Made by a program: the position numbers and the translations under genes
Notes under the pieces: generated by a model
What the model was told of the DNA's origin: nothing
The model's input: the letters and a program-made list of their open reading frames with translations, nothing else
Database searches by the model: none
Origin: Mucilaginibacter flavus
Lineage (GTDB): Bacteria > Bacteroidota > Bacteroidia > Sphingobacteriales > Sphingobacteriaceae
Direction of reading: 5' to 3'
NCBI RefSeq assembly: GCF_030409315.1
Contig: NZ_JAUFPS010000025.1
Coordinates: forward strand, 1 to 64,000
DNA: 64,000 nucleotides
In this document: piece after piece, positions 1 to 64,000 of the stretch
Layout of the letters: every line of letters starts with the position of its first letter
How positions within the stretch are numbered: position 1 is the stretch's first letter

Positions 1-45
1 GCTGCTTCTTTGATACTATTTCTCGCCTGATCATGATTTAAATGA

Positions 46-62
46 TTTACTAATTTAGTAAA
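46..62. repeat. Perfect 17-bp palindrome
   Basis: TTTACTAA-T-TTAGTAAA reads identically on both strands. It lies upstream of the blaI promoter in a stretch (1-209) where I see no gene. It could be an operator or part of a transcript end of a gene outside the window; nothing decides between these. Confidence 0.35.
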
Positions 63-120
63 CCTATTTCAGGACGAGACATCATGGTGCAACACCTCTC
101 GCAGGTAAATCAAAATCCAA

Positions 121-187
121 AAAATCTGATGAATCTGCTTAATCCTGGTTCAGAAAAATTATCTGCACATCTAAAATCTGCACATCA
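121..187. repeat. Short-unit repeat array, ATCTGCAC/ATCTAAA type
   Basis: Degenerate units AATCTG(N), ATCTGCAC, ATCTAAA, ATCTGCAC follow one another. The same units recur at 30620-30660, directly behind the sdaA stop codon, so this is a dispersed array family. It probably belongs to the 3' side of a gene outside the window. No ORF is visible from 1 to 209. Confidence 0.5.
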
Positions 188-209
188 AAAAAACTTTTTT
201 TAAAATTCA

Positions 210-257
210 TTTGGATATACGAAACCTATCGTAGATATTTGTACGAAGAAATTCGTA
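210..257 (+). promoter_or_regulatory. blaI-blaR1 promoter flanked by two BlaI-type operators
   Basis: A -33 box TTTG (210-213) is followed 20 bases later by a -7 box GATATTTG (234-241; consensus TAnnTTTG). Two 16-bp palindromes of the form TACGA-N6-TCGTA lie at 218-233, inside the spacer, and at 242-257, over the expected transcription start. Their centres are 24 bp apart. BlaI/MecI repressors are known to bind paired dyads over their own promoters, so autorepression is a direct inference. The second dyad ends 13 bases before the blaI ATG. Confidence 0.75.
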
Positions 258-270
258 TAACAGATTTAAG

Positions 271-648
271 ATGGATATCAAACCAACAGAAAGCGAGCTG
301 GAAATTTTACAGGTGATTTGGAAAATGGGCCAATGTACCGTGCGCGATGTGCACGAGGAACTTACCAAAACCAAAGATGCCGGTTACACTACCACCCTTA
401 AATTGATGCAGATTATGCATGATAAAGGCCTGGTTGAACGCGATACTACTTCAAAAACACATTTGTATAAAGCTTTATTTACCCAAGAGCAGGCACAAAG
501 CAACGCTTTGGATAAAATATTGTCTACTGTGTTTAAAGGCTCAACATCCGATCTGGTGATCCAGGCCCTTGGCCAGCACCGGGCATCACCAGATGAAATT
601 GATGCCATTAAGAGTTTCCTGAATAAGTTTGATCAGCATAAAAAATAA
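271..648 (+). CDS. blaI: BlaI/MecI/CopY-family transcriptional repressor
   Basis: This 125-residue protein has the length and winged-helix layout of BlaI/MecI repressors. The DNA-binding part covers roughly residues 5-70, with the recognition region around AGYTTTLKLMQIMHDKGL (37-54), and a helical dimerisation tail of about 45 residues follows. BlaI repressors are cleaved when the partner M56 membrane protease is activated. That partner is encoded six bases downstream, so the two form an operon. Two TACGA-N6-TCGTA dyads overlap the promoter and are the likely binding sites. The regulated stimulus is unknown; no beta-lactamase gene is nearby, so a role in antibiotic resistance should not be assumed. 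Confidence 0.92.
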   Translation: MDIKPTESELEILQVIWKMGQCTVRDVHEELTKTKDAGYTTTLKLMQIMHDKGLVERDTTSKTHLYKALFTQEQAQSNALDKILSTVFKGSTSDLVIQALGQHRASPDEIDAIKSFLNKFDQHKK

Positions 649-654
649 AACATT

Positions 655-2628
655 ATGGAAAGTGTGTTCTATAATATCAGCCAGGTTTTGGGCATCACCA
701 TTATCCACTCGCTATGGCAGGGGTTATTGGTTTGGTTCGCGTTACGGATGTTGCTTATTTGCGCTCCATCGCTATCGCCCATTAAAAAACATAACGCGGG
801 TATGGTGGCTATGCTGCTTATAGGCACCTGGTTTATTTACACCTTTATAAACCAGGTACAGGCACACAACTGGGTAAATTTAGCCGCGGCCAATACCAAG
901 GCTTTATTGCCCGATATTAACTTTCCGCTGGTTAACATCCATTACACCGCGCAAAACAATTATTACTATTATGTAATTGAAGGCTATCTGCCTTATGTAT
1001 CAGCTATTTATTTTATTGGCCTTGCATTTAATATTTTAAGGATGGGCCTGAATTGGCAGAAACTAAGTCAGATTAAACGCAGCATGATCCCGGCCGACAG
1101 GTTGCAGGATTATGTAGACGAACTTTGCAATCAACTGCAAATTAGCAGATATGTAAGCGTAAACATCAGCCGCTTTGTTGATGTGCCTTGCATGATTGGC
1201 TTTTTTAGTCCGATAATATTGTTGCCCATTACCCTATCAACCCAGTTATCTGCCGAGGAAGTAAAAGCGATTTTACTGCATGAGTTATCGCACATTAAGC
1301 GTAACGATTACCTCCTTAACCTGGTACAGCAGTTTATAAGTATGCTGCTTTTCTTTAATCCCTTTGCCCAGTTAATTAACAGGATAATAAACCAGGAACG
1401 CGAAAACCGGTGCGACGACCTGGTAGTACAAACAACCGCACAGCCCTTAGTGTATGCGCATGCGCTATTAAAGCTGGAGCAAACAAGGCAGGCACACCTG
1501 CAAATGGCACTTGCCGCCACCGGTAAAAAATATCATTTATTAACCAGAATTGAACGAATCATGAAAACCCAGAAACCCATAGGCAACGTGCGCCATTTTT
1601 TAGTGGCTGTTGCAATAATGGCCGCCGGCATCAGCAGTATTGCCTGGCTTAACCCTACCGTAGCCAACGGTAAAATAGCTATCAAAAAAGTAAATATCAG
1701 CTACCCTGCGGTATTGACCCATTTGCTTAACGATGATACCACATATAAAAAAGCGGTAAAAGTGCAAAAAGCCATCACGGCGGCAAAAGTTGCTAAAGCG
1801 ATAAAGGCCAAAAGAGCTGCCGAAGCCATTTACTCATCCAACTTTAACGATGCGGAACTAAATAAGCTAACCGCCGAGGTTGAGAAATACTCAAACCAGG
1901 TTGGCAAATACTACCAAAGCGACGACTTTTTAAAACAGCAAAAGCTACTTGAAGAAAAAGGCGAGGAAATGGAGAAGTTTTATAATCGCCCGGAATTGAA
2001 GAGGATGCAGGAAGAGCAGGAAAAAATGAGCGAAGACTTTCAGAAAAACTGGGGGGCTACTTCCGAAACCACTAAACTTGGTGAAGATATGGGCAAAATA
2101 GGCGAAAAGATTGGGGCTTACTATAACAGCCCCGAGTTTAAACGCATGAACGAGGAACTTAGGAAAAAGTATGGCATTAAAGGCGAATATCATGACGACC
2201 GCAAAGAGGAGAACTACCAAAAATACCAGGACGAGCTGCAAAGCAAAATACCGGGCGAAGTAAAAGAGCAAACCGAGCTTTTGAAAAAAATGGGCCAGGA
2301 TATGCGCAGTCATTACAATTCGCCGGAGTTTATCAAAAAACGTGATGAGTTGCGGATAATGGGCGACAGCATGCGAAAAGCCTATAACAACCCAGCTATG
2401 CAACAGCAAAAAGAGGAAATGAGAAAGCTAAGCCAACAAATGCGCAGCTTTAATAACAACCCCGAACTGAAAAAGGCGCAGGCAAATTTACGCGACGCCA
2501 GCAAACGCCTCAGAGAATACACCAATAGTCCGGAGTTTAAGAAACGTATGGCCGACGCTCGTAAGCAAGTTGAAGTATTGGATGAAAACGCTTCTGAAAG
2601 CGACAATAAAACCGATGGTATTAACTAA
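655..2628 (+). CDS. BlaR1-like M56 membrane metallopeptidase with repeat-rich C-terminal domain
   Basis: This is a 657-residue M56-family protein. The N-terminal 330 residues hold several membrane segments, the zinc motif HELSH at 209-213, and a downstream QERENRCDD stretch (about 247-255) that carries the likely third ligand. Classical BlaR1 ends in a penicillin-binding sensor. Here the C-terminal half is instead a charged, helical region (about 380-645) with at least five copies of a motif like YNSPEFKKR or NNPELKK. The protein is predicted to sense something in the periplasm and to cleave the co-encoded repressor. The ligand cannot be read from the sequence. The gene is co-transcribed with the repressor gene, with a six-base gap. 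Confidence 0.85.
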   Translation: MESVFYNISQVLGITIIHSLWQGLLVWFALRMLLICAPSLSPIKKHNAGMVAMLLIGTWFIYTFINQVQAHNWVNLAAANTKALLPDINFPLVNIHYTAQNNYYYYVIEGYLPYVSAIYFIGLAFNILRMGLNWQKLSQIKRSMIPADRLQDYVDELCNQLQISRYVSVNISRFVDVPCMIGFFSPIILLPITLSTQLSAEEVKAILLHELSHIKRNDYLLNLVQQFISMLLFFNPFAQLINRIINQERENRCDDLVVQTTAQPLVYAHALLKLEQTRQAHLQMALAATGKKYHLLTRIERIMKTQKPIGNVRHFLVAVAIMAAGISSIAWLNPTVANGKIAIKKVNISYPAVLTHLLNDDTTYKKAVKVQKAITAAKVAKAIKAKRAAEAIYSSNFNDAELNKLTAEVEKYSNQVGKYYQSDDFLKQQKLLEEKGEEMEKFYNRPELKRMQEEQEKMSEDFQKNWGATSETTKLGEDMGKIGEKIGAYYNSPEFKRMNEELRKKYGIKGEYHDDRKEENYQKYQDELQSKIPGEVKEQTELLKKMGQDMRSHYNSPEFIKKRDELRIMGDSMRKAYNNPAMQQQKEEMRKLSQQMRSFNNNPELKKAQANLRDASKRLREYTNSPEFKKRMADARKQVEVLDENASESDNKTDGIN

Positions 2629-2715
2629 ATAATTTAGCAATCAGTTACAAAAATTTAATTTAAGTAACCTTAATTCGTAATTTAGTATCCTAAATAAAAT
2701 AAGGATACTTTTTTT

Positions 2716-4440
2716 ATGCTTCAGAAGCTAACCATTAATAACTACGCGCTGATTGATAACCTGGAGATTAGTTTTGGCCAGGGATTAAACATCCTCACCG
2801 GCGAAACCGGCGCCGGTAAATCAATTATACTGGGTGCTCTTTCGCTTATTTTAGGGCAGCGTGCCGAAAGTCGTTACTTTTTTAATCAGCAAAAAAAATG
2901 CGTTATTGAAGGTTCTTTCAGGATCAACGATTTTCATTTAAGTTCCTTTTTTGAAGATAACGACCTGGACCATGAAGCCGAAACTGTTTTAAGGCGTGAA
3001 ATTTCTGCCGATGGTAAATCGCGCGCTTTTGTAAATGACACGCCCGTTAACCTTACTACCCTTAAACAATTAGGCGAAAAGCTGATTGATATCCACTCGC
3101 AACATGCTACGCTGGAGATTAACGACCCGGAGTTTCAACTATTGGTTGTAGATTCGGTAGCTAAGCATGATGATTTGCTCAATGATTATCGGACCAAATT
3201 CCGCACTTATAAAAAATCGGTAAGTAAACTCAACGAGTTAATTGCCGATAGCGATAAGGCCAAAGCTGATCTTGATTATTTTCAGTTTCAGTTTGATGAG
3301 CTGGAAAAAGTAAGTTTAATTGCCGATGAGCAGGAACCTTTGGAGCGGGAATTATATGCGCTAAACAATGCAGAGGAAATTAAACGTCACCTTTATGGCG
3401 CCTACTACCTGGTGCAAGAAAGCGAAACGGCCGCCCTTTCGCAATTACGCGAGGCCGGGCAACAATTAGCCGCACTTGAAAAGTTCGACCCGCAGATTGA
3501 GGAGTTACACCAACGCCTCAACAGTACCATCATCGAACTGAAAGATATTGCTGCCGAGGTAGAAGCCATTGAACAAAAAACGCATACCAATGAGGCTCGC
3601 GTTGAAGAAATAAATCTTCGGTTAAGCCTTATTTATAACCTGCAAAAAAAACATCGCGTAAACAGCAATGCCGAGTTATTGCAAATTCAGGACGAACTAT
3701 CTGAAAAAATACAGCAGGCTTTATTTGGCGATGAAGCTATTGAAAAACTACAAAAGCAATTGATAGCCGATAAGACTGAATTAGAAAAGCTGGCGGTTAA
3801 ACTTACCGCCAACAGGGTTAAAGCAATTCCTTCTATAGAGAAACAAGTAATTGATACGCTGGCCGAAATGGGCATGGGGAATTCGACGTTGAAGATTGAA
3901 CACATAGTCGGAAAGTCCGAAAGTCCGGAAGTCGGAAAGTTAGGTGTTCTTCCGGACTTTCGGACTTCCGGACTTTCGGACCACCTCACCAAAAATGGTG
4001 TTGACCACGTACGTTTCTTGTTTTCGGCAAATAAAGGCCATGCCTTGGCAGAAATGAGCAAGGTAGCATCAGGTGGTGAACTTTCCAGACTGATGTTGAG
4101 CATCAAATCAATCATTGCAAAATATACGGCTTTGCCTACCATCATTTTTGATGAAATAGATACCGGTGTATCTGGCGAAGTGGCCAATAAAGTAGGCCAG
4201 ATTATGGAACGCCTTGCCGACAACCTGCAGGTGATTACCATTACTCACCTGCCGCAAATTGCCAGCAAAGGCAAAAACCATTACTTTGTTTACAAAGATG
4301 ACAGCGCCGCTGTAACCTACACCCGCATTAAACAATTAGATAATAACGAGCGTGTAACCGAAATTGCCAAAATGCTAAGCGGCGACAAACCCGGCGAAAG
4401 CGCTTTGCAAAATGCGAGGGAACTATTGAGTAGTAAGTAG
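2716..4440 (+). CDS. recN: DNA repair ATPase RecN, with an in-frame palindromic insertion
   Basis: RecN is an SMC-like ATPase that acts at DNA double-strand breaks. The Walker A motif GETGAGKS lies near residue 30, a coiled-coil region covers about 150-380, and the C-terminal ATPase half contains the signature ASGGELSRLML and the Walker B region IIFDEIDTGVSGE. Its 574 residues exceed the usual length of about 550. The surplus is a 25-codon insertion at 3907-3981 (about residues 398-422), encoded by two inverted arms of 8-base units, placed just before the conserved segment DHVRFLFSANKG. The insertion keeps the reading frame. The last residues and the stop codon come from a second repeat array beginning at 4429. 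Confidence 0.95.
   Translation: MLQKLTINNYALIDNLEISFGQGLNILTGETGAGKSIILGALSLILGQRAESRYFFNQQKKCVIEGSFRINDFHLSSFFEDNDLDHEAETVLRREISADGKSRAFVNDTPVNLTTLKQLGEKLIDIHSQHATLEINDPEFQLLVVDSVAKHDDLLNDYRTKFRTYKKSVSKLNELIADSDKAKADLDYFQFQFDELEKVSLIADEQEPLERELYALNNAEEIKRHLYGAYYLVQESETAALSQLREAGQQLAALEKFDPQIEELHQRLNSTIIELKDIAAEVEAIEQKTHTNEARVEEINLRLSLIYNLQKKHRVNSNAELLQIQDELSEKIQQALFGDEAIEKLQKQLIADKTELEKLAVKLTANRVKAIPSIEKQVIDTLAEMGMGNSTLKIEHIVGKSESPEVGKLGVLPDFRTSGLSDHLTKNGVDHVRFLFSANKGHALAEMSKVASGGELSRLMLSIKSIIAKYTALPTIIFDEIDTGVSGEVANKVGQIMERLADNLQVITITHLPQIASKGKNHYFVYKDDSAAVTYTRIKQLDNNERVTEIAKMLSGDKPGESALQNARELLSSK
3907..3981 (+). repeat. Palindromic repeat inserted in frame within recN
   Basis: Left arm 3907-3939 consists of units like GAAAGTCC, and right arm 3949-3981 is built from CTTCCGGA/CTTTCGGA units. 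The arms are imperfect inverted repeats of 33 bases around a nine-base loop. Total length is 75 bases, exactly 25 codons, with no stop in the recN frame. Further GACTTTCG-type units lie just behind recN at about 4479-4505, so the same family is present both inside and after the gene. Confidence 0.8.
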
Positions 4441-4564
4441 TAAGTATCAAGTAGTAAGATTTTTGACTTTTGGACTTTCGGACAAAAGACTTTCGGACTT
4501 CTTGTCTTACTACTTACTACTTTACAAAAATCTTGCTACTTGATACTAACTACTTGATACTAAT
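4429..4564. repeat. Paired inverted heptamer arrays behind recN
   Basis: The left array reads AGTAGTA, AGTAGTA, AGTATCA, AGTAGTA from 4429 and includes the recN stop codon. The right array reads CTTGCTA, CTTGATA, CTAACTA, CTTGATA from 4532. Both keep strict 7-base phase and are inverted relative to one another, with CTTACTA units (about 4506-4519) and GACTTTCG-type units between them. The transcript could fold into a long imperfect stem. The right array ends three bases before the fabI -7 box. Confidence 0.75.
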
Positions 4565-4566
4565 AT

Positions 4567-4574
4567 TATCTTTG
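4567..4574 (+). promoter_or_regulatory. Probable fabI promoter (-7 box)
   Basis: TATCTTTG matches the Bacteroidota -7 consensus TAnnTTTG exactly and lies 23 bases before the fabI ATG. No convincing TTTG -33 box at 19-21 bases is present; the upstream sequence is the heptamer array, whose TTG triplets might substitute. Confidence 0.5.
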
Positions 4575-4597
4575 CCTCAATTACATAAACTCAACAC

Positions 4598-5410
4598 ATG
4601 GCTTATAATTTATTAAAAGGCAAAAAAGGGATCATATTTGGTGCCTTAAATGAGCAATCCATCGCCTGGAAAGTTGCGCAGCGCGCAGTACAGGAAGGTG
4701 CCGAAATTGTATTATCAAACGCTCCTATCGCGTTACGCATGGGCGAACTCAATAAATTGGCAGAAGAGTGCAACGCGCCAGTTATCGGCTGCGATGTTAC
4801 CAATGGCGACGATATCAACAACCTTTTCACCAAAACCAAAGAACACTTTGGTGGTGGTGTTGATTTTATTTTACACTCTATTGGTATGAGCGTAAACGTG
4901 CGCAAAAACATCCCTTACTACGAAAACAACTACGATTTTACCCACAAAGGTTTTGATATTTCGGCGTTGAGCTTACACCGCATTTTGCAGGCTGCCATGA
5001 AACATGATGCCATTAATGAGTGGGGATCTGTTTTGGCGTTAAGCTATATTGCCGCTCAACGTTACTTCCCTGGATATAATGATATGGCCGATAACAAAGC
5101 AGTATTGGAAAGCATTGCACGTAACTTTGGTTACGAGTATGGCGTAACCAAAAAAGTACGTGTAAATACTATTTCACAATCACCAACCCGCACAACTGCA
5201 GGTTCGGGCGTTAAAGGCTTTGATGGTTTTATTGATTTTGCAGAAAAAATGAGTCCGCTTGGTAATGCTGATGCAGATCAGTGCGCTGATTACTGCGTAA
5301 CCCTGTTTAGCGATTTGACCAAGATGGTTACTATGCAAAACCTTTTCCACGATGGTGGTTTCTCTTTCACCGGCGTAACACAAGCTGTTATTGATCAGAT
5401 GGGGAAATAA
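4598..5410 (+). CDS. fabI: Enoyl-[acyl-carrier-protein] reductase (NADH)
   Basis: This 270-residue short-chain dehydrogenase carries out the last reduction of fatty-acid elongation, converting trans-2-enoyl-ACP to acyl-ACP in the cytoplasm. The FabI-type N-terminus LLKGKKGIIFGALNEQSIAW binds the cofactor. The segment YFPGYNDMADNKAVLE (about 167-182) corresponds to the Tyr-x6-Lys catalytic arrangement of FabI. The substrate-loop and C-terminal segments (NLFHDGGFSFTGV) also fit. The gene has its own -7 box and stands alone, followed two bases after the stop by the 7-bp tandem array. Confidence 0.95.
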   Translation: MAYNLLKGKKGIIFGALNEQSIAWKVAQRAVQEGAEIVLSNAPIALRMGELNKLAEECNAPVIGCDVTNGDDINNLFTKTKEHFGGGVDFILHSIGMSVNVRKNIPYYENNYDFTHKGFDISALSLHRILQAAMKHDAINEWGSVLALSYIAAQRYFPGYNDMADNKAVLESIARNFGYEYGVTKKVRVNTISQSPTRTTAGSGVKGFDGFIDFAEKMSPLGNADADQCADYCVTLFSDLTKMVTMQNLFHDGGFSFTGVTQAVIDQMGK

Positions 5411-5412
5411 GG

Positions 5413-5500
5413 CTAAAGACTAAAGACTAAAGACTAAAGACTAAAGACTAAAGACTAAAGACTAAAGACTAAAGACTAAAGACTAAAGACTAAAGACTAA
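5413..5500. repeat. Perfect 7-bp tandem repeat, 12.6 copies of CTAAAGA
   Basis: Twelve complete identical copies (5413-5496) plus CTAA start two bases after the fabI stop codon. The purity suggests recent expansion and likely copy-number variation. The array runs straight into the bidirectional terminator hairpin. It is the purest of the phased heptamer arrays in this window. Confidence 0.97.
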
Positions 5501-5542
5501 CAAAAAGAGCGATGAGGTTTCACCTCATCGCTCTTTTTGTTA
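5499..5542. terminator. Bidirectional terminator between fabI and a convergent lipoprotein gene
   Basis: The arms AACAAAAAGAGCGATGAGG and CCTCATCGCTCTTTTTGTT pair perfectly around a short loop, with A/T runs on both outer sides. It serves fabI on the plus strand and the gene at 5562-5978 on the minus strand. Confidence 0.92.
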
Positions 5543-5561
5543 GTGCTTGCATCGTTTCTGT

Positions 5562-5978
5562 TTAAGCTGGGGTTGAATCAACTAATACAACTTTTACTTT
5601 GATGTCCAGTGAAGGCGCAGCCGAAAGCTGTGTTCCATTTGAGTTTTGGGCATAAAGTATAACTTTACCTACCGAATAGGTATAGCTGTAAGCGATACCA
5701 TTGTAAGTTTCAGGGAGTGCCTCATAGGTTGCGCCGTTATCATAAGATATATAAACTAATACACCACCATTTGCCTGTGAATAATTATCATTCTCCGGCA
5801 AATTATTGAGTGTTGATGAATAAGAAGTTTTGCCGCCACTGTCTGTAGAAACTACCCAACCACTGGTTCCTTTTACATCATAAAAAGCAGTAACATTTGC
5901 CGGTGTAATGTATTTTTTAGTACATGAGGTTGCCGCGATCAGTATAGTGCAGCAAATAAGAGTTAAGATTTTTTTCAT
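5562..5978 (-). CDS. Small secreted lipoprotein of unknown function
   Basis: This 138-residue protein begins with a lipoprotein signal peptide ending in the lipobox AATSC (Cys at about 19), followed by TKKY. The mature part is rich in Tyr, Ser, Asn and Gly and looks beta-stranded. I recognise no domain. Similar small lipoproteins are common in Sphingobacteriaceae. It is convergent with fabI and shares its terminator. A second repressed or inducible function cannot be inferred from the sequence. Confidence 0.75.
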   Translation of the reverse strand: MKKILTLICCTILIAATSCTKKYITPANVTAFYDVKGTSGWVVSTDSGGKTSYSSTLNNLPENDNYSQANGGVLVYISYDNGATYEALPETYNGIAYSYTYSVGKVILYAQNSNGTQLSAAPSLDIKVKVVLVDSTPA

Positions 5979-6085
5979 AATGTTTCGATTGTATATACTG
6001 TAAGAACAATATAATTAAAAAAGGTTTAACGTAATTTGAGATAATTTATTTCAAATTGGTGTCTTTCGATAAAATTCCAAAGCAT

Positions 6086-6118
6086 TTTGCCATAAACTAA
6101 TATTTTAGTTTAACTTTA
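6086..6118 (+). promoter_or_regulatory. Probable promoter of the 6.1 kb gene
   Basis: TTTG (6086-6089) is followed after 21 bases by TAACTTTA (6111-6118), one mismatch from TAnnTTTG. The expected start point falls on or next to the ATG at 6122, which would make a leaderless or nearly leaderless mRNA. Confidence 0.45.
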
Positions 6119-6121
6119 TTT

Positions 6122-7249
6122 ATGCGCAAGTATCTTCTTTTTCTATTCTTTATTTTTCCATCCTTTTGCTTCGCCCAGGTATTAATTACCGGGAAGATCA
6201 TCAATGCTGATGACAAAAAACCGGTAGCCAACGCCAGTGTATTTTTGAATAATGCTATTGTCGGCGATAAAACTGCCGACGACGGTACATTTACGCTCCG
6301 CAACGTAAAGCCTGGTCAATATACTTTTATTGTTACGGCCGTTGGTTTTGAAACCCATAGTGTTACTTTGATGGCCGGTACTACCAACATCAGCCTGCCG
6401 GAGATTGCCCTGGCTTCCAAAACTATCATGCTGCAGGAGGTTAACATCAAACCAGATCCAAACCGACAACGTAATTACCAGGATTTTAAACGGCTCTTCC
6501 TGGGCACTTCGGCAAATGCGGCTCAATGTAAAATCCTTAATCCGGATGTGATCGATGTAGATTTTGACTCCAAAACATTTGTGCTATCAGCCTCCAGCAG
6601 GGATGATTTCATCGAAGTAGAAAATAAAGCCCTTGGTTATTTAATTAAGTACAAGCTCACCAGCTTTAGCTATGATGCTAAACGGATGTTTTATTACGAG
6701 GGTATTTCGGTGTTCCAGGAATTAAAGGGAAGTAAATCGCAGCAGCGTAGATGGCAAAAGAACCGGATGGCGGCTTACCAGGGTTCATCGATGCATTTTT
6801 TGCGATCGGTAATTGCCGGGCAACCCGATAAAGAGGGCTTTGAAGTATTACGACTTACCCGCAAACCCAATCCCGATTATAAAGAAGGCCGCATTGGCAA
6901 TAACAACTTTAAATATATACAATCGTTATATATTAAACAGCCACTTACTCCGGTCGATTTTGCGCATCCCACCGATCAGCCTGGTTTATTTGCAATTGGT
7001 TTTGCCGATTGCCTATATGTGATATTTAAAAATAAACGAGTGGAAACCGATCTTTCCATTTATCACCCTATAGAAGTGCCCAATTACCCGGTAAGCATTT
7101 TGGCCTTTGAAGAGCCTTACGCTTTTTTTGATAACAACGGCATTATAGCCAACCCGCACAGTATAATTTTTGAGGGCGAATGGGGTAATAGCCGGATTGC
7201 AGAATTATTGCCGGTGGATTATGAACCCGAAAAAGCGGCTGAAAAATAA
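6122..7249 (+). CDS. Exported protein with carboxypeptidase-like regulatory domain (paralogue 1)
   Basis: This 375-residue protein starts with a signal peptide ending near CFAQ. A carboxypeptidase-D regulatory-like beta domain (about 20-105; ITGKIINADDKKPVANASV) follows. A second module of about 250 residues is marked by FLGTSANAAQCKILNPD, ENKALGYLIKYKL and YQGSSMHFLRSVI. The same module occurs in the next gene and in the N-terminus of the 1198-residue protein at 18811-22407. The module's function is not known to me; location is probably the periplasm or outer membrane. The gene lies 23 bases before its paralogue and is probably co-transcribed with it. Confidence 0.8.
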   Translation: MRKYLLFLFFIFPSFCFAQVLITGKIINADDKKPVANASVFLNNAIVGDKTADDGTFTLRNVKPGQYTFIVTAVGFETHSVTLMAGTTNISLPEIALASKTIMLQEVNIKPDPNRQRNYQDFKRLFLGTSANAAQCKILNPDVIDVDFDSKTFVLSASSRDDFIEVENKALGYLIKYKLTSFSYDAKRMFYYEGISVFQELKGSKSQQRRWQKNRMAAYQGSSMHFLRSVIAGQPDKEGFEVLRLTRKPNPDYKEGRIGNNNFKYIQSLYIKQPLTPVDFAHPTDQPGLFAIGFADCLYVIFKNKRVETDLSIYHPIEVPNYPVSILAFEEPYAFFDNNGIIANPHSIIFEGEWGNSRIAELLPVDYEPEKAAEK

Positions 7250-7272
7250 ATGATTTATTTTTAGCTTTAGAA

Positions 7273-8367
7273 ATGCTAAAACCTTTATTCTTATTGCTGT
7301 TATTACTCCCCGTAGCAAGCTTCGCTCAGCTCAAAATTACCGGGAGAGTTATTGACAAACGATATAAAACACCAATACTAAATGCCAGGATAGTTTTAAC
7401 AGGCGACACCACAAAGTATAAAACAAACGAAGAAGGGGTTTATATTATCCCAAATGTAAAACCGGGAGAATATACTTTGTTGATTACATCTAATGAATAT
7501 GAAAGTTACGCTAATACCTGGCTTGTTTACGACAATAGTATTGTTATACCTGATATAGAATTGTTAAGCATAGACGAATTAGACCTTACTAACGATAAAT
7601 ATAACGCCAACCGGGAGCGAGATCTGAATATATTTAAAATGATGTTTTTGGGCGAATCGGCAAATGCAAAACAATGCAAAATTCTAAACCCCGATGTTGT
7701 TTTTGTTAAGTATAATAACATGCTCAAAAATCTTACTGCTTTTTCTGACGAATATATAAACATCGAAAACAGGGCGCTGGGATACCTGATAAAATATCAA
7801 TTAAGAACTTTCCATTATCTTAAAAATGGCTCAGTGTATTTTGACGGAGTACAAAAATTTGAAGACTTATCAGGAAGCGAATCTGAAAAAAGAAAATGGA
7901 AAAAGGAGCGTCTGGCGGTATATCAAGGTTCGCTAATGCATTTTTTACGCGCTATCATTGGCAATCATCTTGATGAAGATGGCTTTAAAGTATCCCGCCT
8001 TATCCGCAGACTTGACACCGATTATTATAAACTAACTGCACGCACATCCTACAAAGGTATTTACAACGGTGATTCACTGCCAATAGATAGTTTTATAAAT
8101 CACACTAACAAACGGGGAGTTTTCGCGCTCAAGTTTTCAGATCAACTCTATATTACGTACAACAAAAAGAAACAATACCCTAACATCAACACAGTTGGCA
8201 TGCCACCGAACCTTCCAAAATTTGCTACCACCATTGTATCTTTCAACGAGGCTTATGCATTGTTTGGCATAGATGGAGTAATTACCAACCCTCAAAGTAT
8301 CTCTTTTGAAGGCGAGTGGGGAGATACGGGTGTGGCAAATTTGCTTCCACCAGATTATCAACCTTAA
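7273..8367 (+). CDS. Exported protein with carboxypeptidase-like regulatory domain (paralogue 2)
   Basis: This 364-residue paralogue of the preceding gene has a signal peptide ending near SFAQ, a regulatory-like beta domain (LKITGRVIDKRYKTPILNA), and the same C-terminal module (FLGESANAKQCKILNPD, ENRALGYLIKYQL, YQGSLMHFLRAII). It also shares the ending motif SISFEGEWGDTGVANLLPPD. The DNA is more AT-rich than paralogue 1, which suggests divergence or separate acquisition rather than very recent duplication. The start at 7273 gives a normal signal peptide. Confidence 0.78.
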   Translation: MLKPLFLLLLLLPVASFAQLKITGRVIDKRYKTPILNARIVLTGDTTKYKTNEEGVYIIPNVKPGEYTLLITSNEYESYANTWLVYDNSIVIPDIELLSIDELDLTNDKYNANRERDLNIFKMMFLGESANAKQCKILNPDVVFVKYNNMLKNLTAFSDEYINIENRALGYLIKYQLRTFHYLKNGSVYFDGVQKFEDLSGSESEKRKWKKERLAVYQGSLMHFLRAIIGNHLDEDGFKVSRLIRRLDTDYYKLTARTSYKGIYNGDSLPIDSFINHTNKRGVFALKFSDQLYITYNKKKQYPNINTVGMPPNLPKFATTIVSFNEAYALFGIDGVITNPQSISFEGEWGDTGVANLLPPDYQP

Positions 8368-8384
8368 ATTTTCCTCAACAAAAA

Positions 8385-8411
8385 ACCCCGCTTGCTTGCA
8401 CAAACGGGGTT
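8385..8411. terminator. Bidirectional terminator between paralogue 2 and clpC
   Basis: AACCCCG and CGGGGTT pair across a 13-base loop, flanked by A-rich sequence on the left and TTTTT on the right. It lies between two convergent genes. Confidence 0.7.
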
Positions 8412-8432
8412 GAATTTTTATTAAGGTCGAAC

Positions 8433-10967
8433 TTATTTTTGTTCTTCTTCTGTTGGTGTTTTGCTTTCACCTTTTTCATCAGTGATTTTAATCTCTTTGG
8501 TTTCCTGGTCAAAATCAACTTTCATGATATCGCCTTCAGTTAGCTCACCTTTAAGGATCTCTTCGGCAATCGGGTCTTCCAGGTATTTTTGAATGGCACG
8601 TTTTAACGGACGTGCACCAAATTGCGAATCGTAACCTTTTTCGGCGATAAACTCTTTAGCGGCTTCTGTCAGTTCAATTTTGAAACCTAAACCATTTACA
8701 CGGCTAAACAGGAATGCCAATTCGATATCGATGATCCTGAAGATATCCTCTTTGCTCAATGAGTTAAATACGATAACATCATCAATGCGGTTCAAAAATT
8801 CAGGAGCGAAAGCACGTTTTAAAGCGTTCTCGATAACACCTCTTGAATGTGTATCGGCCTGTAAGCTTTTAGCGTTGGTGCTGAAACCTACACCCTGGCC
8901 AAAGTCTTTCAACTGGCGGGCACCAATGTTTGAAGTCATGATGATGATGGTGTTCCTGAAATCAACCTTACGGCCTAATGAATCGGTTAACTGGCCTTCA
9001 TCCAATACCTGTAACAAAATGTTAAACACATCAGGGTGAGCTTTTTCAATCTCATCCAATAATATTACAGCATATGGTTTACGACGTACTTTTTCGGTCA
9101 GCTGACCGCCTTCCTCATAACCTACGTAGCCCGGAGGCGCTCCTACTAAACGTGATACCGCGAATTTTTCCATGTACTCGCTCATATCAATCTGTATCAG
9201 CGCGTCTTCGGTATCAAACATAAAACGGGCAAGCTCTTTAGCTAACTCGGTTTTACCAACACCTGTAGGGCCTAAGAAAATAAATGAACCAATTGGTTTT
9301 TTAGGATCTTTTAAGCCGGCACGGGTACGTTGTATAGCACGGGTTAATTTTTTGATGGCATCATCCTGGCCAATAATTTTGCTGGCCACAGTATCAGTCA
9401 TGTTCAACAGCTTTTGGCTATCGGCCTGGCCAACCCTTTGTACAGGGATACCAGTCATCATTGATACTACTTCGGCAACATTATCTTCGGTTACGGTGTA
9501 ACGTTTTGATTTGGTTTCGGCTTCCCAAAGCGCTTTCGCCTGGTCAAGCTCGGCAATCAAATTCTTTTCGGTATCACGCAACTGGGCAGCTTCTTCATAT
9601 TTCTGGCTGCGAACAACTTTGTTTTTCTCAATCTTGATCTGCTCAATCTTTTGCTCAATATCCAGTATGTTTTGAGGCACGTGAATATTGGTTAAGTGAA
9701 CGCGAGAGCCCGATTCGTCCAAAGCATCGATAGCCTTATCTGGTAAAAACCTATCGGTAATATAACGGGTGGTTAAGTTAACGCAGGCATTGATAGCTTC
9801 CGGAGTGTAAGTTACACCGTGGTGCTCTTCGTATTTTTCTTTGATGCGGTTAAGGATCTCAACAGTTTCTGCCGGGGTAGCGGGCTCAACCATTACCTTT
9901 TGGAAACGACGATCCAAAGCGCCATCTTTTTCAATGTACTGGCGATACTCATCTAAAGTAGTCGCGCCGATGCATTGAATTTCGCCCCTTGCCAAAGCAG
10001 GTTTAAACATGTTTGAAGCATCAAGCGAACCTGAAGCGCCACCTGCACCTACAATAGTATGAATCTCATCAATAAACAAAATTACATCAGGTGATTTTTC
10101 CAGTTCGTTCATCACGGCCTTCATACGCTCTTCAAACTGGCCACGGTATTTTGTACCGGCAACCAACGAAGCCAGATCAAGCGTTACCACACGTTTGTTA
10201 AACAATACACGCGATACTTTACGCTGAACTATGCGCAATGCCAAACCTTCGGCAATGGCCGATTTACCTACACCTGGTTCACCTATTAATATAGGATTAT
10301 TCTTTTTACGGCGCGACAGGATCTGGGATACCCTTTCAATTTCTTTTTCGCGGCCAACAATCGGGTCAAGTTTACCGTCTTCGGCAGCACGGGTTAAATC
10401 GCGGCCAAAGTTATCCAGCACCGGTGTTTTTGATTTAATATCAGATACCTTTTTTGGCTGGCTAAATGACTCTTCTTCTTTAAAGTCGTCATCGCCGCCG
10501 GTTGGCGAACCTGGCATTTCGTCGGTTACATCGTTTTTATGTGATTCAACCTCACCTTTAAACACCTCGTAATTTACGTTAAACTGTACCAGTATCTGCG
10601 ATGCGATGTTATCCTCATCACGTAATATGGATAACAGCAGGTGCTCGGTTCCAATTACATCACTTTTAAATATTTTGGCTTCCAGATAAGTTATTTTTAA
10701 TACTTTTTCGGCTTGCTTGGTTAGTGGGATGCTGCCTATGTGCACATTGGTTCCAATGGTACCTTTAACAGCATCTTCAACAGCACGACGAAGCTTTGCA
10801 GTATCAACGTTCAAACCTTTCAGCAATTTAATTGCTACGCCATCACCATCCCTGATGAGGCCCAGTAAAAGATGCTCCGTTCCTATATAGTCGTGCCCAA
10901 GGCGTAATGCCTCTTCTCTGCTGTATTGAATGACATCTTTAACCCTCGGCGAAAATTTAGCTTCCAT
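8433..10967 (-). CDS. clpC: ATP-dependent Clp protease ATP-binding subunit ClpC
   Basis: This is an 844-residue Hsp100 unfoldase that feeds substrates to ClpP. In order it has a double Clp N-domain repeat (about 1-145), AAA module 1 with Walker [14 protein letters not shown], a middle coiled-coil/UVR-like stretch (about 420-480), AAA module 2 with [13 protein letters not shown], and the D2-small domain. The length is typical of Bacteroidota ClpC. Its adaptor gene clpS is 6.6 kb away in the same window. Transcription is divergent from ettA across a 548-base gap. The acidic/charged C-terminal tail ends in TEEEQK. Confidence 0.95.
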
Positions 10968-11515
10968 ATATACCTTTCAATTATTATGAACGCCGCAATC
11001 TATAAATTTTGTTTTTACAAACACGGCGCGTGACTTAACTTTTATCAACAATATTGCCAACATTTAATGCTTAGCAGAAACAGACATTCAGATGATACGC
11101 AAGCTATTAAAGTTTGGGGGTAATCGATAATTTTTGTCAAAAAATTCAACAATCAGCAAATTCTTTTACAATATACGAACGAAATCCACCTATTTGATAC
11201 AAAAAACTCAAAATAGTTTAAACATTGTGTTAATAAATTATAACGTTCGCACCAAAACAGGCATTTCGTCATAACCTATGCCATAACGGCATTAACCTAA
11301 TATTTACCTTCTGTTAAACTTATTTACGCAAAACCATGCAAAACAGTTGCCAAATTACTCTGTTAAACGTAATTAAATATTAACAAGTATGTTCAGATAT
11401 GGTGCCGGCTGTTCATGGCAGTAAATATTTTTTCTGCCAAATTATTTTCGTAGGTATTCCATCAATTTTCACTCATATTTGTCCCGATTATTTACCGGGA
11501 TTACAATAAATTATA
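10968..11515. other. 548-base divergent intergenic region clpC/ettA
   Basis: No ORF of convincing quality is present. I see an AT-rich region with a small dyad ATGCC-ATAAC-GGCAT at 11278-11292, and CATATTTG about 40 bases before ettA that is one mismatch from a -7 box. Both flanking genes must be promoted from here. Confidence 0.5.
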
Positions 11516-13198
11516 ATGGCAGACGAAAAGATCATATTTTCAATGGCCGGGGTTAGCAAAGTCTACCCCCCGCAAAAAACAGTATTAAAAAACATTTACC
11601 TATCGTTTTTTTACGGTGCTAAAATCGGCGTTATCGGTTTAAACGGCTCTGGTAAATCGTCTTTATTAAAAATTATAGCAGGCATTGATAAAACCAATAT
11701 AGGCGAAGTTGTTTTTTCGCCGGGTTACACCGTTGGCTACTTAAGCCAGGAGCCAGAGCTTGACCCTGAGAAAACCGTACGCGAAATTGTGGAAGAAGGC
11801 GTTGCCGAAACCACCGCTTTATTAAAGGAGTACGAAGAGATCAACGAAAAATTTGGCCTGGAAGAATACTACAGCGACGCCGATAAAATGGATAAGCTGA
11901 TGAACCGCCAGGGCGAATTGCAGGACCAGATTGATGCTGTTAACGCCTGGGAGCTGGATACCAAGCTTGAACGGGCTATGGACGCCCTGCGCTGCCCCGA
12001 GCCGGATACCAAAATTTCGGTATTATCGGGCGGTGAGCGCCGCCGCGTAGCTTTATGCCGCCTTTTATTAAAGGAACCGGATGTATTGCTGTTAGATGAG
12101 CCTACCAACCACCTGGATGCCGAATCAATTGATTGGCTGGAGCAACATTTACAACAATATAAAGGTACTGTTATAGCGGTAACGCACGATAGGTACTTCC
12201 TTGATAATGTGGCCGGTTGGATTCTGGAGCTCGACCGTGGAGAAGGTATCCCATGGAAGGGAAATTATTCCTCATGGTTAGATCAGAAAGCCAAGCGTTT
12301 AGCCCAGGAAGACAAAACCGAAAGCAAACGTCAGAAAACCCTGGAGCGCGAGCTGGAATGGGTGCGCATGGGACCAAAAGGCCGCCACGCCAAATCAAAA
12401 GCCCGTTTAGGCAATTACGAGAAATTAGCATCCGAAGAAACCAAAGAACGCGAAGAAAAACTGGAGCTGTTTATTCCGCCTGGCCCACGTTTGGGTAATG
12501 TAGTGATTGAAGCCAACGGCGTAAGTAAATCTTATGGCGATAAATTATTGTTTGATAACCTTAGCTTCTCCTTACCTCCTGCAGGTATAGTTGGCATCAT
12601 TGGCCCCAACGGTGCCGGTAAAACCACGCTATTTCGTTTAATCACCGGGCAGGATGAGCCTGATGCAGGAACCTTCCGCGTTGGACCAACCGTAGCCTTA
12701 GGTTATGTTGACCAGATGCATGACGACCTTGACCCTAATAAATCTGTTTGGGAAAACGTAACTGGCGGCCTTGAAACCATCATGGTAGGTAATAAACCGC
12801 TTAACTCACGTGCCTATGTATCTAAATTTAACTTTAACGGTGCCGATCAGCAGAAAAAAGTAGGCGTACTATCGGGTGGTGAACGTAACCGTGTACACCT
12901 GTCTATCACCCTTAAAAAAGGATCGAACGTATTGCTGCTGGATGAGCCTACCAACGATATTGACGTAAATACTTTACGTGCCCTGGAAGAAGCCCTGGAA
13001 AATTTTGGCGGCTGCGCGGTAGTGATCAGCCACGACCGCTGGTTCCTCGACCGTATCTGTACCCACATCCTGGCCTTTGAAGGCAACTCACAAGTATATT
13101 TCTTTGAAGGTAACTACTCCGATTACGAAGAAAACCGCAAGAAGCGCTTAGGTGATGTGGCGCCGAAAAGGATTAAGTATAAAAAATTAACAGCGTAG
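11516..13198 (+). CDS. ettA: Energy-dependent translational throttle protein EttA (ABC-F ATPase)
   Basis: EttA binds the ribosomal E site and gates entry into elongation according to ATP/ADP level. This 560-residue soluble protein has two ABC modules: Walker A GLNGSGKSS and signature LSGGERRRVALCR in the first, GPNGAGKTT and LSGGERNRVHLS in the second. The conserved linker (about 270-310; WVRMGPKGRHAKSKARLGNY) is the EttA-type P-site interaction motif. There are no membrane segments. The length and linker distinguish it from antibiotic-resistance ABC-F proteins. The stop codon is immediately followed by a partial CCCCTCCAAATCTC repeat. Confidence 0.95.
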   Translation: MADEKIIFSMAGVSKVYPPQKTVLKNIYLSFFYGAKIGVIGLNGSGKSSLLKIIAGIDKTNIGEVVFSPGYTVGYLSQEPELDPEKTVREIVEEGVAETTALLKEYEEINEKFGLEEYYSDADKMDKLMNRQGELQDQIDAVNAWELDTKLERAMDALRCPEPDTKISVLSGGERRRVALCRLLLKEPDVLLLDEPTNHLDAESIDWLEQHLQQYKGTVIAVTHDRYFLDNVAGWILELDRGEGIPWKGNYSSWLDQKAKRLAQEDKTESKRQKTLERELEWVRMGPKGRHAKSKARLGNYEKLASEETKEREEKLELFIPPGPRLGNVVIEANGVSKSYGDKLLFDNLSFSLPPAGIVGIIGPNGAGKTTLFRLITGQDEPDAGTFRVGPTVALGYVDQMHDDLDPNKSVWENVTGGLETIMVGNKPLNSRAYVSKFNFNGADQQKKVGVLSGGERNRVHLSITLKKGSNVLLLDEPTNDIDVNTLRALEEALENFGGCAVVISHDRWFLDRICTHILAFEGNSQVYFFEGNYSDYEENRKKRLGDVAPKRIKYKKLTA

Positions 13199-13232
13199 CC
13201 CCTCCAAATCTCTCCGCTGGTTAGCGGAAGAC
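13199..13232. repeat. Partial intergenic palindromic repeat behind ettA
   Basis: The sequence begins at the ettA stop with CCCCTCCAAATCTCTCCGC and contains a small CCGCTGGTTAGCGG hairpin. The opening CCTCCAAATCTC is shared, in reverse orientation, with the element at 22614-22663. Confidence 0.55.
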
Positions 13233-13249
13233 TTTTGTATTGTATATTG

Positions 13250-13286
13250 AAAGCCGGATTTATTTTTCAAAGTAAATCCGGCTTTT
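13250..13286. terminator. Bidirectional terminator between ettA and the ATPase/Toprim pair
   Basis: AAAGCCGGATTTA pairs with TAAATCCGGCTTT around a ten-base loop, with T-runs on both strands. It overlaps the stop codon of the minus-strand gene at 13285. Confidence 0.9.
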
Positions 13287-13989
13287 ATTCTTCGTCCGAT
13301 TTAAAAATTGCTAACGATTCACAAAACAATTTCAAGCTTTCGTTTTTTGTCATGCAAACGGCAAGCTTTTTCTTTTTTCTAAAATCCTGACTTAGCACAT
13401 CATATTTTTCAAATGCTTTCTTATTGTTTAAATCCCTTCGTGAGTTATTACTAAATACACGATTTATCTCGTTACTAAGTTTTTCTTTAGGGTTTGAATA
13501 ACCAGAGGTGTCGGCAGTTTTGGAATCATATATTGTTAAAACCCACGCATCAATTTCTTCGATAGCTACTGCGTATGCAATTTTATCCTGATGTGAATTT
13601 TCAAGCCATCCATTTATTTTATCTATGACATTAACTCTAAGCTCCAGGCAATATTCTTCAGGATCATTTTCCTTACTTTTAACTGGTTCAGTTACGTTGT
13701 ATCCTACTAAATGTCGTTCGGCTGTATCTATTTGAATAACGATGAATGATTCCTGAACAATGGGATTATCGAAAAAAGTATCTATTAATCTACGTTCTTC
13801 GCAAACTTTTTTCACAACCGTCCAACTGCTATGTTGCTCCACCGGCATTGTGTGCAGATCAGTTTGATCTAAATGATATTCGGGAAGTTCATATCTTAAA
13901 TCAGACCTATCTATATTTAAGGCCCCCTTTAAAATATTTGTTATGACAGCTTGGTCGGCCCTGCCTTCTGCATAAATACCAACAATCAT
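13285..13989 (-). CDS. Predicted Toprim-like nuclease partner of the adjacent ATPase
   Basis: This is a 234-residue protein of unrecognised family. It opens with IYAEGRADQAVI, which resembles the E-G-x-x-D start of Toprim/OLD-type and RloB-like domains. A strand with an acidic end (IVIQIDTAE, about 85-93) and a helix with acidic residues (AIEEIDAWVLTIYD, about 140-153) could supply the other metal ligands. Its ATG directly follows the stop codon of the ATPase gene (TAAATG), so the two are one operon. The AT-rich composition differs from the flanking ettA and ilvE. I infer an anti-phage or genome-defence role by analogy with other ATPase-Toprim pairs; the activity is not demonstrated by the sequence. 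Confidence 0.6.
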   Translation of the reverse strand: MIVGIYAEGRADQAVITNILKGALNIDRSDLRYELPEYHLDQTDLHTMPVEQHSSWTVVKKVCEERRLIDTFFDNPIVQESFIVIQIDTAERHLVGYNVTEPVKSKENDPEEYCLELRVNVIDKINGWLENSHQDKIAYAVAIEEIDAWVLTIYDSKTADTSGYSNPKEKLSNEINRVFSNNSRRDLNNKKAFEKYDVLSQDFRKKKKLAVCMTKNESLKLFCESLAIFKSDEE

Positions 13990-15231
13990 TTAAAAAATGT
14001 TAGATGGTAAAGCACCTAAATAGCCACGCATCCACAGTTCAGAAAGCTTTAAATTTCCGTCTTTCGTTTCAGGTTTTATTTTGATACGCTCGACTTTGGT
14101 CTGGCCTTCGTCGGTTCGTTTTACTACGAAAAGGCGTTGCTCGTCGTCATATAAATTCAACCCGTCAATTACAGCGGGATTATGTGTGGTAATTAAAACC
14201 TGTTTATTGTTCTTTTTAGAAAGCTCTGCTATACTTTTCACTACTTGTCTACACAATAAAGGATTTAAGGCGGTTTCGATATTATCTATCGCAAAAAAAG
14301 ATGGTGTTCTTTCACTTATAAAAAGAGCTAAATAAAAGAGAACATGCAAAGCACCTTCATTTGCATTTTCAGCAGAAAACATATTATTCTTCTTCTGCAT
14401 AAATTTATCGGTAAAATATAAATCAGAAGTACTTCGACCCAATTTATATCCTTTCTTCTTCAACTTATCACTAGCATCAACCTCGATTCCTTTTAACCAC
14501 GAAATGAAGTTGAGATCTGTCAGGTATTCTAATTGTTTTTTTGAAAAAGTCGAAAGTAGGACGTCCAATCCTTCCCCGTTTATTCCCAAAGGCTGTTTTT
14601 TACTCTCATTGTTTATACCTCTTAACGAGTTCGTATTAACATTATAAATAACAAAGTCAGTTATATATTTTTTTTCATCATCTATTGCTGACTTTGATAA
14701 TTCTTCCGCTTTCTCCCTAATAGATTCTTCTAAAAAGCCATTTAAAACTTCATTTTTTTGAGCTTCTAACACATTACTCTTAAAATCAAGATTATTGTGC
14801 TTGTCTAAAAAATCACTAAATTGCTCAAAAAGAACCCTATACGCTTCATCGCTAACATACTTAAGGATGTAATTTGACCCAAAGTTAGTTCCGTTATCAT
14901 TCCAGCTAGAATAAATATCATCCGGATTCTCCGATATCAATCTTGATTTTAGTATTTTATCTAATGTAGTTAGAGTTATTTTAATCTCAGTTCTAGCTTG
15001 ACTACCTAAAAACGAATTAAATGTAAGGGATGGTTTTGTAACCCTAACTCCCCTATTAAATAATCCTTCTACGTTTAACTCATTGTTATTTGAAGCCGAC
15101 GCCATTGCAATAGCCTCCAAAATATTTGATTTGCCCGACCCGTTCTCGCCAATAAAAATATTAACCCGACCTAATTCTATCTCCTGTTTATAGATTGATT
15201 TAAAATTACTTATCGAAATTTTATTTATCAT
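13990..15231 (-). CDS. SMC/RecF-like AAA ATPase of a putative two-gene defence system
   Basis: This 413-residue protein begins with the RecF/SMC-type sequence ISNFKSI and Walker A GENGSGKSN (about 28-36). A long central helical insertion follows, then the C-terminal ATPase half. That half includes a Walker-B-like FFAIDNIETALNP (Asn after the Asp in place of the usual Glu) and the segment KQVLITTHNPAVIDGL with the switch histidine. The layout resembles ATPases of OLD/Gabija, PARIS and RloA type. The gene sits in a compact, AT-rich island between housekeeping genes, with the Toprim-like gene directly behind. I cannot assign it to a named system. Confidence 0.75.
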   Translation of the reverse strand: MINKISISNFKSIYKQEIELGRVNIFIGENGSGKSNILEAIAMASASNNNELNVEGLFNRGVRVTKPSLTFNSFLGSQARTEIKITLTTLDKILKSRLISENPDDIYSSWNDNGTNFGSNYILKYVSDEAYRVLFEQFSDFLDKHNNLDFKSNVLEAQKNEVLNGFLEESIREKAEELSKSAIDDEKKYITDFVIYNVNTNSLRGINNESKKQPLGINGEGLDVLLSTFSKKQLEYLTDLNFISWLKGIEVDASDKLKKKGYKLGRSTSDLYFTDKFMQKKNNMFSAENANEGALHVLFYLALFISERTPSFFAIDNIETALNPLLCRQVVKSIAELSKKNNKQVLITTHNPAVIDGLNLYDDEQRLFVVKRTDEGQTKVERIKIKPETKDGNLKLSELWMRGYLGALPSNIF

Positions 15232-15353
15232 TTAAGTTTTACTTGTTTCTTATTACAAACATACAATAATTCAGAAATTGATTTTTGGGGAATTATTTCC
15301 AAATTACGCATTTCAGATGTCATTTTACCCCTTACAATCAATTCCTTAACATA
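15228..15353 (-). CDS. Possible small ORF translationally coupled to the ATPase
   Basis: An open frame on the minus strand ends with a TGA overlapping the ATPase start codon (ATGA). It reads back through GKMTSEMRNLEIIPQKS. The true start is uncertain: in-frame methionines precede TSEM and RNLE, and the upper frame extends into ilvE on the other strand. The coordinates give the ilvE-free part only. It may be a short leader or partner gene, a truncated gene, or a chance frame. Confidence 0.25.
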   Translation of the reverse strand, partial: YVKELIVRGKMTSEMRNLEIIPQKSISELLYVCNKKQVKLK

Positions 15354-15407
15354 ACTCAATAAAAATTTTCCTAACTTGCCGTTTTCTAAATTATAATACT
15401 TAAGGCC

Positions 15408-16475
15408 ATGACAGAGACGCTGGACATCAAGATCACCAAGACTACGCATTCCCGTTTAGCAGAAACGGATTTTGACAACTTACCTTTCGGAAAAACATTT
15501 TCTGACCACATGTTTGTGGCCGATTATGCTGATGGTGAATGGAAAAACCTGCAGGTCATTCCCTACGGCGAGATTGCACTGAGCCCCGCCATTTCGGCCT
15601 TACATTATGGCCAGGCATTTTTTGAAGGCTTAAAAGCTTACAAACATGCCGATGGTAAAGTAACCATCTTCCGTCCCGATAAAAACGCTATCCGTTTCAA
15701 CAAATCGGCAGAGAGGCTTTGTATGCCAACCCTGCCCGAAGAAATATTTTTACAAAGCATGGCCGCCGTGGTCGACCTTGACCGTGATTGGGTACCTGCA
15801 AAAGCTAACCACGCTTTATATATCCGTCCGTTTATGTTTGCTACAGATCCATATTTGGGCGTAACACCATCGGCAACTTATAAATATATGGTACTTGCCG
15901 GCCCTGTTGGACCATATTTTTCAAAAACCTTACGTGTTAAGGTAGAAACTCATTACACCCGCGCCGCCGAAGGTGGTATGGGCTATGCAAAAGCTGCCGG
16001 TAACTACGGTTCATCTATGCTGCCGGCACGTAAAGCTGCCGAAGAAGGTTTTGACCAACTGATTTGGACAGATGCCAAAGAGCACAAATACATTGAAGAA
16101 ATGGGCGCGGCCAACGCCATGTTCCTGTTAGATGGCAAATTGATAACTGCCGAAGCTAAAGATACCATCCTTGATGGCGTTACCCGTGATACCGTTATCG
16201 CTTTAGCCAAAGAATGGGGTATCCCGGTTGAAACCCGTAAGGTTTCTGTTGCCGAGATTGTGGAAGGTGCCAAAAACGGTAAACTTACTGATGCTTTTGG
16301 TGCCGGCACCGCCGCTACCATCGCCTCTGTAGGTTCTATCAGCGTTGATGGCGAAGAATACTTTTTGAGCGATCCTAAAACACGCGAATTTTCGCAAAAG
16401 GTTTTAGCTACGCTTGATGCTGTTAAATACGGCAACGCACCTGATACGCATGGTTGGAATTACCTGGTACAATAA
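15408..16475 (+). CDS. ilvE: Branched-chain amino-acid aminotransferase
   Basis: This 355-residue class IV PLP-dependent aminotransferase transfers the amino group between glutamate and the 2-oxo acids of Leu, Ile and Val. Typical features are FSDHMF near the N-terminus, HYGQAFFEGLKAY, the region RPFMFATDPYLGV, and KAAGNYGSSMLPARKA, whose Lys or the following conserved lysine region holds PLP. EEMGAANAMF and the C-terminal GTAATIASV also fit. The start gives the standard Bacteroidota N-terminus. A terminator follows 20 bases after the stop. Confidence 0.95.
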   Translation: MTETLDIKITKTTHSRLAETDFDNLPFGKTFSDHMFVADYADGEWKNLQVIPYGEIALSPAISALHYGQAFFEGLKAYKHADGKVTIFRPDKNAIRFNKSAERLCMPTLPEEIFLQSMAAVVDLDRDWVPAKANHALYIRPFMFATDPYLGVTPSATYKYMVLAGPVGPYFSKTLRVKVETHYTRAAEGGMGYAKAAGNYGSSMLPARKAAEEGFDQLIWTDAKEHKYIEEMGAANAMFLLDGKLITAEAKDTILDGVTRDTVIALAKEWGIPVETRKVSVAEIVEGAKNGKLTDAFGAGTAATIASVGSISVDGEEYFLSDPKTREFSQKVLATLDAVKYGNAPDTHGWNYLVQ

Positions 16476-16495
16476 TTAAACATTAACCTTATATG

Positions 16496-16525
16496 GAAAG
16501 GTGCGCCGGTTGGTGCGCCTTTTTT
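16496..16525 (+). terminator. ilvE terminator
   Basis: AAAGGTGCGCC and GGTGCGCCTTT form a stem with two G-U pairs around a four-base loop, followed by TTTTTTG. Confidence 0.8.
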
Positions 16526-16601
16526 GTTTTGGTAATTTCGGTTTAGCCAAGAGGGCTACTAATCTGAGCCTATCGAACAGCCCTGACAAGTCGCAGAAGC
16601 C

Positions 16602-16635
16602 AGACTTACGAAGTTTTAAAAAACTTCGTAAGTCT
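16602..16635. repeat. Dispersed palindrome AGACTTACGAAGTTTT / AAAACTTCGTAAGTCT, copy 1
   Basis: Perfect 16-base arms with a two-base centre. A nearly identical copy stands at 60891-60923 behind maeB. Both lie in intergenic DNA near gene ends, so it may serve as a terminator or be a small mobile palindrome. Confidence 0.85.
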
Positions 16636-16683
16636 TTCGCCGGGTAACAATTATGTATCAGAATCCAGGATTTTATAAACTTC

Positions 16684-17241
16684 CTAAAAGCTGCAATTCC
16701 CCGCAGGCACTATCCCCTCTTTATCGATGGTAAGTACAGGTTTTCCTTTTTTATAGGTAACAACCCAAATGGTATCAAAATCTTCATCGGGCCAGTTTAT
16801 GCCTTTAACGGTAATGCCTAATGCTTTCAGTATGGGTTTAATATTGTTATGTTCCCATACAATTAGTGAAGTCCCTTTTTTTCCTTCCAGATCGGCGGCC
16901 AGGTCTTTAGCGTCTTCTTCTTCAAAATCGCTGTTGATAGGTAAATTATATTTAACAGCGAATGGTGAAGCGGTTTGAAACATTCTCCCCCTTGGGGTTG
17001 ATTTACCCAAATGCAAAGCCGGAACATATATGCGATCAGGGATGCCAAATTTGGCTTTCAATACCTCGGGTAGTTTCAAAGCCCGGTTTAAACCTTTGCA
17101 TGACAAGTTATCTCCATCATCCGGCTTTTCGCCGTGACGGATAAATATTAGTTTGGTATTTTTATCCTGGGCACCGGCGGTGCAGGCGGTTATAAATAAC
17201 AGTAATGCTACTGTGGGTAGTAATAAAAGTTTTTTGATCAT
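16684..17241 (-). CDS. Exported histidine phosphatase-superfamily lipoprotein
   Basis: The RHGEKP motif (about residues 37-42) marks the histidine phosphatase (phosphoglycerate-mutase-like) fold, with a second conserved region LIVWEHNNIKPI supplying the later catalytic His. I start the gene at the ATG that gives MIKKLLLLPT; an in-frame ATG six codons upstream (17259) is also possible. The signal peptide ends in a lipobox-like FITAC. The substrate is unknown. A TAnnTTTG match on the minus strand lies at 17277-17284. The family is often simply annotated as a phosphoglycerate mutase family protein. Confidence 0.82.
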   Translation of the reverse strand: MIKKLLLLPTVALLLFITACTAGAQDKNTKLIFIRHGEKPDDGDNLSCKGLNRALKLPEVLKAKFGIPDRIYVPALHLGKSTPRGRMFQTASPFAVKYNLPINSDFEEEDAKDLAADLEGKKGTSLIVWEHNNIKPILKALGITVKGINWPDEDFDTIWVVTYKKGKPVLTIDKEGIVPAGNCSF

Positions 17242-17281
17242 AACAAAGGCAATATACAATTAGTATAGCCCTGTTTCAAAC

Positions 17282-17563
17282 TTAGTCTACAGATACGGTT
17301 AAGCCTTCCTGCTGTAAAATTTTACGGTAGATTTCCATTTCGGTAAACGAGCCTTCCAGTACGGGGCATTTGCCCTCATTGTGTACTTTCCAGGCTATCT
17401 TTTCGGCCTGGGCTTCAGAGTAATCGAGGTATTTCATCATGCAATGGATCACATGATCGAACGTGTTAAAATCATCGTTCCATAGTATCAGGCGGTGAAC
17501 TTCTTTAAGCCCGGCTAATAATTCTTCGAGAGTGAATGTTTCTTCCTGTGTTTCGGTTGACAT
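17282..17563 (-). CDS. clpS: ATP-dependent Clp protease adaptor ClpS
   Basis: ClpS brings N-degron substrates to ClpA/ClpC. The core LILWNDDFNTFDHVI contains the conserved NDD..T..FV-type N-end-rule pocket, followed by helices (EAQAEKIAWKVHNEGKC) that fit the ClpS fold. I place the start at the ATG giving MSTETQEETF (93 residues); the longer frame adds a hydrophobic leader unlikely in a cytosolic adaptor. A TAnnTTTG -7 box (minus strand) lies at 17572-17579. clpC in the same window encodes the likely partner. Confidence 0.93.
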   Translation of the reverse strand: MSTETQEETFTLEELLAGLKEVHRLILWNDDFNTFDHVIHCMMKYLDYSEAQAEKIAWKVHNEGKCPVLEGSFTEMEIYRKILQQEGLTVSVD

Positions 17564-17676
17564 CGTAACTACAAAATTACTCAAAAACAATAATAAAAGT
17601 GGTAAAATCGTGTTCAATTAGCTTAAAAATCCCTGCACTAACAATAAAGTTACCAAACCCACACAACAAACACCCC

Positions 17677-18549
17677 ATGAACAAAATTGCCAAGTGCATG
17701 ATTATCCCGGCAGCTATGCAGCTGCTCAGTTTTACAAGAGCAAACGCGCAGGAAACAAAAACAACCCAAAACACACTACAAACCCCGCCACCCAATGTTA
17801 CTGTAGACGGCAGCCCAAAGGAATGGGGCGATAGCCTACGCTACTTTAATGCCGAAAAAAAATATAATTACTCCCTGGCTAATGATAAAACAATGCTTTA
17901 CGCAGCAATTAAACTTGCTGATAAGCCCGACCAGATGCGCGCACTTAACGCCGGTATTACCCTAAGTATTGATACCAAGGGCAAAAAAAAGGAAACCTAT
18001 TCGCTAACCTTCCCGCTGGCAGAACCAGGCACCAAGCCCGATTTTGGCAAAAAACCCGATGACAACACCGAAGTTACCCAACGAGACCGCGACGATTTGA
18101 TGCGCGAACGAATGACCAAACTGCGCAATATTAAAGTAGTTGGCTTTAGTGATATCGAAGGTGATATGATCACTACCTCAAACACTTATGGCATTAAAGC
18201 GGCGATTGATTATGACGTCGAAGGTAACCTGATCTGTGAATTGGCTATCCCGCTGCACTTTTTCCATTCCGGTGATCTGGCCAAAACGGAGTGGGCGTTT
18301 AACTTTAAGATCAACGGTATTCAGCGGCCTAAGCCAGGTGAAGGTGCAGATGGCGGTATGAGCAGCAGCTTTGGTGGCGGAGGCGGCGGTCGTGGTGGCC
18401 GAGGCGGAGGAATGGGCGGCGGCGGAGGTCGCGGAGGCAGAGGCGGCCGTGGTGGCGGTATGGGAGGCGGCGGCAATGCCCAGAGCGACCGTACAGAACT
18501 ATCAAAATCGACTGATTTTTGGGAGAAGTTTTATTTGAATATTAATTAA
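17677..18549 (+). CDS. Exported protein with carbohydrate-binding-like beta domain and Gly/Arg-rich segment
   Basis: The ATG at 17677 gives a signal peptide ending in RANAQE; the longer frame upstream adds no sensible sequence. The body (about 40-225) begins NVTVDGSPKEWGDSLRYF, a start typical of CBM9-like or DOMON-like sugar-binding domains that open with a delta-W motif. It is followed by a segment of about 40 residues made almost only of Gly and Arg with Met (18372-18480), then a short C-terminal tail ending in WEKFYLNIN. The role is unknown; the Gly/Arg run is probably a flexible surface or nucleic-acid/polyanion-binding linker. Similar proteins occur in Sphingobacteriaceae. Confidence 0.7.
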   Translation: MNKIAKCMIIPAAMQLLSFTRANAQETKTTQNTLQTPPPNVTVDGSPKEWGDSLRYFNAEKKYNYSLANDKTMLYAAIKLADKPDQMRALNAGITLSIDTKGKKKETYSLTFPLAEPGTKPDFGKKPDDNTEVTQRDRDDLMRERMTKLRNIKVVGFSDIEGDMITTSNTYGIKAAIDYDVEGNLICELAIPLHFFHSGDLAKTEWAFNFKINGIQRPKPGEGADGGMSSSFGGGGGGRGGRGGGMGGGGGRGGRGGRGGGMGGGGNAQSDRTELSKSTDFWEKFYLNIN

Positions 18550-18550
18550 A

Positions 18551-18585
18551 GTGAAAGGATAAAGGCGAAAGGTAAAAGGTAAAAC
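18551..18585. repeat. Heptamer array: GTGAAAG GATAAAG GCGAAAG...
   Basis: Five 7-base units, each ending AAAG or AAAC, occupy exactly 35 bases beginning one base after the stop codon of the preceding gene. The units match those at 41377-41418 behind mscS. Confidence 0.75.
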
Positions 18586-18761
18586 ATTCATTACAACTTT
18601 AAGATTAAAAATTTGATAATCAATATTTTAAAACGCATCTTTTGTAACACCTTTCGCATATCTGCCACATACCTTTAACGCGCTCACTACACCCTTTATA
18701 AACACCTTTCTTGCACCAATGGAGCACCTTTAAAATATGGATTATAAAAAGGATTCAAAAT
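18586..18761. other. Intergenic stretch between convergent genes
   Basis: No gene is seen. CACCTTT-like words occur five times (near 18650, 18673, 18695, 18704 and 18724) at irregular spacing, which may be a decayed array. Confidence 0.3.
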
Positions 18762-18814
18762 AATGGTAAAACCATCAACACGCTATGCGCATGGTATGTT
18801 GTTGGTTTTATTAT
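18762..18814 (-). terminator. Terminator of the 1198-residue protein gene
   Basis: AATGGTAAAACCATCAACA pairs with TGTTGTTGGTTTTATTATT with two mismatches around a 15-base loop; it overlaps the stop codon at 18811. Confidence 0.6.
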
Positions 18815-21800
18815 TTAACGGTATAAGTATACACCTGCCGACCTAAATTTCCGTCGGTATCAATACCTTCAATGGTTACGCGGTAGGTGCCTTTGGTATC
18901 GGCGTTGTAATATTCAAAAGCCGCCTTGCCATTATCGGTTACTATAGCCGGGTTCCAGTAAATGGTGGTGCGCAGGTCGGCTTTGCTGCTGCTTTCGTTG
19001 ACGATGTCATATCGGGGTGAGTAAAACTCCCGGGCTTTATAAAGCCCACCGGATTGAAAGTTAGCTACATCAGTTACCGGCCATTTATATGAATATGGTA
19101 TCCTCCTCGATACAAAATAAATTACTTCGTCGGCACCGGTTATTATATCCCTTTTACCGGTTGTGCGGGTAACTTCTACACTTTCAATATTGGTTAGCAT
19201 AATATCGCTGTATAAACTGGTACCTATCGGGTTGCCATCCAGTTTTACCAACATTGGCTGAACATCCTGTGGCTTTCTTCTGGCTAATTCACGATAAGTA
19301 TAAAAGCCAAGGCTGCCATCGTCGTTTACGTGTACCTGAACTCCTTTTAGCCTTACCGATAAAAATGAGCTTAAGGTTTCGCCTGTACCCTCTTTCGGAA
19401 AATCATTGATCACCTGATCCGGATGAATGGCATTTACATAAGGGCGGTATTCTTTTTCCTGCCTATCCCTTATCACTACTTCTTTTAGGGCGATGGTGCG
19501 TTTATCAAGGCTTAGTTTAAGTTGTTGCTTTACCTGTTGCCTGTATGCCGGATTGGTTACAGTGTCTGTGGCGATTACCCAACCAGTAGTTATTTTTTTT
19601 GCAGTATTAAAAGCCGCTATAGTATCCAATTGCAATACCAGGTTTTTTTTGTCGTTTCCGGGGTTACCCCTCACTACATATTTAGCCCCAGCGTCAGGCA
19701 ACAGATCTTTAAAAATAAACCTGCCATTTTGATTGGTGAGCGTATCTGTTATTACTACACCTCCGGTGGTGGTAAGTAATTTTATTTTACTATCGGCAAC
19801 AGTTTTACCCGAGGCAGTTTTTACATGGCCTAACAACTGCAATGTTTTTTCGGGTTCAAACGTCATTGGCTCATTATTGCCTGCCCAAACCTGTTTCCAG
19901 GTAAACCTGTGATAACCCTGTGTAAGCATCAGTAAATCAAGATCGGCATTGGTTTCCTCGTTTACGTTGGTAAAATAATAACCAGGTTGCTCAATATACC
20001 CTTTAATATCAGATGTTAACAGCAAATCGCTTAGTATGCTGTTTGCAAGGGGCTGGTAACTATCAACAATATCTTCATTGATTACCGAAACCGAGAAACT
20101 TCCGGTTACCGGCTTAAGATCCTTATCCGTAACATTTAACCTGATTCCTGTTTTTTCCTTTGTTGCAAATGTTTCTTTTAATGATGATACATCAAGCTTT
20201 AAACCGTCCTGACGTTGTATAAAGGCCACGCGTTCATTTAAGGGTTCACCGTTTTCGGCTAACAGGGTAAACTGCACTATCCCGGTTGGGAAACGGCTTT
20301 TATCTACCCGTGTACTGAAACTTTGGGTTGATAATGATAAATCAGCCGTAAAATAAGCCCTACCCCCCACCTGCGCCAACAGGTAATATTTAGCGCCTTT
20401 TTTTGCTTCGAGTGATTTAGCTGATGCCGCTATCCTGATACCTATACTATCGGCCGCGCTATTATTAATCGCTATGGTAAAACCATCATCCTGCGCGGGT
20501 GGTAATTTTACAGCAAGGTTTTCTCCGTTTTTAAAAGTTAGCCTGGCCTGGTAGGTTTTACCCGCTTGTGGTGTAATTGCAAATACGCCCATACCTAAAT
20601 GCCGGGTATTAAATACCGCAACTTCATTACCATCATTATCTGCAATAACTCCGCCGGCATCAAGCCCTAATCCATTCCCACCTGTTATTTTGATAGCCAC
20701 TTTGCCTCGTAAACCATTTACCATCGCTCCTCCTTCCGGAAAAAACTGAACATCCGGCTGCACATCTTCCTTTTGCTTTTTTAACGGCTCTTTTGCAGTT
20801 AAATCGCCAATATGGATTGCACTATCAAAAAAATAAGCCGGGTCCCAATTGCGCATCCAGTTGGTATAGGCTCTTATGTGATAATTCCCGTTTTTTTGTA
20901 AAACGGGCAACTCAAAATCCGCCCAGCCTACCCCGTTATCAAGTGGCAAGGCCCGCCGGGCTATTACCGAATCCCTGTTGTTAAGCAGCTCAACATGTAA
21001 CACATTACTTATGGTTGATAAGTTATGGTCGTGGCCCGCCACAACGTAGGCTTTAAACCAAATAGTATCACCAGGCATGTAATTATCCTTATCAAAATGC
21101 AAATGAACTTTTTCTGTGGGGTTGGCGTCGGTGAATTTACCAAGCGCGGCAACTGAACTGGATAAAACCGAAGTATCTGTTTGCAGTTTGGGCATTTCAT
21201 CAAAATCCTCGGGAAGCAGCTCGGCAACCCTGTTTTTGCCCCATATGCCGCTCACAAGGATACTTTCGGGATTGCTTACCCATCCGTTGGCATCAAACAA
21301 CGCGTAAGAACTGTTAAATTTGATGATTGAATTTTCGGCATTGTACTTATCATCTACATTATCTATCCTGCCTTTTTCACTAAAATGACCATATTTATTA
21401 TAGGTTATATACAATGCATCGTTTTCGCACCCTAAAGCAAAAATCCCATCTTCGCTTGTTGTTTGCACTATTTCCCTACCATCTAACGGGTAAGTATTAA
21501 GCTTTAGCAGATTAGTTTTTACTTTTGATTTTTTGATCCAGAAAGCCAGAGAATCGTGGTTGGCCGGCGTTGGTGAAGTTAAGCCTGTATAATATTTGAG
21601 TTTTGATTTGATAAGCGTATCAGGCAATCTTTCGGGATTATAGTATACCGATAATTGTTGCATTTGAAAACCCTGGCTGGCCAAATTACCGTTAATAAGA
21701 GCCCGCAAAAAATGCATCATAGAGTTTTCATAAACACCTTGCCTGGCTTTTAACCAACGTTTTTTTTGCAACTCAGATCCTTGCAGCTGTTCAAATAAAA

Positions 21801-22407
21801 CAAAACCTTTATATGAAAGGCTTTTTTCAAGGCCGCTCCTATTCAGGGTAAAATCAGTAAGGAGATATTTTACCCTGTACCCTAAGGCCTTGTTTTCAAT
21901 CACCAAAAAATCAACCGACGATGCTTTCAGAATGTCTTTCACGTTATCGTAATCAAAATCAAGCATCTCGGGATTAATAAGTTTACAATCTTTAGCAATT
22001 TCTGATGTTCCTAAAAACTCGTCGGTAAACCAGTTTACGTACATACCGCGGTTACTATCATGTACCGGTTTTATTTTAACCTCATTAAGCTGCATTGTTT
22101 TTGGGGCAATCAATATATCGGGCATTTTAATGCCGCTGTTGCTTACGGTAAGCCGGCGCGTATAAAGTTCAAAACCTACAACAGAAACTACCAGATCATA
22201 TTTACCGGCCTTTAAACCTTGCAGACTAAAAGTACCATCGGCAGCGGTTTTATCGCCAATAGTAGCATTACTTATAAAAACGCTTGCATTGGCAACAGGT
22301 TTACCATCGGCCTGGTTTAAAACCCTGCCAGATATAATTGTTTGCGCAATACAATTAAAAGCACCAAACATCAGGCCCAATAAAATCAGCGTCCGAATTA
22401 TTTTCAT
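18811..22407 (-). CDS. Large exported fusion: carboxypeptidase-like module + MG2 domains + TonB-plug domain, no barrel
   Basis: This protein has 1198 residues. After a signal peptide ending NCIAQ come a carboxypeptidase regulatory-like domain (about 22-105) and the paralogous module of about 290 residues also found at 6122-8367 (FLGTSEIAKDCKLINPE, ENKALGYRVKYLL, SMMHFLRALI). The rest is homologous to the neighbouring 914-residue protein. It has an alpha-2-macroglobulin-like MG2 start (KVHLHFDKDNYMPGDTIWFK, about 435), further beta domains, a plug-like segment (about 1000-1120) and the shared end TKGTYRVTIEGIDTDGN. There is no 22-strand barrel after the plug, so it is not a TonB receptor itself. 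It probably acts at the outer membrane; the function is unknown. Confidence 0.8.
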   Translation of the reverse strand: MKIIRTLILLGLMFGAFNCIAQTIISGRVLNQADGKPVANASVFISNATIGDKTAADGTFSLQGLKAGKYDLVVSVVGFELYTRRLTVSNSGIKMPDILIAPKTMQLNEVKIKPVHDSNRGMYVNWFTDEFLGTSEIAKDCKLINPEMLDFDYDNVKDILKASSVDFLVIENKALGYRVKYLLTDFTLNRSGLEKSLSYKGFVLFEQLQGSELQKKRWLKARQGVYENSMMHFLRALINGNLASQGFQMQQLSVYYNPERLPDTLIKSKLKYYTGLTSPTPANHDSLAFWIKKSKVKTNLLKLNTYPLDGREIVQTTSEDGIFALGCENDALYITYNKYGHFSEKGRIDNVDDKYNAENSIIKFNSSYALFDANGWVSNPESILVSGIWGKNRVAELLPEDFDEMPKLQTDTSVLSSSVAALGKFTDANPTEKVHLHFDKDNYMPGDTIWFKAYVVAGHDHNLSTISNVLHVELLNNRDSVIARRALPLDNGVGWADFELPVLQKNGNYHIRAYTNWMRNWDPAYFFDSAIHIGDLTAKEPLKKQKEDVQPDVQFFPEGGAMVNGLRGKVAIKITGGNGLGLDAGGVIADNDGNEVAVFNTRHLGMGVFAITPQAGKTYQARLTFKNGENLAVKLPPAQDDGFTIAINNSAADSIGIRIAASAKSLEAKKGAKYYLLAQVGGRAYFTADLSLSTQSFSTRVDKSRFPTGIVQFTLLAENGEPLNERVAFIQRQDGLKLDVSSLKETFATKEKTGIRLNVTDKDLKPVTGSFSVSVINEDIVDSYQPLANSILSDLLLTSDIKGYIEQPGYYFTNVNEETNADLDLLMLTQGYHRFTWKQVWAGNNEPMTFEPEKTLQLLGHVKTASGKTVADSKIKLLTTTGGVVITDTLTNQNGRFIFKDLLPDAGAKYVVRGNPGNDKKNLVLQLDTIAAFNTAKKITTGWVIATDTVTNPAYRQQVKQQLKLSLDKRTIALKEVVIRDRQEKEYRPYVNAIHPDQVINDFPKEGTGETLSSFLSVRLKGVQVHVNDDGSLGFYTYRELARRKPQDVQPMLVKLDGNPIGTSLYSDIMLTNIESVEVTRTTGKRDIITGADEVIYFVSRRIPYSYKWPVTDVANFQSGGLYKAREFYSPRYDIVNESSSKADLRTTIYWNPAIVTDNGKAAFEYYNADTKGTYRVTIEGIDTDGNLGRQVYTYTVK

Positions 22408-22460
22408 AAACAGCTAAAAGTTAATCTTAATAAATAATTTATTCCCCGCCGATAAACCGG

Positions 22461-22604
22461 TTACTCTACCTGGTAGGTAAAAACCTGGCTGCCAATATTA
22501 CCATCAACATCAATACCCTGTATAGTTATCCGATAGATGCCCCTTATATCCGCGTTGAAAAACGAAATTGAAGCATTGCCATCTTTATTAAGCTCAAGCC
22601 AACC
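22461..22604 (-). pseudogene. C-terminal remnant of a third MG2/plug paralogue
   Basis: On the minus strand, 47 codons plus a stop translate to GWLELNKDGNASISFFNAD, continuing GIYRITIQGIDVDGN and QVFTYQVE. This matches the C-terminal ends of both neighbours (for example NADGKGTYRVLIEGIDIEGN and QVYTYKVE). No start or upstream domain exists; the homology stops where a palindromic repeat begins. It is the tail of a deleted gene and shows that at least three copies once stood in tandem. Confidence 0.85.
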
Positions 22605-22613
22605 TCTACGATA

Positions 22614-22663
22614 GGGAAGTTTTTTAAAATCTCCCCTGGCGGGGGAGATTTGGAGGGAGCTTT
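22614..22663. repeat. Palindromic repeat between the remnant and the 914-residue protein gene
   Basis: AAATCTCCCC and GGGGAGATTT form a ten-base stem around a six-base loop, followed by GGAGGGAGCTT that abuts the stop codon at 22664. A partial copy lies behind ettA (13199-13232). It marks the boundary of the deletion that left the remnant. Confidence 0.75.
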
Positions 22664-25408
22664 CTATTCCACCTTATAAGTATAAACCTGCCTGCCAAGG
22701 TTACCTTCAATATCTATCCCCTCAATTAAAACCCTGTAAGTGCCTTTGCCATCGGCGTTAAAGAATGACAGCGTGGTGTTACCATCTTTATCGGTTACCA
22801 CACCAGGATTCCAGTATATGGTTGTGCGCAAGTCCTGCATCTGGATATTGGTTTTAGGATCATCATATTGCGGTGAGTAAAACTCCCTTGCCCTGTAATA
22901 TCCTTTGGGCGAATACGTAACCACGCCAGGTGCATAGCGGTTATATACACCACCCTCGCCGCCACGGCGGGTGGTAATCACCAATACGCCGCCGCTGCCA
23001 CGGAAACCATAAATGGCCGTGTTGCCAATGGTGCGCAGCACCTCAACACTGCCTATTTCGTTGGTGTTTAAATTATCTAAAAAATCTGGTTCTACATACA
23101 CTCCATCAACAATAAGCTGCATAGGTTGGCCGGGACTACGGGTTGAATAAGCTCTGTTTAAACCATCAGCACCACGCCTTACCAGCACAAAGCTCGCTTT
23201 CATTTGCAGCGCGGTGGCAAATGTTCCGCCAATATTTTCAAAATCTTTATAGGTAAGCACCTGGTCGGCGTTGCCGCCGCCATTAAGGTTGTTGGAATTT
23301 TTCATCAATTCGGCATTTTTATCCTTTCTATCCCGCACTACCACTTCTTTTAACAGAATAGTGTGGTTGCCTAAACCGTACTTAATATCTTCGTTATATT
23401 TGCTTTTGCTGTTTTTAAGATAGGCAGATAAGCCATCGCTGATACTCACCTCCACATCGGCTGCGTTTTTGTTTTTACCGATGGGCTGCGCGGCAATATT
23501 ATCCAGCTCTATCTCCACATTTTTACGGTCTTTAACAGTACGGGCCTGCACTACAAATTTGATGCTATCCCTAAACACCAGGTTTTTGAAAGCAAAGTTG
23601 CCTTTATCGTCGGCAACTGTATCAATAATAAAAGTACCGCCGGCTGTACTCATTAAAGTAATTTTGCCGCCGGCTACGGGCTTGCCGCTAAAGGTTTTGA
23701 TGTGCCCGCTTATCTGCAGCGTTTTTTCAGGCTGATAAACTATAGGGGCAAAATTATCGGCCAGTACTTTTTTCCATTCAAAACGGCGGTAGCCCTGGGT
23801 TAACATTAGCACGTCCAAATCGGCATCGGTAGTGGGGTTGGGATCGTGAAAGTAATAGCCAGGCTTTTCGACATAGCCTTTAATATCAGATGTAAGTAAA
23901 ACGTTGGATAAGATACTTTCTTCGGCAGTTTCATCAATCTTAACTTTAGACAGATCGATAACCGATGCCGAAAAGCTCCCTACAACCGGCACACCTTTAG
24001 GATTTTTAGCATTCAGGCTTATCTTTACCTTTTCGCGGGGGGCGTACTTTTGTTTATCGGCTGATACGGTGAGGGCCATCTCGTCTTTAGCTCTTATGAA
24101 TACCAGACGTTCGTTCAAGGGTTCGCCCTTATCATTAAACAACGTGAACTGTATGATGCCCGAAGGGAACTTACTTTTGGCAATTGTACTGGTAAAAGTT
24201 TTGCCACCATCAGCGCTGTTACCAGCATAATAAATTTCGCCACCGCTTTGGCCCACCAGGAGCAAACCACTGGTTGGTGCAGCACTTTCCAGTAAAGCCT
24301 TCCCGGCCATAATTTTAACAACTATGTTGTCGTCATATGAATTATCAACATCCAACACATAACCATTATCGATGGCTTTGGGTAAGTCGTAAACTCCTTC
24401 CGAGCCATCGGCATAAGTAACGTGAGCCTTATATGTTTTGCCGCTAAGGGGTATCATTTTAAAAACGCCCATCCCTAAATGAGTGCTATTAAATGTTGCT
24501 ACCTGCTGATTTTGATCATCAACAACGGTACCTTTTATATCGGCACCCAAACCATCGGCGGCAACAGCCTTAAAGGCAACTTTACTGTACACCCCATTTA
24601 CCAGGTTACCACTTTCGGGGAAAAACTGTACATCAACCTTATTTGATACCGCTTTTAATATGATGCTTTTTTCTACTACTTTTTTATCAAGCTTAATATT
24701 GGTTACCACCCTGCCGGTAGCGGCCATATCGGTTGTGGTGTTTATAAAACTTACGTTAAGGCTGCCTTTATCATCGGTGATCCCTTTGCCATGGGCTATA
24801 TTTTTGTTATTTAACTCAATACGGTAGTTTACTTCTTTTACGCTGTAGGGCTCGCCATCAATATTGGTATAGTTTATTAGCGCGTTTACCTTTTGCTTGC
24901 CATTTTGCGTACTATACGTAAAAGCTGTTTTGGTAAATACGGTATTATTAATGCTGTTTACAACGGTAAAAGTTTTATCAAAAAAATAGCCTTCACTTTC
25001 GTTCCGCATCCAGTTGGTGTAGGCGCGTATGTGGTAACTCCCTTCCTTCATTGAATCGGCAAGGGCAAAATCGCCGGCGGCCAGTCCGTTTGATACGGGG
25101 AGTTTAAGACTGCGCTTTACCGAATCGTTTTCATCTATCAAATCAACATTCAAAATTTCGCTGAGGGCCGATAACTGGTGTTTGCTGCCTATGGTTACGT
25201 AAGCTTTAAACCAAATATCATCGCCTATGGCATAATTGGGTTTATCAAACTGCAGGTAAACTTTTTCCTGCGGATGATCGCCCCGCCATTTATAAAGCTG
25301 ATCGACCATTTTATGCAAAAGATCATCGCCCGGACCGGTAAAACTGAGCATAGCAACAGCCGCGATAGCGGTAAGCAAACCGGCAAATAATTGTTTGTGT
25401 TTCATCAA
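22664..25408 (-). CDS. Exported MG2-domain protein with TonB-plug-like domain, no barrel
   Basis: The protein has 914 residues with an N-terminal signal/hydrophobic segment. The MG2-like beginning is KVYLQFDKPNYAIGDDIWFK (about 50), followed by several Ig-like macroglobulin domains and a carboxypeptidase-like domain (ISGHIKTFSGKPVAGG, about 565). A TonB-plug segment with the typical DGVYVEP and YGFRGSGGVLVITTRRG (about 775-835) comes next, then a C-terminal beta domain shared with its neighbour. No outer-membrane barrel follows. Such plug-without-barrel proteins are frequent in Bacteroidota; whether they gate transporters or form surface lattices is unknown. It is paralogous to the C-terminal two thirds of the gene at 18811-22407. 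Confidence 0.82.
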   Translation of the reverse strand: MMKHKQLFAGLLTAIAAVAMLSFTGPGDDLLHKMVDQLYKWRGDHPQEKVYLQFDKPNYAIGDDIWFKAYVTIGSKHQLSALSEILNVDLIDENDSVKRSLKLPVSNGLAAGDFALADSMKEGSYHIRAYTNWMRNESEGYFFDKTFTVVNSINNTVFTKTAFTYSTQNGKQKVNALINYTNIDGEPYSVKEVNYRIELNNKNIAHGKGITDDKGSLNVSFINTTTDMAATGRVVTNIKLDKKVVEKSIILKAVSNKVDVQFFPESGNLVNGVYSKVAFKAVAADGLGADIKGTVVDDQNQQVATFNSTHLGMGVFKMIPLSGKTYKAHVTYADGSEGVYDLPKAIDNGYVLDVDNSYDDNIVVKIMAGKALLESAAPTSGLLLVGQSGGEIYYAGNSADGGKTFTSTIAKSKFPSGIIQFTLFNDKGEPLNERLVFIRAKDEMALTVSADKQKYAPREKVKISLNAKNPKGVPVVGSFSASVIDLSKVKIDETAEESILSNVLLTSDIKGYVEKPGYYFHDPNPTTDADLDVLMLTQGYRRFEWKKVLADNFAPIVYQPEKTLQISGHIKTFSGKPVAGGKITLMSTAGGTFIIDTVADDKGNFAFKNLVFRDSIKFVVQARTVKDRKNVEIELDNIAAQPIGKNKNAADVEVSISDGLSAYLKNSKSKYNEDIKYGLGNHTILLKEVVVRDRKDKNAELMKNSNNLNGGGNADQVLTYKDFENIGGTFATALQMKASFVLVRRGADGLNRAYSTRSPGQPMQLIVDGVYVEPDFLDNLNTNEIGSVEVLRTIGNTAIYGFRGSGGVLVITTRRGGEGGVYNRYAPGVVTYSPKGYYRAREFYSPQYDDPKTNIQMQDLRTTIYWNPGVVTDKDGNTTLSFFNADGKGTYRVLIEGIDIEGNLGRQVYTYKVE

Positions 25409-25692
25409 GGTAAATAAAATTCAATCTACAGAAAATATTATAATAATATAATAACATGTATGTTACGGATGTGTGGAAATTCCAAGTCCGCAGTTTTCAG
25501 GCAGATGAATTTAATAAGGTTTCAGCTTTCACGATGTTGTAGGTTTATAAGGTTTGGCTGTTAGACGTAGGGTTGGAAGGAAGGTTTAACGAGTTTGAGA
25601 AATATTTTCCGAACCAGGGGAGGGAGGTTAGCGGCTACCTAAACGCGGGCCACAAGCGGGACGCTTGCGGCAGCGGGGGAATATTTATAAAA
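25409..25692. other. Intergenic region with a small hairpin
   Basis: No gene is seen. A perfect hairpin CAAGCG-GGA-CGCTTG lies at 25653-25667 within a locally GC-rich patch (GCGGGCCACAAGCGG...), unlike the AT-rich rest. Confidence 0.45.
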
Positions 25693-25723
25693 GTCTTAAC
25701 TCTTGATTCTTGACTCTTGGCTC
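25693..25723. repeat. Solo 31-bp heptamer arm behind dcd
   Basis: On the dcd coding strand it reads GAGCCAA, GAGTCAA, GAATCAA, GAGTTAA, GAC, beginning six bases past the dcd stop. It has the same length, phase and terminal GAC as the arms of the inverted repeat around the four-helix-bundle gene at 48535-48974. No second arm or ORF is beside it, so it may be an empty site or a seed. Confidence 0.8.
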
Positions 25724-25729
25724 TATTCC

Positions 25730-26266
25730 CTACCACTTATTCTTCCACATCATGCTTTCAACCGGGCGGGTAGTGGGGTTGTTGTATTTGGCGTTATCCT
25801 TGGTGTTATACAGGGTTTCAATATCTCCCTCAACCACAAAATAAATAAGCTGACCGATGGGCATACCCGGGTAAATGCGTACAGGCTGTGCGCAGGAGAT
25901 TTCCAGCGTCCAGGTATTACAAAAACCTACGTCGCCTTTGCCAGCGGTAGCGTGAATATCTATGCCCAATCTGCCGGTGCTTGATTTACCTTCTAAAAAG
26001 GGCACGTGTTTATGGGTTTCGGTATACTCTACCGTTACACCCAGGTAAAGCGTATTGGGTTGTAATACAAAACCTTCTTTCGGGATTTCGAAGGCGTCTA
26101 TTTCGTTGTGTTTTTTGGCATCAAGCACCCTATCGCGGTAGGTAGCCAGGTGCTTGCCTAAATGCACATCGTATGAATTGGTGCCAAGACAATCGCGCGT
26201 AAAGGGTTCAATAATGATGGTTCCTTTTTCTATTTCTTCCAGAATGCGCTTATCAGATAATATCAT
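25730..26266 (-). CDS. dcd: dCTP deaminase
   Basis: The 178-residue protein has the Dcd/dUTPase beta fold. LEGKSSTGRLGIDIHATAGKG (71 residues from the C-terminal end) contains the nucleotide-binding S-S-x-G-R and the catalytic Glu region (WTLEIS). The reaction is dCTP to dUTP, a step in dTTP supply, in the cytoplasm. The N-terminus MILSDKRILEEIEKG is standard for the family. A TAnnTTTG -7 box on the minus strand stands at 26289-26296, 23 bases before the ATG. Confidence 0.95.
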   Translation of the reverse strand: MILSDKRILEEIEKGTIIIEPFTRDCLGTNSYDVHLGKHLATYRDRVLDAKKHNEIDAFEIPKEGFVLQPNTLYLGVTVEYTETHKHVPFLEGKSSTGRLGIDIHATAGKGDVGFCNTWTLEISCAQPVRIYPGMPIGQLIYFVVEGDIETLYNTKDNAKYNNPTTRPVESMMWKNKW

Positions 26267-26288
26267 GGCAGGTGTTTTTGTGAGGCGG

Positions 26289-26296
26289 CAAAAATA
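26289..26296 (-). promoter_or_regulatory. Probable dcd promoter (-7 box)
   Basis: On the minus strand this reads TATTTTTG, an exact TAnnTTTG match, 23 bases upstream of the ATG. No -33 TTTG at the usual distance. Confidence 0.4.
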
Positions 26297-26437
26297 TAAA
26301 ATTTAAGGTAAGCCGCCGTACCTTTTAATCAAACAATGTGGAAATTGATGGCACATTGAAAAAACCAGCACATTCTACTAAAAATGAACCGTTTATGAAT
26401 ATGAGTTAGCAATTATTATAATTAAATTTATTTCACA

Positions 26438-26445
26438 TAAGTTTG
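26438..26445 (+). promoter_or_regulatory. Probable promoter of the PPTase-lipB-SGNH operon (-7 box)
   Basis: TAAGTTTG matches TAnnTTTG exactly, 27 bases before the first ATG. No clear -33 box. Confidence 0.45.
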
Positions 26446-26471
26446 CATCCTATTTTGCAATTTTTACTTCT

Positions 26472-27116
26472 ATGGCTATAGCATTCAGGCAGCATATTGA
26501 TGACGATACGGAGTTCGCGCTCTGGAAAATTGAGGAGGAAGCCAACGACCTGTATGTACAGCTACAACTAAACGAAGAAGAGAAAGCCTACGTTGAAAAA
26601 CTGAGCAATGGCAAGCGCCATTTACACTGGCTGGGTACCCGTGTGCTCCTCCGTAAAATGCTACGTACTGATGAGTATATTGATTGCAAAGTTGACGCGC
26701 ATGGCAAGCCATACCTCGTAAACCTGCCCTACCATATCTCCTTAAGTCACTCTTTTGATTATGCCGCGGTGATGATCAGCAAAACCAATAAGGTGGGAAT
26801 TGATATTGAGCAGATTAAAGAGAAGGTAGAGCGCATTGCCCATAAGTTTATGCAGCCTCAGGAACTTGCTTTTATAAGCGACGAAAAGAAAATTGAGCAG
26901 TTGTACGTTTGCTGGTGTGCCAAAGAAGCGGTTTATAAATGTAACGGACAAAAAGAAGTATCTTTTGTAGATAATATTTTTTTAGAGCCTTTTAATTTTG
27001 AGCACCATGGCGTATTAGATGCCAGTTTGCGTAAAAATGAGCTCAACCTTGATTATACCGTAGGCTACATGCAATACGAGGATTATATGATAGGCTACGT
27101 AAAGGGAAATGTATAA
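26472..27116 (+). CDS. 4'-phosphopantetheinyl transferase, Sfp/AcpT type
   Basis: The enzyme moves 4'-phosphopantetheine from CoA to a conserved Ser of carrier proteins. The diagnostic motifs VGIDIEQI (about 112-119; Mg-binding Asp and Glu) and WCAKEAVYK (about 152-160) are intact, and the 214-residue length fits the Sfp class. No polyketide or peptide synthetase lies nearby, so the target is probably the fatty-acid ACP or a carrier encoded elsewhere. Its stop overlaps the lipB start (TAATG), which implies translational coupling. Confidence 0.92.
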   Translation: MAIAFRQHIDDDTEFALWKIEEEANDLYVQLQLNEEEKAYVEKLSNGKRHLHWLGTRVLLRKMLRTDEYIDCKVDAHGKPYLVNLPYHISLSHSFDYAAVMISKTNKVGIDIEQIKEKVERIAHKFMQPQELAFISDEKKIEQLYVCWCAKEAVYKCNGQKEVSFVDNIFLEPFNFEHHGVLDASLRKNELNLDYTVGYMQYEDYMIGYVKGNV

Positions 27117-27871
27117 TGAAAAATAAAAGAGTTTTTTTTGAAGACTGGGGACTGATAGATTATCAACAGGCCTGGGATAAGCAGGAGCACCTGTTTTCGG
27201 CAACGGTAAAAACCAAGTTAAACAACCGCAACAGCGAACTTGCCTACGCCGAAGCCACCAAAGAGCATGTTTTGGCCGATGCGTACGCGCTTTTTGAACC
27301 TGATGAAACTTTCAACTATCTTGTTTTTTGCGAGCATCCCCACGTATATACCTTAGGCAAAAGTGGCAAAGCCGATCATTTATTGTTAGATGAACAGGGC
27401 CTTAAAGATAAACAAGCTACTTACTATACCATTAACCGCGGCGGCGATATTACGTATCACGGTCCGGGCCAGATAGTATCATACCCGATATTGGACCTTG
27501 ACAACTTTTTTACCGACATCCACCTGTACCTGCGTACCTTAGAAGAGGCGGTGATCCTTACCCTGGCCGATTATGGTTTAACAGCAGGCCGCTACCCCGG
27601 CTATACCGGCGTATGGTTTGATGCCGATAATGAAAAAGCCCGCAAAATTTGCGCTATGGGTGTGCGTTGCAGCCGCTGGGTAACTATGCATGGGCTGGCG
27701 TTTAACGTTAATCCCGATTTAAGTTATTTTAAAAATATAGTACCTTGTGGCATCGACGATAAGGCCGTAACCTCCATGCAGCAGGAATTGGGCTATGAAG
27801 TTGATATTAATGAAGTTAAAAAAATCCTTAAACAGCATATTTCCGTATTGTTTGATATGGAGATGTTGTAA
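27116..27871 (+). CDS. lipB: Octanoyltransferase
   Basis: LipB transfers octanoate from octanoyl-ACP to lipoyl domains, the first step of lipoate synthesis. Conserved motifs are HPHVYTLGKSG, RGGDITYHGPGQIVSYPI, RKICAMGVRCSRW (with the catalytic Lys) and NIVPCGIDDKAVTS (with the catalytic Cys). The 251-residue length is typical for Bacteroidota, with a short N-terminal extension. It overlaps both neighbours by one base (TAATG junctions). Co-expression with an ACP-activating PPTase is biologically coherent, since both handle acyl carrier protein. Confidence 0.95.
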   Translation: MKNKRVFFEDWGLIDYQQAWDKQEHLFSATVKTKLNNRNSELAYAEATKEHVLADAYALFEPDETFNYLVFCEHPHVYTLGKSGKADHLLLDEQGLKDKQATYYTINRGGDITYHGPGQIVSYPILDLDNFFTDIHLYLRTLEEAVILTLADYGLTAGRYPGYTGVWFDADNEKARKICAMGVRCSRWVTMHGLAFNVNPDLSYFKNIVPCGIDDKAVTSMQQELGYEVDINEVKKILKQHISVLFDMEML

Positions 27872-28599
27872 TGAAAGCAATTATTTTAATTTTATTATCG
27901 ATAAGCAGCCTATCGGCCTGCTCTAAAAAACCCGACCCGATGTTTACCAATACGAACACCACCACGCCGCCTGCTACAACCATACCCGTAGCAGCAACAG
28001 ATACACTGAGTTACCTTGCCCTTGGCGATTCATATACTATTGGTCAATCGGTTACCGCGCAGGAATCGTTTCCTTATCAGCTTGCGGCGCAAATTCCCGG
28101 GTTTAAAATAAAAGAACCTGTTATTATTGCCCGCACCGGGTGGACTACCGGTCAGTTGATACAAGCCATAAAAAGCAGCGACACCAATGTTAAAACCTAT
28201 GATTTTGTAACCCTGCTCATCGGCGTAAACGACCAATACAGCGGCAACAGCCAGGATGATTACCGTTTAAAGTTTATAGATGTTTTGAACACGGCCGTTA
28301 AATTTGCCAAAGGAAACAAAAACCATGTATTTGTACTATCCATCCCCGATTATGGTGTTACACCCTTTGCCAATGGCAATGACGCTGTAATAAGCCCGCA
28401 GATTGACCAGTTTAACGCCATAAATCTGGAAGAAAGCAACAAAGCGGGTGTTAACTACATCAACATCACCCCCATCTCAAAATTAGCCGCCAATGATCTT
28501 ACACTACTTGCTAACGACGGCCTGCACCCATCGGCCAAAATGTACCAAATGTGGGTGCAGCAGTTAGCACCACAGGTGGCGAAGGCGTTTACAAAGTAG
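27871..28599 (+). CDS. SGNH/GDSL-family lipase or esterase, lipoprotein
   Basis: A 242-residue lipoprotein with signal peptide and lipobox SLSAC (Cys about 17), then a Thr/Pro-rich linker. The SGNH blocks are present: block I YLALGDSYTIGQ with the catalytic Ser, the Gly/Asn blocks (LLIGVNDQYSG), and block V DGLHPSA with Asp and His. It probably hydrolyses ester bonds of lipids or acetylated glycans at the cell envelope. It is third in the operon, coupled to lipB by a TAATG overlap. Behind the stop is a short AGACTAAAAG stretch similar to the fabI array unit, and then a palindrome carrying an insertion sequence. Confidence 0.85.
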   Translation: MKAIILILLSISSLSACSKKPDPMFTNTNTTTPPATTIPVAATDTLSYLALGDSYTIGQSVTAQESFPYQLAAQIPGFKIKEPVIIARTGWTTGQLIQAIKSSDTNVKTYDFVTLLIGVNDQYSGNSQDDYRLKFIDVLNTAVKFAKGNKNHVFVLSIPDYGVTPFANGNDAVISPQIDQFNAINLEESNKAGVNYINITPISKLAANDLTLLANDGLHPSAKMYQMWVQQLAPQVAKAFTK

Positions 28600-28639
28600 A
28601 GACTAAAAGTGGGAATGACGTAGATAGCATGGCGTAGAA

Positions 28640-28696
28640 GACTCACCCGGCGAGGCTACGCCCGCCACCCTCTCTTCACCTGCGGTGGAAAGAGGG
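28640..28696. repeat. Left half of a palindromic element split by the IS
   Basis: The outer arm 28640-28674 (GACTCACCCGGC ... CCACCCTCTC) is inverted at 30394-30428. Inside it a hairpin CCCTCTCTTC...GGAAAGAGGG (28668-28696) can form. A second hairpin, CCCTCTTTCCGGCGAAGGTGA at 28743-28763, is completed only by sequence on the far side of the IS. Confidence 0.75.
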
Positions 28697-28762
28697 GTCT
28701 GAATACGGATTATATAATTTATCTATTATCAGTCGTTCAAATCCCTCTTTCCGGCGAAGGTG

Positions 28763-30380
28763 ATTGTTGCGCAACTGTATAATAAAGTTCTTTGAAATAT
28801 TGATTAAAACGTTGTTTTTTAGTAAATTAAAGGCATGCAAGGGAAAAAAGCACATCAGGAAAGCTTATTCATCCAGTTTCAACTTTCGGACCATGTTCCA
28901 GCCGATAATTTCTATCGTAGACTGAAGGGCGTGCTTGATTTGGATTTCCTATATCAAAGCACATCAAAATATTATGGTAAGGAAGGTCAGAAAAGTATCG
29001 ATCCGGTTGTGTTTATGAAATTGATGCTGGTGGGGTACCTGGAAAATATCAACAGCGACCGCCGTATCATTACTTCGTCAGGGATGCGGATGGATATTCT
29101 TTATTTCCTTGGATACAATCTCGGTGAAGAGTTACCATGGCATTCAACCTTAAGCCGCACCCGTAAGCTATTTGGCGAGAAAATCTTTCTTGAGTTGTTT
29201 AAACAGGTGTTAAAGTTGTGCATTGATAAAGGCCTGATTGCGGGTAAACGGCAAGCGGTCGACAGTGCTTTAATACCGGCCAATGCTTCCAAATACAGCA
29301 TGGTTGAACGGATAGTAATGGAAGATGCATCCGTTTTTAGCCGGGAACTGAATGAGAACATAGAACAAGAGCGTGCAAAACCGGAAGCACCGAAAGAAAA
29401 TGACAAGAATGACCAGGAAAAAAAGGATAAAAAAGGACCTACCAATCAAACCCATTACAGTCCTTCAGATCCTGATGCCCGCTTAACTACTAAACCGGGC
29501 AAGCCGATGAGGTTGTATTACCGGGCGCAAATGAGTGTAGATACTGCCAGTCACTTTATTACCTATATACAGGCTTTTAAGGGGAATGAAACTGATAATA
29601 CCAGCCTGCCGGCGATGTTGCCGCAGATTGTAGATAACCTTTCCGGCGCTCATGTTTCCCGGCCAGAGGAAATCCTGGCAGATACCGGTTATAGTAGCGG
29701 TAAAGCGATCAGGGCTTTAACAGCCAACAAGCTTAAAGGATATATTCCTAATCCCGGAAGTTATAAATCTTCGAGGGAAGCTGACGGCTTTACGTATGAC
29801 GATAAATACGACAGATACATCTGTTTAATGAGTGTGCCATTGCCTTTCAGGCGTGTCGAGTCGGTATATGGCGAGCCATCCGTATTTAAAAAAATCTATG
29901 AATCAAACATCAGCGACTGCAAGAACTGCCCTTTCAAAGAGATCTGCGCGAATAACAAAGGGTTCAAAAAGCTGGTTGATTCAGCAGACAAGCCCCTGTA
30001 TGAATATATGCGAAAGCGGGTAGAAAGCCCCAAAGGCAAACAAATGAAATCGCTTCGATCCAGTACTGTGGAGCCTGTCTTTGGTTCCTTAATCAACTAT
30101 ACCGGCTTAAAAAGAATAAATACCAAAGGCCTCAAACAAGCAAACAAGGGGAATGCTTGTGGCTGCTGTAGCATACAATATTAAAAAACTGCTTGCTCAC
30201 AAGCCTAAAAAGATCAAAGAAGTAGAAAAAACCGTCATAAAAGGGATAAACGATCTGATTTATTGCTTGTTTATCTTATTTAACCGATATTACCTTAAAT
30301 CCGATAATATCGTTTTAATCAATATCTCAAAGAACGCTTTACTATCTCACGACGGTAATTACTAATAGTTGCGCAACAAT
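28763..30380 (+). mobile_element. IS1182-type insertion sequence
   Basis: Terminal inverted repeats ATTGTTGCGCAACT (28763-28776) and AGTTGCGCAACAAT (30367-30380) are perfect over 14 bases. Subterminal sequences are also inverted: GTTCTTTGAAATATTGATTA near 28787 and its counterpart near 30320. The single transposase gene fits IS1182. The outer bases GGTG / CACC continue the symmetry into the host palindrome, so the exact ends are uncertain by a few bases. I see no direct target duplication. The insertion lies at the centre of the split palindrome. Confidence 0.85.
28835..30365 (+). pseudogene. IS1182-family transposase with a late frameshift
   Basis: The main frame (28835-30184) gives 449 residues with a DDE transposase of the IS1182 type. 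It includes an N-terminal helix-turn-helix region, the first Asp region RQAVDSALIPA, the second in EILADTGYSSG, and the Glu in STVEPVFGSLINY. After GLKQANKG the frame leaves the family sequence and stops. The expected continuation MLVAAVAYNIKKLL is in another frame starting at 30153 and runs to 30365. One extra A in GGGGAATG (about 30150) explains it. The catalytic triad is encoded before the shift, so partial activity or frameshift rescue is possible, but I treat the gene as probably damaged. Confidence 0.8.
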
Positions 30381-30428
30381 CACCGAAGCCGAAGAGAGGG
30401 TGGCCAGCGTAGCGTAGCCGGGTGAGTC
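30381..30428. repeat. Right half of the IS-split palindromic element
   Basis: CACCGAAGCCGAAGAGAGGG completes the hairpin started at 28743, and 30394-30428 is the inverted outer arm of 28640-28674 (GGGTGGCCAGCGTAGCG ... GGGTGAGTC). Confidence 0.75.
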
Positions 30429-30471
30429 TTAGCCGGCATTCAAAGTCAGTGTTTGTGTAAATATCCATCAC

Positions 30472-30535
30472 GTCATGGGTAGCCTGTCGAAGCTCGCGAA
30501 CCTCTGCGCACGTCCTTCGACAGGCTCAGGATGAC
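30472..30535. repeat. Palindromic repeat, AGCCTGTCGAAG type
   Basis: The arms GTCATGGGTAGCCTGTCGAAG (30472-30492) and CTTCGACAGGCTCAGGATGAC (30515-30535) pair with a few mismatches. It is an intergenic element between the IS and sdaA. Confidence 0.7.
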
Positions 30536-30619
30536 CCGCCCCTTGTTAATAACAATAACTTATCACGGGAAGAATGAAGCAACAATATAATCCTATAGCG
30601 TCATTTGCAATTCCCCCCC

Positions 30620-30660
30620 ATCTGCACATCTGTAATCTAAAATCTGCACATCTATCTACC
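30620..30660. repeat. Short-unit array abutting the sdaA stop codon
   Basis: Units ATCTGCAC, ATCTGTA, ATCTAAA, ATCTGCAC, ATCTATCT run up to the base before the stop codon at 30661. It is the same family as the array upstream of blaI (121-187). Confidence 0.7.
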
Positions 30661-32088
30661 CTAACACTCCGGCAAGCTTATAGGAATATTGATGGCCAGG
30701 CCGCCATCGGAGGTTTCTTTGTATTTAGAGTTCATATCCAGGGCGGTTTGCCACATGGTTTTGACCACAGCATCTAAGCTTACTTTGGCTTTTTCGGGAT
30801 TACTTTGTAAGGCTAATTGCGATGCGGTGATGGCTTTTATCGCGCCCATGGTATTACGCTCGATGCAGGGGATTTGTACCAGGCCACCAATTGGGTCGCA
30901 AGTTAGGCCGAGGTGATGTTCCATGGCAATTTCGGCAGCCATTAATACTTGTCGTTGCGTACCGCCCAGGCATTCGGTTAAGGCAGCAGCGGCCATTGCC
31001 GATGATACGCCAATTTCGGCCTGGCAGCCACCCATGGCGGCAGATATGGTAGCCCCCTTTTTAAAGATGCTGCCAATTTCAGATGCGGTTAACAGGAACT
31101 GGATGATCTTCTCTTCCGTGTTGCCATCGCAAAATACAATGTAATATTGCAGTACTGCCGGGATAACACCAGCGGCCCCATTGGTGGGTGCGGTTACCAC
31201 ACGGCCAAAAGAGGCATTTTCTTCATTAACAGCCAGGGCAAAACAGCTTACCCAATCTAAGGTATTTTTGAAGCCTTCGCCGGTTTTACGGATGGCGGTT
31301 ACCCATTCATCATAATTAGTATAAGCATTGTTACCTATTAGCTTGCTATTGAGTTTAAAAGCACGACGGGCTACATTTAAACCGCCGGGTAAATGCCCGG
31401 TGGTGTGGCAGCCCCGGTACATACACTCTTTTAAGGCTTTGAAGATATTAAGCACACCTGTGCGAGTTTCCTGTTCGGTACGCCAGGCCAGCTCGTTTTC
31501 CATCACTACTTCCGATATCTTCAAACCGGTTTTTATACACCAATGTAATAAATCTGACGCGGTATCTATGGGGAAGGGTAAATCAACCTCTTGTTTGCTT
31601 TGTGTCGATGCACCATCTTTTACCACAAAACCGCCACCTATAGAGTAATAGGTTTCACTGATGGCCTTTCCATTTAATAAAAATGCCTGGAAGGTTACCG
31701 CATTGGGATGGAATGGCAAACTTTCGTTATATAAAAACAACAGGTCATTAGCCACCGAAAAACCAATTGGTTTAACACCACCTAATATTAACTGATGCGA
31801 TAAGGTAATATTAGCAATTTTGGGGGTAACCTGGTCAACCTCAAAAGTCACAGGATCATCACCGCTTAGGCCCAGCAAAATGGCGATATCGGTACCATGA
31901 CCATGCCCGGTTTTGGCCAAAGAGCCGTAAAGCAGTATCTGTACCTGTTCAACCAATGGCAATACATCTTGTTGCACAAGCGATTGTACAAATTGCTCGG
32001 CAGCACGCCAGGGACCAAGTGTGTGCGAACTTGACGGGCCTATGCCTATCTTAAACATATCAAATACCGAAATCTGTTCTCTTTGCAT
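30661..32088 (-). CDS. sdaA: L-serine ammonia-lyase (iron-sulfur dependent, single chain)
   Basis: The enzyme deaminates L-serine to pyruvate using a 4Fe-4S cluster. The 475-residue protein combines the beta domain (N-terminal, [19 protein letters not shown]) and the alpha domain in one chain, as in E. coli SdaA. Cluster cysteines are expected in [17 protein letters not shown] and QIPCIERN, all present. It is cytosolic. The gene stands alone, with a short-unit repeat array directly behind its stop. Confidence 0.95.
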
Positions 32089-32219
32089 CGGCTCAAAATT
32101 AAAAATAATATGGCAAAATGGTCCTGTAATAAATATGATGCATTAGTTAATTGTTATTTAAAAAATTTATAATTTGCGGTAACTAAAACTTATTAAAAAC
32201 AAAAACCAAACCTCAAAAA

Positions 32220-32693
32220 ATGGAAAACTACGATCCGTCTTCTGGCTCTCCGGCGCTATTTGCAGCATTCTTTGGTATTATGATGATTCCAGGTTTAATT
32301 GCATGGGTAATTACCGTTGTTGGCATGTGGAAAACATTTGAGAAAGCTGGCAAACCTGGCTGGGCCTCAATTATCCCTATTTACAATGTTATAGTGATGC
32401 TTGAAATTGTTGGCAAACCTATATGGTGGCTGATACTATTTATTATACCATGCGTAAACATCGTTTTCGCCATTTGGACAATTAATCTTTTCAGCAAAAG
32501 CTTTGGCCAAAGTGAAGGTTTCACAATCGGTCTTATACTTTTACCGTTTATATTTTTCCCTATTCTTGGCTTTAGCAAAAACTACCAATACATAGGCCCT
32601 GCCGGTGCTGGGTTTGCGGGTGGTTTTAAACCTTATGATCCATCAATTGATTATAAAGACCCTTTTAATCCAAACACACCGCCGCAGGTTTAA
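32220..32693 (+). CDS. DUF5684-type small membrane protein
   Basis: A 157-residue protein with four predicted membrane segments. The conserved blocks FEKAGKPGWASIIPIYN and GKPIWWLILFIIPCVN identify the DUF5684 family, which resembles the membrane part of some signal-peptidase-like proteins but lacks catalytic residues. The function is unknown. It overlaps the next gene by one base (TAATG), so the two are translated together. Confidence 0.8.
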   Translation: MENYDPSSGSPALFAAFFGIMMIPGLIAWVITVVGMWKTFEKAGKPGWASIIPIYNVIVMLEIVGKPIWWLILFIIPCVNIVFAIWTINLFSKSFGQSEGFTIGLILLPFIFFPILGFSKNYQYIGPAGAGFAGGFKPYDPSIDYKDPFNPNTPPQV

Positions 32694-33070
32694 TGCTGCC
32701 AAATTATATCAAATTACAAATATTTTGCAGTCAGCTGGGTTTTATCCACTGGCTGCAAAATCATTTATTACCCTGCCCATTTAAATATCTTACAGGTATT
32801 GATTGCCCCGGTTGCGGCTTTCAGCGATCAATAGTTGCCCTTATGCAGGGCGATCTTCACAAAAGCTTCGGCCTATATCCACCAGCCATACCCCTGTTGC
32901 TATTTTTTGCTTACGGCATTGCCGATAGCTATTTCAAGCTCGATAATAAAAAGTCGACAGTAAAGAAAACCTTGTTTATGATAGTGGGCAGTATTGTGCT
33001 TATTAGTTACGGCCTAAAAATGTATGGCTTATACCAACATTACAATACATCGGCCTGGGCAACAATGTGA
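32693..33070 (+). CDS. DUF2752 membrane protein
   Basis: A 125-residue protein with the DUF2752 signature CPFKYLTGIDCPGCGFQRS (Cys-x-x-Cys within a membrane-edge loop) and two or three membrane segments. It is coupled to the preceding gene. Its last 31 bases overlap the end of the convergent RDD gene, so both genes share sequence in opposite strands. The function is unknown. Confidence 0.82.
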   Translation: MLPNYIKLQIFCSQLGFIHWLQNHLLPCPFKYLTGIDCPGCGFQRSIVALMQGDLHKSFGLYPPAIPLLLFFAYGIADSYFKLDNKKSTVKKTLFMIVGSIVLISYGLKMYGLYQHYNTSAWATM

Positions 33071-33777
33071 CTGTAGTCTTTAATAATGGTTTGTAAAAAC
33101 AGCATATCATTCATTTCGGGCGGGGTGGTCACACCTAACAACTCTCGTATTCGCTCGGCCATGTTATAAACCAAAACACTGTTGCGGGTTTTAATGTAGC
33201 TGTTTATTACTTCGTTTATCAATTCAATATCCTGGTCGTTAAGGTTTGCGGCTGCGGCAAAAACGGGTTCGTAATTATCTTCGGCCGGTTTAAAAGCTAT
33301 ATTATTCATTTTGGTGCGCGGTACGGTGCGGATTAATGATGTACCGGCAACCATATCGCCCAATCGCTGCGATTTATCGGATACTGCCACGCAAATCAGT
33401 CCGCATAAATGAGAGGATAAACTAAAATCAACTATCCGGAACAGCCAACGCAACAAATACTGGCTAAACCGCGGGCGGGCACCATCTAAACTGATCACCT
33501 TAATTTTCATTACCCGTTTGCCAACACTTTGCCCGTTCATGGTGCTTTCACAAATCAAATCATAAAACACAAAAAGCGTTGCGTAAACTACAGCCAGTAT
33601 AATCCAAACTATCTTATTCTCCATGCCGCCCGTGGCGCTCATCACAATAATAGCCGCTATCATAATGGCAATAAACATAGCCATATCAATAAGGTAGGCT
33701 ACAATACGTTCGCCAAGGCCGGCTACTTCGTAGTCAATATCAATATTTTGTGATGTGGTTATTCTTATGGTTTGCAT
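33040..33777 (-). CDS. RDD-family membrane protein
   Basis: A 245-residue RDD protein: LGERIVAYLIDMAMF (the Arg-Asp pair, about 21-35), a second membrane segment, and the third (GQSVGKRVMKIKVISLDG) with conserved Gly-Lys. A cytoplasmic tail of about 100 residues follows. It is divergent from the SpoIIM-like gene by 94 bases and stands at the head of the MoxR-DUF58 block, an arrangement common in Bacteroidota. The molecular role is unknown. CAAATATA at 33783-33790 is a minus-strand TAnnTTTG match unusually close to the start. Confidence 0.85.
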   Translation of the reverse strand: MQTIRITTSQNIDIDYEVAGLGERIVAYLIDMAMFIAIMIAAIIVMSATGGMENKIVWIILAVVYATLFVFYDLICESTMNGQSVGKRVMKIKVISLDGARPRFSQYLLRWLFRIVDFSLSSHLCGLICVAVSDKSQRLGDMVAGTSLIRTVPRTKMNNIAFKPAEDNYEPVFAAAANLNDQDIELINEVINSYIKTRNSVLVYNMAERIRELLGVTTPPEMNDMLFLQTIIKDYSHIVAQADVL

Positions 33778-33871
33778 ATCATCAAATATAAAACCTAAAT
33801 ATGTTCTTTTTAGTTGATATATTTCGCTTTTGTAATTATTTTAACAAAAAATTTAAACCCCAGGTCACTCC

Positions 33872-34834
33872 ATGCGCGAACCTCTATTTGTAAAGCAAAA
33901 CTCTGCCAAATGGAGCAGCTACGAGCTATCGCCAACAGAAGACCCGGATGAACTTGCCGACAGGTTTGTTCAAATAACCGACGATTTGGCTTACGCCAAA
34001 ACCTTTTACCCCAAATCAAAAACTACCACCTATTTAAACGGACTGGCAGCGGGCCTGCATCAATCTATCTACAAAAACAAAACAGAAAAAAGCAACCGTT
34101 TTTTAACCTTCTGGAAGTACGAGCTGCCGATACTTTTTAAAACTTACCAAAAGCAACTGCTGTATGCTTTTATATTTTTCATTGTTTTTTGCGCTATAGG
34201 CGCGCTTTCGGCCAAGTACGATGAAAACTTTGTGCGCTTAATTTTAGGCGACGAATATGTAGATATGACCAATGCCAACATAGCCAAAGGCGATCCTTTC
34301 GGTGTGTACAAAACCGGCGGCGAAGCTCTGATGTTTTTGGCCATAGCAGGCAATAATATTTATGTATCGCTTGTAACTTTTGTAAGCGGCATTATATTTT
34401 CTGTTGGCGCGGTTTATAATTTATTTCGTAACGGAATTATGCTGGGTTCTTTCCAGTACTATTTTTTTAGCAAGGGCCTGGGCGTAAAATCAATCCTGGT
34501 GATCTGGATACATGGCACTTTAGAAATTTCATCTATTGTGATAGCCGGGGCGGCCGGTTTAATTTTAGGTAACAGCTTCTTGTTCCCAAAAACTTACACC
34601 CGTTTAGTATCTTTAAAAAAAGGAGCCAAAGATGGCATGAAAATAGCCATAGGAATTATTCCTATTTTAATTGTAGCCGCTTTTTTTGAAGGCTTTGTTA
34701 CGCGCCACACCGAAATGCCGGTTTGGCTTAGCGTTAGTATTTTAAGTTTATCGTTCCTGTTTATTGTATGGTACGTAATTATATACCCTAATAAAATTTA
34801 TAAAACCCTAAATCACAATGCCTCCAAAAGTTGA
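33872..34834 (+). CDS. SpoIIM-family (stage II sporulation protein M-like) membrane protein
   Basis: A 320-residue protein with a soluble N-terminus (about 1-100) followed by five or six membrane segments. The SpoIIM core appears in NLFRNGIMLGSF and WIHGTLEISSIVIAGAAGL. Bacteroidota do not sporulate; the family is linked here to RDD and MoxR-DUF58 genes, and a role in envelope stress or protein complex assembly is inferred only from context. Its end overlaps the next gene by 17 bases. Confidence 0.85.
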   Translation: MREPLFVKQNSAKWSSYELSPTEDPDELADRFVQITDDLAYAKTFYPKSKTTTYLNGLAAGLHQSIYKNKTEKSNRFLTFWKYELPILFKTYQKQLLYAFIFFIVFCAIGALSAKYDENFVRLILGDEYVDMTNANIAKGDPFGVYKTGGEALMFLAIAGNNIYVSLVTFVSGIIFSVGAVYNLFRNGIMLGSFQYYFFSKGLGVKSILVIWIHGTLEISSIVIAGAAGLILGNSFLFPKTYTRLVSLKKGAKDGMKIAIGIIPILIVAAFFEGFVTRHTEMPVWLSVSILSLSFLFIVWYVIIYPNKIYKTLNHNASKS

Positions 34835-35729
34835 ATTAGCCAAAACCCGTGATTTTGGTGAACTGATAAGCGACACTTTTTTATTTATGCGGCAAAACTT
34901 TAAACCGCTGCTCAAATACTTTTTCATATTTGGAGGAATCTTCTTAGCCGCCGGAGTTATAAGTTCAACGATGTACCAATTGAAGGTACTTGGTTTTACC
35001 GTAAGCAATAGTCGCATCTCGGCAGAAGGGAGCCGCGAATACGGTCCATCGGTATGGCGGGTATTTGGCTGGGAGTACGTTGTGGTGGTACTTACCTCCA
35101 CATTAAGTATTATAGTTTTAGAAATAACCGTATTAAGCTACATGGCCCTTTATAAAGAAAAGGGCAACCAGGTGCCTACCAGCGAAGAAATATGGGGTTA
35201 TCTTAAATACTATTTTTTTAAGGGGCTGGGGAGTTCACTTCTGCTTAATATATTAATGTTATTCGCTTTTCTTTTTTGCTTTTTCCCGGGTCTTTACCTT
35301 GCACCAATATTTGCTTTGGTGTTGCCTATTATGGTGATAGAAAACACATCCTTTGGCTATGCGTTTAATCGCAGCTTTGTACTTGTAAAAGAAAACTGGT
35401 GGTCAAATTTTGGTGCACAGTTAGTAATATGGATTATTGTATATGTAGGCATTACGGTATTTAGTTTACCAACCAGCATTTACACCATTGTGAGCACGGT
35501 TGTCCAGGCTCAAAAAGGCGCCGCGGCTACGGTAACATCCTTACCTTTTGCCATTGCTACAGCGGTAATTAAGGAGATGGGGCTTGTATTAATTATAATT
35601 CCCTGCGTAGCAGTTGGGCTTTGTTATTTTAACTTAACCGAAGGTAAGGATGGCACAAACCTGTTAAGCAGAATTAACAAACTGGGCAACATAGCACCCG
35701 ATACTGATTTACCAGCTGAAGAATATTAG
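34818..35729 (+). CDS. Multi-spanning membrane protein of the MoxR block
   Basis: A 303-residue protein with five or six predicted membrane helices (first about 32-52, then AVIVLTSTLSIIVLEITVLSY-like and further). No enzymatic motif. A hydrophilic segment SRISAEGSREYGPSVWR separates the first two helices. It overlaps the SpoIIM gene by 17 bases and is followed one base later by the DUF4129 gene, so it belongs to the same operon. Similar proteins in this position occur in Sphingobacteriaceae. The function is unknown. Confidence 0.75.
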   Translation: MPPKVELAKTRDFGELISDTFLFMRQNFKPLLKYFFIFGGIFLAAGVISSTMYQLKVLGFTVSNSRISAEGSREYGPSVWRVFGWEYVVVVLTSTLSIIVLEITVLSYMALYKEKGNQVPTSEEIWGYLKYYFFKGLGSSLLLNILMLFAFLFCFFPGLYLAPIFALVLPIMVIENTSFGYAFNRSFVLVKENWWSNFGAQLVIWIIVYVGITVFSLPTSIYTIVSTVVQAQKGAAATVTSLPFAIATAVIKEMGLVLIIIPCVAVGLCYFNLTEGKDGTNLLSRINKLGNIAPDTDLPAEEY

Positions 35730-35730
35730 T

Positions 35731-36552
35731 ATGCTGCGATTGCTCTGTATCCTTTTCCTGGTCTTATTTGTAAATACCGGCAAAACAGCGGTACCCGTTC
35801 AAGCAAAAAAAACAACGACGACGCCGTTGGTGCTTCCCGTACCTGTTCAAATAAAAAAAGCGCCAAAGGTGCCTTTGGTATTAAAAATGGATACCGCGCA
35901 GGTTAACGTGCGCCATTTTGATAGCACGGCTTTAAAAGCCTATAGCAAACATCCCGAATTTCAATACCAGGAAGATGATGCGCAATCTACACCGTCCTGG
36001 TGGACACGCTTTTGGCGCTGGTTTTGGAATTGGGTGCTTGATTTGTTTAAGCCCATGAAACTGAGCAAGCACAACTATAGTCCGTTTATCAGGTTCCTGC
36101 TTTATGCCTTGCGATACCTGGCCATTGGCGCGGGTTTGGGTGCCATTGTTTTTCTTGGCTTAAAACTGGCGGGCATAGATATGCTCAACGTGTTCCGAAA
36201 AAAATCTATGAGCGCCAACCTGCCCTACCTCGAATCGCTTGAAAACATTCACGATATTAATTTTGATGACGAGCTGGAGAAAGCCATCGCTCAGCATAAC
36301 TATCGCCTGGCTGTACGCCTGCTTTATCTAAAATGCTTAAAACAGCTTAGCGATGCCGATTTAATTAAATGGCAGATAGATAAAACCAACAGCGCCTACA
36401 TCAATGAGTTAAGTAACCCCGAGCAGCGCCGCGTTTTTAAAATGCTCACCCTACAGTTTGAGTACACCTGGTATGGCGAGTTTGCCATTGATGCCGTTGT
36501 TTTTAAAAATATTAACGCCTTATTTATGGATTTTAAAAAAGGCATTGCATGA
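35731..36552 (+). CDS. DUF4129-domain membrane protein
   Basis: A 273-residue protein with a signal-like N-terminus, a proline/lysine-rich linker, an aromatic segment (PSWWTRFWRWFWNWV, about 89-103), a membrane helix (about 130-152), and a cytoplasmic DUF4129 domain (about 190-270; AIAQHNYRLAVRLLYLKCLK, TLQFEYTWYGEF). In several phyla DUF4129 is encoded beside MoxR and DUF58 genes. It overlaps the DUF4350 gene by four bases (ATGA). Confidence 0.85.
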   Translation: MLRLLCILFLVLFVNTGKTAVPVQAKKTTTTPLVLPVPVQIKKAPKVPLVLKMDTAQVNVRHFDSTALKAYSKHPEFQYQEDDAQSTPSWWTRFWRWFWNWVLDLFKPMKLSKHNYSPFIRFLLYALRYLAIGAGLGAIVFLGLKLAGIDMLNVFRKKSMSANLPYLESLENIHDINFDDELEKAIAQHNYRLAVRLLYLKCLKQLSDADLIKWQIDKTNSAYINELSNPEQRRVFKMLTLQFEYTWYGEFAIDAVVFKNINALFMDFKKGIA

Positions 36553-37733
36553 GGGATTTTAAAATTTATGTAAGCATCGCCAGCATACTGCTTATTATTT
36601 ACCTGGTAGCGCAATACAATAAACCCAGCGCTATTAACTGGCAGCCTACACTGGCCAAAAATGATAAGATTCCTTTTGGCACTTTTATTTTACACAACCA
36701 ACTTACCACGCTATACCCCGAAGCTGCAATAGTCAATACCAATAAGTCGGTTTACAATGCGTTTCATAACGATAGCCTGCAAAAGGGTAACTACATCATT
36801 ATTGCTAAAAATATCACGCTTAACAAGTTTGATTTTAAAGAGATGCTGAAGTATATCAAAGCCGGTAACTCTGTTTTCATGTCGGCATTTGAGTTTAAGG
36901 GGTTCTTTGCCGATTCATTGCAGATTGAATCGCGGGCCGAAAACTCAACAAAAAACGTATCTCTCAATTTTGTTAACGATAGGCTAAAAGCAGGCAAAAA
37001 CTATGTGTTTAACCGCGACATTAACAACCAGTATTTCAGCAGTCTTGATACTGCAAAAGTTACCATATTAGGTAAAAACTATGCTGATCATTGTACACTC
37101 ATCAGCTACAAATTTGGCAAGGGTACACTTTACCTATGCTCAACGCCGGCTGTATTTACAAATTACAGCCTGCTTACCAAACAAGGTGCCGACTATGCCG
37201 AAAAAGCACTATCATATATGCCGCAGGCCGGTTACGTATACTGGGATCAGTTTCAAAACGGAGATCTTCCGGAAGATCTATCGCCATTGAGGGTATTTTT
37301 TGCTAATCCTGCATTGCAGTGGGCTTATTACATTAGTCTTTTTAGCATTTTGGTTTATGTTATTTATGAGATGAAACGCCGCCAGCGCGTGATCCCGGTA
37401 ATAGAGCCCTTGCAAAACTCCACCCTGGAGTTTGTGAACGTTGTGGGGCAGGTATATTACGAGAAACGTGATAACGCCAACATAGCCCATAAAAAGGTGA
37501 TTTACATGCTGGAACATTTAAGGGATCAGTACCGCCTAAAGACAAACAGGCTTGACCCTGAATTTATTGAGGTGTTGACAAAAAAAACCGGCCTTGAGGT
37601 GGCATTTATTACCGACCTGGTACATGCCCTTATTTTCATAAGCGCCCAGCATCACGTTACTGATATTGAATTGATACGACTTAATAAACTGATAGAAAAA
37701 TTTTACAGCCAAACCGGATATAATGGAAAATGA
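36549..37733 (+). CDS. DUF4350-domain membrane protein
   Basis: A 394-residue protein: an N-terminal membrane helix, a large extracytoplasmic part (about 30-245) with DUF4350 features (FGTFILHNQL, NYIIIAKNI, FGKGTLYLCSTPAVFTNY), a second helix (about 255-275), and a cytoplasmic tail of about 110 residues. It overlaps both neighbours (four bases before, 11 after), which implies tight co-translation with DUF4129 and MoxR. The function is unknown; the fold suggests a GATase-like or vWA-associated domain. Confidence 0.82.
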   Translation: MRDFKIYVSIASILLIIYLVAQYNKPSAINWQPTLAKNDKIPFGTFILHNQLTTLYPEAAIVNTNKSVYNAFHNDSLQKGNYIIIAKNITLNKFDFKEMLKYIKAGNSVFMSAFEFKGFFADSLQIESRAENSTKNVSLNFVNDRLKAGKNYVFNRDINNQYFSSLDTAKVTILGKNYADHCTLISYKFGKGTLYLCSTPAVFTNYSLLTKQGADYAEKALSYMPQAGYVYWDQFQNGDLPEDLSPLRVFFANPALQWAYYISLFSILVYVIYEMKRRQRVIPVIEPLQNSTLEFVNVVGQVYYEKRDNANIAHKKVIYMLEHLRDQYRLKTNRLDPEFIEVLTKKTGLEVAFITDLVHALIFISAQHHVTDIELIRLNKLIEKFYSQTGYNGK

Positions 37734-38700
37734 TTTTTTTGAACAACGAACCGACATGAGCAGGCTAAGCCAGGCGGTTGACCAGATTAAAGCTACCCTG
37801 GCTAAAATTATTGTCGGTCAGCACGATTCTATTGACCTGCTGATTGCCGGCATCCTGGCCGACGGGCATATTTTAATTGAGGGTGTACCCGGTGTGGCTA
37901 AAACGCTTACTGCCAAATTAATCGCTAAGGCCATTGACGCCCAGTATTCGCGCATACAGTTTACGCCCGATTTGATGCCTTCTGATATCCTGGGCACATC
38001 GGTATTTAACCCCAAGCTCACCGAGTTTGAGTTTAAGCAAGGGCCTATCTTCGGTAACATCATCCTCATTGACGAGATTAACCGCGCGCCTGCCAAAACC
38101 CAATCGGCCTTGTTTGAGGTGATGGAAGAAAAGCAGGTAACTATTGATGGCAAAAGCTATAAAATGCAGGAGCCATTTACCGTATTAGCCACCCAAAACC
38201 CGGTTGAGCAGGAAGGCACTTACCGCCTGCCCGAAGCGCAGTTAGATAGGTTTTTATTTAAAATAGAGATCAAATATCCAACGCTGGAAGAAGAAATTCA
38301 GATCATCAGCCAGCAACATCAGCAAAAAACAACAGATCAGCTTAGTAACCTAAGTCCGGTGCTATCTGCCGCCGAAGTGATCGCTTTAAGGCATCAGGTA
38401 AAAGCTTTGCATGTTGAGCGTAAATTATTAGAGTTTACAGCCAAAATTGTGTACGAAACCCGCAACCACAAATCATTGTACCTGGGCGGTTCGCCAAGGG
38501 CATCATTGGCTATGATTAACGCAGCTAAGGCGCTGGCGGCTATTAAAGGTCGTGATTTTGTTACCCCTGATGATATTACCCATGTAGCCGCGCCGGTTTT
38601 ACGCCACCGCGTAATGCTTACACCCGATAAGGAAATGGAAGGCTTAACGCCGGACGACGTAATAGCGCAAATCATTCAAAAAATAGAGATACCCCGATAA
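37723..38700 (+). CDS. MoxR-family AAA+ ATPase
   Basis: A 325-residue chaperone-like AAA+ ATPase. Walker A is GVPGVAKTLTAK (about 50-61), Walker B/sensor region is LIDEINRAPAKTQSALFEVM, sensor 1 is ATQNPVEQEGTY, and the C-terminal lid follows. MoxR ATPases are thought to mature protein complexes together with vWA/DUF58 partners; the DUF58 gene lies nine bases downstream. It overlaps the DUF4350 gene by 11 bases. Confidence 0.92.
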   Translation: MENDFFEQRTDMSRLSQAVDQIKATLAKIIVGQHDSIDLLIAGILADGHILIEGVPGVAKTLTAKLIAKAIDAQYSRIQFTPDLMPSDILGTSVFNPKLTEFEFKQGPIFGNIILIDEINRAPAKTQSALFEVMEEKQVTIDGKSYKMQEPFTVLATQNPVEQEGTYRLPEAQLDRFLFKIEIKYPTLEEEIQIISQQHQQKTTDQLSNLSPVLSAAEVIALRHQVKALHVERKLLEFTAKIVYETRNHKSLYLGGSPRASLAMINAAKALAAIKGRDFVTPDDITHVAAPVLRHRVMLTPDKEMEGLTPDDVIAQIIQKIEIPR

Positions 38701-38709
38701 TATACCTGT

Positions 38710-40056
38710 GTGAAAAAATTCTTCGGCCTGTTTTATAAAAATCTTTTTTTTACCAACCGCTTATTTACCGGTTTAGGTATCAGCGCCGTTGTGTTTATAC
38801 TCTCCTTCTTTTTTCCGTGGCTGGGCATTATACCTGTACTTATATTCTGGGCGTTGATAGCGCTGTTTTTAATTGATGTGCTGATGCTTTACCGCACCAA
38901 TAAAGGTGTATTTGCCAAACGCCACGCGCCCGAAAGATTAAGCAACAGCGATGATAACGACCTGGGCGTATATATTGAAAACTGGTACCCTTTTAACATA
39001 GGTGTCGCTGTTATTGACGAGATCCCATTCCAGTTTCAGAAGCGCGACATCTGGTTTAAAAGTAGCTTAAAACCCAACGAGCGTAAACTCATTAGCTATG
39101 TACTGCGCCCTACCAAACGCGGCGAGTATGAGTTTGGCAATGTGATGGTGTACGCCAAATCGCCATTAGGACTCATCAGGCGGCGCTTTATTTTTGAGCA
39201 GGCCGAGACATTGTCGGTGTATCCATCGTTTCTGCAGATGCGTAAATACGAGCTAATGGCTATCTCCAATCGCTTAACCGATATCGGCATTAAAAAGATT
39301 CGCCGTATTGGGCACAGCCTGGAGTTTGAGCAGGTAAAAAACTATGTTGCCGGAGATGATTACCGTACCATTAACTGGAAAGCCACCGCAAGACGCGGCG
39401 ACCTGATGGTAAACTCCTACACCGACGAAAAATCGCAGCACGTATATTGCGTAATTGATAAATCGAGGGCCATGAAAATGCCTTTTGATGGTTTGAGCTT
39501 ATTGGACTATGCCATCAACGCCAGCCTGGTACTTTCAAGCGTGGCCCTTATTAAAGAGGACAAAGCAGGCTTGATAACCGCAGCCGAAAAAATAGGCGCT
39601 ATAGTACCAGCCGATAGAAAACCTTCGCAGCTGAACAAGATCCTGGAAGTTTTATACAAGGAGCGTACCCGGTATTTAGAAACCAACATGGAACTGGTTT
39701 ATACCACCGTGCGCAGCGTAATAAAACAACGCAGCCTTGTAGTATTTTTCACCAATTACGAAAGCATGAACGCCCTCAACAGGCAACTACCCTATTTAAA
39801 AAGGATAGCCAGATTTCATCTACTGTTAGTCGTATTTTTTGAAAACACCGAACTAAAAACCCTGAGCGAAAAACAAGCTACCGACCTGGAAGGAATCTAC
39901 ATAAAAACCATTGCCGAAAAATTTGCTCACGATAAAAAACTTATTGTAAAAGAATTAGCTAAATATGGTATTCAATCCATCCTGAGCGCGCCACAAAACT
40001 TAACGGTGAATACTATTAATAAATACCTGGAGCTAAAGGCTAAGCAGAAGATTTAA
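38710..40056 (+). CDS. DUF58-domain protein (vWA-like), MoxR partner
   Basis: A 448-residue protein with two N-terminal membrane helices (about 15-60), a beta domain, then the DUF58 motif YVAGDDYRTINWKATARRG (about 214-232) and a vWA-like fold (YCVIDKSRAMKMP with a MIDAS-like DKSRAM). It starts at a GTG, which gives MKKFFGLFYKN. It is the last gene of the block; MoxR and DUF58 proteins are assumed to interact. Confidence 0.9.
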   Translation: MKKFFGLFYKNLFFTNRLFTGLGISAVVFILSFFFPWLGIIPVLIFWALIALFLIDVLMLYRTNKGVFAKRHAPERLSNSDDNDLGVYIENWYPFNIGVAVIDEIPFQFQKRDIWFKSSLKPNERKLISYVLRPTKRGEYEFGNVMVYAKSPLGLIRRRFIFEQAETLSVYPSFLQMRKYELMAISNRLTDIGIKKIRRIGHSLEFEQVKNYVAGDDYRTINWKATARRGDLMVNSYTDEKSQHVYCVIDKSRAMKMPFDGLSLLDYAINASLVLSSVALIKEDKAGLITAAEKIGAIVPADRKPSQLNKILEVLYKERTRYLETNMELVYTTVRSVIKQRSLVVFFTNYESMNALNRQLPYLKRIARFHLLLVVFFENTELKTLSEKQATDLEGIYIKTIAEKFAHDKKLIVKELAKYGIQSILSAPQNLTVNTINKYLELKAKQKI

Positions 40057-40068
40057 AATTTGCGGGTG

Positions 40069-40093
40069 GGCGCGGTGAAAATGCCGACCATAG
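40069..40093. repeat. Solo arm of a GCGGTGAAAA-type repeat
   Basis: GGCGCGGTGAAAATGCCGACC... matches the arms at 41213-41236 and 41290-41314. It lies upstream of the nuclease gene, so the three copies bracket that gene. Confidence 0.6.
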
Positions 40094-40166
40094 ACTAAAC
40101 TCACGGTATACTGTAATAAAGATTGATAGCTTTAATTATTATTCAACAAAGTATCGCGAACATTTT

Positions 40167-41195
40167 ATGAATATAGATAAGGAACAAATCAAGGAAAAGT
40201 ATTTAAAGTTAAAACTTCTCTTGGGAAGACAGCCTGGGAGTAAAGAGTTTTATAAGGAAACAGGCATTTCTGAATATCAAGTCATACAAAACTTCCATAA
40301 ATACACATCTCTTGTCGCTGAAATGGGAGACTTTCAAAAATCGTTCGGCGAGAAATATTATGACGTGGAAGAATATTGGAATAATTATGGTGATTTAACA
40401 AGAAAACTCAATAAGATACCAAGTAGTTCAGAGTGGCTATTTTATAAATGTAAACCACTAAAAACATCTTTTTTTAAAAAGTTCGGAAAGAATTGGACTG
40501 AACTACCGTCGTTGTTTTATAATTATGCAATAAACAAATCGGAATGGAATGATATAATTCATTTGTTTCTATTCGAAAAAAAAGATGAGGCTATTAAACT
40601 AAATGATGATGCGTCACAATTAGAATTTAAGTATCTTCAATTTTTACCCCCCATACTAAATAGCTTTTTGACGTTTTCTATAGAAGAAGGAAAAAATAAC
40701 CAATTTGAAAAACAAGTAAATTTGATATTTCAAATGTTAGGATTTGAGACTGCTTATTTTGGACAAGGGACAGGTAGAAACCCTGATACCATAGCAAAAG
40801 CATCGCAATTTGGGTATGCATTATTAATTGATGCTAAAGCAAGAAGAGAAGTTTATCAAATTGGGACGGAAGATCGAAAGTTTATAGAATATATTAAAAC
40901 ACATACTAATAATTTAAATAGAACAGGGCATAGCATTGTATATTTTGTAATTGTTTCAAGTGAATTTAAACCAATTGCAGAAACTCCATTAAAAAATATA
41001 ATGAAGGCAACAAATGTTGTTACAACACTAATTAAAGCATCTACTTTACTTAAATTATTATCGAAAAAAATAGAGTACCCATCGACGTTGAACTTAGAAA
41101 GTATAAAAGAATTATTTTTAAATCATGGTCTGATAACTGACAATCATCTTGACAAGTTATTCGCAAAGTATAAAATAGCTAACATCACTTATTAG
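40167..41195 (+). CDS. Predicted PD-(D/E)XK endonuclease with homing-endonuclease-type repeats
   Basis: A 342-residue protein, AT-rich compared with its neighbours. The N-terminal 115 residues contain two repeats like LGRQPGSKEFYKETGISEY...F and IPSSSEWLFYKCKPLKTSFFKKFG, similar to the small DNA-binding repeats attached to HNH homing endonucleases. The C-terminal part has an E (NQFEKQVNLIFQMLGF, about 186), then PD in GRNPDTIA (about 209), and LLIDAKARRE (about 221-230): the PD-x(n)-D-x-K active site of restriction-like nucleases. No methyltransferase is adjacent. A solitary restriction or defence nuclease, or a homing-type mobile gene, is my inference. Confidence 0.7.
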   Translation: MNIDKEQIKEKYLKLKLLLGRQPGSKEFYKETGISEYQVIQNFHKYTSLVAEMGDFQKSFGEKYYDVEEYWNNYGDLTRKLNKIPSSSEWLFYKCKPLKTSFFKKFGKNWTELPSLFYNYAINKSEWNDIIHLFLFEKKDEAIKLNDDASQLEFKYLQFLPPILNSFLTFSIEEGKNNQFEKQVNLIFQMLGFETAYFGQGTGRNPDTIAKASQFGYALLIDAKARREVYQIGTEDRKFIEYIKTHTNNLNRTGHSIVYFVIVSSEFKPIAETPLKNIMKATNVVTTLIKASTLLKLLSKKIEYPSTLNLESIKELFLNHGLITDNHLDKLFAKYKIANITY

Positions 41196-41212
41196 CTATA
41201 CTCCGTTCAGCC

Positions 41213-41314
41213 TGTGGTTGGTGTTTCACCGCACCACTCACATACACGGTTGTAATACATAAAACTTTTGAAGCTGCGTCACATTGGCATGGTGCGGTGA
41301 AAACACCGATCACA
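41213..41314. repeat. Palindromic element with GCGGTGAAAACACC arms
   Basis: TGTGGTTGGTGTTTCACCGC (41213-41232, continuing CACCA) and its inverse TGGTGCGGTGAAAACACCGA (41290-41309, continuing TCACA) are about 24-base arms around a 53-base centre. A solo arm lies on the other side of the nuclease gene. Confidence 0.75.
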
Positions 41315-41376
41315 AGCAAAACAACCTATATCTAACCGCAGACCACAAGGCAGCACATTATGGCAGCGGTTAAAAG

Positions 41377-41418
41377 CGAAAACCTTTTACCTTTCGCCTT
41401 TAACCTTTTGCCTCTTTC
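41377..41418. repeat. Heptamer array behind mscS
   Basis: Six 7-base units CGAAAAC, CTTTTAC, CTTTCGC, CTTTAAC, CTTTTGC, CTCTTTC end two bases before the mscS stop codon. On the mscS strand the units are GTAAAAG-like, matching the array at 18551-18585. Confidence 0.75.
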
Positions 41419-41420
41419 CC

Positions 41421-42227
41421 CTACCCCGCTTTAGGGAAAGCCACTCCATTCGCGCCAAAATCTTTTAAGATTTTTTCCATGAGGGCTATTTTAGCGGTGA
41501 GATAATTTGCAGGTTCAACCCATACGTTGATGGTGATCCGTACCGAGTCAATTTCCATCGCGATGACACCAACACGGGCAGCGGGTTCATGCAGCAGGTT
41601 GTCTGTGTTTTTAACAGCATTATCAATGATGGTTTTTACCTTATCCAAATCATTGGCGTAAGCTATCTTCACCTCAAAATCAAGCCGGCGCTTTCCTTCG
41701 CGGGTTACGTTCACTATCACCTCGTTAAAAAGCTTCCCGTTCGGGATAATAACCGTTTTGTTATCGGCAGTAATTAGCACCGTGTAAAATATCTGGATAG
41801 ATACCACTTTACCATCCTGGCCTTGCGCAATAATGCTGTCATCAAGCTCAAAAGGTTTTAACAGCAAAATAAGCACTCCACCGGCAAAGTTTTGGAAAGT
41901 ACCGGATAAGGCCAAACCGGCAGCAACCGAAAAAGCACCTATGATGGTGGTGAAAATGGTCATCTCCAACCCGATGATATTCATCACCCAAATAATGAGT
42001 AAAATGTAAAGGGTGGTAATTGACAAACTTAAAAAGAATGGTTGTAACGACGAGTGCACCCCTCTTTTGAGCATGCGGGTACGGAGCCTGTTGCGCAGAA
42101 ACCGGATTACCCAAAGACCAATAAAAAATATGATTATTCCACCTAAGTATTTTGGGCCGTGGGTGACCAACCAGTTGTGGAAATCGGTATAAAAATCTTC
42201 TACTTTGTAAATGCTTTTGTCTTTCAT
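41421..42227 (-). CDS. Small-conductance mechanosensitive channel, MscS family
   Basis: A 268-residue protein of standard MscS length. It has three N-terminal membrane helices; the third is the pore helix AFSVAAGLALSGTFQNFAGG (about 98-117), followed by the beta domain (DDSIIAQGQDGKVVSIQIFYT) and the alpha/beta C-terminus (RRLDFEVKIAYANDLDKV). It opens on hypo-osmotic shock and relieves turgor. A minus-strand TAnnTTTG box is at 42243-42250, and a 33-codon ORF lies just upstream. Confidence 0.92.
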   Translation of the reverse strand: MKDKSIYKVEDFYTDFHNWLVTHGPKYLGGIIIFFIGLWVIRFLRNRLRTRMLKRGVHSSLQPFFLSLSITTLYILLIIWVMNIIGLEMTIFTTIIGAFSVAAGLALSGTFQNFAGGVLILLLKPFELDDSIIAQGQDGKVVSIQIFYTVLITADNKTVIIPNGKLFNEVIVNVTREGKRRLDFEVKIAYANDLDKVKTIIDNAVKNTDNLLHEPAARVGVIAMEIDSVRITINVWVEPANYLTAKIALMEKILKDFGANGVAFPKAG

Positions 42228-42242
42228 AAAAATTTATGAAAG

Positions 42243-42250
42243 CAAAAGTA
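42243..42250 (-). promoter_or_regulatory. Probable mscS promoter (-7 box)
   Basis: On the minus strand this reads TACTTTTG, an exact TAnnTTTG match 15 bases from the ATG. No -33 box at the normal distance. Confidence 0.35.
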
Positions 42251-42258
42251 TAAATTAA

Positions 42259-42360
42259 TTACTTACCGTAAATGGTAACAAATAATTCAGGGCCTTTAAA
42301 CAGCAACCAGTCCACCAGGGTGCTGTGCAGTTGTTTTGTTTTTTGTGTAATATTTTTCAT
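42259..42360 (-). CDS. Possible 33-residue small protein upstream of mscS
   Basis: A complete frame from ATG (42358-42360) to TAA encodes MKNITQKTKQLHSTLVDWLL followed by FKGPELFVTIYGK. Composition and codon use look protein-like, with an amphipathic or membrane-edge helix. A TAnnTTTG match (minus strand, 42418-42425) lies about 58 bases upstream. No obvious ribosome binding site. It could equally be a chance frame. Confidence 0.35.
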   Translation of the reverse strand: MKNITQKTKQLHSTLVDWLLFKGPELFVTIYGK

Positions 42361-42522
42361 GGTACTTAATTCTATTCAAATCATGTGCCTAATACGCCAC
42401 CTTTCTGATTTGTTACACAAAATTACGTATTGCATGTTAAGATAGTTTTCAGAATTAATCAAATGATTAACTAATGACCATCCATTTACCTTAAAATGAC
42501 CAAAGTGAACGCCATTAACAAC

Positions 42523-42554
42523 AAAACCCTGTATACAAAAGCATACAGGGTTTT
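42523..42554. terminator. Terminator behind groEL
   Basis: AAAACCCTGTAT and ATACAGGGTTTT pair perfectly around an eight-base loop, with T-rich flanks. It lies 84 bases past the groEL stop. Confidence 0.85.
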
Positions 42555-42597
42555 TATTTTAGTACGAAGGTGAAGTTTAAAGCATACGCTCGTTGTT

Positions 42598-42632
42598 AAA
42601 CGGCTTTTAGCTTTCTGCCTTCAGCTTTGGGC
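42598..42632. repeat. Heptamer array behind groEL
   Basis: AAACGGC, TTTTAGC, TTTCTGC, CTTCAGC, TTTGGGC are five 7-base units ending five bases before the groEL stop codon. On the coding strand each unit begins GC(N) and is A-rich. Confidence 0.65.
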
Positions 42633-42637
42633 TTATC

Positions 42638-44272
42638 TTACATCATACCGCCCATGCCGCCACCGCCGCCCATTGGAGGACCAGCCGGAGCATCTTCAGG
42701 ATCATCAGCCAATACAACTTCTGTTGTTAACAACATAGCTGCAATTGAAGCCGCGTTTTCTAAAGCTACACGACCTACTTTAGTAGGGTCGATAACGCCT
42801 GCACCAATCAGGTTTTCGTATTTATCGGTACGTGCATTGTAACCAAAGTCGGCAGTGCCTTCTTTAACTTTTTGCACAACGATAGAACCTTCGATACCCG
42901 CGTTAGCACAGATTTGACGTAAAGGCTCTTCGATAGCGCGACGGATGATCTGGATACCAGTGTTCTCGTCTTCGTTATCACCTTTCAAATCAGCTAAAGA
43001 AGCAACCGCGCGGATGAAGGCAACGCCACCACCTGCAACAATACCTTCTTCAACAGCAGCACGTGTTGCGTGTAAAGCATCATCAACACGGTCTTTTTTC
43101 TCTTTCATTTCAACCTCTGTAGCAGCACCTACGTAAAGTACAGCAACACCGCCAGATAATTTGGCTAAACGCTCCTGTAATTTTTCGCGGTCATAATCAG
43201 AAGTAGTTGACTCAATCTGAGATTTGATTTGACCAACACGGCCTTTGATCTCATCAGCAGAACCAGCACCATTGATGATGGTAGTGTTATCTTTGTCGAT
43301 GATGATTTTCTCAGCAGTACCTAAGTATGATAAATCAGCATTTTCTAATTTGTAACCTCTTTCTTCAGAAATTAAAGTACCGCCGGTTAAGATAGCGATA
43401 TCCTCTAACATCGCTTTACGGCGATCGCCAAAGCCTGGTGCTTTAACAGCAGCAACTTTCAGTGAGCCACGGATTTTATTAACTACCAATGTAGCCAACG
43501 CTTCGCCATCAAGGTCTTCAGCAATGATCAATAATGGTTTGCCTGTCTGTACTTGTTTTTCAAGGATAGGAAGCAATTCTTTCATCGAAGAGATCTTTTT
43601 ATCATAGATCAGGATGTAAGGATTTTCTAACTCTGCTTCCATTTTATCAGCATTGGTAACAAAGTAAGGAGAAAGGTAACCACGATCAAACTGCATACCT
43701 TCTACGGTTTTAACTTCAGTTTCGGTACCTTTTGCTTCTTCAACAGTGATAACACCGTCTTTACCAACTTTAGCCATAGCTTCAGCAATTAACGAACCGA
43801 TAACCTCGTCGTTATTTGCAGAGATTGAAGCTACTTGTTTGATTTTGTTATTGTCTTCGCCTACAGTTTGTGACTGTGCTTTTAAGTTTTCAACAACAGC
43901 AGCAACAGCTTTATCAATACCGCGTTTTAAATCCATTGGATTTGCACCGGCTGCTACGTTTTTAATACCAGCGGTAACAATAGCCTGAGCCAAAACGGTA
44001 GCAGTAGTAGTACCATCACCTGCAATATCTGCAGTTTTTGATGCAACTTCTTTAACCATTTGAGCGCCCATGTTTTCTAAAGCATCTTTCAGTTCGATTT
44101 CTTTAGCAACAGTTACACCGTCTTTAGTGATAGCCGGTGAGCCGAATTTTTTATCGATAATTACGTTTCTGCCTTTAGGACCTAATGTTACTTTAACCGC
44201 ATTAGCTAAAATATCAACACCGCGTTTTAAGGCGTCGCGTGCTTCAACATTGTATTTAACTTGTTTTGCCAT
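42638..44272 (-). CDS. groEL: 60-kDa chaperonin GroEL
   Basis: A 544-residue chaperonin that refolds proteins in an ATP-driven double ring with GroES. The sequence follows the family from [18 protein letters not shown] through [14 protein letters not shown] (ATP site, about 86-99) to the Gly/Met tail [10 protein letters not shown]. It is downstream of groES, but the 171-base gap between them is unusually long and filled with paired octamer arrays. Confidence 0.98.
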
Positions 44273-44284
44273 GATTTTAGTTTT

Positions 44285-44445
44285 GAATTATTGAATTACT
44301 GAATTATTGATTTAAGCGCGTTGCCAATCTTTTCATACAGTGATCAATAACTATTTTCGTTTTAACTTTTGATTTTAGGTTGAAGAACTATTGTTTGTGC
44401 AGGATAATTCAATAAATCAATCCTTCAATAATTCAATAATTAATT
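44285..44445. repeat. Paired octamer arrays between groES and groEL
   Basis: Array 1: GAATTATT, GAATTACT, GAATTATT, GATTTAAG (44285-44316). Array 2: AATTCAAT, AAATCAAT, CCTTCAAT, AATTCAAT, AATTAATT (44406-44445), which runs into the groES stop codon at 44444. The arrays are inverted relative to each other and keep 8-base phase. A stem in the groES-groEL mRNA can form. Confidence 0.75.
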
Positions 44446-44719
44446 AAAGAACCGCGTAAATATCAGATTCGCGCATAATTAAGTACTCTTTGCCTTCGTA
44501 GGTAATTTCGGTACCGGCGTATTTACCATATAAAACCTGGTCGCCAACTTGTACTGTTAAAGGCTCATCTACTTTACCGTTACCAACTGCAACGATAGTT
44601 CCACGCTGAGGTTTTTCTTTAGCGGTATCCGGGATAAAAATTCCCGAAGCGGTCTTCTCTTCGGCAGCTGCTGCCTCTACAACCACTCTGTCGCCGATTG
44701 GTTTAATGTTTAATGACAT
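44444..44719 (-). CDS. groES: 10-kDa co-chaperonin GroES
   Basis: A 91-residue heptameric lid of GroEL. The mobile-loop region [21 protein letters not shown] and the [17 protein letters not shown] segment are typical. An inverted pair ATGCCAA (44770-44776) / TTGGCAT (44796-44802) lies upstream, but I see no CIRCE element. Regulation by heat is expected but not readable here. Confidence 0.97.
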
Positions 44720-44901
44720 AGTTATATGTGTTTATTTTATTTAAGTTTCACCCCAATTACACATCAATTATGCCAAGCGAATGTAATGGCAAAAATTGGC
44801 ATTTAACCTGTTTTATTGTCAGCAAAATGTATACTGCCTTTTTGAAGTTAACATAATTTTAACGTCGTCGTGCCATCGTGTCAGTAATGATTATAACAAT
44901 A

Positions 44902-44935
44902 AAAAAGGGCTTTGGATATCTCCAAAGCCCTTTTT
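44902..44935. terminator. Terminator of the secG transcript
   Basis: AAAAAGGGCTTTGGA-TATC-TCCAAAGCCCTTTTT is a perfect 15-base stem. Confidence 0.93.
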
Positions 44936-44959
44936 ACTCTATCAAAGAGTAGTATCCTG

Positions 44960-45316
44960 TTATGGTTTTTTAGTGCCTGGCTGGTTAGCCGGAACCGATG
45001 GTATTGTTTGCTGTTGTACCGGTGCAGTAGTAGATGGTTTTGAAGCTTTTTCTACCTGCTCACGCATGCCAGAGTTGTCTGAACTTGCACCACCGCTTTT
45101 GGCAACAACGTTAATAGCCAATGCTAAAACCATTACGCCAATGGCCAAAAACCAGGTACCTTTTTCTAAAAAGTCGCCGGTTTTTTGCACACCCATTAAT
45201 TGCGATGAGCTTGAAAAATTTGATGATAAACCACCACCTTTAGGGTTCTGGATCAATACAATAAGCCCTAAAAGAGCACATACTATAATAGTAACAACAA
45301 GTAAAAGGTACAACAT
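44960..45316 (-). CDS. secG: Protein translocase subunit SecG
   Basis: A 118-residue SecG with two membrane helices (about 4-24 and 55-75) and the hallmark LIQNPKGGGLSSNF between them. The Ser/Thr/Pro/Gln-rich C-terminal tail (about 85-118) is longer than in E. coli, as usual for Bacteroidota. It helps the SecYEG channel. It is the last gene of the miaB-sigma54-lptE-unknown-secG run, 11 bases behind the unknown gene. Confidence 0.93.
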   Translation of the reverse strand: MLYLLLVVTIIVCALLGLIVLIQNPKGGGLSSNFSSSSQLMGVQKTGDFLEKGTWFLAIGVMVLALAINVVAKSGGASSDNSGMREQVEKASKPSTTAPVQQQTIPSVPANQPGTKKP

Positions 45317-45327
45317 CTTTATTTATA

Positions 45328-46743
45328 TTAATTAGTTTTCTTTTCTATCAATTCAATTTGGTGGGCAAAGTAACGGCTTTTTTCCGGAAATTTCAATATC
45401 AATTTTTTATAAGTAGCAATTGCTTTGTGATATAGCATCTGCTCGGCATAAATATGCGCCAGGGTTTCGCTCACCAGGTCGTTTTTATCTTCAGAACTTT
45501 TTTTGGCTTTATTCTCATTATCTATTTTATTGATAGATGGTGGCCTTATCTGCGGCTCATCCTTAATGAATTTTTCAATAATGATATCTTCCTTACGCTT
45601 CACCTCCGGCGCATCGGGGAGCGGGGTGCCTTCAAGATCCTGCAACGATTTATCATGAAAAATATTTTCAAAATACTGCTGTTGCAGTTCATCTGAAGCC
45701 TGTGCTTTTTTCTCTTCGTTTACAGCAACGGCTGCCGGTTGTGCAGCAACCGGACCGGCCGGCGAATATGGCTGGTAAATTGCGGCATGTTCTTTACGGG
45801 TTTTATCAAGCCACCACATAAAAGAATATGGCATCTTATCGTCATGATATTTTGAAACTGTATCGGCTTCAAACAGCATGTCATCCGCCGCTGCCTCAAC
45901 AGATGCCGGTAAATTAACAACACGCTCCGCTGCAACCGCGGGCTCTTCTGCCTTTGTTTCGGCGGTATCTTTATGATCGACTATTGAATTATCAAATGCA
46001 AAATAATCAGTAGAGGCTACGTTACCAATAACCCATTTTTCTGTTTCAAAGTTGATATCGGCCCCTGCGTTATCATTAAAATCGTTAGGGATGCTTTTAG
46101 GTTCGGGCTGCTCTTGTGTTGTAGCTTTAGATTCCTCAGCTTTTTCTTCCGCCTGGCCATCAGCCGCGTTTTCGGTAAAGCTTATATTTTCGATTCCTAC
46201 AATTTCGTCAAAAACCTCATCCTCAATATCTTCTTCTTGTTTTGCTGCAGCTACTACAGGTTCGGCAGGTAATTGCTCTTTTGCCGGCAGCGGCGAAGCT
46301 GTTTCGGTTACATGCCCGGCCAATTCAGGCTCGGCTACCCGGGTTTCGGCTTGTGCTTCAAAAGTGTTGGTATGTGTTGACGGGCTATCATCTGTAGTCT
46401 CCGGTTCGGCAGTGGTACCTATATTAAAATAGTTCTCGCCTTGATGATTAGCGTAAACCGGCACACCGTTTTTTTGCCCTGCTATTTGCTCCGGTAATAC
46501 TACCGGTAAACTATCCGGGTCATTAATCAGCTTGTGTAATAGTTGTGGTTTAAAATAGGCGGCAGCATGTTTTAAATCGGTGCCGTTACCCGCATGGGCA
46601 AGCATGGCCCTAAGGATACCGCTTTGCGGAAACTCGCTTACCAGTTGTTGTAAATCATAGTTATGCAACTGGCCGTTATTGGCCGGATTGGCCAATAGTT
46701 CCCATAAAATCTCGTTCTGCCTGTTATTTAAATATTGATCCAC
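45328..46743 (-). CDS. Unknown acidic protein with TPR-like C-terminus
   Basis: A 471-residue soluble protein without signal peptide. The N-terminus (about 1-95; ILWELLANPANNGQLHNYDL) looks globular. The middle (about 110-330) is acidic and low-complexity, rich in Glu, Ala, Thr, Pro. The C-terminal 45 residues, ETLAHIYAEQMLYHKAIATY and the following KKLILKFPEKSRYFAHQI, form one TPR-like hairpin. It sits between lptE and secG, an order I know from related genomes, suggesting an envelope-linked role, but I do not recognise the function. Confidence 0.75.
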   Translation of the reverse strand: MDQYLNNRQNEILWELLANPANNGQLHNYDLQQLVSEFPQSGILRAMLAHAGNGTDLKHAAAYFKPQLLHKLINDPDSLPVVLPEQIAGQKNGVPVYANHQGENYFNIGTTAEPETTDDSPSTHTNTFEAQAETRVAEPELAGHVTETASPLPAKEQLPAEPVVAAAKQEEDIEDEVFDEIVGIENISFTENAADGQAEEKAEESKATTQEQPEPKSIPNDFNDNAGADINFETEKWVIGNVASTDYFAFDNSIVDHKDTAETKAEEPAVAAERVVNLPASVEAAADDMLFEADTVSKYHDDKMPYSFMWWLDKTRKEHAAIYQPYSPAGPVAAQPAAVAVNEEKKAQASDELQQQYFENIFHDKSLQDLEGTPLPDAPEVKRKEDIIIEKFIKDEPQIRPPSINKIDNENKAKKSSEDKNDLVSETLAHIYAEQMLYHKAIATYKKLILKFPEKSRYFAHQIELIEKKTN

Positions 46744-46764
46744 GTGGCTGAAATTACAAAAAGC

Positions 46765-47283
46765 CTACCAATTAGAGAAGGCCCTGTTAAAAATATCTTC
46801 GGTTAGCTGCTTTGTAATCTCCTGGATAAGGTTTTGCTCCTGCGAGTTTATATCCCCCCTGTAGTTAGCAAACCGTGTCATACTTTCCTCAAAGTTAAGA
46901 TTTTTATCCTTCTTATCTTTATCGTAAACACATTTTACCCTAACGGTGATACTCAATTTATTGGCATCGGCAATTGGCGCGGTATTGTTGTTGGTAGCCT
47001 CAATAGATACCGGTGCTATCTGGTAACCAACAATAGCACCAGACATAACCACATCCCCCTCATTCCTTACAATACTTAAGCGGCTTTGCGTACGGATTCG
47101 ATCTTTTAAAGCCTCTGTAAAAGTTTGGCTCAGGTTATTTACTACCAGCGGCGCGTTATTTTCAAAAAACTGGATGTTGATGGTTTTTACATCAACAGGT
47201 ATCGCTTGATTTTTAAGTGTATAGCATGATGAAAGCAAACCAAAACTTAAAACAATGATCAATCCGTATAACCTTTTCATCAA
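46765..47283 (-). CDS. lptE: LptE-like outer-membrane lipoprotein (LPS assembly)
   Basis: A 172-residue lipoprotein with lipobox LLSSC (Cys about 20), followed by YTLKNQAIPVDVKTINI typical of Bacteroidota LptE-like proteins. It has an alternating alpha/beta layout and a conserved end (ITKQLTEDIFNRAFSNW). LptE plugs LptD and guides LPS to the surface. The next gene upstream is the sigma54 activator, ending one base before this start codon, so the two are tightly linked. Confidence 0.85.
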   Translation of the reverse strand: MMKRLYGLIIVLSFGLLSSCYTLKNQAIPVDVKTINIQFFENNAPLVVNNLSQTFTEALKDRIRTQSRLSIVRNEGDVVMSGAIVGYQIAPVSIEATNNNTAPIADANKLSITVRVKCVYDKDKKDKNLNFEESMTRFANYRGDINSQEQNLIQEITKQLTEDIFNRAFSNW

Positions 47284-48522
47284 CTATAAATTTAACTCTT
47301 TTATTTTTCTGTACAATGTACGCTCAGATATACCCAGTTCATTAGCGGCAAGCTTACGTTTGCCTTTATGCTTTTTCAAGGCTTTACGAATCAGGTCCGA
47401 CTCCTTTTCAATTAAAGAAAGTGATTCTTCCACCTCTTCGGCCTCGTGGGTTATGTTATACGCGTCGCTCCCGTTATTGTTATTATTAACGGGTTGTTGC
47501 AAAGTAAATTGCGATTCGGGATTTCCGGGCAGCTCAATATCGCGGTACAATTGGTTAATTGTTTGGGAATGATTGGCATAATTGGTTGATACACCGCCAT
47601 GCTCAATAATATCGGCTACCAGTTTTTTAAGTTCCACCATGTCCCGTTTCATATCAAACAGCACTTTGTACAGGATGTCGCGCTCAGAAAAATCCTCTTT
47701 GGGCTGATTATCCAGTCGCATTGGCAAGTTGCGGCCACCGGTTTCATGCGGGATGTAAGTAAGCAGCGTTTGCGCGGTGATGATGCGATCGCGCTCCAAA
47801 ACAGCCAATTGCTCGGCCATATTTTTAAGCTGCCTTACGTTGCCGGGCCACGTATAATTGATGAGCACCTGTTGCGCGTCGTCATCTAACTGAATGGGTG
47901 GCGTGCGGTATTTATCGGTAAAATCTGAAGTGAATTTTCTAAACAACAGGTAAACGTCTTCTTTTCTATCACGCAAAGGTGGAATCTTCAACGGAACGGT
48001 ATTCAACCTATAATAAAGATCCTCCCTGAATTTTCCGCTTTTTACGGCATCGTAAACATCCACATTGGTGGCTGCAATAACGCGCACATTGGTTTTCTCA
48101 ACCTTTGATGAACCTACTTTAATGTACTGGCCAGATTCCAGTACCCTTAATAAACGGGCCTGGGTGCCCAGCGGCATTTCGGCAATTTCATCTAAAAATA
48201 TGGTACCGCCGTTAACGGTTTCAAAGTAACCTTTACGTTCGCCAACGGCACCGGTGTAAGCACCTTTTTCATGACCGAACAATTCCGAATCGATAGTTCC
48301 CTCTGGTATAGCACCGCAGTTCACCGCAATGAAAGCCCCATGCTTCCGCGGACTCATCTGGTGTATTATTTGCGAAAACACCTCTTTACCGCTCCCGCTT
48401 TCGCCGGTTATCAGTACCGAGATATCTGTAGGCGCCACCTGGTTGGCAATATTTATAGCCCGGTTAAGCAATGGCGAATTGCCAATGATCCCGAAGCGTT
48501 GTTTTATTTCTTGTATTTCCAT
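47284..48522 (-). CDS. Sigma54-dependent transcriptional activator without receiver domain
   Basis: A 412-residue protein that starts directly with the AAA+ domain: Walker A TGESGSGKE (about 38-46), GAYTGA loop (GHEKGAYTGA, about 88-97) that contacts sigma54, and Walker B GGTIFLDEIAEM. A linker of about 120 residues and a C-terminal Fis-type HTH (KRKLAANELGISERTLYRKI) follow. With no N-terminal sensor, control may come through expression level or a partner. This gene is regularly found next to miaB and lptE in Sphingobacteriaceae and may control envelope genes. Confidence 0.92.
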   Translation of the reverse strand: MEIQEIKQRFGIIGNSPLLNRAINIANQVAPTDISVLITGESGSGKEVFSQIIHQMSPRKHGAFIAVNCGAIPEGTIDSELFGHEKGAYTGAVGERKGYFETVNGGTIFLDEIAEMPLGTQARLLRVLESGQYIKVGSSKVEKTNVRVIAATNVDVYDAVKSGKFREDLYYRLNTVPLKIPPLRDRKEDVYLLFRKFTSDFTDKYRTPPIQLDDDAQQVLINYTWPGNVRQLKNMAEQLAVLERDRIITAQTLLTYIPHETGGRNLPMRLDNQPKEDFSERDILYKVLFDMKRDMVELKKLVADIIEHGGVSTNYANHSQTINQLYRDIELPGNPESQFTLQQPVNNNNNGSDAYNITHEAEEVEESLSLIEKESDLIRKALKKHKGKRKLAANELGISERTLYRKIKELNL

Positions 48523-48534
48523 TTGTTTAAAAAA

Positions 48535-48974
48535 GAGTCAAGAATCAAGAGTCAAGAATTAAGACTTTTTACTTCCGTTTTTAAGATGTATTCCCTAAAA
48601 GAAAATAACATTCTTTGAACTTCAGATACCAGATCTATACAATCCTTCAGTTTATCTAATGACCCGTATTTTCTACGCTCACATATTAACAATTGTGTTT
48701 CCAATTCAAACGAAGATGAAATCGCTATCGATAAAAACTCCGCAAAGTGCTTATCTGTGTTCTTTCCCGACCCCTCCGCAATATTTGAAGGAATTGAACA
48801 ACAACTCCTGTTTATTTGATCAATTAAATTAAAACGTTCATTTGCCGGCAATTCCCTGCTAAAATCAAAAACCATATCTGTCAAATCCATCGCCTTCAGC
48901 CATATCTTCAAATTCTTAAAATTATGTCTCATTCCAGGCTTCGGTCTTGATTCTTGACTCTTGATTCTTGACTC
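48535..48974. mobile_element. 440-bp element: four-helix-bundle gene inside 31-bp inverted repeats
   Basis: The left end 48535-48565 begins GAGTCAAGAATCAAGAGTCA, and the right end 48944-48974 is its inverse with one mismatch in 31. Both ends are phased 7-base units (GAGTCAA, GAATCAA, ...). The interior is just one gene. The right end touches the stop codon of miaB (48974-48976), and the left end supplies the stop codon of the inner gene. I call it a candidate mobile element from its architecture; transposition is not shown. Confidence 0.6.
48552..48932 (-). CDS. Four-helix-bundle protein (23S rRNA intervening-sequence / S23 type)
   Basis: The ATG at 48932 gives MRHNFKNLKIWLKAMDLTDM, the canonical start of this family; longer frames upstream only translate miaB in another frame. 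The 126 residues contain FSRELPANERFNLIDQINR, SCCSIPSNIAEGSG and FLSIAISSSFELETQL, the conserved family blocks. The family was first met in intervening sequences of 23S rRNA genes and is related to Avd of diversity-generating retroelements; its biochemical role is unclear. The last four codons and the stop lie in the left inverted repeat. Confidence 0.88.
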   Translation of the reverse strand: MRHNFKNLKIWLKAMDLTDMVFDFSRELPANERFNLIDQINRSCCSIPSNIAEGSGKNTDKHFAEFLSIAISSSFELETQLLICERRKYGSLDKLKDCIDLVSEVQRMLFSFREYILKTEVKSLNS

Positions 48975-50479
48975 TATTCTACCACCTTCCCTATCAACGT
49001 AGCCGTGGTAGTTCTTTCTATCAGCACGTTCACGTATTGGCCGGGTTTGTAGTTTTCGCCTACGGGGAAAATCACCATAGCGTTTTGATCGCTGCGGCCA
49101 CAATAGTCGTTTTTTGATTTTTTGGAGAAACCTTCTATCAGTACCTTTTCTACTTTACCAATGCGGGCCTGCGCACGGTAGTATGAATACTCCTGCTGCT
49201 TGGCTACTATTTCTGTTAAACGTTTTTGTTTCACTTCCTCCGGGATATCGTCGGCATAACGTTTTGCGGCTAACGTGCCCGGGCGTTCGCTGTATTTAAA
49301 CATGTAGGCAAAATCGTATTTTACATAGTCCATCATGCTTACGGTATCGGCGTGCTCTTCATCTGTTTCGGTACAAAAGCCGGTGATCACATCGGTAGAT
49401 ATCGCGCAATCGCCAATAATATTACGAATAGCATCAATCCTGTTGATATACCAATCGCGATCATAAGTACGGTTCATAATATCCAGAATACGGGTATTGC
49501 CCGATTGTACCGGCAGGTGGATATAGTTACAAATGTTTTCGTATTTGGCAATAGTATATAAAACCTCGTCGGTAATATCCTTTGGATGCGAAGTTGAAAA
49601 ACGTACACGCAAATCAGGACTGATCAATGCTACCATTTCTAAAAGGTTGGCAAAGTTGGTGACAGCCTCACCTAAATCCTCTCCAAAGGAGAGGACTTTT
49701 TTGTCCTGCGCTGTAGTAGTTACAGCGTGCTCATCAGCCCCCTCTCCTTTGGAGAGGGCAGGGTGAGGCCTCCACTTAAACGAATCCACGTTCTGGCCCA
49801 GCAAAGTTACCTCGCGGTAGCCTTTATCAAAAAGATCTTTACACTCGGCAATAATTGATTGCGGATCGCGACTACGCTCGCGGCCCCGGGTAAATGGTAC
49901 TACGCAAAACGAACACATGTTATCACAACCGCGCATGATAGATACAAAGGCATTGATACCATTGCTGTTTAGGCGTACCGGGCTAATGTCGGCATAGGTT
50001 TCCTCACGGGATAACAATACGTTCACGGCTTTTTGGCCGCTATCAACCTGGTCTATCAGGTTTGGCAAATCGCGATACGCGTCCGGCCCAACCACTACGT
50101 CAACCAGTTTTTCTTCTTCTAAAAATTTAGATTTCAAGCGTTCGGCCATGCAGCCTAACACACCTACTACCAGTCCTGGGTTTTTAACCTTGCTTATAGT
50201 AAATTCTTTAAGGCGGTTACGTACACGCTGCTCGGCATTTTCACGAATAGAGCAGGTGTTAATAAAAATAACATCTGCCTGGTTATGGTCACCGGTAGTT
50301 TCAAAACCTTGCTCCGATAATATCGATGCAACTATCTCGCTATCGCTAAAGTTCATAGCGCAGCCATAGCTTTCTATATATAATTTACGGCCATTGTTTT
50401 TACCTGTTGGCTCCAAAACCAACGCCTCTCCTTGCCTGCTCTCGTCATGTGCCTTATCCGGAAGAACCAAATCCATCAT
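48974..50479 (-). CDS. miaB: tRNA-2-methylthio-N6-dimethylallyladenosine synthase MiaB, with in-frame palindromic insertion
   Basis: MiaB is a radical SAM methylthiotransferase that modifies A37 of tRNAs. The N-terminal UPF0004 domain carries cysteines ([23 protein letters not shown]), the radical-SAM motif is [14 protein letters not shown] (about 182-195), and a TRAM domain closes the protein. Its 501 residues exceed the usual length of roughly 460. The surplus of 35 codons (about 238-272, [13 protein letters not shown]...) is encoded by a palindromic element at 49665-49769, between [11 protein letters not shown] and [11 protein letters not shown]. The frame is kept. The stop codon touches the repeat of the four-helix element. 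Confidence 0.95.
49665..49769 (-). repeat. 105-bp cloverleaf-like palindromic element inside miaB
   Basis: Outer arms GCCTCACC (49665-49672) and GGTGAGGC (49762-49769) enclose three perfect hairpins: CCTCTCC-AAA-GGAGAGG (49678-49694), CGCTGTA-GTAGT-TACAGCG (49709-49727), and CCCTCTCC-TTT-GGAGAGGG (49740-49758). The length is exactly 35 codons and it is open in the miaB frame. Confidence 0.88.
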
Positions 50480-50498
50480 TCAATTAAAAATTAGTTTG

Positions 50499-50506
50499 CA
50501 AAAATA
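50499..50506 (-). promoter_or_regulatory. Probable miaB operon promoter (-7 box)
   Basis: On the minus strand this reads TATTTTTG, an exact TAnnTTTG match 20 bases from the ATG; no -33 match. Confidence 0.4.
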
Positions 50507-50633
50507 CACAAATTTTAAATACACGGATGACATATTGTCAGTATTTAATAAAATCGAAAAAAATATACTATATTCCTCAGGTAATACGTATAAAGTTAAC
50601 GGGAACATTAAAAGCCGAAGGAAACATCTATAA

Positions 50634-52436
50634 ATGAAGCTTAAATTTTTAAAGCAAAAGTGGCAAAAACTAACATTTAATTTTGTGTTGATCCCGGCAA
50701 CGGTACTCTTCATTATCGCTTTAATACTCAATCAGTACCTGGCCCCTATTTTGGCTACCGAGTTGCGCGATGCCGTTTTAACCGGGAGCGACAGCCTGTA
50801 TCATGCCGATTTTTCGAAGGCCGAACTGCACCTGTTAGAAGGTAAGGTTACCTTTTACAACATCAACATGGTACCGGATACCGCCCTTTACAACAAAAGA
50901 AAACAACAGCACGTTGCCAACAACAACCTGGTAACCCTACACGTGAAAAAGCTGGTATTGCAACATGTACACCCTTTTAGCTATTATTTCAGAAAAAAAT
51001 TAAGGATCAACGAGATCATTTTGAACGAACCGGAGTTAAACGTAAGCTATTCGTTAAACCATACCCAGGATACGGTGCTGAAGGATCATCGCACCGCCTG
51101 GCAAAAAATATCCAAAGTACTGCATTCTATACAAATAGATCATATTTATTTAAACGATGTAAAGTTCAAGTACGAGGACTACTCGGGCCACAAACTGGCC
51201 ATATCTACTTTAAAGGAAATGAACATCAGCGTTACCGACCTGCTGATAGACTCGCTAACGCAAACTGACAAATCGCGATTTTCTTATTGTAAAGAGATCG
51301 TTACCGAATTAAATAATTACACCGGCAAAACCGATAATGGTTTATATGATTACAAGATAAAATATCTGAAGCTGTCTACCTTAACTTCAAAACTTAACAT
51401 TACAGGCCTTCAGTTTGAGCCGGCAAAATCCGATATTTTTTTTTATAAAACCGAAAGCGACCGGGTTAGTGTTGGCATAGACTCATTACAACTTAACAAT
51501 TTTGATTACCTGCTTTATCATAAATACCGCATAGTTGCCGCGTCCAGTCTTCAGTTGCATAACGGGTGGTTAAAGGTATCCAACAACCCAAACAAAACAA
51601 AAAAGAACGATGCCGACGCGGTATCTACCTTCCCCAACATGATAGTGCGTAATACCAATGCCGATATTACTATCGATACCGTTCGCCTAAAAAACATCGG
51701 GGTTGAATATGCCGAATTTAACAGCGACTCAAAAAAAACGGGCACTGTGCTTTTTAATCACACCAGCGGCAGTTTTTATAATGTAACCACCAACAAAAAA
51801 GCCATCGAAAAAAATAACATCACCCGGGCAGATTTGAGCAGTTATTTTATGAATAGAGGTTACCTAACCACGCAATTTTTATTTAACCTTACCGATAAAG
51901 ATGCCGCCTTTAGCTACAAAGGCTCCCTTGGTCCGTTTGCGGCTAATAAAGTAAACCAGGCCAGTATGGCGCTCGCCATGGTCAAAATATCGTCGGGTTC
52001 TGTTAAGCAGTTCAACTTTGATATTAAGGCCAACAGCAAGGTATTTAAGGGCGATGTATCCCTGTTATATAATGATTTGAAAGTTTCGCTTTTAAAAGCG
52101 GATACAGCGCATAATCAACTGAAGAAACAATCGTTGATGTCAATATTTGCCAACCTGTTTGTAATCAAGCGTAATAACCCGGATGCCGCGGGTGTAGCAC
52201 CGAGGATTTCACATGTAGTTTATGAGCGTCCCAAAAATTCGCCATTTTTTAAAACCATTTGGCGTACCCTGCTCACCGGTATAAAGCCTGCAGTTGGTCT
52301 CGACGAAAAAAGTAAATCTGCTGCCAATCAGCGGATAGCACAACACAACCAAAACAAAAAGGACAGGCTCATTAAAAAGGCTGAGCGAAAAAAACACAGG
52401 GAAGAACGAAAGCTCGAAAAAGAGCAGGGGAGATAA
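50634..52436 (+). CDS. AsmA-like inner-membrane-anchored protein
   Basis: A 600-residue protein with one N-terminal membrane helix (about 17-38, FVLIPATVLFIIALILNQYL) and a long periplasmic part rich in beta strands. The start of the periplasmic part (SLYHADFSKAELHLLEGKVT, KLVLQHVHPFSYYFRKKLRI) resembles DUF748/AsmA-like proteins, which are thought to bridge the periplasm or influence outer-membrane lipids. The last 45 residues are very basic and lysine/arginine-rich. Confidence in the AsmA relation is moderate. It is divergent from miaB. Confidence 0.65.
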   Translation: MKLKFLKQKWQKLTFNFVLIPATVLFIIALILNQYLAPILATELRDAVLTGSDSLYHADFSKAELHLLEGKVTFYNINMVPDTALYNKRKQQHVANNNLVTLHVKKLVLQHVHPFSYYFRKKLRINEIILNEPELNVSYSLNHTQDTVLKDHRTAWQKISKVLHSIQIDHIYLNDVKFKYEDYSGHKLAISTLKEMNISVTDLLIDSLTQTDKSRFSYCKEIVTELNNYTGKTDNGLYDYKIKYLKLSTLTSKLNITGLQFEPAKSDIFFYKTESDRVSVGIDSLQLNNFDYLLYHKYRIVAASSLQLHNGWLKVSNNPNKTKKNDADAVSTFPNMIVRNTNADITIDTVRLKNIGVEYAEFNSDSKKTGTVLFNHTSGSFYNVTTNKKAIEKNNITRADLSSYFMNRGYLTTQFLFNLTDKDAAFSYKGSLGPFAANKVNQASMALAMVKISSGSVKQFNFDIKANSKVFKGDVSLLYNDLKVSLLKADTAHNQLKKQSLMSIFANLFVIKRNNPDAAGVAPRISHVVYERPKNSPFFKTIWRTLLTGIKPAVGLDEKSKSAANQRIAQHNQNKKDRLIKKAERKKHREERKLEKEQGR

Positions 52437-52439
52437 TGT

Positions 52440-52937
52440 CTATTTATAAGAGAATTTTATACCCTTTGCTTTAACTGTCTCTTTAAGACTTGCTATATCT
52501 CCTTTTACACCAAAACCATGTTTAGGTAAATAGTGGAAAGACCGTTGAGATCTTAGTAAAAAGTATTTTTCCCGCTCGACAAGCTTATCAATATAATTCC
52601 AACCGGTGGTTGTTTTTATTGTATCACCGGTTATTTCAATGCCATCGTTGTTTAATGTATAAACTAAAGTTTCGGCAAGGAACGGAGTTTTAGTCATATT
52701 TCTCTTACAGGCGTAGTAAATTTTTACTGGCAAAACTATTCCATATACCGTCAAAAAAATTGCAAGGAATATAACTTCCGACGACCATTTAAAGGGTTTT
52801 TCAATAATCACGGTATATTGGACTATCATTAAGAAAAACACTACAATCAACATGTTTCGGGGTTTTAGGTATGCCCTTAAAGAAATATTGAAATATGTTT
52901 TTAAATCAATATCACTTACTATTTTAATTTCTTCCAT
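52440..52937 (-). CDS. YcxB-like membrane protein
   Basis: A 165-residue protein with two membrane helices (about 30-50 and 58-78), followed by a YcxB-like C-terminal domain (LVYTLNNDGIEITGD, GWNYIDKLVEREKYFLL). The function is unknown. It lies 14 bases behind sprA on the same strand and three bases from the convergent end of the AsmA-like gene. The AT content is higher than that of sprA. Confidence 0.75.
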   Translation of the reverse strand: MEEIKIVSDIDLKTYFNISLRAYLKPRNMLIVVFFLMIVQYTVIIEKPFKWSSEVIFLAIFLTVYGIVLPVKIYYACKRNMTKTPFLAETLVYTLNNDGIEITGDTIKTTTGWNYIDKLVEREKYFLLRSQRSFHYLPKHGFGVKGDIASLKETVKAKGIKFSYK

Positions 52938-52951
52938 GTCACTAATATAAT

Positions 52952-55900
52952 TTATTGTAGTAGTAATTTCAGGTTAATACCAAAGTTGGTAAATGCTGTA
53001 TTAAAAGTTTGCGAAGTATATGGCCTGGTTAGGTTTGAATCGTAAAACAGGTTAAGGTTAAAGCGCTGATTAATTACGTAGTCAATTGATGGGCGAACGG
53101 TAATGTTTTGCGCGCCCGATGATATTTCGGCGGCCTGCACATCGGCACGATAGATCAACGTTTTGTTATCACGTAACGAAAAATCGACTTTAAAGTTAAC
53201 ATCCTTAGGCGCTCCTCCTTCCATCCACCCAAATGGGAAATGGAAGTTTTTGGTATGGTAACCAAAACCAAACACAACTATTTTTTCATTTTGTTGCGCC
53301 AGTTGGCTATTGAGCAAACTGAGGCTTAACGTACGACTTTGCCTGAACTCCAGGTTGGCGGTCATGCTATTTTTAAACCTCATATTGGCTCCCAGTAATG
53401 GTACAAACTGCTCAAATATGGTAACCTGCGAAAACTGGTAATAAGGTAAAAAGTCGTTATTTAAATCGCGCGCGCTGCTGGCACCATGGGTTTCCTGGTA
53501 TTGAAGCAAAGTGGTGAAGCCGTTTACGTTGTATGATGAACGGTAACCATGGCTCAAATCAAATGAATCAAAAACATCCGATAGCCAGGGCAGCTTACTT
53601 AAACCAGTATACCTGATATCCCAGTTAGGGATAGGTATTTTAGGAAACTGCGAAAGGTTGCTCTTCTTTACATCTTTACCAGTATAAGCCGCTATAAACG
53701 CCGGCACCAACACATTTTGCGAGTTTTGCCCGTAACCATCCGAAAACCCAACCGAATCTAACAAGCGTGTTGAGTTTGGGTTTTGGGACGCCAGCTTTTG
53801 TGAAATATACTTACGGTTATCCAGCATTTTTTGAAACAAGGGCGATGTATTATCAATACCCACTGTTTTTTTAAACGCGGTACCTATAGTTAAGTATGAT
53901 ATGGTGTAGCTACCCGTAGTTACCGGGCTTAAGGTTTCAATGCTATTGCTTGATGCCAGGTATTTGAAGTTTGACTGGTAATCATGTTCCTGCGTTTTAA
54001 GGGCAATCAATTCTATCCTCAAATCCTTAAACGGCTCAACAACCGCCCTTAAATGCAGGTCTTCGTTTACAGATTTGGTATATAGCTGGTTTTGCAGCGT
54101 ATCCGTACTGATCCATCCATTGGCTACGGCCTTGGCACGGATATCCGTTTGGCTGCCCAATAAAAAGCCTATACCCGGCGCGTTGTATTGGGAGTTTTCG
54201 CCAAAAATACCAGATTGCGGCAGGTAGCCCGGCAGGTAAATCCCCCCTTTGCGCGAGTAAGTACCACTTATATTTTTAACGCTGGTTAATAAGCCCACCA
54301 ATACTTTGCTTATACCGTTTGGTGTATTAGGATTATTAGCCTTACGGATAAACGGAAACTTATTATACAACGATACCATATTTAAGGTTGGCGCTACGTT
54401 AATTTCGCGCAGGTTGCTAATGCTGTTACCAACATCATATGATGGATCATTAATGGCAAACAGCGGCTGGGTTTGCCAGTTAAAGTGCGCGCTGTAACGG
54501 GTTACCACCGATGCCCAATCCATACCCGGAATTTTACTAATCGGCAGGGTGTAGTTAAGATTAATGGTGTGGTTGTAGTTGGTTGTACGGCCTAATTTTT
54601 TAAGGTTATCCCAAAGCGTATCGCGTTTTAAACCATTGATACGGCCGGCTGGCTCATCAACTACCGATAAGTTGGTAGCATCAATATCCAGTTGTAAAGA
54701 TTTGGTGAGGTTCCAACCTATACCGTATACCCGGGTGATATTAAAATACTTGTTAAACGTGGTGGTTGGTATCGGGATAAAGTTATTAGGATCATTATCC
54801 CGCAGGGTATTTTCTGAATAAAAGCGATCAAAGTTAATGCTGAAATTTAACCTTGATGGCAATATGCTAAAGTTGATATCGCGCGCCAACGCGAGCAGGT
54901 TGCTTTTAATGATCTTTGAAAACGGACTATAATACTTCGGCGTGTTGGTATAGTTGTAAGACAAGTTTAGATGGTAAGTTTTCTCCAAATCATTCTGCGT
55001 GGTAAAATCATGATGCAAAAACTGAGTATAGGCGTAACTCAGGTTCCAGTTTTCTACATCCCAAACATGGTTTGCCGCGGAGGGGTTAGTTTTAGCTTTA
55101 TGTACATTGGTAAAGTTGATACTCTGGCGCAAAGTATAATCAACAGCGGCATTCCTGATCGAGTCGCGCTCCTGTTTGCTGGTAGCCGCGGCAAGGGTTT
55201 GCTTCAGCTCAATATCCGGCGATCCGGGATCATACTGTGGCATGCTCCGTTGCGATGATACGTTGATATAAGCCGGGATATGAATACCTGTTTTATCAGG
55301 GAAAAACTTACCAAGCTCGGCAGTGGCCGAAATATCGTAGATCTGGTCATCGCTCTGGCTCCTGTCATTCAGGCGTGAATCCAACGTACCAAAACCAACA
55401 GTAGTTTTACTGCCAGAAAAGGTAACATCGGCAAAATCGGCCAGCTTGGTATCCAGCCTGGCGGTTGCGGCCCAGCCACCGCGCTGATCAAAATCCGTAA
55501 GGCGTAATTCATCAAACCAAACTATTCCGCTTTTATCCAGGCCATCATCGGTAACCGTGGTGTTGGTGCCTTTGAGCGGATTACGTACACCTATCATAAT
55601 GGTTCGCAACCTGCTCAAATCCGGCTGCCCTTTAATGTATACGGTTTGACTGCCCTCGGTATATTTAAACACCTCGTTGTAAGGCACGTTTGAGTGATTA
55701 CGTTTCAGTTTGGCGCGGGTAAGCAAACCAAGTTCCAAATCAACAGCGTTATCAGCGGGCCATATCGCGTCTGGGTCGGCGGTACCTGGTTTAGTTATTT
55801 TAAGCGGCACCTCATACTCGTAGTAGTTATCCTGGTAATCAACTCCAAGACGGATGAAGGCGTTAATATCATTATCCTTTAATTGATCGCCCTCGGCGTG

Positions 55901-58900
55901 TACAAACATTTGAATGCGTTTGTATTTGCGCAAATCATTATAAAAAGTACGGAACGCAGCCCTTGAATAACCATCGCGCAAACTCTTTACTTCAATTGAT
56001 AATGATTGCTCATTAAGTTTGGTATTGGTTTGCAGGTTATTGTAATTACGCTGGCGCTGAATACCCGGCGGCACCACATAAGGGATAGGCGTGCGGTTAC
56101 CGTTTTCTTCAATATTTACCGCCTGCACATCAATACTTGAATTATCTATAGGTGGGTTGCTGATGGATGGATCGGCAATTACGTTGAGCAAATTCCGCTC
56201 GGTATTAAAGGCCCGCCACTCGCCGCGTACCAACTCCAAAGTGGCAAAACGTAAAATGGAAGTATCGGCAAAGTTGGTCATAAACATCCGCATAAAACGG
56301 ATGGCTTTAAAATCATCTATATTACCAACTTTACTATCGTAACCATTAATCGGAATCCTGAACTGGTACCAGGTTACTGCCTGGGTTGTGCCGTTTGGCA
56401 GTTTTACGTTAGCCGTTACTTTATCGCTAATGTTATTTTGCCCAACCACCATATCGCCCGGGCGGATAGACACTTTGTACTGGAAGTAGGCATCTTCCTG
56501 GCTCATGTTATTATCCCGGTTAATATCTTCCCCATCGGGTAACGATGTTGATGCCGAGTTTTGGATGCCCAACTCTGCCTGTGATTGTGCCGATGTTTTG
56601 GAGTTACCATCGGTGCCGTTGTATTTGGCATAACGATCAAGGATACCTAAACGGGCCTGGTCAAGCGCCGCTCCCTGGTAATACTGATAATCATCAGATG
56701 ATGGGTCATTGGCAAAGGCGGTGGCGGCAGCGGTATTTAACTGGCCTTTAATTTGGTTTACCACCGGGGCAAATTTAGTTCTTTCATCCGCATCGTTCAA
56801 CCCATCCAAACCAACATCCTGCAAGCGGCGGGCATCGGGGTTATTGTCAAACGCGTTAATAACCGGCTGTAATTTTGATACGCGCCCCCAGTTGGTTTCA
56901 TCAACCTGGGTGTAGTCGCCATTTACGGGTAAGGCATTCTCTAAACTTTTACGCCCATCTTTCAAAATATCTTCAGAGATGCTGCCCAGGTTAAAATACA
57001 GATCGCCACCGGTTGAATTGGGTTTATAGATGAACGGATCAAGCATCCAAAATTCAATGTATGACACGTTGAGCGATTCAAAATCATTAGTCTCCAGTTT
57101 CCTGAACATACCGCCCCAACGCGATTTTGGATTTTGCAAAGTACCATCGGGATTTATGCCGGTAGTAGTATAGTTATACTGCCCACGCACATTGGGATAA
57201 AATGCCATGTTAAGGGTAGCCAAACTTAAAGGCTGCCCGGTTGCCGACTGTTTATAAGGAAATACTTCCTGTTCCAATACCTGCCTTGCATAATGGTTGG
57301 ATAGGTCATTACGGGAAACATTGATAGTACCAGAGTTGGTGTAAAATATAGGATCGATATTATAAAATGCCAGGCGTGCACGATTGTAACCGTAACTCAA
57401 ATCATCAAACAAAGCCGACTCTGAAAAAAGTTGCGGCGTACCCGAGATTTGCCAGGCATTAGCACTTTTTACATCGATAATGGATTGGCTGTTTTCAAAA
57501 TCGTCAAGATATGATGTTCCGTTTTTGGAGCCTGCAAAATTTAACGCCCCTGGGCTACCCGGTATCAGCTGTGCAAACTCGCCCGAAAAATTAACCGATG
57601 ACGGTGCCTTGGTATGAATAAGCGGAATTTTATCAACCAGCCTGGTTAAAAACCTTGATTGCGAACTATAATTGGCATCAAAACCCCATATGGTGTTAGA
57701 TATAGATTCTTCGCCGGCTATTTCATTTTGGGTGATGGGTTGCTCCGTCAGGTGCATAATGGTACCACCCAAATTTAATTTATCGTTCACATGATAATCA
57801 AACCTTGATCCGTATAAGGATTTTTGCTGAACGCCAAACAGTTCGTTGTTTTCCAGTTTTACACTAATGGGCTGCCCTGATGATAGCAAGGCCTGGTTAA
57901 GTACCCTGATCCGCCCGGAGTTGTAATCAATAGTATAATCGGTACCCTCATTTAATTTAAGCTGCCCGGCGGTTACCGTTACGGAACCTTGCGGAATATT
58001 AACAGCATTTAACTGGTACTCCGAGCCTCCTGATGACGAATAAGTACCTTTTATTACATACCTGTTAAGCGCCGGAAAAAACTGTTGGGCTATAGTTTTG
58101 GTAGAATCGTACAAAGGTTGATAAACATACCGTTTGGCCAGGTCGGCCTCTCCGGCTGTAAACTTGGCCGCCAGGTCAGATCCAAAGGGCTCTATGGTAG
58201 GGAATACGATACGCCCGTTTTGCGAGTCGATAGTGATACCTTCTAAAAAGTCAAAATAACCGTCGGGCTGTTTATCGCTTTGCTGGTTCAAATTATCAAG
58301 TCCGGTAACCTGCAGCCAAAGCTTGCCTTTGGTATTAGCACCCTCCTCCATCACCGTTTTTTCAATACCGGTTTTATCATCCAAACGGGTAACTGTAAGT
58401 TTAAAGTTTGTAGGTGCTATCTGGAATGCCCCAAGGGAGTAGATGTTTTTCATCATCAAATCCCAGGTTGGTAAATTAGTTTTCAGCAATTCGCCCTTTA
58501 GCAATTTTACAAAAAGCACTTTTGGCGTGGTAGGATCAACGGCTATATCGCTGCTAAACTCACCCACCTGGTATTGTACGCCGTTTATGGTGTATTGGTA
58601 AGCAACGGCCAAAACTTCGTCGTTATTTAAAGGGTAGTTAAGGGAAATATAGCCCAACTGCGGGTTCAACTTAAAATCCTTATCTACAACCAACTTGCGG
58701 GCATAGGTTAGTTTCGAATAGTTATCGGTGTAATTAGCGGCGTTCCCCAACGATTGGAAATAAGTAGCTACCGCGTTTGAATTGGTTTGCCTTACCGCGG
58801 CAGGCAAACCGTTTAACAGCGAGTTGGATTGTTGCGCGAAACCCGGCCCTTTAAAACCCGCGGGTAAAGCGCTAAAACCGGCACCGCTCTGCAAACGCGT

Positions 58901-60010
58901 ATTGTAAGGCTTGTTTTCGCCCAAATCCGTGAATGCCAATATATCCCTTGAATCTGTAGTAACATTGGTACGGTTGGTTGTCCAAACCTCAATTTTGGTT
59001 ATGTTGATGTTTGAGCTGATAATAGGAATGTTTGACAGCGCCCTGTTATAGTTATTGCGAAAATACTGTGATAAAAAGAAGTGTTTGTTGGCCTCATAAT
59101 CTGCCGGTGTAAGCCTGAACTCGCCTTGTTGCGAACCATTGGTAATGGTAATAGTTTTGGATTGCGACCGCTGTTGCGATAAAATACTGGTAACATCCAG
59201 CCTGCCAAACTTCAATTTGGTTTTTACGCCAAAAAGCGCCTGGCTGCCGGTAATTAGCGTAGTAGGCAAGGGCATACTAACGGTACCAGCTTCAATTTTC
59301 TGAATAATTTCGTCGGGCGAGCCTGTATAATCCAGCTTTATTTGGTTTTCAAACTGAAACTGGGCCTCGGTATTATAATTGGTGGTAATTTTTAATTTAT
59401 CGCCTATGTTACCCGTTACGTTTAACTGAATTTTTTGATCAAAATTAAAATTAAACTGGCTGCGCTGACGGGTATTGAACAACGGGTTTTCGTTTTTATT
59501 TACCTGCCCGGCCATAATCATTTCTGCCGATCCCTGCGGACGGATATCAATTTTATCGCTGCCAAACATTTGTTCAAACGTACGGCTCCGCACCTTAATC
59601 ACCGGTATAAATCCGGGTTGCTGCGAATCATAGGCATAATCATCTGCCAGTTGTTTGTAATAGCTACGTTGTTCAGATCGTTGTTTGAGTTGTAGGTATT
59701 GTGCAAAGGTTAGGTATTGAGGGGCTCGGTATAATAAATTTCCTACACGTTCATATAGGATGTATCGGTTGGTTACAGGATCATATTCAACCGTACGCAC
59801 CAGTCCCGGCGGGTCCGAACTGAAAACACCCTCCCTGAGCCTAACATTTTTGGGTTGGGCCAGGTCAAGGGGGAGCGGCGTACTTTTCCGGGTCGTATCG
59901 GCCTTAACTTTCGGAGGCTGCTGTTGCTGCGCGTAAGCGCTGTTCAGCACGCCGAAAGCAAGAATTAACAACACACTTATAATAATATTATAAGTAAATA
60001 TTTTGATCAA
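52952..60010 (-). CDS. sprA: SprA, outer-membrane translocon of the type IX secretion / gliding system
   Basis: A 2352-residue protein, the largest in the window. A signal peptide ends in NSAYAQ. The N-terminal region (about 75-330; RQRSQFNFNFDQKIQLNVTGNIGDKL) and repeated SprA segments (GTSYLDDFENSQSIIDVKSA, FDELRLTDFDQRGGWAATAR) belong to the gliding SprA family. The C-terminus is beta-strand-rich and ends with NLKLLLQ-type barrel closure. In Bacteroidota, SprA forms a giant 36-strand pore through which T9SS cargo leaves the cell. The gene follows ruvA by 24 bases, the usual order. No other T9SS genes are in this window. Confidence 0.97.
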   Translation of the reverse strand: MIKIFTYNIIISVLLILAFGVLNSAYAQQQQPPKVKADTTRKSTPLPLDLAQPKNVRLREGVFSSDPPGLVRTVEYDPVTNRYILYERVGNLLYRAPQYLTFAQYLQLKQRSEQRSYYKQLADDYAYDSQQPGFIPVIKVRSRTFEQMFGSDKIDIRPQGSAEMIMAGQVNKNENPLFNTRQRSQFNFNFDQKIQLNVTGNIGDKLKITTNYNTEAQFQFENQIKLDYTGSPDEIIQKIEAGTVSMPLPTTLITGSQALFGVKTKLKFGRLDVTSILSQQRSQSKTITITNGSQQGEFRLTPADYEANKHFFLSQYFRNNYNRALSNIPIISSNINITKIEVWTTNRTNVTTDSRDILAFTDLGENKPYNTRLQSGAGFSALPAGFKGPGFAQQSNSLLNGLPAAVRQTNSNAVATYFQSLGNAANYTDNYSKLTYARKLVVDKDFKLNPQLGYISLNYPLNNDEVLAVAYQYTINGVQYQVGEFSSDIAVDPTTPKVLFVKLLKGELLKTNLPTWDLMMKNIYSLGAFQIAPTNFKLTVTRLDDKTGIEKTVMEEGANTKGKLWLQVTGLDNLNQQSDKQPDGYFDFLEGITIDSQNGRIVFPTIEPFGSDLAAKFTAGEADLAKRYVYQPLYDSTKTIAQQFFPALNRYVIKGTYSSSGGSEYQLNAVNIPQGSVTVTAGQLKLNEGTDYTIDYNSGRIRVLNQALLSSGQPISVKLENNELFGVQQKSLYGSRFDYHVNDKLNLGGTIMHLTEQPITQNEIAGEESISNTIWGFDANYSSQSRFLTRLVDKIPLIHTKAPSSVNFSGEFAQLIPGSPGALNFAGSKNGTSYLDDFENSQSIIDVKSANAWQISGTPQLFSESALFDDLSYGYNRARLAFYNIDPIFYTNSGTINVSRNDLSNHYARQVLEQEVFPYKQSATGQPLSLATLNMAFYPNVRGQYNYTTTGINPDGTLQNPKSRWGGMFRKLETNDFESLNVSYIEFWMLDPFIYKPNSTGGDLYFNLGSISEDILKDGRKSLENALPVNGDYTQVDETNWGRVSKLQPVINAFDNNPDARRLQDVGLDGLNDADERTKFAPVVNQIKGQLNTAAATAFANDPSSDDYQYYQGAALDQARLGILDRYAKYNGTDGNSKTSAQSQAELGIQNSASTSLPDGEDINRDNNMSQEDAYFQYKVSIRPGDMVVGQNNISDKVTANVKLPNGTTQAVTWYQFRIPINGYDSKVGNIDDFKAIRFMRMFMTNFADTSILRFATLELVRGEWRAFNTERNLLNVIADPSISNPPIDNSSIDVQAVNIEENGNRTPIPYVVPPGIQRQRNYNNLQTNTKLNEQSLSIEVKSLRDGYSRAAFRTFYNDLRKYKRIQMFVHAEGDQLKDNDINAFIRLGVDYQDNYYEYEVPLKITKPGTADPDAIWPADNAVDLELGLLTRAKLKRNHSNVPYNEVFKYTEGSQTVYIKGQPDLSRLRTIMIGVRNPLKGTNTTVTDDGLDKSGIVWFDELRLTDFDQRGGWAATARLDTKLADFADVTFSGSKTTVGFGTLDSRLNDRSQSDDQIYDISATAELGKFFPDKTGIHIPAYINVSSQRSMPQYDPGSPDIELKQTLAAATSKQERDSIRNAAVDYTLRQSINFTNVHKAKTNPSAANHVWDVENWNLSYAYTQFLHHDFTTQNDLEKTYHLNLSYNYTNTPKYYSPFSKIIKSNLLALARDINFSILPSRLNFSINFDRFYSENTLRDNDPNNFIPIPTTTFNKYFNITRVYGIGWNLTKSLQLDIDATNLSVVDEPAGRINGLKRDTLWDNLKKLGRTTNYNHTINLNYTLPISKIPGMDWASVVTRYSAHFNWQTQPLFAINDPSYDVGNSISNLREINVAPTLNMVSLYNKFPFIRKANNPNTPNGISKVLVGLLTSVKNISGTYSRKGGIYLPGYLPQSGIFGENSQYNAPGIGFLLGSQTDIRAKAVANGWISTDTLQNQLYTKSVNEDLHLRAVVEPFKDLRIELIALKTQEHDYQSNFKYLASSNSIETLSPVTTGSYTISYLTIGTAFKKTVGIDNTSPLFQKMLDNRKYISQKLASQNPNSTRLLDSVGFSDGYGQNSQNVLVPAFIAAYTGKDVKKSNLSQFPKIPIPNWDIRYTGLSKLPWLSDVFDSFDLSHGYRSSYNVNGFTTLLQYQETHGASSARDLNNDFLPYYQFSQVTIFEQFVPLLGANMRFKNSMTANLEFRQSRTLSLSLLNSQLAQQNEKIVVFGFGYHTKNFHFPFGWMEGGAPKDVNFKVDFSLRDNKTLIYRADVQAAEISSGAQNITVRPSIDYVINQRFNLNLFYDSNLTRPYTSQTFNTAFTNFGINLKLLLQ

Positions 60011-60034
60011 AAGCTAAGTCGAATTTGTACGTAA

Positions 60035-60619
60035 TTATAATGTTTTTAATGCAAACTTTATAAGTTGTTCTACGGTTAATTCTTCACCGTTGTTACTCAT
60101 TTGCTGGTCAAGAACTTTCTCTGCCGCGTTTTTGGCAAAGCCCAACATTACCAGGGCAGTAAGTGCCTCATCTTTAGCAGTTTTATTTACAGGCACAACG
60201 GTAAGGGTATCCGGACCCTCTTTGCGTAATTTATCCTGCAGCTCCAGGATTACCCGTTGGGCCGATTTTGGGCCGATGCCTTTTATACGCTGAATAACGG
60301 CAACATTACCGCTTACGATAGCCGCCTGAATTTCGGCCGGAGTTATTGATGACAGCATCATACGGGCAGTATTTGGCCCAATACCCGATATAGATATCAG
60401 GTGCATAAACAGGCGGCGCTCACCATCATCGGCAAAACCGTACAGGGTGAGCGCGTCTTCTTTTACGTGTTGCCAAACGTATAACTTGCAGCTTTCGCTG
60501 GTGCCAAGTTTTGAATACGTATTTAACGATATATTGATGTGGTAACCTATACCCGTGGCATCAATAACTACATGCGATGCGCTTTTAAAAACTAGTTTAC
60601 CACTAATATAATCGTACAT
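60035..60619 (-). CDS. ruvA: Holliday junction DNA helicase subunit RuvA
   Basis: A 194-residue protein: OB-fold domain I (about 1-62, starting MYDYISGKLVFKSASHVVID), two helix-hairpin-helix motifs (ISGIGPNTARMMLS and IKGIGPKSAQRVILE, about 75-125), and the C-terminal domain III (about 145-194) that contacts RuvB. It binds Holliday junctions and guides RuvB-driven branch migration. It is followed by sprA on the same strand and probably co-transcribed with it. Confidence 0.96.
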   Translation of the reverse strand: MYDYISGKLVFKSASHVVIDATGIGYHINISLNTYSKLGTSESCKLYVWQHVKEDALTLYGFADDGERRLFMHLISISGIGPNTARMMLSSITPAEIQAAIVSGNVAVIQRIKGIGPKSAQRVILELQDKLRKEGPDTLTVVPVNKTAKDEALTALVMLGFAKNAAEKVLDQQMSNNGEELTVEQLIKFALKTL

Positions 60620-60686
60620 ATATAAATATTATTTACTTGTTAAATTTATTAAAAAGCTGTTCAAAAATGAAGCACTTTTCTCCAAC

Positions 60687-60773
60687 TGTCATTCTGAGGA
60701 ACGAAGAATCTTCTTCGCTATAAAAGTTTGCAATGATTAGGGCGAAGAAGATCCTTCGTTCCTCAGGATGACA
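60687..60773. repeat. Palindromic repeat, CATTCTGAGGAACGAAG type
   Basis: TGTCATTCTGAGGAACGAAG (60687-60706, arm continues to 60718) and its inverse at 60742-60773 form imperfect 32-base arms around 23 bases. It lies upstream of ruvA in a 317-base region without a gene. Confidence 0.8.
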
Positions 60774-60890
60774 ATTTTTTTTACAAAAGGTCATAGGTAG
60801 ACACTAAGCAATCTCATGCTTTATGTGTCAACTCCACTTTCATAATTAATTGAGCTAATTCACTTTAAAGCAATTACAAGGCGTATGCCC

Positions 60891-60923
60891 AGACTTACGA
60901 AGTTTTAAAAACTTCGTAAGTCT
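60891..60923. repeat. Dispersed palindrome AGACTTACGAAGTTTT..., copy 2
   Basis: It is the same palindrome as at 16602-16635, one base shorter in the centre. It is 13 bases behind the maeB stop and may serve as its terminator. Confidence 0.85.
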
Positions 60924-60936
60924 TCCGTCGCCAGGT

Positions 60937-63213
60937 TTATTTATCGCCCGCTTTGGCCTGTGCGGTTATTACCGCTATGGTCACCATGTTCACAATTTCG
61001 CGCACCGAACTGCCCAGTTGCAATACGTGCACAGGCTTTTTAAGGCCTAACAATATCGGACCAACAGCTTCAGCACCACCTATTTCCTGCAATAATTTGT
61101 AGGCAATATTGCCCGATTCCAGGTTGGGGAATATCAGCGTATTAGCCGGTTTGCCATTAAGGGTCGAAAAAGGAAAATTATCTGCAAGCAAATCGGAGTT
61201 TAGGGCAAAGTTAGCCTGCATATCGCCATCGACCACCATATCGGGGTATTTGGCATGCAGTATCTTAGCAGTTTCCCTTGTTTTTTCAGGGATCACTCCT
61301 TCGTTCGATCCAAAATTAGAGTATGACAGTAAAGCTACCCTTGGGGCAATATTGAAACGCTTAACAGAACGTTCTATCAGCACGGTAATATCAACCAGCT
61401 CTTCTACCGTTGGGTTTACGTTTACTGTGGTATCGCCAAAAAACACCGGGCCTTTTGGTGTGATCATCATATACATACCCGCTACACGGTTTACACCTTC
61501 TTCGGTACCGATGATCTGTAAAGCAGGTTTAACCGTGGTTACATAATCTTTGGTCAATCCCGAGATCAACGCGTCGGCCCTGCCAAACTGCACCATGCTG
61601 GCGCCGTAATAGTTACGGTCTATCATCATTTTGCGGGCCTCAAACAGGGTGATGCCCCTGCGCTGGCGTTTTTTATAAAGGAAATCAACGTACTCCTCCA
61701 TGTTTTCGCAGCCCTCGCGCGGATCAATGATCTGTACATCGCCCAGATCAATCTCGTTATCGCGCATGATCTTTTTGATCTTCTCAATGTTACCCAACAA
61801 TATCGGGGTAGCAATGCCCTCCTCTTTTACAATCTGGGCCGATCTTAAGATCTTGTAGTTATCTGCTTCCGCAAAAACTACACGTTTAGGGTTTTGCTTG
61901 GCTTTGTTGGTTAGGTTACGCAAAAGCTTATCATTATTACCCAAACGCGAACGTAGTTCCTCGGCATAAGCATCCCAATCGGTAATTACCTTACGGGCTA
62001 CTCCCGATTCGATGGCTGCCTTAGCAACCGCCATAGATACTTCTGTGATCAACCTTTGATCCATTGGTTTGGGAATAATATAATCCTTACCAAATTTAAG
62101 ATTAGTAATATTATAGGCCAGGTTAACGGCTTCGGGCACCGGCTTTTTGGCCATATCGGCAATAGCGATGGTAGCCGCAATTTTCATTTCTTCGTTAATG
62201 GCGGTTGCCCTTACATCAAGCGCGCCACGGAAAATATAGGGGAAGCCCAATACGTTGTTCACCTGATTCGGGAAATCCGACCGGCCGGTTGCCATAATGA
62301 TATCATCGCGGGTACCGATAGCCAAATCGTAATCAATTTCGGGCACCGGGTTGGCCATTGCAAATACAATGGGCTTTTTAGCCATCGACTTAAGCATGTT
62401 TGGCGTTACCACGTTACCTGCCGAAAGACCAACAAATACGTCGGCATCTTTCATAGCATCGGTTAATGTTTTAACATCGGTGCGGGTGGTAGCAAACTCC
62501 ATCCTGATATCGTCCAGATCGGTACGTTGCTCATCCAGCACACCATTGATATCAAACATCACCAGGTTTTCTTTTTTTACCCCTAATGACAGGTACATTT
62601 TGGAGCAGGATACCGCAGCAGCACCGGCACCGTTCACCACCATTTTTATCTTATCAAGCTTTTTCCCCTGAATTTCGCAGGCGTTCATCAAGGCCGCGCC
62701 GGAGATGATGGCGGTACCATGCTGATCATCGTGCATCACCGGGATATTCATTTCGGCTTTAAGCCTGCGTTCAATTTCAAAACAGGTTGGTGCCGAAATA
62801 TCTTCAAGGTTTACACCACCAAATGTAGGCTCAAGTGCCTTTACAATATTTACAAAGTCGTCAACACTTTTTGCATTCACCTCCAGGTCAAACACATCTA
62901 TATCGGCATAAATTTTAAACAGCAGGCCCTTGCCTTCCATTACCGGCTTACTGGCTTCTGGACCAATATTACCTAAACCAAGAACTGCGGTACCGTTACT
63001 GATCACAGCTACCAGGTTACCTTTGGCTGTGTATTTATATACATCTTCAACATTATCGGCTATGCGCAGGCAAGGTTCGGCCACGCCAGGCGAGTAAGCC
63101 ATTGTAAGGTCTCGTTGCGAATTGGTAGGCTTGGTAGGCACTACCTGTATCTTGCCCGGGCGACCCATTGAATGGTAATTCAGGGCGTCCTGTTTGCGGT
63201 TGTTCTTGTTCAT
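60937..63213 (-). CDS. maeB: NADP-dependent malic enzyme with phosphotransacetylase-like C-terminal domain
   Basis: The enzyme oxidatively decarboxylates malate to pyruvate. The N-terminal malic domain (about 1-425) has [14 protein letters not shown], the divalent-metal region DDQHGTAI, and the dinucleotide motif VVNGAGAAA. The C-terminal 325 residues are phosphotransacetylase-like ([20 protein letters not shown]), the usual regulatory fusion of MaeB. I choose the ATG at 63213 (758 residues); a TTG five codons earlier opens the same frame but lies almost on the expected transcription start. A well-formed promoter lies just upstream. Confidence 0.95.
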
Positions 63214-63233
63214 CTTCTCAAAATTCAAGCGTT

Positions 63234-63266
63234 CAAAATTACAATTCTTTTTATGGTAACCTCAAA
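63234..63266 (-). promoter_or_regulatory. maeB promoter
   Basis: On the minus strand TTTG (63263-63266) is followed 21 bases later by TAATTTTG (63234-63241), an exact TAnnTTTG box. The predicted start is near 63229, which supports the ATG at 63213 over the TTG at 63228. Confidence 0.75.
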
Positions 63267-63273
63267 TAAAAAA

Positions 63274-63303
63274 GCCCGGTTTTGAAACATGTCAAAATCG
63301 GGC
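63274..63303 (-). terminator. Terminator of the LysM transglycosylase gene
   Basis: GCCCGGTTTTGA and TCAAAATCGGGC pair with one G-U around six bases; on the minus strand the stem is followed by TTTTTT. It lies between this gene and the maeB promoter. Confidence 0.88.
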
Positions 63304-63331
63304 TATTCCGTAAGCGGATATTATCCTGTAT

Positions 63332-64000
63332 TTACAACGTGGGTTTAGCATCGGCAGTTACACTGGCCGAGATATCGCCACCGGCTGCCACCCTAATGGT
63401 TTTACCTATCGGTGCGCGGTTACCTTCCAGGTTGTTCCATATTTTTAAATCGTGCACTTCGCAGCCAAATAAATCGGCTATGCCGGCCAAAGTTTCACCT
63501 TTTTTAACTTTATGAAAGGTGGTTATCTTTCTATCTGTTTTGCCGGTTTCTACAAAAGCCGCACGCGTTACCGGGGCGGGCGTAGCAGCATAAACCGGCG
63601 CGGGTTTGGCAAATTCCATTGGCGCTACCGCGTCTCCGGCACTATTCAACACGTTGTATAAAGCAGCAAAATTTTCTTTTGAGGTTTGTGGTAAAATTAA
63701 CCTGCGTGGCGCCTTAGGCGTACCGTTTACAATTAACCTGCGGTAAGCCGGATTAAGAATAGTGATCTCGCCGACGCCTACGTTTAAGGCGCGGGCAACA
63801 TTACTTAACGATACAAACTTTTTAACCATCACGGTGTCCGTTTTTATGGAAAAGTTGCAGGCCTGCGCGGTTATATTATGCTTGCCAAAATAATTCATTA
63901 CGTAATTCATGGCGATAAAAGCGGGTACGTAACCACGTGTTTCGGCAGGCAGGTATTGGCGAATAGTCCAGAAATCGCTTCCAGCCCCTGCTTTTTCCAT
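63332..64000 (-). CDS. Lytic transglycosylase C-terminal part with LysM domains (gene runs off the window)
   Basis: The visible 222 residues begin inside the catalytic domain: FWTIRQYLPAETRGYVPAFI is the typical late part of MltD-type SLT domains. The ATG at the window edge is therefore very likely internal, with the gene continuing beyond 64000. A segment with a LysM-like motif (SLSNVARALNVGVGEITILNP, about 65-88) and a second LysM (HKVKKGETLAGIADLFGCEV, about 160-180) follow. Such enzymes cleave peptidoglycan and the LysM domains bind it. The end is followed by a strong terminator. Confidence 0.82.
   Translation of the reverse strand: MEKAGAGSDFWTIRQYLPAETRGYVPAFIAMNYVMNYFGKHNITAQACNFSIKTDTVMVKKFVSLSNVARALNVGVGEITILNPAYRRLIVNGTPKAPRRLILPQTSKENFAALYNVLNSAGDAVAPMEFAKPAPVYAATPAPVTRAAFVETGKTDRKITTFHKVKKGETLAGIADLFGCEVHDLKIWNNLEGNRAPIGKTIRVAAGGDISASVTADAKPTL

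Follow-up and report, generated by a model that had tools for sequence, protein, structure and literature searches.

The window analysed here is the whole stretch of 64,000 nucleotides from Mucilaginibacter flavus (contig NZ_JAUFPS010000025.1, C18 in our numbering). Between miaB (48974..50479, minus strand) and the gene of a sigma54-interaction-domain regulator (47284..48522, minus strand), which, read along the element, lie upstream and downstream of it, respectively, it holds a gene for a four-helix-bundle protein of 126 aa (48552..48932, minus strand; PF05635, 23S rRNA IVP, and TIGR02436). The left arm (48533..48565, plus strand) consists of phased, inward-reading heptamers AAGAGTC/AAGAATC and the right arm (48944..48974, minus strand) of the same heptamers in inverted form. 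The initial annotation had described two 31-base heptamer ends that differ at one base, a single four-helix gene with its stop codon inside the left end, a right end touching the miaB stop codon and a solo copy behind dcd, and all of this agrees with what we found. Positions 48535-48565 match the reverse complement of 48944-48974 over 31 bases with one mismatch, and the longer arm match spans 38 nt at 92% complementarity. The four-helix gene ends with a stop codon (48552-48554) within the left arm, and the miaB stop codon (48974-48976) contacts the right arm. The solo array of the AAGAGTC/AAGAATC-type unit is located at 25691..25724 (minus strand) and adjoins an ORF (25730-26266) that was named dcd by eye alone. 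Folded as RNA, the whole element (48526..48983, minus strand) closes the gene with a basal stem of 26 uninterrupted pairs, or 36 with two single mismatches, at an MFE of −121.9 kcal/mol (z −4.99). No Rfam RNA family matched in 48300-49200.

Several other repeats were observed in the window. A gene-less hairpin at 44283-44447 is built from the 8-mer unit AATTATTG, which is also the unit of another PF05635 element of this genome (L009), and a tight hairpin at 3906-3981 has an 8-mer unit of the AGTCGGAA type and a loop of ~8 nt. Four further phased heptamer arrays, solo and with other units, occur at 4424-4472, 5409-5500 (~13 near-perfect units), 18554-18584 and 41382-41427. Inside miaB there is a perfect inverted repeat in frame (49678-49757, arms of 17 nt, 46 nt apart), which gives the impression that a hairpin repeat of the intergenic kind has made its way into miaB.

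The 126-aa protein matched PF05635 with an E-value of 4.4e-32 and 110.9 bits (curated cut-off 33.8) and TIGR02436 with 1.9e-29 and 102.1 bits (cut-off 24). Its predicted model has four helices (pLDDT 94.3) and matches the structure of XCC0516 (2gsc) with a TM of 0.88, which identifies it as a four-helix bundle, and that of BT_0352 (2rld) with a TM of 0.79. The model also matched Avd of the diversity-generating retroelements (DGRs; 4dwl, TM 0.74, 12% identity; 8ube was matched as well) and the match to the bAvd profile was weak and below its cut-off. The likeness of PF05635 to Avd is pointed out in a passage of PMC10053308. The gene is under purifying selection: dN/dS is ~0.03 between the miaB copy and its sister, and its median is 0.066 for 20 pairs that share a site and have a dS below 1.5; 84 pairs were unsaturated and 310 were saturated. 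A defence role was set aside, as three PF05635 members had no PADLOC match, and the idea of a phage-borne element was dropped after a tblastn search with one member gave no match in the phage collection.

The 23S rRNA intervening sequences (IVSs) with an S23 ORF, as in Coxiella (PMC4990558) and at an Azospirillum plasmid locus (L134), share with the miaB element the protein family, the size of about 430-450 nt, the position of the gene inside an inverted-repeat stem and the heptamers in the arm. The difference lies in the setting: the IVSs lie in rRNA, whereas the miaB element has two protein genes, miaB and the sigma54 gene, on either side. The earlier suggestion that a minimal stem-loop element lies here among protein genes thus stands, with arms, one PF05635 gene and a basal stem of the above stability. 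We read the miaB element as an operon-borne relative of the 23S rRNA IVS in which the arms and the PF05635 gene form one element and the arm unit has 6-9 nt, mostly 7 nt, and we put the probability of this reading at roughly 60%. It is supported by the RNA fold and by the low median dN/dS and also by L134, where an LSU rRNA match (777-3975) encloses the tblastn match (2001-2321), both on one strand, and the arms of the PF05635 gene are heptamer arrays too. Tandem heptamers are likewise present in the published Coxiella IVS (PMC4990558). With L134 as the positive control, a 23S motif within 3 kb was found at 0 of 228 other loci in the stretch available for each; this says little about the frequency of the rRNA form since rRNA is frequently missing from metagenome bins and the stretches are in many cases short.

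We then compared PF05635 loci to control genes. In the strict test a locus needed an inverted match score of at least 26 and two arms that are both periodic at 7-9 nt; the score cut-offs were chosen after the mismatched-arm null results for the named loci were known. There were 228 loci in all, of which 224 were testable as four had too short a flank. The genus set (118) comprised the 10 loci of our own genome, 29 best matches selected by the tool plus 79 of a further 80 places picked by hand among the matches listed, for which most fragmented assemblies were passed over and L294 was dropped as a repeat of L036. As these loci occupy only 37 sites they are not independent. The many-phyla set of named loci contained the best 80 of at least 581 confirmed stretches, and the 422 control genes were taken from the same contigs as the PF05635 loci. 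Strict phased inverted arms were present at 168 of the 224 testable loci compared to 3 of the 422 control genes, that is, they are about 100 times rarer at the controls (Fisher p 8e-101, uncorrected for shared sites or relatedness). Two of the three passing controls themselves involve PF05635: one is a missed PF05635 gene and one lies between two such elements. The initial annotation had suspected a link between this protein family and phased arrays and had named repeats equally common beside unrelated genes as an objection; the counts bear out the link. As the pattern AAGARTCAAGARTC occurs 117 times in the genome compared to 0 times for the reversed control pattern, and such arms were seen at only the three controls, a chance origin of the arms can be excluded.

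For the individual sets we detected the following rates: 100/118 in the genus (among the matches listed), 12/30 in the phylum and 56/76 in the many-phyla set, the latter for the best 80 of at least 581 stretches. The overall contrast with the controls supports a relationship to the IVSs, as do the 42 of 56 loci outside Bacteroidota that pass the strict test (by record title, again among the best 80 of at least 581). The weaker phylum sample counts against it. Against a null of mismatched arms, 65/79 named loci lay above the 95% level and 50/79 above the 99% level (best 80 of at least 581). For the phylum sample these numbers were 16/30 and 3/30, and for the first 39 genus loci 23 and 13, the genus null being raised because units recur between genomes. 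Across 1.2 Mb of the named contigs arrays of period 7 dominate, with 107 of them at most 600 bp from the gene and 110 elsewhere. Of the inverted phased pairs with a score of 34 or more and a loop of 330-700 bp, 42 enclosed a PF05635 gene and 4 had other contents, which further favours kinship with the IVSs (both counts for the best 80 of at least 581). The period is not fixed at 7, as some elements have units of 6 nt (L280, L287 and L215, with AGTTGC/AGTGGC and TAGGAA). At L161 (10-1916) two PF05635 genes (10-421 and 1655-1916) bracket one ORF that resembles carA by eye; heptamer arrays lie close to 426 and 1587.

Our own genome carries ten PF05635 genes and seven of these loci pass the strict test. 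The failure of L001, L002 and L007 is a point against the IVS-related reading. By eye we identified 7-mers at L001, L003, L005, L006 and L010, 8-mers at L008 and L009 and a 9-mer at L004, while the arms of L002 and L007 are weak; the repeat unit differs at almost every own locus.

The orientation of the gene relative to its two neighbours, with ++ for the direction of both and -- for the opposite of both, was scored by majority as ++ at 30, -- at 0 and mixed at 5 genus sites. The phylum set gave 26 ++, 1 -- and 1 mixed. Among the best 80 of at least 581 stretches, all 18 Bacteroidota loci were ++, compared to 26 ++, 5 -- and 17 mixed outside Bacteroidota, and this last result counts against a relationship to the IVSs. 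The ORF caller is crude; for the control genes it gave 482 ++, 137 -- and 340 mixed. Sense orientation as a universal rule was therefore abandoned: it holds in Bacteroidota and shows no clear difference from other genes outside. One element that breaks the rule lies antisense between two ribonucleotide reductase genes on a Nostoc plasmid (L316, 983-1351).

There were 34 plasmid records with a match. In the 16 of these that we examined, mostly cyanobacterial, the phased arms were clear in 13, with a period of 7 or 8, short in two (L132, L320) and absent in one (L317). Plasmid copies lie between cas6 and cas4 in L130 and L317 and between cas10 and cmr3 in L318, while in L133 a virB10-type gene follows two genes further on. 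In the part available, a large CRISPR survey (PMC10910872) names 23S rRNA IVP as one of the genes with a new link to CRISPR adaptation modules, and we offer insertions between cas genes as a plain reason for this association. In Flavobacterium a four helix bundle protein is described between the guanylate kinase gene and a nucleotide adenylyltransferase gene in an excerpt of PMC5524665 that contains no word beginning with "heptamer".

Between different sites arm similarity rose with protein identity, with a Mantel r of 0.58 for the 118 genus loci at 37 sites (among the matches listed) and a maximum of 0.06 over 1000 permutations. When each site was represented by a single locus, r had a median of 0.60, and 200 of 200 resamples exceeded their 50 permutations. 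When loci at the same site were compared, the two arms of a locus matched each other better than the arms of other genomes in 54 of 75 cases (p 8e-8). This within-locus matching and the Mantel correlation both speak for the IVS-related reading; the failure of the matching at two of the eight sites (1/6 and 2/5 loci) speaks against it. At site s1 we found unrelated protein clades with different units. On these three grounds we assign the arms to the element that carries the gene and not to the place where it sits: the repeat unit goes with the protein clade rather than the site, and arms and PF05635 gene are one element.

At the miaB site the 16 PF05635 genes from 16 genus genomes form one clade (98/90). 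Orthologues that stay in place without flanking repeats, which the initial annotation had named as a possible objection, were not encountered: 15 of the 16 copies pass the strict test and the remaining one (L285) has shorter arms of the AAGAGTC/AAGAATC-type unit. In another draw of genus genomes, 30 miaB-sigma54 junctions contained the gene in 10 cases (profile match) and lacked it in 20. The initial annotation had proposed to look for empty junctions; those that lack the gene mostly hold gene-less hairpins of other types, and one has a lone AAGARTC arm in a gap of 59 bp. The miaB copy thus has the look of a long-standing resident under selection, absent from many relatives, and not of a recent arrival. 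At other sites turnover is quick: the sister genome shares four of the ten own PF05635 sites, with DNA that is ~85-88% identical there. At the thyA-folA junction (names by eye), which holds the own L007 element, the relatives L345, L348 and L349 carry a small gene pair, the second product of which is Doc-like by eye, with phased arrays beside it in some.

Phased arrays are also found apart from the gene. A de novo search of 400 kb of our own genome returned 25, 9 and 6 arrays with periods 7, 8 and 9, respectively, 0 or 1 for any other period and 0 after shuffling. It is conceivable, though in our judgement rather unlikely, that phased hairpins are an independent intergenic class, i.e. terminators or mRNA end structures shaped by slippage and recombination, and that the four-helix genes are passengers in their loops. 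This would fit the 12 inverted pairs in the same 400 kb, as only 2 of them enclose a PF05635 gene; the 10 others comprise one loop of 408 nt and nine loops of 29-131 nt. That gene-less hairpins outnumber gene-bearing ones also counts against a relationship to the IVSs. The L009 site points in the direction of passengers as well: across seven genomes, three have no hairpin (32-46 bp) and three a gene-less hairpin of the 8-mer unit of L009, and our own genome alone has the hairpin with the gene. The flanks of the three short sites have diverged, which makes a duplication unreadable.

The distribution across genomes, on the other hand, speaks against passengers. In stretches of 400 kb there are 40 arrays in our own genome, compared to 2 in a relative without a PF05635 gene and 0 in a relative with a single one; G021 (15 genes) has 12. 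In stretches of 100 kb we counted 2 arrays in G032 (2 genes), 2 in G039 (2 genes) and 5 in G049 (9 genes), and 0 arrays in 50 kb of E. coli. G058, with 10 PF05635 genes and 0 arrays in 100 kb, counts against the IVS-related reading. Passengers would also not be expected to show a unit that follows the protein clade between sites, nor different units for the clades at s1, and control genes are hardly ever found in such loops. Across 61 genomes the summed matches of three units correlated modestly with the number of PF05635 genes (rho 0.31, p 0.016); rho was 0.34 when genome size was controlled for and 0.21 (p 0.10) when densities were used. For the individual units the counts include the arms of the elements and the presence of a gene type is known only for the loci that were read. 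On this basis GTTCATR and AGTAKCA arrays were more numerous in genomes with an observed gene bearing the respective arms (p 4e-4 and 2e-5), which supports an IVS-like element, whereas the counts of AAGARTC, the unit of the window, did not track the matching gene (p 0.30), which favours passengers and weakens our reading. For three gene-less loops at one site we computed the likeness to the end of the gene and obtained p-values of 0.028 (G020), 0.33 (G056) and 0.61 (G080). Deletion remnants of the gene as the source of gene-less loops had weak support and were set aside, as only one of the three resembles the gene's end, which likewise counts against the IVS-related reading.

Short gene-less inverted repeats also accompany fewer gene-bearing copies with the same ends in the MITE and REP/RAYT systems. 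The present elements share this likeness, but they have no transposase inside, their arms are tandem arrays and the unit varies by clade.

A second alternative, which we regard as unlikely, is a domesticated cis-regulator: a ring-shaped protein would attach to AG-bearing repeats in its own leader or tail arm, much as TRAP recognises phased triplets, and so act as a switch for folding, processing or read-through in the host operon. The strong purifying selection and the single clade of 16 at miaB are in line with such a role, as are the median arm length near 32 nt (some 4.5 units) and the title of a cited paper, which presents a homologue as five four-helix bundles. The inward polarity is fixed and the 5' arm has more AG than CT at 58 of 65 many-phyla loci (5 opposite; best 80 of at least 581 stretches), at 33 of 35 genus sites (1 opposite) and at 12 of 15 loci of the phylum set (1 opposite). 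However, an inverted repeat gives the same 5' arm from both strands, so that polarity alone is no pointer to RNA, and we dropped an RNA-level meaning of it. Furthermore the host operons vary by site and the gene is absent from miaB in 20 of 30 relatives. A retro-element partnership, in which the Avd-like protein would depend on a reverse transcriptase for copying the RNA, once excised, to further sites and which the initial annotation had raised on account of Avd, is very improbable despite the common four-helix fold (4dwl, 8ube) and the sub-threshold bAvd match: with the RVT_1 model as the only probe, 27 of 61 genus genomes have no match and all 27 have PF05635 genes, so that the partnership is rejected as a requirement, the counts of the two are uncorrelated (rho 0.02, 61 genomes), and the only RVT_1 match of our own genome lies on contig C70, with none on C18, the contig of the window.

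If the miaB element is indeed an operon-borne relative of the IVSs, its arms would pair as a stem in the operon transcript and RNase III would be expected to cut this stem, as the literature on 23S rRNA IVSs suggests. The insert would then leave the mRNA with its neighbours unharmed, and a position between operon genes would be cheap to maintain. A phased stem would still pair after slippage by one complete unit, and this would explain why the arms are arrays. The ring-forming four-helix protein may recognise its own unit and so stabilise, process or spread its own element together with the gene-less hairpins of that unit. We consider it likely that the protein reads its repeat unit, given that each protein clade has its own.

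Intergenic heptamer arrays have been reported before. The accessible text of PMC4692102 describes GGGAATC arrays in Xanthomonas, which form convergent inverted pairs, and GGGGA(C/T)T in Nostoc. PMC4679880, as far as its text is available, describes TAACTGA arrays in Beggiatoaceae for which no transfer mechanism is evident, and heptamer arrays in Cyanobacteria and Bacteroidetes, with no mention of S23, four helix or intervening sequence. These arrays are phased, intergenic 7-mers like the present arms, but in the available parts of the two papers they are not tied to a four-helix gene. In the PMC open library, the scope of our search to the exclusion of subscription journals, we found no paper that joins the S23/IVP gene with heptamer arrays. 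As a tentative extension, with the odds against it, the phased inverted arrays of 7-9 nt across bacteria (those of the genus, the cyanobacterial ones, GGGAATC in Xanthomonas and TAACTGA in Beggiatoa) could be the ends and gene-less offspring of one IVS-like class, in which a ring-forming protein would read the phase and sequence of its own unit and of which the 23S rRNA IVS would be the member that landed in rRNA.

It seems that the S23/IVP gene of the 23S IVSs and the heptamer arrays between genes belong to a single anatomy. The PF05635 family thereby gains a concrete ligand candidate, its own repeat arm, and the heptamer arrays gain a candidate origin. A widespread class of elements is added between the genes of operons, where it may process their mRNA.
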